Source: a virus
Length of the DNA: 30,143 nucleotides
IMG/VR virus record: IMGVR_UViG_3300021962_000443
Coordinates: 1-30,143 of that record
Reading direction: 5' to 3' (one strand)
Shown: one piece after another, positions 1-30,143 of the stretch
How the letters are laid out: every line of letters begins with the position of its first letter
Numbering within the stretch: position 1 is the stretch's first letter
Notes under the pieces: generated by a model
Databases searched by the model: none
Seen by the model: the letters and a program-made list of their open reading frames with translations, nothing else
What the model was told of the DNA's origin: nothing
Made by a program: the position numbers and the translations under genes

Positions 1-53
1 TAGAGATGCAAATATTTGCGCAATTGATTGTTAAAGAAGAATTAGGTATATAA
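1..53 (+). CDS. 3' end of an upstream gene (partial)
   Basis: An open frame runs from the left edge to a TAA at 51-53, and its last residues read EMQIFAQLIVKEELGI. The TAA overlaps the ATG of the next gene by one base (TAATG), the tight coupling seen across this genome, which is the main reason to call it a real gene end. Too little is present to assign a family. Confidence 0.5.
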   Translation, partial: EMQIFAQLIVKEELGI

Positions 54-802
54 TGAATAACGGTTATCTTGTAGTTGCTTCTAAACAACCTAACTTTTAC
101 ATTCTCGCTATTAACCTTATCGAATCTATTATGGATCATAATCCTGAAGCTAAATGTACTCTAGTAACAGAAGAACGATTTGTAGATCATAGAGCAGATA
201 TATGTGATAAAGTTATTATTTGCGATGATCATTATAGAGCTAAGTTATGGGGTATGGCTCAATCGCCTTATGATATTACTATGTATATTGATGCTGATTG
301 TGAAGTAGTCCATGAAGATATAGCTAAAGTATTTGATGAATTAGGTGATCATGATCTTATGTTTACTTACCTAGGAGATGATCGTAAATATGTTTTTAAA
401 GAAGTTTATTTCCCAGCCGGGCGTTTAGGTTTATGTGGTGGTGTATGTTTATATAGATCATCTAAGAAAGAAGTATTAGATTTTTGTAATGATTGGTATG
501 AACTATTTAAAAAGCAATGGAATAATGAATGGTGGCCTAAAAATGAACAAGGTGGCTGGGATGAAAGAAACTATCCACGATCATTAAAATGGTGGGACCA
601 GTTTTCTTTATGGTGGTTAATTAATAAAGACCCTAAATGGGAAAATAAATTAAAAATAGGAATCTTTCCAGACGATGCTCGATGGAATTGGTATACTTGT
701 TATCATGATGGTCGACATGACCCTAAAGACCCAATAGTTATTATGCATTACTCTAATATGGCTAAAAAAGATTCTAACATATACGAATATGCAAACAATT
801 GA
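53..802 (+). CDS. Putative glycosyltransferase (GT-A-like fold)
   Basis: A 249-residue protein, probably a nucleotide-sugar-dependent glycosyltransferase. Seen: a hydrophobic N-terminal strand (YLVVAS, about residues 5-10), then MYIDADCEV with a DxD-type motif at residues 80-82, the divalent-metal and nucleotide-sugar site of GT-A enzymes. An aromatic-rich later section contains WDQFSLWWLI, and an acidic-Gln pair of this kind is common in the acceptor half of such enzymes. There is no signal peptide or membrane segment, so it should act in the cytoplasm. The start overlaps the upstream stop by one base, and the end overlaps the oxygenase gene by 14 bases, suggesting one operon. Substrate is unknown; sugar transfer to virion protein, DNA or host envelope are all possible. 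The family call rests on motif recognition only. Confidence 0.6.
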   Translation: MNNGYLVVASKQPNFYILAINLIESIMDHNPEAKCTLVTEERFVDHRADICDKVIICDDHYRAKLWGMAQSPYDITMYIDADCEVVHEDIAKVFDELGDHDLMFTYLGDDRKYVFKEVYFPAGRLGLCGGVCLYRSSKKEVLDFCNDWYELFKKQWNNEWWPKNEQGGWDERNYPRSLKWWDQFSLWWLINKDPKWENKLKIGIFPDDARWNWYTCYHDGRHDPKDPIVIMHYSNMAKKDSNIYEYANN

Positions 803-1478
803 TATACGAAATAAAGATTTACTAGAAGTACTTAACGATTGGTTATGGATGTATGATAATCGCGCTGAGATTGCAAAACATTATCGATTAGATGGTTCAG
901 GTTTTCGTACCTTTGAAAAACAACATTACGATTATTGGACTAATGCAGCTTATCTAAAATATATTATGGATAAAGGAAGAGATCATGATGGTTATCCAGA
1001 ATCCGCTCAGAGTTTTAATCTAAGACCAGATCAAACAGTATTAAGAGAAGGTGGGCCAGGATATTGGCAAGAACAAGTTAATAAGTATAATCAATTAAAC
1101 ATAGATATGTCATCAGCCTTTTCTGTTAGGTTTAACGCTTTAGCTTGTATGTATCCTCCTGGTGGATGGATTGCCTGGCATAATAACGCTAATGCTACAG
1201 CTTACAATCTTATCTTTACTTGGTCTGAAAAAGGTACCGGTTCTTTTGATTACTATGATTGGAAAACCAATAAAGTAATATCTTTGCAAGATAAACCAGG
1301 TTGGCAATGTAAATATGGTTACTTTGGCCATTACGGTGAACCACAAGATAAATTAGTATACCATTGTGCTAAAACAGACTGCTGGAGAATGACTGTATCT
1401 TATATTTTTAAATACGGTGATGATCCACAATCTAAAGCTATGCGTAATTTAGTGCTCGAGGAAATTTCTACAGAGTAA
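789..1478 (+). CDS. Putative Fe(II)/2-oxoglutarate oxygenase or Asp/Asn-hydroxylase-like protein
   Basis: A 229-residue protein with features of double-stranded beta-helix oxygenases. Seen: MYPPGGWIAWHNNAN around residues 122-135 (His131, Asn133), a distal His192 in VYHCAK, and Arg200 in CWRMTVSYIF. This is the His...His...Arg layout that binds iron and the 2-oxoglutarate carboxylate. The usual HxD carboxylate is replaced by Asn (HxN). Aspartyl/asparaginyl beta-hydroxylases also lack that carboxylate and have a similar P-G-x(n)-H segment, so that subfamily is a good alternative. It overlaps the glycosyltransferase gene by 14 bases and precedes the Cys-rich gene by 4 bases, so the three are probably co-expressed. 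Substrate unknown. Confidence 0.6.
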   Translation: MQTIDIRNKDLLEVLNDWLWMYDNRAEIAKHYRLDGSGFRTFEKQHYDYWTNAAYLKYIMDKGRDHDGYPESAQSFNLRPDQTVLREGGPGYWQEQVNKYNQLNIDMSSAFSVRFNALACMYPPGGWIAWHNNANATAYNLIFTWSEKGTGSFDYYDWKTNKVISLQDKPGWQCKYGYFGHYGEPQDKLVYHCAKTDCWRMTVSYIFKYGDDPQSKAMRNLVLEEISTE

Positions 1479-1482
1479 TATC

Positions 1483-1944
1483 ATGTTAGATGATACACTC
1501 ATAACGTCAGATGTATGTCAACGTTGTGCTCATTGTTGTAAATGGCAATCTAAAACACAATTAGCTACTCCTGAACAAGTAGTGTTTTTAAATGCTATTG
1601 TAGGTACACAACAAAAGATTATTTGGCATAATCCTAGAAACCTTACTCAACAAGAACATACTCATCATAATGTATCTCCATTTGAAATAGAATATACTTG
1701 TTCTAAATTAGAGACTAAAGGTGATTTAAAAACATGTTCTATCTATAAAGATCGTCCTAATATATGTAAAGACTATAATTGCTTTACTATATCTAATAAA
1801 GTTAACAAAAGACCGGCTAATTGGAATAACATAAAACGTATTATTAAAGAAGTACATAACGTAGATATTGAATATACTGGTGCTCTTGATACCGAAACAT
1901 ACGATAAAAATCTAGAAAAAATAGGTCTTTTCGAGATCAAATAA
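1483..1944 (+). CDS. YkgJ-type CxxCxxCC metal-binding protein
   Basis: A 153-residue protein. Near the N-terminus it has Cys12-x2-Cys15-x2-Cys18-Cys19, and later CSIYKDRPNIC followed by KDYNC, giving the cysteine pattern of the YkgJ/UPF0153 family, described as zinc- or iron-chelating or Fe-S-related. No catalytic role is established for most members. It starts 4 bases after the oxygenase stop and ends the first gene cluster; the intergenic stretch after it carries a promoter for the next gene. A partnership with the neighbouring oxygenase, for example in metal supply, is inference from position. Confidence 0.65.
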   Translation: MLDDTLITSDVCQRCAHCCKWQSKTQLATPEQVVFLNAIVGTQQKIIWHNPRNLTQQEHTHHNVSPFEIEYTCSKLETKGDLKTCSIYKDRPNICKDYNCFTISNKVNKRPANWNNIKRIIKEVHNVDIEYTGALDTETYDKNLEKIGLFEIK

Positions 1945-1970
1945 GCTAAGTCATTGATTTTAAAACAAAC

Positions 1971-1982
1971 TTTTTCGAAAAA
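1971..1982. repeat. Perfect palindrome upstream of the DUF932 promoter
   Basis: TTTTTCGAAAAA is a perfect 12-base palindrome ending 16 bases before the -35 box at 1999. It could be an operator or simply an AT-rich upstream element; nothing else supports either reading. Confidence 0.35.
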
Positions 1983-1998
1983 TAATTGGGTTTAGGGC

Positions 1999-2027
1999 TT
2001 GACATTTGATGTGAAATCAGTTAATAT
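1999..2027 (+). promoter_or_regulatory. Sigma70-like promoter for the DUF932 gene
   Basis: TTGACA at 1999-2004, a 17-base spacer, then TAATAT at 2022-2027. The -35 is perfect and the -10 matches TATAAT at 4 of 6 positions. Predicted start of transcription is about 2034. The gene downstream ends in a strong terminator, so this promoter should drive a single-gene transcript by host-type RNA polymerase. Confidence 0.7.
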
Positions 2028-2073
2028 ATAAGAATGAAAGAATATATTAATGTCAACAAAGGGAGAAAATAAT

Positions 2074-3003
2074 ATGGCACATAATGTAGAAACAATGGCT
2101 TATGCAGGTGAGTTACCTTGGCACGGATTGGGAGTAGCTGTAGATGAGAATCTAGCACCTCAAGAAATGTTAGTTGCAGCTGGACTTGATTGGTCTGTAG
2201 AGAAACAAGATCTAATAACAGCAAGTGGTATCGTAGTACCAGGCAAGAAAGGTCTTGTACGTACTTCTGATAATACTTTATTAGACGTAGTAGGTACTGA
2301 TTGGAATCCAGTACAAAACAATGAAGCGTTTGACTTCTTTAATGAATATGTCACAGCAGGTGATATGGAAATGCATACAGCGGGTTCATTAAGAAATGGT
2401 CAAATTACTTGGGCATTAGCTAAAACAAAAGAGTCATTTGAATTATTTAAAGGTGATGTTACTGAGAACTATTTACTCTTTACTAATCCTCACAAATACG
2501 GTTCAAGTATCGATATTCGTATGACTCCAATTAGAGTAGTATGTAACAATACTTTATCATTTGCTTTAGATTCAGTATCTAACGATATGTTTAGAATGAG
2601 TCATAAAGTTAGGTTCGATGCAGACTATGTTAAAGAACAAATGGGTATTGCTAGAGAAAAACTAGATGCTTATAAAAATGTAGTTCAGTTCATTGGATCA
2701 AAAAGATTCACTAATGAGTCTATTACAAACTACTTTAACGATGTATTTGGTAAACCATCAGGTCAAGTATTAGAGTTTACTTCTAGAAATGCTCAATTAG
2801 CTTATGATACTCTTAATACTCAACCAGGTGCTAAATATGCTGAAGGTACTTTCTGGCAAGCATTTAACACTGTAACTTATCTAACTGATCATGTCTTCGG
2901 ACGTAATCACGCAACTAGATTAGACAGTGCATGGTTCGGTAATAAAAAGAACCTTAAATCTAAAGCACTTAACAAAGCTGTTGAGTACGCAGAAGCAGCT
3001 TAA
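2074..3003 (+). CDS. DUF932 / TIGR03299-like phage protein
   Basis: A 309-residue protein beginning MAHNVETMAYAGELPWHGLG, the characteristic opening of the DUF932 family (phage/plasmid-like protein, TIGR03299), whose biochemical function is not established. An ATG exists at 2050, but the start at 2074 is preferred: it has GGGAG at 2061-2065 with an 8-base spacing and matches the family N-terminus. The gene stands alone between a sigma70-like promoter (1999-2027) and a UUCG-loop terminator (3024-3051), unlike its neighbours, which are either in operons or behind late promoters. Expression early in infection is therefore likely. It has no visible link to the virion genes that follow. Confidence 0.8.
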   Translation: MAHNVETMAYAGELPWHGLGVAVDENLAPQEMLVAAGLDWSVEKQDLITASGIVVPGKKGLVRTSDNTLLDVVGTDWNPVQNNEAFDFFNEYVTAGDMEMHTAGSLRNGQITWALAKTKESFELFKGDVTENYLLFTNPHKYGSSIDIRMTPIRVVCNNTLSFALDSVSNDMFRMSHKVRFDADYVKEQMGIAREKLDAYKNVVQFIGSKRFTNESITNYFNDVFGKPSGQVLEFTSRNAQLAYDTLNTQPGAKYAEGTFWQAFNTVTYLTDHVFGRNHATRLDSAWFGNKKNLKSKALNKAVEYAEAA

Positions 3004-3023
3004 TTCTTAGTTAAGTTGTATTT

Positions 3024-3051
3024 AAAGAGGCCTTCGGGCCTCTTTCTTTTT
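3024..3051 (+). terminator. Rho-independent terminator after the DUF932 gene
   Basis: AAAGAGGCC at 3024-3032 pairs perfectly with GGCCTCTTT at 3037-3045 across a TTCG tetraloop (9 bp stem, exceptionally stable loop), followed by a T-rich tail CTTTTT. It closes the DUF932 transcript before the late promoter at 3060. Confidence 0.93.
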
Positions 3052-3059
3052 CCTCTTCG

Positions 3060-3067
3060 TATAAATA
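3060..3067 (+). promoter_or_regulatory. T4-type late promoter TATAAATA
   Basis: Exact match to the T4 late promoter consensus read by gp55-RNA polymerase. It lies in an intergenic gap just after a terminator and 28 bases before the ATG of the 118-residue virion gene, so it probably drives that gene and the giant fibre gene. Confidence 0.85.
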
Positions 3068-3095
3068 AATAGAAATTCTATTTGGATTATATTGT

Positions 3096-3452
3096 ATGGC
3101 ACATTTCGAAGAAATAACTATAGATCAAGGAGCTGACGTAGCAGTCGAAGTCCATCTGATTAATGCTGATGGTTCAGCTAAGAATCTTACCAACTATGCA
3201 GTATCTGCTAAATTAAAACTAAACTATAATGCAGATAGTGATAATACATTTGAATTCAATTCAATTATTGCTTCTCCTGCATCCGCTGGTATAGTTACAC
3301 TTTCTTTAACCAACTCAGAGACCAGCCAATTATTACCAAAGAAAAGATATGTTTATGATGTTGAGCTTTCTTTTGAAGATAGCGATGAGAATACTATAAT
3401 AGAAAGAGTATTAGAAGGTAACTGTTATGTTACTCCTTCTGTAACTAGATAA
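3096..3452 (+). CDS. Putative virion (tail-fibre-associated) protein
   Basis: A 118-residue protein, not firmly recognised. Alternating hydrophobic and polar residues throughout (for example VAVEVHLINADG and RYVYDVELSFED) predict an all-beta sandwich. The text NLTNYAVSAKLKLNYN resembles the N-terminal domain of phage baseplate or fibre-upper proteins, a weak likeness only. It sits 9 bases before the 1800-residue fibre-like gene and behind a late promoter (3060-3067), consistent with a structural or connector role. The Shine-Dalgarno is weak (GGA at 3084-3086, 9-base spacing). Confidence 0.55.
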   Translation: MAHFEEITIDQGADVAVEVHLINADGSAKNLTNYAVSAKLKLNYNADSDNTFEFNSIIASPASAGIVTLSLTNSETSQLLPKKRYVYDVELSFEDSDENTIIERVLEGNCYVTPSVTR

Positions 3453-3460
3453 GGGATTGT

Positions 3461-6400
3461 ATGCCATCAAATCAAAATAAAATCTTAGTTAAAAAGGTTG
3501 TAGTTGGAACTCCTATCGCGACTGTTACCTCTGGTGCATTTAGTATTAATAACCTAGCAGGTGTTAATACAACAGGAGCAGTTTCAGGTGACCTTTTAGC
3601 ATATAATGAGGCCACTTCAAAATGGGAACCATTAACACTTACAGAAGGTAACGGTATTGATTTATCTTGGGACTCTTCAGCTGATACTTGGACATTAACA
3701 TTAGAGTTAGCTTCTACAGATAATGTAGGTGCAGCTTCATTTAGTTCCGATGATTTCGTAGTAGATTCAGCTGGTGGTGTAGCTATAAGATTTAATGCTA
3801 TACCAGAAAATTTAGTCCCGGCTGCAGACGTAACATATGACTTAGGTACCTCAGCTAATAAATGGAGAGACTTATATCTAAGTGGTAGCACTATTTACCT
3901 AGGTAGTCAAATTTTAAGTTATGATAGTGCTACAGATGTATTACAATTTAACGGTGATACTATTATTACTACTAATGCAGGTATCACTACAGATGACATT
4001 AATGAAGGTACTACTAATCTATTTTATACAACTGCTAGATTTGATTCTGATTTCGGTGATAATACCACTTCCGATTTAGCAGAGGGAGACAATCTTTATT
4101 ATACCACAGCAAGATTCGATACAAGATTTGATACTAAAACAACTTCAGATCTTGATGAAGGTACCAACCTTTATTATACTACAGACAGACATGATTCAGA
4201 TTTTGATATAAGATTAGCTACTAAAAATACTAGCAGCTTATCAGAGGGTTCTAATCTTTATTACACTACAGATAGAGCTGATTCTGATTTCGATGTAAGA
4301 CTAGCAACTAAAAATACAAGTAACCTAACAGAAGGTGACAACCTCTACTATACAACAGGTAGAGTAGATTCAGATTTCGATACTAGACTGGCAACTAAGA
4401 GCACTTCAGATTTAGCAGAAGGTTCTAATTTATATTATACTACAGCCAGACATGATTCAGATTTTACCGTTGCATTAACTACTAAAACAACTACTGACTT
4501 AGCAGAAGGTACTAATTTATATTATACTACAGCTAGAGCAGACTCAGATGCTAAAAATGCATTGACTGCAGGTACTGGTGTTACCTATAATGCATCTACT
4601 GGTACTATATCTATTGGACAACCAGTAGGTACTACAGACTCAGCTACCTTTGGTGGATTATTAATTACTAATACAGCAGTTGTAAGAGGAGATCTTATTG
4701 TTGCTGGTACTACTACTACTGTTAATTCTAGTCAAGTAGATATTGGTGACAATATCATTGTACTTAATGCTAATGAAGCAGGTACACCGTCATTAGATGG
4801 CGGTATTGAAATAGAACGAGGTACTGATTCTAATAAATCTTTACTATGGGATGAAGCCGCTGATAAATGGACTGTAGGTTCTGAAACTTTTGTAGCAGCA
4901 ACCTTTCAAGGTAATTTAACAGGTAACGTTACAGGTCAAGTATCAGATATTTCTAATCATACTACTACTGCTTTATCAGAAGGTAATAATCTCTATTATA
5001 CTCAAGCAAGAGTTGATTCTGACTTCGATGTAAGACTAGCTACTAAGAGTACTAGCGACTTAGCAGAAGGCAACAATCTTTATTATACTACTGCTAGACA
5101 TGATTCAGACTTTGATGTACATGCTGTCGGTGGTACAGGTATTACTGTATCTAGTGGTAATATTAGTATTACCAATACTGGAGTCACTGCTGACACTTAT
5201 GGTTCAGCAAGTAGTATTCCGGTACTTACAGTTAATGCTCAAGGACAAATTACTAATGTAACCACTTCTACTGTATCTGGTGTTACTGGGCTTGCTTATA
5301 ACGATGCCACAGGAGTATTAACATTATCTACAGCTACTGGTGACTTTACAGACTCAGTTACTCTAGGGCCATTTACTACTTCACAATTAACAGAAGGTAG
5401 TAATCTTTATTACACTAAAGCTAGACATGATTCAGACTTTGATGCAAGACTAGCTGTTAAAACAACTGATAACTTAACCGAAGGTAGTAATCTCTATTAT
5501 ACAGATGCTAGATTTGATTCAGCCTTAGGTGATAGAACCACTACTAATTTAGCAGAAGGTAATAATCTTTACTACACAGTAGTCAGAGCAGATTCTGATT
5601 TTGATAAAAATTTAGCCACTAAGACTACTACTAATTTAACTGAAGGTGATAATCTTTATTATACTACAGCGCGAGCTGATTCCGATTTCGATGTTAGATT
5701 GGCTACTAAGACTACTACGAATGTTACAGAAGGTACCAATCTTTATTATACTACAGCAAGATTTGATTCTGATTTTGGTGACAATACTACTTCTGATTTA
5801 ACAGAAGGTTCTAATCTTTACTATACTACTGTTAGAGCAGACTCAGACTTTGACGTAAGATTATCTGGTAAGACCACTACTAATTTAGCAGAAGGTACTA
5901 ATCTTTACTATACTACAGCTAGAGTAGATTCAGATGCTAGATTAGCTATCAGTATTGATGATCAAGGTGGTGATGGCTCTCTATCATATAATAATTCAAC
6001 TGGTGTAATCACTTATAGTGGACCTACTGATGCTGAAGTAAGAGCACATTTTACAGGCGGTACTGGTGTTACTATTACAAGTGGTCAAATAGATATCGGT
6101 CAAGATGTTGCTACTAATGCATCTGTTATCTTTGATGGTGTATCTGCTACTAATGTTAGCACTACTACTGTATCTGCCACCGTTGGTGAGATTACCGATC
6201 ATTTAATATTTACTCCAACCTCTGCTCAATTAGAGTCAGATGGTAAACTGTATTATGACAATACAGATAAAGCATTAAGATTCTTTACTGATGATTCAGG
6301 AGGTACTGTCTCTATTGGTCAACAGATGACCATTCGCGTATGGAACAATTCAGGTGTGGTCATTGGTAAAGGTAAACCAGTTTATATTACCGGTGTGCAT

Positions 6401-8863
6401 AATGCCGCACATCCTTATCATTCTCATCATCCAACTGTAGCTTTAGCTGACGCTTCTGATGAAGCTAAGAAAGATGTTATAGGATTAGCTGCTTCTCAAA
6501 TTGAAATTAATTCACATGGTTGGATACGTATTAAAGGATGGGTTGGTGGTATCGATACTACTACTTTAACATCAGGTGGTAGAATACATTTAGGATATTT
6601 AAATCCTGGCGACATAGTTGATACAGCGCCTGAGTATCCTAACTTCCCTATGGATATTGGTTACTGTCTAACATCAGATTCAGCTAATGGTAACGGTACC
6701 ATATATGTTGATATTGTTGACCATAGTTTTGAAAGGATACGTGTTACAGGCACAGGTCGAGTAGATGGTAACTTTACTATAGGTGGTAACTTAACAGTTT
6801 TAGGTGCACAATCTAGTGTAGCTATAAACAATCTTAATGTATCTAATAGCTTTATCTATTTAGCAGGTGGCGACACTATTGGTGAAACCAATACACTATT
6901 TACTGGATCAGGTCTAGATAATGCTACTCTGATTGGTCACTATAAAGGTGATTCAGACAAATACTATTATGTAAAAATCACAGCAGTTGATTCACAAGGT
7001 GATACCATTCAATGGGGTTATGACTCATCAGCTGGCGTAGGTAACTTTACTCCTTTAGCTTTTGACTCTGCTGGTTCAGGTATTACTTCTTGGGTATTAG
7101 ATTCAGATGCTACTTATAAAGGCGTATCGTCATTAATTGCTCCATTATCTTATGGTATATCAGCATCATTCATAAGAGGCTTTAACCATACAGTTGATGA
7201 TCGATGGAAAGGTTTTGCACAACCAGCTAATATAGACATAGGTGTTATTGGTAACTATAATACACCAGGTGATCCTTATGCGCATACAGGATTGTTTAGA
7301 GATGCTTCTGATAGTAAATGGAGACTATTTGATGGTTATTCTCCAGAACCTGAAGGTGATATCGATATATTAGATTCATCTTATATGGCTGCTACTCTAG
7401 TAGCTAATTTTGAAGGTCCTCTTACTGGTAATGTAACTGGTAATGTTACAGGTCAAGTATCAGACCTAACTAATCAGGCTTCATTTATTAGAGGTATATT
7501 TAACGGTATAGATGCAGGTGGCGATGGTTCATTTGCTTATAATAATTCTACTGGTGCCTTTACTTATACAGGACCTAGTGCAGCTGAAGTAAGAGCTCAT
7601 TTTAGTGCAGGTACTGGATTAACATTAAGTAGTGGACAATACAGTATTACTAATACTGGAGTTACAGCAACTACATATGGTTCTTCTACTCAGATACCTC
7701 AATTAACTATTAATGCACAAGGTCAAGTAACAAGTGCTACTACTGTACAAGTAGCTGGCGTAGATAGTGCATCTTGGGATTCAGCCACTAACGTTTATAG
7801 AATAAGTTTAGCTACTGGATCTAATCTAGATACTATTATTAATGGCTTTAATAGTTTATCCTTTAAATCTTTATCAGATAGCGCAACAGAAGTCGTTAGA
7901 AGTAAGATAAGTGTAACTGATGCTGGTGGAGATGGTTCTTTAGCTTATAATGCATCCACTGGTGTTATTACTTACACTGGTCCATCTGCTTCAGAAGTAA
8001 GAGCTCATTTTAGTGCGACAGGAGACTTATCTTATAATTCATCTACAGGTGTATTTGACTTTACCGAATCAGATAGAACTCCAGCTCAGATTAGAGGTTT
8101 ATTTAGCGCAGCGGGTGATCTAAGTTATAATAGTTCTACTGGTGCATTTAGCTATACTGATTCAGATAGATCAGCTGCTCAAATCAAAGGTTTATTTAGT
8201 GCCAGCAGCGGTATTGACTATAATAGTTCTACTGGTGCATTCACAGCAGATCAAGGTGAGATAAGAGGATTCTTCTCAGCAGCAGGTAACCTATCTTATA
8301 ATGCATCAACAGGTCAATTTAGCTATACTGACTCAGATAGATCTGCAGCTCAGATTAAAGGATTATTTAGTGCTGTAGATGCAGGTGGCGATGGTTCCTT
8401 TAGTTACAATTCAACTACAGGAGCATTTACTTATACAGGACCTAGTGCAGCTGAAGTAAGAGCTCATTTAAGCGCTGGTGGCGACCTATCTTATAATTCA
8501 TCTACAGGTGTTATAAGCTTTACTGAAAGAACAGACGGTGAAGTCAGAGGATTAATTAGCGTCACAGATAATGGTGGAGATGGTTCTCTTGCTTATAACT
8601 CAGGTACAGGTGTTATTACCTATACAGGTCCAAGTGCAAGTGAAGTTAGAGCTCATATTAGCGCCACAGGTGATATTACTTATAACTCAGGTACTGGCGT
8701 CATTAACTTTAACGAGACTTACTCTACCGCTTCAGAAATATTAACAGCTTTATTAACAGTTGATGGTGCTGGTACATTATTAGACGCAGACAAGCTTGAT
8801 GGACAAGAAGGTTCATACTATAGAATAAATGTTTATGATGCAAGCGGTACTTTATTAAACTAA
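3461..8863 (+). CDS. Giant repetitive tail-fibre-like structural protein
   Basis: An 1800-residue protein, longer than any T4 long-tail-fibre subunit. Domains in order: a non-repetitive N-terminus (1 to about 175); about 16 copies of an EG-x-NLYYT-x-x-R-x-DSDF motif in three clusters of 7, 2 and 7 (about 180-825); a non-repetitive central module with IRVWNNSGVVIGKGKPVYITG and later GWVGGIDTTTL (about 955-1090), of a kind found in marine T4-like fibre proteins; a second non-repeated region; then about 11 copies of a YNSSTG unit (one near 835, the rest about 1350-1765); and DADKLDGQEGSYYRI near the C-terminus, a tail-fibre tip repeat motif. A receptor-binding or fibre-shaft role is inferred from architecture and position between a late promoter and the neck genes. 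No chaperone gene is recognised beside it. Confidence 0.8.
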   Translation: MPSNQNKILVKKVVVGTPIATVTSGAFSINNLAGVNTTGAVSGDLLAYNEATSKWEPLTLTEGNGIDLSWDSSADTWTLTLELASTDNVGAASFSSDDFVVDSAGGVAIRFNAIPENLVPAADVTYDLGTSANKWRDLYLSGSTIYLGSQILSYDSATDVLQFNGDTIITTNAGITTDDINEGTTNLFYTTARFDSDFGDNTTSDLAEGDNLYYTTARFDTRFDTKTTSDLDEGTNLYYTTDRHDSDFDIRLATKNTSSLSEGSNLYYTTDRADSDFDVRLATKNTSNLTEGDNLYYTTGRVDSDFDTRLATKSTSDLAEGSNLYYTTARHDSDFTVALTTKTTTDLAEGTNLYYTTARADSDAKNALTAGTGVTYNASTGTISIGQPVGTTDSATFGGLLITNTAVVRGDLIVAGTTTTVNSSQVDIGDNIIVLNANEAGTPSLDGGIEIERGTDSNKSLLWDEAADKWTVGSETFVAATFQGNLTGNVTGQVSDISNHTTTALSEGNNLYYTQARVDSDFDVRLATKSTSDLAEGNNLYYTTARHDSDFDVHAVGGTGITVSSGNISITNTGVTADTYGSASSIPVLTVNAQGQITNVTTSTVSGVTGLAYNDATGVLTLSTATGDFTDSVTLGPFTTSQLTEGSNLYYTKARHDSDFDARLAVKTTDNLTEGSNLYYTDARFDSALGDRTTTNLAEGNNLYYTVVRADSDFDKNLATKTTTNLTEGDNLYYTTARADSDFDVRLATKTTTNVTEGTNLYYTTARFDSDFGDNTTSDLTEGSNLYYTTVRADSDFDVRLSGKTTTNLAEGTNLYYTTARVDSDARLAISIDDQGGDGSLSYNNSTGVITYSGPTDAEVRAHFTGGTGVTITSGQIDIGQDVATNASVIFDGVSATNVSTTTVSATVGEITDHLIFTPTSAQLESDGKLYYDNTDKALRFFTDDSGGTVSIGQQMTIRVWNNSGVVIGKGKPVYITGVHNAAHPYHSHHPTVALADASDEAKKDVIGLAASQIEINSHGWIRIKGWVGGIDTTTLTSGGRIHLGYLNPGDIVDTAPEYPNFPMDIGYCLTSDSANGNGTIYVDIVDHSFERIRVTGTGRVDGNFTIGGNLTVLGAQSSVAINNLNVSNSFIYLAGGDTIGETNTLFTGSGLDNATLIGHYKGDSDKYYYVKITAVDSQGDTIQWGYDSSAGVGNFTPLAFDSAGSGITSWVLDSDATYKGVSSLIAPLSYGISASFIRGFNHTVDDRWKGFAQPANIDIGVIGNYNTPGDPYAHTGLFRDASDSKWRLFDGYSPEPEGDIDILDSSYMAATLVANFEGPLTGNVTGNVTGQVSDLTNQASFIRGIFNGIDAGGDGSFAYNNSTGAFTYTGPSAAEVRAHFSAGTGLTLSSGQYSITNTGVTATTYGSSTQIPQLTINAQGQVTSATTVQVAGVDSASWDSATNVYRISLATGSNLDTIINGFNSLSFKSLSDSATEVVRSKISVTDAGGDGSLAYNASTGVITYTGPSASEVRAHFSATGDLSYNSSTGVFDFTESDRTPAQIRGLFSAAGDLSYNSSTGAFSYTDSDRSAAQIKGLFSASSGIDYNSSTGAFTADQGEIRGFFSAAGNLSYNASTGQFSYTDSDRSAAQIKGLFSAVDAGGDGSFSYNSTTGAFTYTGPSAAEVRAHLSAGGDLSYNSSTGVISFTERTDGEVRGLISVTDNGGDGSLAYNSGTGVITYTGPSASEVRAHISATGDITYNSGTGVINFNETYSTASEILTALLTVDGAGTLLDADKLDGQEGSYYRINVYDASGTLLN
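3996..5940 (+). repeat. Coding repeats of the EGxNLYYT family in the fibre gene
   Basis: I count 16 copies of a unit with core EG-x-NL(Y/F)YT-x-x-R-x-DS and, in most copies, a period of about 27 residues. Seven lie in the first cluster (about 3996-4545), two in the second (about 4970-5110) and seven in the third (about 5380-5940). At DNA level the unit recurs as variants of GAAGGTAATAATCTTTATTA. The copies are diverged rather than identical, indicating an old expansion under selection on protein structure. Confidence 0.88.
7510..8760 (+). repeat. Coding repeats of the YNSSTG family in the fibre gene
   Basis: About ten units of roughly 30 residues with core (L/F)(S/A)YN-x-STG-x-(I/F)-x-(Y/F), followed by EVRAHFSA or AQIKGLFSA; one further copy lies at about 5965-6060. 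Two subtypes are mixed: one with GGDGS at the front and YTGPSAAEVRAH at the end, the other with GDLSYNSSTG and DSDRSAAQI. Interspersed subtypes suggest unequal recombination within the array. Confidence 0.85.
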
Positions 8864-8869
8864 TAAATA
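8862..8869 (+). promoter_or_regulatory. Possible late promoter variant AATAAATA
   Basis: AATAAATA differs from TATAAATA by one base. It is fused to the stop codon of the fibre gene (TAA 8861-8863) and ends 9 bases before the ATG of the PP-loop gene, which has no Shine-Dalgarno. Placement matches the exact late promoters elsewhere here, but the sequence alone is weak evidence. Confidence 0.45.
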
Positions 8870-8878
8870 ATTTTTGTT

Positions 8879-9856
8879 ATGGAATTACGATTACGTAAAG
8901 ATTATGTATCTTTTATAAAGGATTATGGCCCCTACCATCCCACGCTATATCATACTATCAATGAACAAGAAAAGATTATTCGCAATTTCTTTGAAGTCTA
9001 TTTAGTAGATCGTACTAAAACTTTTATTGGATCTAAAGAATACAAAATAGTATCTCCTGTGCCTCATAGTAAAGAGACAGCGGATTTCAATACTCTTATT
9101 GCAGCACGCGCAGATTACATTAGAGAACTTACTAAGAATAAAACAGTAGTATTAATGTGGTCGGGTGGATTAGATTCTACTTGCGCCTTTTATGCTTTAG
9201 TAGCCGCTAGCGTGCCTTTTCATATACATATCAATCATCATGCTATAGGAGAACATCCTAAGTTAGCAGCAGAGATACTAGCGGGGCAATTTCCATTAGT
9301 GACAGCAGAATATGTTTACACTGGTTTTTTAGGTATGCCACATGATAAAGATTTTGAATTTAGAAAATTTATAGAAGATACTCCTAACCTATTAGTAATT
9401 ACAGGAGAGATTGGAGATCAGATATTTGGTTCAGTTAAGGGTTATTGTAGATCATTTGAAACTAGGCAGAAACCTTATGAATATGTAGTACCTGGAGAAG
9501 TACAAGAAGTATTAGATCCTACCATACTAACATTTCTTAATAAACCTAAAGCCTCTGTTACTTATGCAGAGTGGGTATGGGCTATTAATTTTACTTGTAA
9601 ATACCAAGATGTATTATTAAGAATGGGTATGTTATGGAGACTATTACCTATACCACCTTTAAGTAATGTTTTACATTTTTACGATGATGTAGACTTACAA
9701 AGATGGGCTATGAATCATTACGAAGAGAATGCTAAATACGAGCAAGCTACTTATAAACTAGCTATTAGAAACTATTTGCGCACGCGAGGATGTGATGAAA
9801 CTTATTGCGCTACTAAAACTAAGGACGGATCTTTATGTCGACTTACATACCGATAA
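8879..9856 (+). CDS. PP-loop ATPase, asparagine-synthetase-like
   Basis: A 325-residue protein. SGGLDST at residues 95-101 is the PP-loop that binds ATP for adenylation of a carboxylate or amide. TGEIGDQIFGS at 175-185 resembles the second conserved segment of asparagine-synthetase C-terminal domains. There is no N-terminal Cys2 glutaminase domain, so it is not a full AsnB; the amine donor or true reaction is open. Possible roles are amide-bond formation or nucleotide/peptide modification. Its last 22 bases overlap the cupin gene, a strong sign of co-translation. The start has no Shine-Dalgarno and lies just after a late-promoter-like AATAAATA, so late expression is likely. QueC/ExsB-type PP-loop enzymes are a less likely alternative. 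Confidence 0.72.
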   Translation: MELRLRKDYVSFIKDYGPYHPTLYHTINEQEKIIRNFFEVYLVDRTKTFIGSKEYKIVSPVPHSKETADFNTLIAARADYIRELTKNKTVVLMWSGGLDSTCAFYALVAASVPFHIHINHHAIGEHPKLAAEILAGQFPLVTAEYVYTGFLGMPHDKDFEFRKFIEDTPNLLVITGEIGDQIFGSVKGYCRSFETRQKPYEYVVPGEVQEVLDPTILTFLNKPKASVTYAEWVWAINFTCKYQDVLLRMGMLWRLLPIPPLSNVLHFYDDVDLQRWAMNHYEENAKYEQATYKLAIRNYLRTRGCDETYCATKTKDGSLCRLTYR

Positions 9857-10461
9857 TACGAAAGTACAATGCAATAGATGATACTATTATTGTATCACCT
9901 ACAGATGTTCGTGAACTATATGATTATAAAGTGTATATAGGAACACATGATATTAAATCTAAATGGACTATATGGGTTGCAGATAATTTTTCTTGTAGTA
10001 AAGTATATACTCGAAGAGATAGAGCCAGAGCTTCTTTATTGGGTATTGTGGTACCAGGATACAAAAGTTGGAATCGTGATAGTAGTGTTAATGTATTACC
10101 TTCTTTACCTTATATTAATGGTTGCGCTACTTCACAGTTATTGCCTCCTATACGATCAGGTGATCCTACTTGGCAATATTTGTATATGCCTCCACATACT
10201 GCAGAACAAGCACATCATATACATTCTACTGCAAGAATAGTATATGTTAAATCAGGCTCCGGTATTTGTATACATGGTACTCCAACAAAATCTGAAACTA
10301 TTGCTTTAGAACCACATGATGTATTAATTATTGATCCTATGGTACCACATCATTTTAAAACTAAAGATGAACCTTTAGAAGTATTACCATTTCATGTATG
10401 GAGTAGCCAAGGTAGATCAGAGTTTAATCATCCTATGTTTAATGGTACTCACGAAGTATAA
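9835..10461 (+). CDS. Cupin-domain protein
   Basis: A 208-residue protein. The C-terminal half has a cupin beta-barrel signature: AHHIHSTARIVYVKSGSG with His128-x-His130, and ALEPHDVLIIDPMVPHHF with His172/His173, the two metal-binding motifs. The Glu usual in motif 1 is not evident, so metal binding may be altered. The N-terminal roughly 100 residues are unrecognised. It overlaps the PP-loop ATPase gene by 22 bases, so the two proteins probably act in one process. Cupins of this type are often small-molecule isomerases, dioxygenases or sensors; no substrate can be named. The stop codon is embedded in the late promoter for gp13. Confidence 0.72.
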   Translation: MSTYIPIIRKYNAIDDTIIVSPTDVRELYDYKVYIGTHDIKSKWTIWVADNFSCSKVYTRRDRARASLLGIVVPGYKSWNRDSSVNVLPSLPYINGCATSQLLPPIRSGDPTWQYLYMPPHTAEQAHHIHSTARIVYVKSGSGICIHGTPTKSETIALEPHDVLIIDPMVPHHFKTKDEPLEVLPFHVWSSQGRSEFNHPMFNGTHEV

Positions 10462-10464
10462 ATA
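10457..10464 (+). promoter_or_regulatory. T4-type late promoter TATAAATA
   Basis: Exact late consensus; the cupin stop codon TAA (10459-10461) lies inside it. It ends 29 bases before the gp13 ATG and should start the neck-terminase transcript. Confidence 0.85.
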
Positions 10465-10493
10465 TAGATAAATAATATTAAAGGGTATATGAC

Positions 10494-11249
10494 ATGTCAT
10501 CACCAGCAACACGCAGACAATTAATTGACTTTTGCCTAAGGCGATTAGGTGAACCTGTCATTGAAATTAACGTAGATGAAGATCAACTACAAGATAAAGT
10601 AGATGATGCTTTACAAGTATATCAAGAATATCATTCTGATGCTACTAAGAAAATATATTTAAAACACTTAGTAACTGCTGCTGATGTTGCTAATGAGTAT
10701 ATTTCTGTATCTAGCAATATCATATACATCTCTAAACTATTTCCAATATCTACTACTTTTAATACTTCTTTTAACTTTTTTGATATTAAGTATCAAATGA
10801 TGTTAAATGATGTAGCCGATCTATCTACTTACGCAGGAGATATGGCTTACTATGAACAAATGCAACAATACTTATCTTTATTAGATATGAAGTTAAGTGG
10901 TACTCCGCAAGTACAATTCTCCAGAAAAGAAAATAGATTATACATTTTCGGCGACTTTGCAGATCAAGATATACAAGCAGGAGATTATATTGTAGCTGAA
11001 GTATATCAAATTATAGACCCAAATACAGCTACTTCTATATACAATGATAAGTTTATTAAAAGTTATACTACACAACTTATTAAACAACAATGGGGCCAAA
11101 ACCTAATTAAATTTGAAGGTATGCAATTACCTGGAGGAGTAACTTTAAACGGAAGACAATTTTATGATGATGCAACCGCAGAGTTAGAAAAACTTTTAGA
11201 AACTATGCGAATGGAAAATGAATTACCTCCGGACTTCTTTGTAGGTTAA
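10494..11249 (+). CDS. gp13: Neck protein gp13
   Basis: A 251-residue homologue of T4 gp13 (309 residues), the head-completion/neck protein that joins the filled head to the tail through the portal. The N-terminus TRRQLIDFCLRRLGEPVIEINVDEDQLQDKV is typical of the short gp13 of marine T4-like phages, and it heads the conserved order gp13-gp14-gp15-gp16-gp17-gp18-gp19-gp20, which supports the call. A late promoter lies just upstream. The gene ends 3 bases before gp14. Confidence 0.88.
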   Translation: MSSPATRRQLIDFCLRRLGEPVIEINVDEDQLQDKVDDALQVYQEYHSDATKKIYLKHLVTAADVANEYISVSSNIIYISKLFPISTTFNTSFNFFDIKYQMMLNDVADLSTYAGDMAYYEQMQQYLSLLDMKLSGTPQVQFSRKENRLYIFGDFADQDIQAGDYIVAEVYQIIDPNTATSIYNDKFIKSYTTQLIKQQWGQNLIKFEGMQLPGGVTLNGRQFYDDATAELEKLLETMRMENELPPDFFVG

Positions 11250-11252
11250 GCC

Positions 11253-12146
11253 ATGCCATTAAATCCTTATTTTTCTCAAGGCAGGCGTTCAGAGCAAACA
11301 CTCTATGAAGATATAGTAGTTGAAGCTCTAAAGATATACGGCCAAGACGTCTATTATCTTCCACGTACACAAGTACGTTACGATACTATTCTCAATGATG
11401 AGATTCCTGCTACTTTTGGATCCAATCATAAACTAGAAATGTATATTGAGAATATAGATGGCTTTGATGGAGATGGAGATCTATTTACTAAATTTGGAGT
11501 AGAGATACGAGACGTTGCTAATTTTGTAATATCTAAACGATCTTGGAATCAACGAATTAAACCTATTCTTAATGCAGAAGGTACTGTACAATACTATCGT
11601 CCTAAAGAAGGTGATTTATTATTCTTACCACTATCTGGTTCTTTATTTAAAATTAGTAAAGTAGAAGATGAAAGACCTTTCTATCAATTAAAGAATCTTC
11701 CTGTATTTAGAATCACAGCAGAATTGTTTGAATACAATGATGAAGATTTGGATACTGGTATTGATGCTATTGATGCTATAGAAAAGAATTTCGCTTACCA
11801 ATGGTTATTAACTATGGACTCAGATGGTACTATAGGTAACTACACTATAGGTGAAACTGTTACACAAACATTAACTGATGGTACGGTTATATCTGGTGAA
11901 GTTGTTAAATGGTCTGATTCGGATGATAAATTATATCTTGCACATGTTGGCGCTGACGATGGTCAATTCCATACTTTTGTAACTACTAGACAAGTAATTG
12001 GTAGTACCTCTGGTAATGTGGCGACACCTAGCTTAGTAGCAGAATTACAAAGCATTCAGAATACTGCGCAGAATACGGCCTTTGATGATTATGAAGTATC
12101 GTTTATAGATTTTAGTGAAGGTAATCCATTTGGAGATATGCAATAA
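11253..12146 (+). CDS. gp14: Neck protein gp14
   Basis: A 297-residue homologue of T4 gp14 (256 residues), which with gp13 seals DNA in the head and forms the neck to which the tail attaches. The start MPLNPYFSQGRRSEQTLYEDIVVEALKIYG and the internal SEVRDVANFVISKRSW-like segment (EIRDVANFVISKRSW) fit the family. Residues about 190-255 (TIGNYTIGETVTQTLTDGT onward) look like an added beta domain relative to T4. The stop overlaps the gp15 start by one base. Confidence 0.86.
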   Translation: MPLNPYFSQGRRSEQTLYEDIVVEALKIYGQDVYYLPRTQVRYDTILNDEIPATFGSNHKLEMYIENIDGFDGDGDLFTKFGVEIRDVANFVISKRSWNQRIKPILNAEGTVQYYRPKEGDLLFLPLSGSLFKISKVEDERPFYQLKNLPVFRITAELFEYNDEDLDTGIDAIDAIEKNFAYQWLLTMDSDGTIGNYTIGETVTQTLTDGTVISGEVVKWSDSDDKLYLAHVGADDGQFHTFVTTRQVIGSTSGNVATPSLVAELQSIQNTAQNTAFDDYEVSFIDFSEGNPFGDMQ

Positions 12147-12940
12147 TGTTCGGTACACATTTCTATTATCAAAGAATAAGAAAGTCAGTAGCACTATTTG
12201 GTTCATTGTTTAATAATTTGTATGTGATTAGAAAGAACTCATCAGGTGCTGTAGTAGATACAGTTAAAGTACCTTTATCTTACGCTAATAAAAATAAATT
12301 TATAGAACGTATTGCTCAAATGAATGCAGGTGAGGCTATGGAACGAGCTGTAGCTATTAAGTTACCTCGTATGTCATTTGAAATAACTTCGATAGCTTAT
12401 GATGCAACTCGACAGTTATCTAAAACACAATCTTTTTCAAAACCCGTAACAGATTCTATTACTAATCGACATAAGATTTATACCGCTGTACCTTATAATA
12501 TAGGTATGCAACTAAATGTATATGCTAAGTCACAAGACGATGCTTTACAAATAGTAGAACAGATTATACCTTTCTTTAATCCTCAATATACCGTTACTAT
12601 AAAGCCTTTAGACGACTTTCCTACTGTTAAGGAAGATGTACCATTAGTTTTATTAGGCGTGTCTTTTTCCGATGATTATGAGGGTATAGTAGAGTCTAGA
12701 AGAACTATTGTATACACTCTAGATTTTGAAATGAAAGTAAACTTCTATAAAAATATTGGTGCATTGGGTAGTAAGATTATACGTAAAGTTACTAATCCAG
12801 TATACAATTTAGGTGCAGGATGGTCTGATTCAGATATGTTATTAGAGACCATTACTACTTTACCTGATCCGTTAAGTGTTAACGCTGATTCAGATTATGG
12901 ATTTACTACAACAATTGTTAATGTACAGGATAGCGCCTAA
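12146..12940 (+). CDS. gp15: Tail sheath stabiliser/completion protein gp15
   Basis: A 264-residue homologue of T4 gp15 (272 residues), the ring that caps the contractile sheath and docks the tail to the neck. MFGTHFYYQRIRKSVALFGSLFNNLYVIRK at the start and VPYNIGMQLNVYAKSQDDALQIVEQIIPFFNPQYTV in the middle are strongly gp15-like. It is coupled to gp14 by ATAATG and to gp16 by TAATG, with one shared base in each case. Confidence 0.92.
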   Translation: MFGTHFYYQRIRKSVALFGSLFNNLYVIRKNSSGAVVDTVKVPLSYANKNKFIERIAQMNAGEAMERAVAIKLPRMSFEITSIAYDATRQLSKTQSFSKPVTDSITNRHKIYTAVPYNIGMQLNVYAKSQDDALQIVEQIIPFFNPQYTVTIKPLDDFPTVKEDVPLVLLGVSFSDDYEGIVESRRTIVYTLDFEMKVNFYKNIGALGSKIIRKVTNPVYNLGAGWSDSDMLLETITTLPDPLSVNADSDYGFTTTIVNVQDSA

Positions 12941-13275
12941 TGGATAATGAAAGAAATATAGATGATGATTACAAATACTCACGAGCTACTTATTACGAAC
13001 TATTAGATAAAGGTCGTGAGAGTTTGGATCTTATGATGGAAGTGGCAAGACAATCAGAACACCCTAGAGCTTTTGAAGTGTTATCAAACATGATGAAGCA
13101 AATGGCTGAGATTAATGATCGTCTTATGGATCTTAATAAGAAAGAAAAAGATATTAAAGCTAAAGCTTTACCAGAGAAAGCTGTAACTAATAATAACGTA
13201 TTTCTAACTACGGTAGATCTACAGAGAATGTTATTGAAAAGTGATAATGTGATAGATGTGGAATCAACAGAGTAA
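12940..13275 (+). CDS. gp16: Small terminase subunit gp16
   Basis: A 111-residue protein at the small-terminase position. T4 gp16 (164 residues) forms the ring that recognises DNA and regulates the packaging motor. Here SLDLMMEVARQSEHPRAFEVLSNMMKQMAEINDRLMDLNKKEKD predicts the long helical hairpin of the family's core, while the T4 N- and C-terminal extensions are largely missing. The end overlaps the large-terminase start by 20 bases. Assignment rests on helical core, position and overlap. Confidence 0.85.
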   Translation: MDNERNIDDDYKYSRATYYELLDKGRESLDLMMEVARQSEHPRAFEVLSNMMKQMAEINDRLMDLNKKEKDIKAKALPEKAVTNNNVFLTTVDLQRMLLKSDNVIDVESTE

Positions 13276-14884
13276 CGAAACCTATCTTGGTAATAGTAAT
13301 GTTAAACGTGATGGCATTCAACAAGAATGGACCAAGGAACAACTACTAGAATATAAACGTTGTATGCAGGATCCTGTATACTTTGCTCAAACATACGTCA
13401 AGGTTATTCAATTAGATAGAGGATTAGTTCCTTTTCATCTATATCCTTATCAAAAACAAATGTTTCAACAATTCAATGATCATCGCTTTAATATTGTATT
13501 AGCTTGTCGTCAGTCAGGTAAGTCTATATCAGCATGTGCTTATCTATTATGGTTTGTATTATTTAATCCTGAAAAGACAGTAGCCGTACTAGCTAACAAA
13601 GGTGAGACAGCAAGAGAGATGCTAGGTCGTATTACTCTTATGTTAGAAAACATACCTTTCTTTCTACAACCTGGATGTAAGGTATTAAATAAAGGATCGG
13701 TGGAATTTAGTAATAATAGTAGAATTATAGCTAGAGCCACATCTGGTTCTTCTATAAGAGGTTTGTCTGTTAACTTATTATATCTAGATGAGTTTGCTTT
13801 CGTTGAGAGAGCTGCAGAATTTTATACATCTACTTATCCTGTAATATCATCTGGTAAAGAAACTAAAGTTATTATTACCTCTACGGCTAATGGTTTAGGT
13901 AATACTTTTCATAAGTTATGGGAAGGCGCTACACAAGGCGTCAATGAATATAAACCATTCAGAGTAGATTGGCATGACGTACCAGGCAGAGACGAAGTAT
14001 GGAAGCAACAAACTATAGCTAATACTTCTCGACTGCAATTCGATCAGGAATTTGGTAATACCTTCTTTGGAACAGCGGATACTTTAATCAATGCAGAAAC
14101 ATTAATGAGTCTTCGTGCTAGTAATCCAACTAGGGTTCTAGAAGACGGCCATTGTCTCATCTATGAAGAGACTAATCCTAAACATCAATATATTATGACC
14201 GTTGATGTTAGTAAAGGAAGAGGACAGGATTATTCTACGTTTAACGTAATTGACATCTCAACGAGACCGTTCAAGCAAGTCGCAGTATATCGAAATAACA
14301 ATATATCTCCTTTGCTCTTTCCTAATATTATTTATAAATTTGCAATCTCTTACAACAATGCTTACGTGGTGATAGAGTCTAATGATCAAGGTACTGTAGT
14401 ATGTAATGGTTTATATTATGAATTAGAATATGAGAACGTACACGTATCTTCTGCTATTAAAGCTAATGCTATTGGTATTGAGATGACTCGTAGAACTAAA
14501 CGTTTAGGATGTTCAGCTTGTAAAGATCTATTAGAAAATAAAAAATTAGCCATACGAGATCAGCAAACTATTATTGAAATATCTACTTTTGTAGGTAGAG
14601 GACAATCTTACTCAGCATCAGATGGTAATCACGATGATTTAATGATGAATTTAATTATGTTTGGGTATTTTATTACTACTGAATACTTTGCAGAAATGAC
14701 TGACATCAACATTAAAGACATGCTCTATAAGAGGCAGATCCAGTCTATAGAGGACGATCTAGTTCCGTTTGGACATATAGATACAGGAGAAGAACATATA
14801 CAGCATTTAGACTGGCAATCGGAATTAAATAAAGAAGGTTGGGGATTAGATACCATAGATAAAAATCGCTGGGATGAACTCTAA
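13256..14884 (+). CDS. gp17: Large terminase subunit gp17 (packaging ATPase-nuclease)
   Basis: A 542-residue packaging motor subunit (T4 gp17 is 610). ATPase domain: Walker A CRQSGKS at 84-90 and Walker B LLYLDEFAF with Asp178-Glu179. RNase-H-like nuclease domain: Asp317 in MTVDVSKGRGQDYS, Glu374 in VVIESNDQG, and Asp460-Asp461 in NHDDLMM, the acidic metal site that cuts concatemeric DNA. All key residues are present, so it should be active. The start lies inside gp16, implying coupled translation. No intein or intron is visible. Confidence 0.97.
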   Translation: MWNQQSNETYLGNSNVKRDGIQQEWTKEQLLEYKRCMQDPVYFAQTYVKVIQLDRGLVPFHLYPYQKQMFQQFNDHRFNIVLACRQSGKSISACAYLLWFVLFNPEKTVAVLANKGETAREMLGRITLMLENIPFFLQPGCKVLNKGSVEFSNNSRIIARATSGSSIRGLSVNLLYLDEFAFVERAAEFYTSTYPVISSGKETKVIITSTANGLGNTFHKLWEGATQGVNEYKPFRVDWHDVPGRDEVWKQQTIANTSRLQFDQEFGNTFFGTADTLINAETLMSLRASNPTRVLEDGHCLIYEETNPKHQYIMTVDVSKGRGQDYSTFNVIDISTRPFKQVAVYRNNNISPLLFPNIIYKFAISYNNAYVVIESNDQGTVVCNGLYYELEYENVHVSSAIKANAIGIEMTRRTKRLGCSACKDLLENKKLAIRDQQTIIEISTFVGRGQSYSASDGNHDDLMMNLIMFGYFITTEYFAEMTDINIKDMLYKRQIQSIEDDLVPFGHIDTGEEHIQHLDWQSELNKEGWGLDTIDKNRWDEL

Positions 14885-14895
14885 TTTCAGTTATT

Positions 14896-14903
14896 TATAA
14901 ATA
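14896..14903 (+). promoter_or_regulatory. T4-type late promoter TATAAATA
   Basis: Exact late consensus 11 bases after the gp17 stop and 64 bases before the gp18 ATG. It should drive the tail-sheath gene, one of the most abundant virion proteins. Five bases downstream begins GTATGAAAACTT, a 12-base block repeated at the same distance from the late promoter at 19765. Confidence 0.88.
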
Positions 14904-14910
14904 AAAGGGT

Positions 14911-14931
14911 ATGAAAACTTCCGTATTATGA
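14911..14931 (+). other. Mini-ORF in the gp18 leader (MKTSVL)
   Basis: ATG at 14911 opens six codons and a TGA at 14929-14931, within the leader between the late promoter and gp18. The A/G-rich AAAAGGG just before it could act as a poor Shine-Dalgarno. It may be translated, or be a by-product of the conserved post-promoter block shared with 19778-19789. Confidence 0.3.
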
Positions 14932-14967
14932 ACTTATTATTACTAAACAAACAAAAGGAAAACTGTC

Positions 14968-16587
14968 ATGGCACTATTTACTCCATCACAATCTCCCGCA
15001 ATTACATTTAGAGAAGTTGATCTAACAGGCGTAGTGCCTAATGCTCAATCTACCACAGGTGCATTTGTAGGAAATTTTAACTGGGGTCCAGTTAGACAGC
15101 CTGTTCTTGTTTCAACAGAAGCAGAATTAGCTAGTGTATTCGGTACTCCAGATACAGATAATAATGTAGATTATTTATCTGCCGCAGCATTCCTTAGATA
15201 TTCTAACTCTTTGTATGTGATTCGCGAAATATCAGATAGCTGTGTAAACGCTGCTGATAACGTGGGTGACGCACAATTAATTAGAAATAAGGATGCTTTT
15301 GATGCAACCACTTTCAGTGGCGGTGAAAAATTTGTCGCTAGGTATCCTGGCGACTTTGGTAACTCTTTGAAAATTAGTTACTCAGTAAACGGCGCAAGTG
15401 TAAACTTCGGCGCTTCTGATTTAGCTAAATTTGATGCAGCTTCATCTACAGCTGAAGTACATGTTCTAGTTACTGACGAAGACGGTGTGATTACTGGTAC
15501 AGCAGGTACTGTATTAGAAACATTCCCATTCTTAGGAACTTCTGCTAGTGCAAAACTATCAGACGGAACATCTAACTTCTTCCAAGATGTTATTAATGAA
15601 AACTCAAACTACATATATTGCGCACTTGATTCAGCAGCTGCTTTAGATTCTTCTGAAGCTCTTTCTTTATCAGGTGGTGTTGTTTCTTCAACATTAACTA
15701 CTGGCAAAATAGCCACTGGTTTTGATGAAATTGAAAACACAGAAGAATATGAAGTTGATTTCTTAATTGCACCTGGAATGTCAGTAGAAGCTGATCAAGT
15801 CACTGTAGTTAATGATCTAGTTACCATAGCTTCATCAACACGTAAAGATTGTGTAGTTGTATCATCCCCTAACAGAGCTGCAGTCGTTAATGCGGCTAAC
15901 CCAGTAACTAGCTCTGTTACAACAACTAACCAGTTTACAAACACATCGTATCTCGTAGTGGATAATAACTGGCTTAAAGTATACGATAAGTATAATGACG
16001 TATACACTTATATACCAGCTGCTTCGTCTACTGCAGGCGTAATGGCTTTATCTGATTTGTCAGCTGCTCCTTGGTATTCACCAGCAGGACAAAGAAGAGG
16101 TAATTACTTAGGTGTCACTTCATTAGCTTACAATGCTACTAAGTCACAAAGAGATACGTTGTATAAAGTTGGAGTAAACCCAATCATAAACTTGGCAGGC
16201 CAAGGTATTGTATTGTTTGGTGATAAAACTAAACTTGCTAGACCTTCAGCTTTCGATAGAATTAATGTAAGAAGATTATTCTTAACTATTGAGAGATCAA
16301 TTGGTAGAGCAGCACAAAACGTTATGTTCGAGTTCAATGATGAGTTCACACGCGCTGAATTTGTCAATGTAGTCGAACCATTCCTAAGAGAAATCAAAGG
16401 AAGAAGAGGTATTACCGACTTCAGAGTATTATGTGATGATACTAATAATACAGCTGCTGTCGTTGATAGAAATGAGTTTATTGCTTCAGTCTTTGTGAAA
16501 CCAGCACGATCAATCAACTACGTAACATTAAACTTCGTAGCTGTAAGATCAGGTGTCACATTTGATGAAGTCGTAGGTACAGTTTAA
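14968..16587 (+). CDS. gp18: Tail sheath protein gp18
   Basis: A 539-residue contractile sheath subunit (T4 gp18 is 659; marine relatives are shorter because surface protease-resistant domains are trimmed). N-terminal ITFREVDLTGVVPNAQSTTGAFVGNFNWGP and C-terminal RAEFVNVVEPFLREIKGRRGITDFRVLCDD are classic sheath segments; the C-terminal part forms the inner sheath core that contacts the tube. AAGGA sits 8 bases before the ATG. It is transcribed from the late promoter at 14896 and followed after 27 bases by the tube gene, without a terminator between them. Confidence 0.96.
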   Translation: MALFTPSQSPAITFREVDLTGVVPNAQSTTGAFVGNFNWGPVRQPVLVSTEAELASVFGTPDTDNNVDYLSAAAFLRYSNSLYVIREISDSCVNAADNVGDAQLIRNKDAFDATTFSGGEKFVARYPGDFGNSLKISYSVNGASVNFGASDLAKFDAASSTAEVHVLVTDEDGVITGTAGTVLETFPFLGTSASAKLSDGTSNFFQDVINENSNYIYCALDSAAALDSSEALSLSGGVVSSTLTTGKIATGFDEIENTEEYEVDFLIAPGMSVEADQVTVVNDLVTIASSTRKDCVVVSSPNRAAVVNAANPVTSSVTTTNQFTNTSYLVVDNNWLKVYDKYNDVYTYIPAASSTAGVMALSDLSAAPWYSPAGQRRGNYLGVTSLAYNATKSQRDTLYKVGVNPIINLAGQGIVLFGDKTKLARPSAFDRINVRRLFLTIERSIGRAAQNVMFEFNDEFTRAEFVNVVEPFLREIKGRRGITDFRVLCDDTNNTAAVVDRNEFIASVFVKPARSINYVTLNFVAVRSGVTFDEVVGTV

Positions 16588-16614
16588 CAATTAGCGCTAT
16601 AGGAGAATCATAAA

Positions 16615-17142
16615 ATGGCAATATTAGGAGTAGACGACTTTAAGTCAAAACTAAAGGGTGGTGGCGCAAGAGCTAATCTGTTCAAGGCGACCATCAACTA
16701 TCCAGCTTTTGCTGGTGGCGATGCTGAGATTACACAGTTTATGTGTAGATCAGCTTCATTACCAACTTCAGAAATGACTGCCGTCGAGGTACCATTTAGA
16801 GGTAGAGTATTGAAAGTAACTGGCACCAGAACATTCCCTTCATGGACAACTACAATCTTCAATGATACAGATTTCGTTGTAAGAAATGCCCTTGAAAGAT
16901 GGATGAATGGTATCAACGCTCATTCAGCTAATACCGGTTTAGTTAATCCTTTGGATTATCAAGCTGATCTTAAGATTGAGCAACTCGATAGAGATGAGAA
17001 AGTCATCAAAGTATATAACTTCAGAGGAGCATTTCCAGTTAATCTTGGAGAGATCGCTCTAGCATACGATACTAACGATGCTATTGAAGAGTTTACTTGT
17101 GAGTGGGCTTATCAATATTGGGAATCAAATACAACGAGTTAA
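16615..17142 (+). CDS. gp19: Tail tube protein gp19
   Basis: A 175-residue homologue of T4 gp19 (163 residues), which polymerises into the inner tube for DNA passage. MAILGVDDFKSKLKGGGARANLFKATINYPAFAGG, then FMCRSASLPTSEMTAVEVPFRGRVLKVTGTRTFPSWTTTIFND, are highly typical of the family. It has a good Shine-Dalgarno (AGGAGA, 16600-16605). A hairpin terminator follows, so the sheath-tube pair forms one late transcript. Confidence 0.96.
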   Translation: MAILGVDDFKSKLKGGGARANLFKATINYPAFAGGDAEITQFMCRSASLPTSEMTAVEVPFRGRVLKVTGTRTFPSWTTTIFNDTDFVVRNALERWMNGINAHSANTGLVNPLDYQADLKIEQLDRDEKVIKVYNFRGAFPVNLGEIALAYDTNDAIEEFTCEWAYQYWESNTTS

Positions 17143-17148
17143 TTCTCG

Positions 17149-17156
17149 TATAAGTA
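17149..17156 (+). promoter_or_regulatory. Possible late promoter variant TATAAGTA
   Basis: One mismatch to TATAAATA, in the gap after gp19. A transcript started here would run at once into the hairpin at 17159-17188, so either that hairpin acts on the upstream transcript only, or this match is accidental. Confidence 0.3.
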
Positions 17157-17158
17157 TA

Positions 17159-17188
17159 TAGAGGGGAATGTAATTTCCCCTCTATTTT
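17159..17188 (+). terminator. Rho-independent terminator between gp19 and gp20
   Basis: TAGAGGGGAA at 17159-17168 pairs perfectly with TTCCCCTCTA at 17175-17184 across TGTAAT (10 bp stem), followed by TTTT. It should end much of the sheath-tube transcript and so limit readthrough into portal, which is needed in only 12 copies. Confidence 0.88.
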
Positions 17189-17211
17189 ATTAAATTATGT
17201 AAGGAACCATA

Positions 17212-18765
17212 ATGGCAGATAATACATTTAAAATATTTGGGTTCGAAATAAAAAGATCCCGCCAAGGTGATGAAGAACAAAAGTTGCCCTCGATCGTACC
17301 TCCGACAGATCCGGATGGTGCGGGTTATATTACTGCTGGTGGTGCGCACTATGGCCAATACATTGATTTTGATGGCGAATCAGAAGCTAAAGATAATTGG
17401 CAATTAATTAGAAAATATAGAGGTGTAGCTATGCACCCAGAGGTAGATCAAGCTATAGAAGATATAGTGAACGAAGCTATCTCAGCATCCGAATTAGAAT
17501 CATCTGTAGACATATCTATGGATAATATTGAAGCACCAGAACGTATTAAGAAAGCAATACGAGAAGAATTTGATGATATTGTGGCTATGTTAAACTTTAA
17601 TGAAAACGGTCACGATATGTTTAGAGCTTGGTATATCGATGGTAGATTATATCATCATCTAGTAGTAGATAAAAATAATTTAAAGAAAGGTATACAAGAC
17701 ATACGACTTATAGATTCAGCTAAAGTAAGAAAAGTAAAACATGTCAAAGCAGAAAAAGATGCTACGACAGGCGCCAATGTTATTAAGAAAGTAGAAGAGT
17801 TTTTCATTTATCAAGATAAACCAGGAGCACAAAACTCTGGTGTAAAATTATCTACTGACTCAGTATCTTATGTAACATCAGGTTTATTAGATGAAGGTCG
17901 TAAAAGAGTAGTATCTTATTTACATAAAGCATTAAAACCTATCAACCAATTAAGGATGATGGAAGACTCTCTTGTTATCTATAGATTAGCAAGAGCACCA
18001 GAAAGAAGAGTATTCTATGTAGATGTTGGTAACTTACCTAGAGGTAAAGCAGAACAATACATGAAAGATATTATGGCTCGTTATAGAAATAAACTAGTCT
18101 ATGATGCTTCTACTGGTGAAATAAAAGATGATAGAAAGCATATGTCTATGCTTGAAGATTTCTGGTTACCACGAAGAGAAGGTGGTAGAGGTACTGAAGT
18201 ATCTACTATTGCTGGTGGTGACAATTTAGGTAATATAGAAGATATTATCTATTTCCAAAAAAGATTGTATCGTTCATTAAACGTTCCATTACAAAGATTG
18301 GAACAAGAAGCACAATTTTCTCTAGGTAGATCAACAGAGATCTCTAGAGATGAAATTAAATTCCAAAAATTTATTAATAGGCTTAGAAAGAAATTCTCTC
18401 AAATCTTCTTAGGTATTCTTAAGAAACAATTAATACTTAAAGGTATTATTACTGAGGATGATTGGGAAGAATGGAAAAATGATATCGTAGTAGATTATAT
18501 ACGAGATAATCATTTTGCAGAACTAAGAGATATGGACATTCTTAGAGAAAGATTACAAACCATGGATCAAATATCACAATACATTGGTGAGTACTTCTCA
18601 AAAGAATGGGTCATGAAAAATGTCTTATCTTTATCAGATGATGATATTGATGACATGAAAAAAGAAATAGATGGTGAAGGTGATTCAAAAAATGATGAGC
18701 AACCCGATACACAACAAGTACCAAGCTTTGGTACACCTGCCGTAGGAGGAAATGATGAGCAGTGA
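17212..18765 (+). CDS. gp20: Portal vertex protein gp20
   Basis: A 517-residue portal subunit (T4 gp20 is 524), which forms the dodecameric ring that starts head assembly and passes DNA. Family segments seen: NWQLIRKYRGVAMHPEVDQAIEDIVNEAI, GRLYHHLVVD, RLARAPERRVFYVDVGNLPRGKAEQYM and FWLPRREGGRGTEVSTIAGG, all diagnostic of T4-type portals. AAGGAA is 6 bases before the ATG. The C-terminal tail is acidic and its end overlaps the start region of gp67. No late promoter is evident directly upstream apart from the TATAAGTA variant before the terminator. Confidence 0.97.
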   Translation: MADNTFKIFGFEIKRSRQGDEEQKLPSIVPPTDPDGAGYITAGGAHYGQYIDFDGESEAKDNWQLIRKYRGVAMHPEVDQAIEDIVNEAISASELESSVDISMDNIEAPERIKKAIREEFDDIVAMLNFNENGHDMFRAWYIDGRLYHHLVVDKNNLKKGIQDIRLIDSAKVRKVKHVKAEKDATTGANVIKKVEEFFIYQDKPGAQNSGVKLSTDSVSYVTSGLLDEGRKRVVSYLHKALKPINQLRMMEDSLVIYRLARAPERRVFYVDVGNLPRGKAEQYMKDIMARYRNKLVYDASTGEIKDDRKHMSMLEDFWLPRREGGRGTEVSTIAGGDNLGNIEDIIYFQKRLYRSLNVPLQRLEQEAQFSLGRSTEISRDEIKFQKFINRLRKKFSQIFLGILKKQLILKGIITEDDWEEWKNDIVVDYIRDNHFAELRDMDILRERLQTMDQISQYIGEYFSKEWVMKNVLSLSDDDIDDMKKEIDGEGDSKNDEQPDTQQVPSFGTPAVGGNDEQ

Positions 18766-19078
18766 AGCAATTCGTGATTTAATAGATTATTTAGATGCTA
18801 AAGACTTTACAAAAGCAGAGAAATCTTTTAATAATGCATTAAACACAAAATTAAAAGATTCTCTAGATCAAGAGAAAATAAAATTATCAGCAGCTATATT
18901 TAATAATCCAGAAGATGGAGAATTAGAGACTGATGTAACTGATGATGAAGTACTAGCTGACGAAGAAGAAGTAGAAGTTGATGATGAAATATCAGCTGAA
19001 GACGAAGCCGAGCTAGACGAATTAGAACAAGAATTAGATGATGTAGAGTTAGAAGACGAAGAGGATGACACCCGCTGA
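18755..19078 (+). CDS. gp67: Prohead core protein gp67-like
   Basis: A 107-residue very acidic protein. The N-terminal half (IRDLIDYLDAKDFTKAEKSFNNALNTKLKDSLDQEK) matches the helical start of T4 gp67 (80 residues), an inner prohead-core protein; the second half is almost all Asp, Glu and Val. There are two tandem ATGs at 18752 and 18755; AGGAGG at 18744-18749 is only 2 bases from the first but 5 from the second, so 18755 is preferred. It sits directly after portal as gp67 does in T4. Its end overlaps the methyltransferase gene by 14 bases. Confidence 0.82.
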   Translation: MSSEAIRDLIDYLDAKDFTKAEKSFNNALNTKLKDSLDQEKIKLSAAIFNNPEDGELETDVTDDEVLADEEEVEVDDEISAEDEAELDELEQELDDVELEDEEDDTR

Positions 19079-19769
19079 TATAAAAGCCGTTGGCGTAACA
19101 TTACAACCTAGAGAAGGTAGAGTACGTAACGACTTAGATGCATTGGGTTTTAACTATACACGTTGGTTATTAGAAAGACCACATATAGCTAAACACGAAG
19201 TATGGTATTCTCAGTTACAATATTGTAATGCAGAAATCCATATGCGTCATCTTAAAGAAGCTAACTCTCTAAGAGATGCTATACTAGCAGAAGTAAAACC
19301 TACTAGTATATTAAATGTAGGTACCGGAGCAGGATATCTAGAACATTGTATTAAACGTATTGGTAAAACAGTAGGTATTGATACGGTGGAATGGGATCAA
19401 GCGATGCCTATATTTGAGTTAATGCGAAACACATTTGAAGTAGAAGTTAATTATATTATGCCAGATGTGTTTAGTGATAACTGGGAAATATATGGTTGTA
19501 ATAAACAATACGACCTAATAGTATTTCAACGATTTATGGTTCCTGCAGCTGCAAAGGGTATAGATCAAAAATTAACTATACAACACATATACGACATACT
19601 TTCAAAATTTTCAAGATACGGTAAACGATTTATTATATGCTGTACAGCTAGTGAACATGTGTTATTAAATCATATTCCTAGAACAGCTGTTAGTAGAACT
19701 AAGAAAAATAGTTACGTTTATGCAAATATACAAACAGTTTTAAACGAATTAAAATCTAAAATATTATAA
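19065..19769 (+). CDS. Class I SAM-dependent methyltransferase inserted among head genes
   Basis: A 234-residue protein. ILNVGTGAGYLEHCI (about residues 84-98) is the glycine-rich motif I that binds S-adenosylmethionine in Rossmann-fold methyltransferases; VGIDTVEWD follows as the motif II strand with its acidic end, and YDLIVFQRFMVP is a motif-IV-like strand. The usual (D/N)PP(Y/F) of DNA adenine or N4-cytosine methylases is not seen, so a protein or small-molecule target is at least as likely as DNA. It overlaps gp67 by 14 bases and its stop is inside the next late promoter, so it is expressed with portal and core genes. T4 has no counterpart at this place. Substrate unknown. Confidence 0.72.
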   Translation: MTPADIKAVGVTLQPREGRVRNDLDALGFNYTRWLLERPHIAKHEVWYSQLQYCNAEIHMRHLKEANSLRDAILAEVKPTSILNVGTGAGYLEHCIKRIGKTVGIDTVEWDQAMPIFELMRNTFEVEVNYIMPDVFSDNWEIYGCNKQYDLIVFQRFMVPAAAKGIDQKLTIQHIYDILSKFSRYGKRFIICCTASEHVLLNHIPRTAVSRTKKNSYVYANIQTVLNELKSKIL

Positions 19770-19772
19770 ATA
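19765..19772 (+). promoter_or_regulatory. T4-type late promoter TATAAATA
   Basis: Exact late consensus containing the methyltransferase stop codon (TAA 19767-19769). The next ATG is 7 bases downstream, close to the expected transcription start. It should feed the core-protease-scaffold genes. Confidence 0.85.
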
Positions 19773-19779
19773 ATAAAGT

Positions 19780-19992
19780 ATGAAAACTTTTAATGTCTTT
19801 TACTCAAACTTAATTGAGAAAGTAAATCTTTCTAATGTAGTGGTAAAAAAGAAAGTTGGCAAACACTTATTACAAGTAACTAAAGATGGCAATAAATTTG
19901 TTGCTTATATTAACGGTGAAGAATTAGATCGTTATAATAATAGAGCCCAAGCAGAGAAAATGGGTTCACAATTTGCAAAGGAACTAGCATGA
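19780..19992 (+). CDS. gp68: Small prohead-core-position protein (gp68-like by position)
   Basis: A 70-residue basic protein lying where T4 has gene 68, between the gp67 and gp21 genes. T4 gp68 is about 141 residues, so this is half length and the name rests on synteny. LLQVTKDGNKFVAYINGEELDRYNNRAQAEKMGSQFAKEL suggests a beta-hairpin followed by a helix. The start has no Shine-Dalgarno and begins 7 bases after TATAAATA. The stop overlaps the gp21 start by 4 bases (ATGA). Confidence 0.55.
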   Translation: MKTFNVFYSNLIEKVNLSNVVVKKKVGKHLLQVTKDGNKFVAYINGEELDRYNNRAQAEKMGSQFAKELA

Positions 19993-20648
19993 AGTTAATA
20001 TCAGAATATGTAGAACACGAACTCGAGTTTATTACTGAGAAGAACGAAAAAGGCGAAAAGTCATATGCCATCGAAGGTGTGTTTGCACAAGCAGATCAAA
20101 AGAATCGTAATGGTAGGGTTTATCCAAAACCTATCATGGAAAAAGCAGTTGACAAATATGTCAACGAACAAGTCAAAACAAGTAGAGCAGTTGGAGAATT
20201 AAATCACCCTGAAGGGCCAACTGTTAACTTAGATAAAGTTTCACATCGCATCACAGATCTTCATTTTGAAGGAAATGATGTGATTGGAAAGGCATCTATT
20301 CTAGACACTCCTAATGGGAAGATTGTAAAAGGTCTCCTAGATGGCGGCGTCAGACTAGGTGTTTCAACTCGTGGTATGGGTAGTCTTGAGCAACGTAACG
20401 GTGTCATGGTCGTCAAGGACGACTATATTCTTAATACGGTTGACATCGTACAAGATCCATCAGCTCCTGCAGCTTTTGTTAATGGTATAATGGAAGGTGT
20501 TGAGTGGATCTGGAATAACGGCGTTATAGAACCAAGACAGATTGAACAGATTGAGACTGAAATAAAGAATGCTCCACGGAAAGGTCTTTATGAGACTGAA
20601 GTACGTGCGTTTAAGAATTTCCTCTCGTTACTCAAAAATAAAATATAA
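19989..20648 (+). CDS. gp21: Prohead core scaffold protease gp21
   Basis: A 219-residue homologue of T4 gp21 (212 residues), the serine-type protease that cleaves scaffold and capsid proteins during prohead maturation. The herpesvirus-like protease core is visible: His73 in AVGELNHPEGP and Ser126 in LGVSTRGMG are the catalytic pair, and NRNGRVYPK near the N-terminus is a family hallmark. It overlaps the gp68-position gene by 4 bases and is followed by the scaffold, its main substrate. Confidence 0.95.
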   Translation: MKLISEYVEHELEFITEKNEKGEKSYAIEGVFAQADQKNRNGRVYPKPIMEKAVDKYVNEQVKTSRAVGELNHPEGPTVNLDKVSHRITDLHFEGNDVIGKASILDTPNGKIVKGLLDGGVRLGVSTRGMGSLEQRNGVMVVKDDYILNTVDIVQDPSAPAAFVNGIMEGVEWIWNNGVIEPRQIEQIETEIKNAPRKGLYETEVRAFKNFLSLLKNKI

Positions 20649-20660
20649 TAGGAGTTATAC

Positions 20661-21746
20661 ATGTCCGAGCAACATCAAGAGCCAGAAGTAATGGAAGTTA
20701 CTGAAGCTCAAGAACCAAAAGGCAAAGGCGTCGACGCTAAGTTGAAGCCTGAAGTCGGTGCGGATGCAGAGAAAGCTTCTTTAGCAAGTGTAGACAAGGC
20801 AACAGCCGGCGTCAAAAAATCACCTGCAAGGAAAGGCGATCAAAGCAATGCAGAACCAATGCCTAAGACTAAAGCTGGTATGATTAACGCTGTGTACTCT
20901 AAGCTTAGCGGTATGAAGAAGGATGCTTTAGAAACCGTCTTTGCTAAAGTAATGGAAGATTTTGAGTCTGATGAAGAAGAAACCACTGTAGCAGTTGCTG
21001 AAGTAGCTGATATAGATGTCAAAGTAGATTTTTCCGATGACCTTAATGCGTTAGTCGAGTCAGAAGCTACACTCAGTGATGAGTTCAAAGCCAAGACAGC
21101 AGTGATATTCGAAGCTGCGGTAAAATCTAAACTCAGTCAAGAAATTGATCGTTTAGAAGAACAGTATCGTACTGAACTTGACGAGGAAGTCAAATCTACT
21201 AAAGAAGATTTAGTAGAGAAAGTCGATAGCTATCTAAACTACGTAGTTGAAAATTGGATGAAGGAAAATCATCTTGCTGTTCAGAACGGTTTACGTACTG
21301 AAATAGCTGAGACTTTTATGAACAAATTGAAAGATGTGTTTGTAGAGTCTTACATTGAAGTTCCAGAATCCAAAGTAGACCTAGTTGACGAGCTTGCAGA
21401 GCAAGTTGAAGAATTAGAAGTAAAACTCAACAAAGCAACTGAAGAAGCTATTCAAACCGCCGAAATCTTAGAAGGTTATAAAAGAGATGCAATCATTAGA
21501 GAAGCTTCTCATGGCCTAGCTGAGACCGAAGTAGAAAAACTAAAATCTTTAGTTGATGACATAGATTTTGAAGACGAATCAGTTTTTGCTAATAAAGTAA
21601 AAACCGTTAAAGAATCTTACTTCACTAAAGTAAAAACTGTAGAAGCATCTATCATTGAAGAAGTAGAAGAAGATAACGACGACACTGTTGAAGTATCTAC
21701 CTCTATGAGCTCATACTTAGACGCCATACGTAAAATTAAAAATTAA
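20661..21746 (+). CDS. gp22: Prohead scaffold core protein gp22
   Basis: A 361-residue highly charged, largely helical protein at the gp22 position (T4 gp22 is 269). Long coiled-coil-like stretches include SKLSQEIDRLEEQYRTELDEEVKSTKEDLVEKV and LAEQVEELEVKLNKATEEAIQTAEIL. The extra length lies mainly in an N-terminal 110-residue low-complexity Lys/Glu/Ala section. It forms the inner core on which gp23 assembles and is degraded by gp21. AGGAG is 9 bases before the ATG. Confidence 0.9.
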   Translation: MSEQHQEPEVMEVTEAQEPKGKGVDAKLKPEVGADAEKASLASVDKATAGVKKSPARKGDQSNAEPMPKTKAGMINAVYSKLSGMKKDALETVFAKVMEDFESDEEETTVAVAEVADIDVKVDFSDDLNALVESEATLSDEFKAKTAVIFEAAVKSKLSQEIDRLEEQYRTELDEEVKSTKEDLVEKVDSYLNYVVENWMKENHLAVQNGLRTEIAETFMNKLKDVFVESYIEVPESKVDLVDELAEQVEELEVKLNKATEEAIQTAEILEGYKRDAIIREASHGLAETEVEKLKSLVDDIDFEDESVFANKVKTVKESYFTKVKTVEASIIEEVEEDNDDTVEVSTSMSSYLDAIRKIKN

Positions 21747-21768
21747 ATTCTTTTAGGAGAAACAAAAA

Positions 21769-23106
21769 ATGTTATCATATGATCGTTTAATTGAGAAATG
21801 GTCACCAGTGTTGAACGAAGCTTCAGCTGGTTCTATTTCCGATTATCATAGAAAAGCTGTTACAGCTGTGGTTCTTGAGAACCAAGAGGCAGCTCTTCGT
21901 GAAGAGAGACACGCATCTGCTGGTTTCTTAACAGAAGACGCTCCTGCTAATAGCACTTCTGCTATAGGAAGATGGGATCCCGTCCTTATCTCTCTAGTAA
22001 GACGTGCAATGCCTAACCTTATTGCTTATGATGTCTGCGGCGTTCAGCCTATGACTGGTCCTACAGGACTTATCTTTGCAATGAAGTCAAGGTACCAAGG
22101 TGGATCCACCTCAAATCGTGAAGCTCTCTTTAACGAAGCTGAAACACGATTCTCAGGTGATTCTGCTGGCACACATGATTCTGACAACGCTTCAGGCCTT
22201 AACGGCGTTACTGATACTGACTCAGATTCAACCATTGATGACCAAAGATTGACCTCAATCTTCGCTGGCGGTATGTCAACAGCTAACGCTGAAGGCCTAG
22301 GCTCAACAGGTGCTGGTCCTGCTTCATCTTTTAATGAAATGGGCTTCACAATTGAGAAAGCTACTGTTACTGCGAAATCAAGAGCTCTAAAAGCTGAATA
22401 CAGCTTAGAATTAGCTCAAGACCTTAAAGCAATTCATGGTCTTGATGCTGAGACTGAATTGGCTAATATTCTTTCTACTGAAATCCTTGCAGAGATCAAT
22501 AGAGAAGTTGTTAGAACAATCAACTCACAAGCTAAAACAGGTTGTTTATCATCTAACGTAGCTGTACAAGGTATCTTTAACCTTTCTACAGATGCAGACG
22601 GAAGATGGTCAGCTGAGAAATTCAGAGGTCTAATGGTTCAACTAGATCGTGAAGCAAACGTAATTGCAAAAGAAACAAGAAGAGGAAAAGGTAACGTAGT
22701 TATCTGTTCTTCAGACGTAGCTACTGCTTTAGCAGCTGCTGGCGTTCTTGATTACGCTCCTGCATTAGCAACAAACTTAAATGTTGATGATACTGGAAAT
22801 ACTTTTGCTGGTGTGCTTAACGGTAGGTTGAAAGTGTACATTGATCCATATGCAACTGCTGACTATGTCACAGTTGGGTTCAAAGGTACCAACCCTTATG
22901 ACGCTGGTGTGTTCTATTGTCCTTATGTTCCACTACAAATGGTGAGAGCAGTTGGTGAGAACGATTTCCAACCAAGGATTGGCTTCAAAACAAGATACGG
23001 AATGGCTTCAAACCCATTTGTAGGTGCTACACCTGCTAACGGTCTTGCCGCAGCTAAATCAAACCAATACTACAGAATCTTCAGAGTAGACAATATTCTT
23101 GCTTAA
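21769..23106 (+). CDS. gp23: Major capsid protein gp23
   Basis: A 445-residue HK97-fold capsid subunit (T4 gp23 is 521). LVRRAMPNLIAYDVCGVQPMTGPTGLIFAM is the near-invariant T4-like gp23 signature. LTE at residues 54-56 lies 20 residues before that signature and fits the gp21 LxE cleavage rule, so mature capsid protein probably begins at Asp57; this is inference. AGGAG lies 10 bases before the ATG. There is no recognisable late promoter just upstream, so transcription should come from 19765. A strong terminator follows. Confidence 0.98.
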   Translation: MLSYDRLIEKWSPVLNEASAGSISDYHRKAVTAVVLENQEAALREERHASAGFLTEDAPANSTSAIGRWDPVLISLVRRAMPNLIAYDVCGVQPMTGPTGLIFAMKSRYQGGSTSNREALFNEAETRFSGDSAGTHDSDNASGLNGVTDTDSDSTIDDQRLTSIFAGGMSTANAEGLGSTGAGPASSFNEMGFTIEKATVTAKSRALKAEYSLELAQDLKAIHGLDAETELANILSTEILAEINREVVRTINSQAKTGCLSSNVAVQGIFNLSTDADGRWSAEKFRGLMVQLDREANVIAKETRRGKGNVVICSSDVATALAAAGVLDYAPALATNLNVDDTGNTFAGVLNGRLKVYIDPYATADYVTVGFKGTNPYDAGVFYCPYVPLQMVRAVGENDFQPRIGFKTRYGMASNPFVGATPANGLAAAKSNQYYRIFRVDNILA

Positions 23107-23132
23107 GTAGTATTTAAACTTTATAAGTTTAG

Positions 23133-23158
23133 GAAGGGCCGTAAGGCCCTTCTTTTTT
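23133..23158 (+). terminator. Rho-independent terminator after gp23
   Basis: GAAGGGCC at 23133-23140 pairs with GGCCCTTC at 23145-23152 across a GTAA loop, followed by six T residues. It ends the head-gene transcript. A small inverted repeat (AAACTT-TAT-AAGTTT, 23116-23130) precedes it. Confidence 0.95.
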
Positions 23159-23169
23159 GATACTACATG

Positions 23170-23177
23170 GATAAATA
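23170..23177 (+). promoter_or_regulatory. Possible late promoter variant GATAAATA
   Basis: One mismatch to TATAAATA, immediately after the gp23 terminator and 5 bases before the next ATG, in the same arrangement as the exact copies at 19765 and 24239. A new promoter is needed here if the terminator is efficient. Confidence 0.5.
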
Positions 23178-23182
23178 TATAC

Positions 23183-24247
23183 ATGGCATATGATTTCTTT
23201 CCTAAATCGCAAACTGAGATAGTTAATACTTTAAATAAAGCTAAGTTCTCTGGTGATGCCATTTTAGAAATTACTAATCTGTATAATACATTAAAGAGTT
23301 ATAAACTAGATACTCCTATCAATCTAGATTTAAAAGAAAAGAAAAAATGTAATGTATCTAGACAATTATCAAGTAAAACTACTATAGCTTCATTAAAGCA
23401 AAAGGTAGGATTAAAAACCGTTGCTATTAAATTTGGTAATGGTTCATCTGGTAATAGAGGGTCTAATAATAAAGGTAATGCGTTTGAAGAAGATTATATG
23501 CAAGCTCTATTTAAATGGTGGGCTGGTGATACAGATATAGATGCAAAGGTATTGACTTCTATAGAAGATTTAGATAAAACCTATAACCTAAGATCTTTAC
23601 CTACGTTTACAGTAACTGCAGAAGGTGCAGCTAATACTAGAAGACCTTTAGATTTTTCAGGAGGTAATATTACTATTACTAATCCGGGTAGTGGTAAGAA
23701 TGTAGGTTCAGCAGTAACTGATCTTACTATTAATAAAGATAAGAATCCTATTTACTTAAGTTTAAAATCTGGAGGTACTACTACTTTCTTTAATGTAGGT
23801 GTTCGTACTATATTGACTCCTGAAGAAATTAAATCACAAGTCATTAAAAACAAAGATGGTTTAAAATTACTTAAACTATTTGGTATAGATACAAAGTTAT
23901 TTTGTAAAGTGTTTAATGGTCAAATGACTATAGGTAAAGTAGATAGAAGCCCTAGTATTAATCGCGGCGGTATTAAAGAATTATTAGAAACAGGTATTGG
24001 ATATGGTTATCATGTGATTCATGAATTTCCTGGTAAAGTCATATCTAAACGTATGAATGAAGCTGCTATGCGACGAGCTGCTAATGTAACTGGAACCACT
24101 ATCTACTATGGTGGTAAGACAGGTACTGGTAAAAGAATAGATATGGAAATGACTTCTGATACTTATATCTTTAAGTTAAATATAAGAGACACACAAGGGT
24201 ACGATGGATATCCAACTAGGATGATGTGTGATTTTACATATAAATAA
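23183..24247 (+). CDS. Unrecognised protein with possible PD-(D/E)XK nuclease signature
   Basis: A 354-residue protein I cannot assign. The middle part has a spacing suggestive of a restriction-type nuclease core: GNAFEEDY with Glu102, VTDLTI with Asp180, and PIYLSLKSG with Lys195 (SxK in place of the usual ExK), followed by TTFFNVG. This is a motif guess, not a family match. Alternatively it is a virion protein that merely sits among head and tail genes. The C-terminus (AANVTGTTIYYGGKTGTGKRIDMEM) is glycine- and lysine-rich. There is no Shine-Dalgarno; a GATAAATA late-like element ends 5 bases before the ATG. The stop codon is part of the next late promoter. Confidence 0.4.
   Translation: MAYDFFPKSQTEIVNTLNKAKFSGDAILEITNLYNTLKSYKLDTPINLDLKEKKKCNVSRQLSSKTTIASLKQKVGLKTVAIKFGNGSSGNRGSNNKGNAFEEDYMQALFKWWAGDTDIDAKVLTSIEDLDKTYNLRSLPTFTVTAEGAANTRRPLDFSGGNITITNPGSGKNVGSAVTDLTINKDKNPIYLSLKSGGTTTFFNVGVRTILTPEEIKSQVIKNKDGLKLLKLFGIDTKLFCKVFNGQMTIGKVDRSPSINRGGIKELLETGIGYGYHVIHEFPGKVISKRMNEAAMRRAANVTGTTIYYGGKTGTGKRIDMEMTSDTYIFKLNIRDTQGYDGYPTRMMCDFTYK
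24239..24246 (+). promoter_or_regulatory. T4-type late promoter TATAAATA
   Basis: Exact late consensus formed by the last codons of the upstream gene (TAT AAA TAA). It ends 6 bases before the gp3 ATG, so the transcript would begin about one base before the start codon. Confidence 0.82.
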
Positions 24248-24252
24248 TAGAT

Positions 24253-24747
24253 ATGGCATTAACAACTAATACAAATTTTTTACAACCTAATGGTTTTAGA
24301 GTAACTATCTCTAGAGATAACTATCCTAATTTAGAGTTCTTTGCACAAAGTATTGTACATCCAGGTATCAATAGTAACGCAACAGACGTCCCATTTAGAC
24401 ATGTCAACGTAGCCTTTCCTGGAGATAAAGCAAACTTCGCGCCAGTATCTATTAATGTGATACTAGATGAAGATATGACAGCTTACACAGAAATAGTTAA
24501 CTGGGTTAAGTTTAATGTTGAGAATAGTTATCAAGCTCCGGTAAAAAGAAATGTAACTGCTACGCCTTCTATTAGTGATATAAGAGTATCTATTCTTAGT
24601 TCACATAATAACCTTAACAAAACTATTCTATATAAGAATGCATTCCCTACAGATGTATCTACTATCAACTTAGAAGCATCTACTACTGATATTCAATACA
24701 TTACCTTTACAGTAGACTTTAAATACGATTATTGGGAATTTGTGTAG
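24253..24747 (+). CDS. gp3: Tail tube terminator/completion protein gp3
   Basis: A 164-residue homologue of T4 gp3 (176 residues), which caps the tail tube before gp15 joins. Shared features: a short N-terminal FRVTISRDNYPN strand, FAQSIVHPGI where T4 has a like segment with PGI, the acidic VILDEDMTAYTEIVNWV corresponding to T4's VDEELKSWIGMYEWM, and a C-terminal YITFTVDFKYDYWEF strand. Start ATG has no Shine-Dalgarno. The TAG stop is the beginning of the -35 box of the next promoter. Confidence 0.78.
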   Translation: MALTTNTNFLQPNGFRVTISRDNYPNLEFFAQSIVHPGINSNATDVPFRHVNVAFPGDKANFAPVSINVILDEDMTAYTEIVNWVKFNVENSYQAPVKRNVTATPSISDIRVSILSSHNNLNKTILYKNAFPTDVSTINLEASTTDIQYITFTVDFKYDYWEFV

Positions 24748-24773
24748 ACATTTATTTGATTTTATATTATAAT
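24745..24773 (+). promoter_or_regulatory. Sigma70-like promoter for uvsY-uvsW
   Basis: TAGACA at 24745-24750 (5 of 6 to consensus), a 17-base spacer, and a perfect TATAAT at 24768-24773. The TAG is the gp3 stop codon. Expected start of transcription is about 24780, giving a leader of about 14 bases with GGAG. It marks the switch from late virion genes to recombination genes. Confidence 0.78.
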
Positions 24774-24793
24774 TATATTATTTGGAGTATATT

Positions 24794-25252
24794 ATGGCTA
24801 ATGGTAATACAGACCTAAAACAAATATTAGAGACTTGGAAAGAAGATTGTCAGATCGATAGAATGCGATTGGATGAGGATTCTAGAAAAACACCTATACT
24901 ACATGCTAAGTATTTAGAACTACTATCTACTACTAAGCTCATGTTAAGAAAAGCTGAACAAGGTTATCAAGTATTATTAAAAGATAAATGGATGTACTAT
25001 AATGGTAAAATGGATCAAGATACTATTATATCTAAAGGATGGAAAGATGATCCGTTTGATGGTTTAAAAGTATTAAAAGGTGATATGGATAAGTTCTATG
25101 AAGCAGATGAAGATATACAAAAGGCTTCATTACAAATAGCTTATCTTAAAACTATTGAAGACACTCTTAAAGAGATTATAGATAATCTTAAATGGAGACA
25201 TCAAACTATTAAAAACATTATAGAATGGAAACGATTCGAGAGTGGCGGATAA
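24794..25252 (+). CDS. uvsY: Recombination mediator UvsY
   Basis: A 152-residue homologue of T4 UvsY (137 residues), which loads the UvsX recombinase onto gp32-coated single-stranded DNA. The KDKWMYYNGKM segment, corresponding to T4's ARLDYYSGRG, and the C-terminal helix WRHQTIKNIIEWKRFESG, corresponding to T4's FAIKHIQDMRAFEAG, are telling. An upstream in-frame TTG (24782) is possible, but ATG at 24794 has GGAG at 24784-24787 with 6-base spacing. It overlaps uvsW by 11 bases. UvsX is not in this window. Confidence 0.9.
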   Translation: MANGNTDLKQILETWKEDCQIDRMRLDEDSRKTPILHAKYLELLSTTKLMLRKAEQGYQVLLKDKWMYYNGKMDQDTIISKGWKDDPFDGLKVLKGDMDKFYEADEDIQKASLQIAYLKTIEDTLKEIIDNLKWRHQTIKNIIEWKRFESGG

Positions 25253-26723
25253 TATAACAGTAACATTGAAGCATCATTCAATGTTATATCTAGATTGTGA
25301 ACCTAGTATATCAGCAGAACTAGCTGATCATTTCTCTTTCTATGCACCGGGATATCAATTCCAACCATTGTATAAAAAGAGATTATGGGATGGTAAAATT
25401 AGATTATACAATCGTATGACTAATGAATTAAATACGGGGCTTTATGATAAACTTAAAGACTTCTGTATGAATCACAATTATACTATGACTCTTAATAATG
25501 GCCATTATGGTTTACCTAATGAAAAGGTTAATGTTAATCATTTAGAGTTAGTGCAGTATATAGAAAAATTATCACTGCCTTGGGAGATAAGAGATTATCA
25601 ATATGATGCAGTAGCTTATGGTATTCATCATAAAAGAGCTGTGTTACAATCACCTACTGGTTCAGGCAAATCATTAATCATTTATTGTTTATTACGTTGG
25701 TATCTAGATAATTATGAATCTAATGTATTAGTAGTAGTACCTACTACATCGCTAGTAGAACAAATGTATAATGACTTTGCATCTTATGGTATGGATGTAG
25801 AAAATGATTGTCATATCATTTATTCAGGTAAAGATAAACAAACTAAGAAACGTGTGATTATATCTACTTGGCAATCTATTTACAAATTATCTAAAGAATG
25901 GTTTGAACAATTTGGATGTGTATTTGGTGATGAGTGTCATGGCTTTAAAGCTAAATCTTTATCTGCTATTATGAATAAATGTACTGAAGCAGATTTTAGA
26001 TATTGTACCACAGGTACACTAGATGGTACGCAAGTCAATAGATTAGTATTAACAGGTTTATTTGGACCGGTGAGAAAAGTTATTACTACTAAAGATTTAC
26101 AAGAAAACAATACTCTAGCTAAATTAAATATTAATGTATTGTTATTAAATTATAATGATGAAGACAAAAAGAAATTCTGGTCTGATAAAAAAACTTATCA
26201 TGATGAATTAGATTTTATAGTCACACACGATGTGCGCAATCGTTTTATTAGTAATTTAGCTGTTAGTTGTAAAGGTAATACTCTAGTATTATTTCAATTA
26301 GTACAGAAGCATGGTAAGGTATTATTTGATCTTATAGATAATAAAGTATCAGAAAAAAGAAAGGTATTTTACGTATCAGGAGAAACAGAAACCACAGATA
26401 GAGAAGCTATTCGTGGTATTGTAGAAAAACAAAAAGATGCTATTATTGTAGCTTCTATGGGAACATTTAGTACAGGTATTAATATTAAGAATCTTCATAA
26501 CATTATATTCGCTTCACCTAGTAAATCTCAGATACGAGTATTACAATCTATTGGTAGAGGATTAAGGATGTCAGACGACGGTCGACCCACCACACTCTAT
26601 GATCTAGCAGATGATATACATATTGGTAAGCAGAAGAATTTTACACTTGGACATTCGGCTGATAGAATTAAAATATATAATAAAGAACAATTTGATCATA
26701 AGATCATTCCGGTAAACATATGA
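25242..26723 (+). CDS. uvsW: UvsW helicase (recombination/branch migration)
   Basis: A 493-residue superfamily 2 helicase closely matching T4 UvsW, which reverses forks, drives branch migration and unwinds R-loops to shift T4 from origin- to recombination-dependent replication. N-terminal DNA-binding domain: YLDCEPSISAELADHFSFYAPGYQF (about 16-40). Motor: Walker A SPTGSGKS at 137-144, DECH at 230-233, and late motifs VASMGTFSTGIN and LQSIGRGLRM. The GTG start at 25242 lies within uvsY; an ATG occurs 13 codons later but would cut into the conserved N-terminus. Transcription is from the sigma70-like promoter before uvsY. It shares 4 bases (ATGA) with the next gene. Confidence 0.96.
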   Translation: MADNITVTLKHHSMLYLDCEPSISAELADHFSFYAPGYQFQPLYKKRLWDGKIRLYNRMTNELNTGLYDKLKDFCMNHNYTMTLNNGHYGLPNEKVNVNHLELVQYIEKLSLPWEIRDYQYDAVAYGIHHKRAVLQSPTGSGKSLIIYCLLRWYLDNYESNVLVVVPTTSLVEQMYNDFASYGMDVENDCHIIYSGKDKQTKKRVIISTWQSIYKLSKEWFEQFGCVFGDECHGFKAKSLSAIMNKCTEADFRYCTTGTLDGTQVNRLVLTGLFGPVRKVITTKDLQENNTLAKLNINVLLLNYNDEDKKKFWSDKKTYHDELDFIVTHDVRNRFISNLAVSCKGNTLVLFQLVQKHGKVLFDLIDNKVSEKRKVFYVSGETETTDREAIRGIVEKQKDAIIVASMGTFSTGINIKNLHNIIFASPSKSQIRVLQSIGRGLRMSDDGRPTTLYDLADDIHIGKQKNFTLGHSADRIKIYNKEQFDHKIIPVNI

Positions 26724-27094
26724 ACACATCTATTAGACATTTTAAATTAACATCAGGCGATGAAATTATCACTGAAGTTATAGATAGACCGCGAGGTGGT
26801 ATTATGTGTCGTAAGCCTATGATGATTACGCAAAGACCTTTTAGACAAATATATATGTTACAACCTTATATGGCATCGATAGCTAATGCTGCAGAATTAG
26901 TATTGATACAATCTCATGCTGTGGTAGCTAGTTGTAAACCTTCAGAAGATTTAATAGCGGAGTATCATAATTTCGTACAGTATTATGAAAATTTAAAACA
27001 TATGCCTGTGCCAGACGCTAAAGATATAGTAAACGATATGTTAAAAAGATTACAGGAAGATGATTCAGTCCCACCACTGACTAGGTTTCATTAA
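26720..27094 (+). CDS. Small protein, possibly Sm-like fold
   Basis: A 124-residue protein with no certain family. IRHFKLTSGDEIITEVIDRPRGGIMCRKPMMI resembles the first strands of Sm/LSm-like barrels (a L-x-SGDEIIxEV strand pair), and proteins of this kind occur next to gp55 in marine T4-like phages. The C-terminal half is a predicted helix (AEYHNFVQYYENLKHM) and a charged tail. It is coupled to uvsW by ATGA. A leftward consensus promoter 36 bases beyond its stop would produce antisense RNA against it. Confidence 0.45.
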   Translation: MNTSIRHFKLTSGDEIITEVIDRPRGGIMCRKPMMITQRPFRQIYMLQPYMASIANAAELVLIQSHAVVASCKPSEDLIAEYHNFVQYYENLKHMPVPDAKDIVNDMLKRLQEDDSVPPLTRFH

Positions 27095-27095
27095 A

Positions 27096-27107
27096 GAATA
27101 TATATTC
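27096..27107. repeat. Perfect 12-base palindrome
   Basis: GAATATATATTC, immediately after the stop at 27092-27094. It is near the predicted start (about 27123) of a leftward transcript and could be a protein site, but AT-rich palindromes also arise by chance. Confidence 0.3.
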
Positions 27108-27129
27108 TCCCTCCCCGCATCTTAAAGAT

Positions 27130-27157
27130 ATTATAACGGATTTTAAAAAAATGTCAA
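27130..27157 (-). promoter_or_regulatory. Leftward perfect-consensus sigma70 promoter
   Basis: On the minus strand: TTGACA at 27157-27152, a 16-base spacer, TATAAT at 27135-27130. Both boxes are perfect. Transcription from about 27123 would run antisense to the 124-residue gene and uvsW; no minus-strand gene of useful length follows. Its GCTTGACA is an inverted copy of the one in the rightward gp55 promoter. Confidence 0.65.
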
Positions 27158-27182
27158 GCCGTAAACAAAAATAAATTTTAGC

Positions 27183-27211
27183 TTGACATTACAAACAAAA
27201 TAAACTATAAT
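27183..27211 (+). promoter_or_regulatory. Perfect-consensus sigma70 promoter for gp55
   Basis: TTGACA at 27183-27188, 17-base spacer, TATAAT at 27206-27211: an exact consensus bacterial promoter. Predicted start about 27218, just before AGGAA at 27219-27223 and the gp55 ATG at 27232. Host polymerase should thus make the late sigma factor before late transcription begins. Confidence 0.9.
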
Positions 27212-27231
27212 AACTAATAGGAATTTATATT

Positions 27232-27828
27232 ATGGCCCGAAAACAAAACGAACATTATGTGAACAATAAAGATTTTTCTTTAGCAGTAGTTGAGTATTGC
27301 CAAGCTGTACAAGATGCTAAAGATAAGAAGCTTCCTAAACCTATTGTGACTGATTATATTGCTCAATGCTTTCTTAAGATATCAGAAGGTGTATCACATA
27401 AGTCTAACTTCGTAAGATATACTTATAGAGAAGAAATGGTCATGGATGGCGTCGAAAATTGTTTACGAGCTATAGAAAATTATAATATTGATACAGCTAC
27501 ACGTACAGGTAATCCTAATGCCTTTGCTTACTTTACACAAATCATTTGGTATGCCTTTCTAAGAAGAATTGCCAAAGAGAAAAGACAGCAAGATGTTAGA
27601 TTAAGATTTATTGCACAATCTGGATTCGAAGAATTTTTAACTACTGGTGAACATGACGAATCAGGTGACCAAGTAAGAGCTTTAGTAGATGATCTATACG
27701 ATAAAATAAATAAAGTAAGAACTATGGATGAAGCTATTAAGGAATTTGGTAAACAAGAAAAGACCGAAAAGGTTATTAAAAGCTCTGACTCAGATCTATC
27801 TATATTTTTTGAACAGGACGAACTTTAA
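27232..27828 (+). CDS. gp55: Late-transcription sigma factor gp55
   Basis: A 198-residue homologue of T4 gp55 (185 residues), the sigma-family subunit that directs host RNA polymerase to TATAAATA. Conserved: the HYVNNKDFSLAVVEY opening, ISEGVSHKSNFVRYTYREEMVMDGVENCLRAIENYN (sigma region 2-like, core-binding and -10 recognition), and the C-terminal SDLSIFFEQDEL. The last resembles T4's terminal hydrophobic/acidic motif that binds the sliding clamp gp45, so replication-coupled activation is probably retained. The many TATAAATA sites in this window are its expected targets. The stop is directly followed by the gp47 start. Confidence 0.94.
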   Translation: MARKQNEHYVNNKDFSLAVVEYCQAVQDAKDKKLPKPIVTDYIAQCFLKISEGVSHKSNFVRYTYREEMVMDGVENCLRAIENYNIDTATRTGNPNAFAYFTQIIWYAFLRRIAKEKRQQDVRLRFIAQSGFEEFLTTGEHDESGDQVRALVDDLYDKINKVRTMDEAIKEFGKQEKTEKVIKSSDSDLSIFFEQDEL

Positions 27829-28893
27829 TTGAAATTTGCTATTCTAAACGATACACATGCGTGTATACGTAACGCTTCAGATATCTTTATGAATTATCAA
27901 GAACGCTTCTATACAGAAGTCTTCTTTCCTTATCTATTAGAAAACGATATTAAACATATTGTACATTTAGGTGATTACTTTGATAATAGAAAGTTTGTTA
28001 ATATCAAAGCACTCAATCATCATAGATATGTCTTTCTTAAGAAGCTGCGCGACTATGGTATTACGATGGATTTGATTCCTGGTAATCATGATGTCTATTA
28101 TAAGAATACTAATGAAGTTAATTCCATTAAAGAATTACTAGGCCATTACATGAATGAGATTAATATCATTATGGAACCACGAGTCATGGATTACGATGGT
28201 ATGAAAATGGCTTTGATACCTTGGATTAATGAAACTAACGAACCTGAGGTATTAGAATTTATTAAGAATTGTAAAGCTGATATAGTAGGAGCTCATTTGG
28301 AGTTACAAGGCTTCGAAGTGTATAAAGGTATTAATTGCCCACATGGTATGGATGGTAATATCTTCTCTAAATTTGAAAGAGTATTATCAGGTCACTTCCA
28401 TACTAAGTCAGAGCAAGGTAATATTACTTACCTAGGTTCACAAATGGAATTCTTTTGGAATGATGCCGGTGATGCTAAATACTTTCATATCTTTGATACC
28501 AATACTCGTGAACTAACTCCAGTGCGTAATCCTATTACTTTATTTGAAAAATTATATTATGATGATACTTCTGATACTGATTATGAGACTTGCGATTTAG
28601 ATTTTCTAAATGAAAAGTTTGTAAAAGTCATAGTGGTTAATAAATCTGATCCTTATATGTTCGAAAGATTTATTGATCGTATTAATAATAGAAAGATATT
28701 AGAATTAAAGATTGCAGAAAACTTTTCTGAGTTTATGGGAGAGAACGTGCAAGATGAATCTATTGACTTAGAGGATACTGAGACACTGCTAGATACTTAC
28801 ATTGATGCAGTAGAAACTGAATTAGATAAAACTAGAATTAAAACAGAAGTGCGAGATCTGATGCATGAAGCTCAAGCACTATCTTTTGTTTGA
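27829..28893 (+). CDS. gp47: Recombination endonuclease subunit gp47 (Mre11-like)
   Basis: A 354-residue homologue of T4 gp47 (339 residues), the nuclease half of the gp46-gp47 complex that resects DNA ends for recombination-dependent replication. Calcineurin-like phosphoesterase motifs in order: NDTH (Asp8, His10), HLGDYFDNR, PGNHDVYY, GAHLEL and GHFHTKSEQG, all metal-binding residues present. The start is TTG, set right against the gp55 stop, with AGGA at 27815-27818 upstream; the motif-I distance from the terminus supports it. The stop TGA forms part of the -35 box for gp46. Confidence 0.96.
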   Translation: MKFAILNDTHACIRNASDIFMNYQERFYTEVFFPYLLENDIKHIVHLGDYFDNRKFVNIKALNHHRYVFLKKLRDYGITMDLIPGNHDVYYKNTNEVNSIKELLGHYMNEINIIMEPRVMDYDGMKMALIPWINETNEPEVLEFIKNCKADIVGAHLELQGFEVYKGINCPHGMDGNIFSKFERVLSGHFHTKSEQGNITYLGSQMEFFWNDAGDAKYFHIFDTNTRELTPVRNPITLFEKLYYDDTSDTDYETCDLDFLNEKFVKVIVVNKSDPYMFERFIDRINNRKILELKIAENFSEFMGENVQDESIDLEDTETLLDTYIDAVETELDKTRIKTEVRDLMHEAQALSFV

Positions 28894-28918
28894 CATTTAT
28901 TAAAAAATAAGCTATAAT
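28890..28918 (+). promoter_or_regulatory. Perfect-consensus sigma70 promoter for gp46
   Basis: TTGACA at 28890-28895 (sharing the gp47 TGA stop at 28891-28893), 17-base spacer, TATAAT at 28913-28918. The predicted transcription start, about 28925, falls on or next to the GTG start of gp46. Confidence 0.88.
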
Positions 28919-28925
28919 ATAAACT

Positions 28926-30143
28926 GTGATAAGATTTGAATATGTCAAGTGGGTAAACTTTTTGTCTACGGGTAATAACGCTATTACCATAGACCTTATG
29001 AAAAGTAAAACCACATTAGTAGTTGGACAGAACGGTGCGGGTAAGTCTACTATATTAGATGCTATCTCTTTCGCACTCTTTGGTAAAGCTCATAGATCTA
29101 TTTCTAAAAATCAATTAGTTAATTCTATTAATAATAAAGGTTGTGAAGTAGAAGTAGTCTTTAGTGCTAATAATAAAAAGTTTAAAATCATACGGAGTAT
29201 TAAACCTAATAAGTTTGAGATCTGGTCTGACGGTCAAATGTTGAATCAAGAATCACATGCTCGCGACTATCAACAAATACTAGAACAAAATATTCTTAAG
29301 CTAAATCATAAATCATTTCATCAAGTAGTAGTATTAGGTTCTTCTTCCTTTATACCTTTCATGCAATTGACAGGTCCTAATAGAAGAGATGTGATAGAAG
29401 ATCTATTAGATATTGGTATGTTCTCTAAGATGAATATGTTATTAAAAGAAAAAGTATCTTTATTAAAAGATAAAGTATTAGAAAATAATAATAACATTAC
29501 TTTAGTATCTCATGATATTGCTAACTCTAAGAAGTATATTAAGTCTATTACAGAGATCAATTTAGCTAATCGTGATGCTAAGTTAAAGTCTATTGAAGAG
29601 AAACGTAATGAGATTGATACTATTACTAAAGAGAATGCATCATTAACAGCATCTATCGATGAGCGTTTAGAGCCTACTCAAGAGGCTTTACAAATTATTA
29701 ATAAAAGAAAAGCTTCTTTTGATTCTTATAAATTACAATTCGAACAAGAGATACGTAAGGTAGTAAAAGAAGCTAAGTTTTATGAAGATAATGAAAATTG
29801 TCCTACCTGTGAACAAACGATTACACCTCAGCTAAAAGATAAACATATTGGTAAAGCTAAAGAGCGAGCAAAAGAATTACAAGAAGGTATTGATTCTGCT
29901 AAAGCTAATATAGATCAAATAGAAACAGAGGCATTAGCTCTAACACAAACACAAGCAGATATACAAGAACAACAAAGGAGAGTACATAGTAATATTCAAT
30001 TAGTATCTTCTTATACAAGAATTATAGAACAGATACAAGATGAACTTAATTCGTTAACAGAAGGTACAGAAGATCTAGCTGCTGCTAATAAAGAATTATT
30101 AGAACATCAAGATAGACAATTAACTCTACAAGATATTAAATTT
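28926..30143 (+). CDS. gp46: Recombination endonuclease subunit gp46 (Rad50-like), 3' end outside window
   Basis: The first 406 codons of a homologue of T4 gp46 (560 residues), the SMC/Rad50-like ATPase that partners gp47. Walker A GQNGAGKST at residues 34-42; a long coiled-coil arm follows, with the zinc-hook CPTC at Cys292-Cys295; the C-terminal signature and Walker B parts lie beyond the window. An in-frame TAA at 28920-28922 restricts the start: GTG at 28926 keeps the family N-terminus (VIRFEYVKWVNFLSTG), while the next ATG (28998) would remove it. There is no Shine-Dalgarno. It has its own promoter, separating it from gp47. Confidence 0.95.
   Translation, partial: MIRFEYVKWVNFLSTGNNAITIDLMKSKTTLVVGQNGAGKSTILDAISFALFGKAHRSISKNQLVNSINNKGCEVEVVFSANNKKFKIIRSIKPNKFEIWSDGQMLNQESHARDYQQILEQNILKLNHKSFHQVVVLGSSSFIPFMQLTGPNRRDVIEDLLDIGMFSKMNMLLKEKVSLLKDKVLENNNNITLVSHDIANSKKYIKSITEINLANRDAKLKSIEEKRNEIDTITKENASLTASIDERLEPTQEALQIINKRKASFDSYKLQFEQEIRKVVKEAKFYEDNENCPTCEQTITPQLKDKHIGKAKERAKELQEGIDSAKANIDQIETEALALTQTQADIQEQQRRVHSNIQLVSSYTRIIEQIQDELNSLTEGTEDLAAANKELLEHQDRQLTLQDIKF

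Follow-up and report, generated by a model that had tools for sequence, protein, structure and literature searches.

A conserved leftward promoter that reads no gene, back to back with the gp55 promoter of marine T4-like phages, and its possible role as a replication origin

Upstream of gp55, the late sigma factor gene of marine T4-like phages, lies a leftward promoter that is conserved in about 170 dereplicated phage loci despite reading no gene. Judged from its sequence, the element is a cis-acting transcription-start site, in which an early/middle-type leftward promoter is combined with a fixed G-rich initially transcribed sequence; it stands back to back with the gp55 promoter and is probably helically phased with it. 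We have very little doubt that the element is real and selected. Its most likely job, which we propose tentatively, is that of a transcription-primed (R-loop) replication origin like T4 oriE or oriF.

The window, which is the whole stretch of 30,143 nucleotides that was analysed, is part of the genome of a marine T4-like phage, with nearly all of its genes pointing rightward, in the order structural genes, uvsY, uvsW, a 124-amino-acid gene (phrog_527), gp55, gp47 and gp46. The 137-bp gap 5' of gp55 contains both exact sigma70-type promoters, arranged as follows.

24782–25252, plus strand: uvsY recombination mediator (phrog_231)
25242–26723, plus strand: uvsW helicase (phrog_16, E 2.5e-102)
26720–27094, plus strand: 124-amino-acid gene (phrog_527), antisense to the leftward promoter
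27105–27116, minus strand: G-rich run GGGGAGGGAGAA, start of the predicted leftward transcript
27119–27129, minus strand: short inverted repeat ATCTT-T-AAGAT, between the leftward -10 box and the predicted RNA start
27130–27157, minus strand: leftward sigma70-type promoter (TTGACA 27157–27152, 16-nt spacer, TATAAT 27135–27130)
27152–27159 and 27181–27188: exact inverted segments, TGTCAAGC and GCTTGACA respectively
27158–27182, no strand: AT-rich gap of 25 bp separating both -35 boxes
27183–27211, plus strand: rightward sigma70-type promoter of gp55 (TTGACA 27183–27188, 17-nt spacer, TATAAT 27206–27211)
27232–27828, plus strand: gp55, late sigma factor (phrog_234, E 5.9e-51)

The original prediction of two exact TTGACA/TATAAT promoters, pointing apart and with spacers of 17 and 16 bases, was verified in the sequence, as was the exact match of the two inverted segments; the flanking genes uvsW, phrog_527 and gp55 are placed as it had described. 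Two features had been missed: the minus-strand G-rich run GGGGAGGG (27116–27109), about 7–14 nt into a leftward RNA predicted to start near 27123, and the ATCTT-T-AAGAT repeat directly after the leftward -10 box. Three sites of the form TTGACA-N15..19-TATAAT are present in the 30,143 bases; dinucleotide shuffles average 0.10 and never contain as many as three. The third one, an exact TTGACA-17-TATAAT promoter at 28890–28918 (plus strand), overlaps the end of gp47, upstream of gp46. Strong rightward hairpins resembling intrinsic terminators are found at 23131–23154 (plus strand), following the gene for the major head protein, and at 17158–17185 (plus strand), between a pair of structural genes.

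Relatives carrying the window's gp55 and gp47 were recruited as 157 contigs and dereplicated to 79 marine loci; the order uvsY-uvsW-(phrog_527)-gp55-gp47-gp46 is kept in nearly all recruited contigs of sufficient length. When the region 5' of gp55 was scanned for promoters on both strands, a strict promoter was found rightward in 53 of the 79 loci, leftward in 53 and in both directions in 38, against 1.0, 1.2 and 0.05 in dinucleotide shuffles. The minus-strand boxes, whose conservation in relatives had been put forward as a check, are thus conserved, with TTGACA/TATAAT-like hexamers 16–18 bp apart beyond chance, as in sigma70-type promoters. The composite element (the leftward promoter plus a G-rich run at fixed distance) is present in the uvsW-gp55 interval of 65 of the 79 marine loci, with a chance expectation of 0.9 derived from the remainder of the loci. 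Its cyanophage form occurs in 104 of 107 dereplicated loci and is more regular than the gp55 promoter itself. Phages with a leftward promoter at the site include C48C1, DSL-LC03, S-RSM4, Syn9, S-SCSM1, ACG-2014f, S-RIM8, P-HM2 and one single-cell virus. In most cyanophage references the promoter reads TTGACA-17-TAGAAT, with AACTCTGTCA(A)GGGTTCAAG or a similar sequence after it; P-HM2 has TACACT as its -10 box and satisfies only the looser rule, that of the 107-locus cyanophage scan.

The element is also nearly unique in its direction. The scan of the same marine loci revealed no leftward promoter 5' of gp47, gp46, uvsY or the 124-amino-acid gene, and one in 53 loci 5' of uvsW. Ten complete genomes contain 5–23 strict TTGACA-N16..18-TA[GCT]A[AC]T sites rightward versus 0–2 leftward, and the gp55 site is among the leftward ones in eight of them; in the other two, C48C1 and ACG-2014f, one -35 base is changed. 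Outside the gp55 site, the hexamers typical of each lineage point rightward and leftward in ratios of 24:1 (TGTACA group), 19:0 (TTTACA group) and 24:0 (TTGACA group). By these counts, hardly any promoter other than the leftward element points against the genome. It appears to belong to the marine group having the uvsW-phrog_527-gp55 order, since in Tequatrovirus slur07 and Vibrio phage D490 other genes stand 5' of gp55. A literature search, with most subscription papers outside its reach, found no prior report of the element.

The neighbouring genes vary while the element stays. In seven loci (L001, L002, L017, L110, L113, L139 and L146), extra genes have been inserted between the 124-amino-acid gene and the element, and in eleven others the element lies 414–891 bp from gp55 with an intervening gene, often a cytidylyltransferase-like ORF whose start lies on the leftward promoter's -35 box. 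Examples of the latter are found at 2224–2664 in L092, 2412–2846 in L101, 5941–6399 in L128 and 6798–7223 in L136; in several loci this gene starts with ATGTCAAG, and no strong rightward promoter partner was found there. The gene at the place of the 124-amino-acid gene is annotated as 'methylamine utilization' or 'Sm-like' in cyanophages. INDEPENDENCE from its neighbours, the element thus persists with insertions on either side; silencing of one fixed neighbour, be it uvsW or the 124-amino-acid gene, is therefore not what is conserved, which argues for a function that resides in the element itself.

The start of the predicted leftward transcript is the other conserved part. A G-rich, purine-rich run of the GGGGAGGG type is located 12–26 nt past the -10 box, or about 6–20 nt into the predicted RNA. 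At least five G in nine bases are present within 60 nt in 63 of 68 promoter-selected loci, with the run in the 12–26 nt slot in most, and conservation tails off about 35 nt after the transcript start. The cyanophages have a weaker G-rich form (AGGGTTCAAG) together with an inverted repeat whose centre lies close to the expected start. The stem of this repeat has a z of 5.8 versus shuffles and is absent from two control stretches; 5.26 of its 6 pairs form, and exchanging arms between phages lowers this to 4.89 (highest value 5.04 in 2000 exchanges, counting related phages as independent). The marine non-cyanophage set has no significant inverted repeat at this place (z 0.7). In cyanophage loci L238–L396, a TAGCT...TAGCTTTT pattern recurs at leftward positions +25 to +45, at the end of the phrog_527 gene, and could be a weak terminator for an RNA of about 40 nt.

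The leftward transcript would be an RNA without a gene, as had been predicted: the longest nearby leftward ORF has 8 codons, and no conserved leftward ORF was found downstream of the promoter in the window or its relatives. A small leftward gene using the G-rich run as its ribosome-binding site was considered and rejected, there being no ORF and the start codon being lost when the neighbour gene changes. In many loci phrog_527 ends in His-stop (27089–27094 in the window), so that, on the opposite strand, CAT or CAC plus the stop looks like a start codon; no ORF follows it. A known RNA family was likewise rejected, as a covariance-model search of 26000–28000 of the window with Rfam 15 gave two matches only, both elsewhere and far below the gathering score. 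Neither is there a structured RNA along the whole transcript, only the short start-site inverted repeat of the cyanophages.

For phage T4, origins have been described as promoters whose transcripts form R-loops, with oriF at uvsY, oriE using an early promoter and the UvsW helicase unwinding origin R-loops late (PMC3016281). Transposing this to the marine phages, host RNA polymerase would initiate leftward and the G-rich RNA would remain hybridised to its template as an R-loop, helped by negative supercoiling behind the two diverging polymerases; G-rich transcripts and negative superhelicity are both known to favour R-loops (PMC6442632). The RNA 3' end could then prime leftward leading-strand synthesis, and the product of the neighbouring uvsW gene might shut the origin off late by unwinding the R-loops, as in T4.

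Hybrid energies are in line with such a start. Using nearest-neighbour energies from published tables, the RNA:DNA hybrid at the window's G-rich run comes out at -7.0 kcal/mol against duplex DNA (15 steps). In 80% of the marine elements, the initially transcribed DNA ranks, by the stability of RNA:DNA relative to DNA:DNA, within the most favourable 1% of the leftward strand, with a median at the 0.3 percentile and -5.5 kcal/mol; the corresponding values are -2.5 for gp55 promoters, -1.9 for other rightward ones and -0.9 kcal/mol for the background. This result is partly circular in the marine set, for which G-rich runs were required for selection. The cyanophages, which were not selected for G, have a modest median at the 9th percentile. 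Base composition was also considered. In rightward genes, the synonymous-site (4-fold) skew changes from low to high 2–8 kb left of the element in five of ten genomes and elsewhere in the other five, and the averaged cumulative GC3 of seven genomes has its minimum in the bin adjoining the element; no raw GC-skew flip was seen at the locus. The direction of the skew fits bidirectional replication from the element, but the border of late and early genes there could cause the switch.

The origin reading is favoured by conservation without a gene, a promoter of the class that the lineage uses elsewhere, near-unique direction, independence from neighbours, lack of an ORF, the G-rich run at fixed spacing, hybrid energy, skew and the T4 precedent. 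The element is like T4 oriF (ori(uvsY)), oriG (ori(34)) and oriE in being promoter-driven, by an early/middle-mode promoter with a proposed noncoding function, and like oriF in standing near uvsY and uvsW, with UvsW encoded next door. It differs from oriF and oriG, in which a MotA middle promoter is joined to an A+T-rich unwinding element, by its sigma70-type promoter and its G-rich start. This counts against an origin, since what oriF and oriG need is the A+T-rich element and no run of G at the start; within the transcript the first 20 nt are rich in G, and the DNA around them has the AT-rich composition of the window overall (34% GC). It also counts against it that uvsY has its own promoter, which in position is the match of T4 oriF. 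The mitochondrial light-strand promoter and its CSB II primer element, where a promoter is followed by a G-rich run in the RNA, are resembled by the phage element, which differs from them in distance, length and context; an RNA:DNA quadruplex and premature termination belong to the mitochondrial side.

Alternatively, the leftward promoter may make a regulatory RNA, either a short orphan RNA with a functional purine-rich 5' end or a long antisense RNA that covers the genes to the left, whichever they are (late and recombination genes), and keeps them down early. The strong promoter and the conserved 5' end of the predicted RNA are in favour of this; from most loci, the RNA would be antisense to the 124-amino-acid gene and uvsW. 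A long antisense RNA is possible because the window has no good leftward intrinsic terminator nearby. There is a precedent for antisense transcription in a T4-like cyanophage, the RNA CfrI at psbA of S-PM2 (PMC2984593); unlike the predicted transcript from the gp55 element, CfrI is an RNA of about 225 nt detected by experiment, at a psbA/homing endonuclease locus and with no tie to gp55. A cis-antisense RNA calls for a constant gene on the opposite strand; the gene there varies, and the antisense control of the recombination operon suggested in the original prediction loses ground for this reason and through the early fading of conservation. The lack of an Rfam match also speaks against a regulatory RNA, and no leftward RNA at the locus is named in the searched passages of two RNA-seq papers (PMC5931967 and PMC5082946). 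On balance, we regard it as unlikely, yet worth keeping in mind.

A further explanation is that the leftward promoter acts on the gp55 promoter, with polymerases on the same helix face helping or excluding each other and so timing the late sigma factor; the coupling might go through supercoiling, through shared upstream contacts or through a roadblock versus read-through from the late genes. The distances between the outer -10 edges cluster near 41, 51, 61–63, 71–73, 82, 92, 102 and 113 bp, and the 82 bp of the window are a rung of this 10.3-bp ladder. R is 0.63 for the marine set (n = 48), 0.69 for 116 loci, 0.67 for the 77 values left after collapsing equal-distance clades and 0.62 (Rayleigh p about 2e-7) for the 40 collapsed values of at least 66 bp, in which the boxes cannot share bases. 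A group at 64–65 bp falls off the ladder, and independent sister contrasts support phasing weakly (p 0.04), so that helical phasing of the two promoters is likely but not proven. Many cyanophage pairs overlap, with 41 or 51 bp between their outer -10 edges, which predicts mutually exclusive binding.

The -35 boxes also covary. By lineage they are TTGACA, TTTACA, TGTACA or TTTACT, both arms tending to change together, and they are identical in 27 of 48 pairs versus 9.7 by permutation (maximum 21 in 10,000, counting related loci as independent). Both arms co-change because they are the ordinary promoter -35 of the lineage; rightward promoters of L002, L006, L016, L023, L078 and other loci have TGTACA, TTTACA or TTTACT, often with an extended TGn-TATAAT -10 box. 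Such whole-lineage variants suggest a lineage-specific activator or sigma specificity. The leftward promoter is not a MotA middle promoter, its TTGACA-type -35 being common to the other promoters of the lineage; cyanophages are without motA (PMC2984593). The suggestion that a protein binds a fixed site formed by the GCTTGACA inverted repeat did not survive: the gap between the -35 boxes ranges from 3 to 57 bp, which rules out a fixed palindromic operator, and the boxes change sequence together. The kept feature seems to be the relative helical face of the promoters, rather than a palindrome.

Against an action on the gp55 promoter stand the weak sister contrasts and the eleven loci in which the leftward promoter is intact 414–891 bp from gp55, mostly without a strong rightward partner; it would also leave the conserved G-rich transcript start unexplained, and we consider it improbable as the main function. 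The pair resembles ordinary divergent sigma70 promoters in its hexamers, its 16–18 bp spacing and its back-to-back arrangement, but both sides of those normally serve genes, whereas the leftward side here has no gene to serve and is almost the only promoter facing that way. Finally, a chance or mutational by-product, that is, a fortuitous promoter-like sequence on the other strand of AT-rich intergenic DNA, where sigma70-like sites are frequent (84 loose sites versus 65 expected), can be dismissed as far as sequence conservation allows, given that position, hexamers, spacing and downstream run are conserved in about 170 dereplicated loci and that no such leftward sites exist 5' of gp47, gp46, uvsY and the 124-amino-acid gene.

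Returning to the replication origin, a bolder version, which we think rather doubtful as a whole, is that this one dedicated, near-unique backward promoter of marine T4-like phages, with a G-rich primer RNA as its sole product, would be a single R-loop origin, helically phase-coupled to the late sigma promoter; for Syn9, a single theta origin has been predicted (PMC2984593). If this were true, replication start and the late-gene switch would be controlled from one site. Phasing of divergent promoters over seven turns would, if confirmed, be an unusual constraint, pointing to polymerase contact or a shared factor. T4-like cyanophages and related phages count among the ocean's most abundant viruses, and their replication start has, as far as we found, only been predicted. 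As the site is conserved in nearly every genome and can be found by a simple pattern, the origin would be directly testable in cultured phages.
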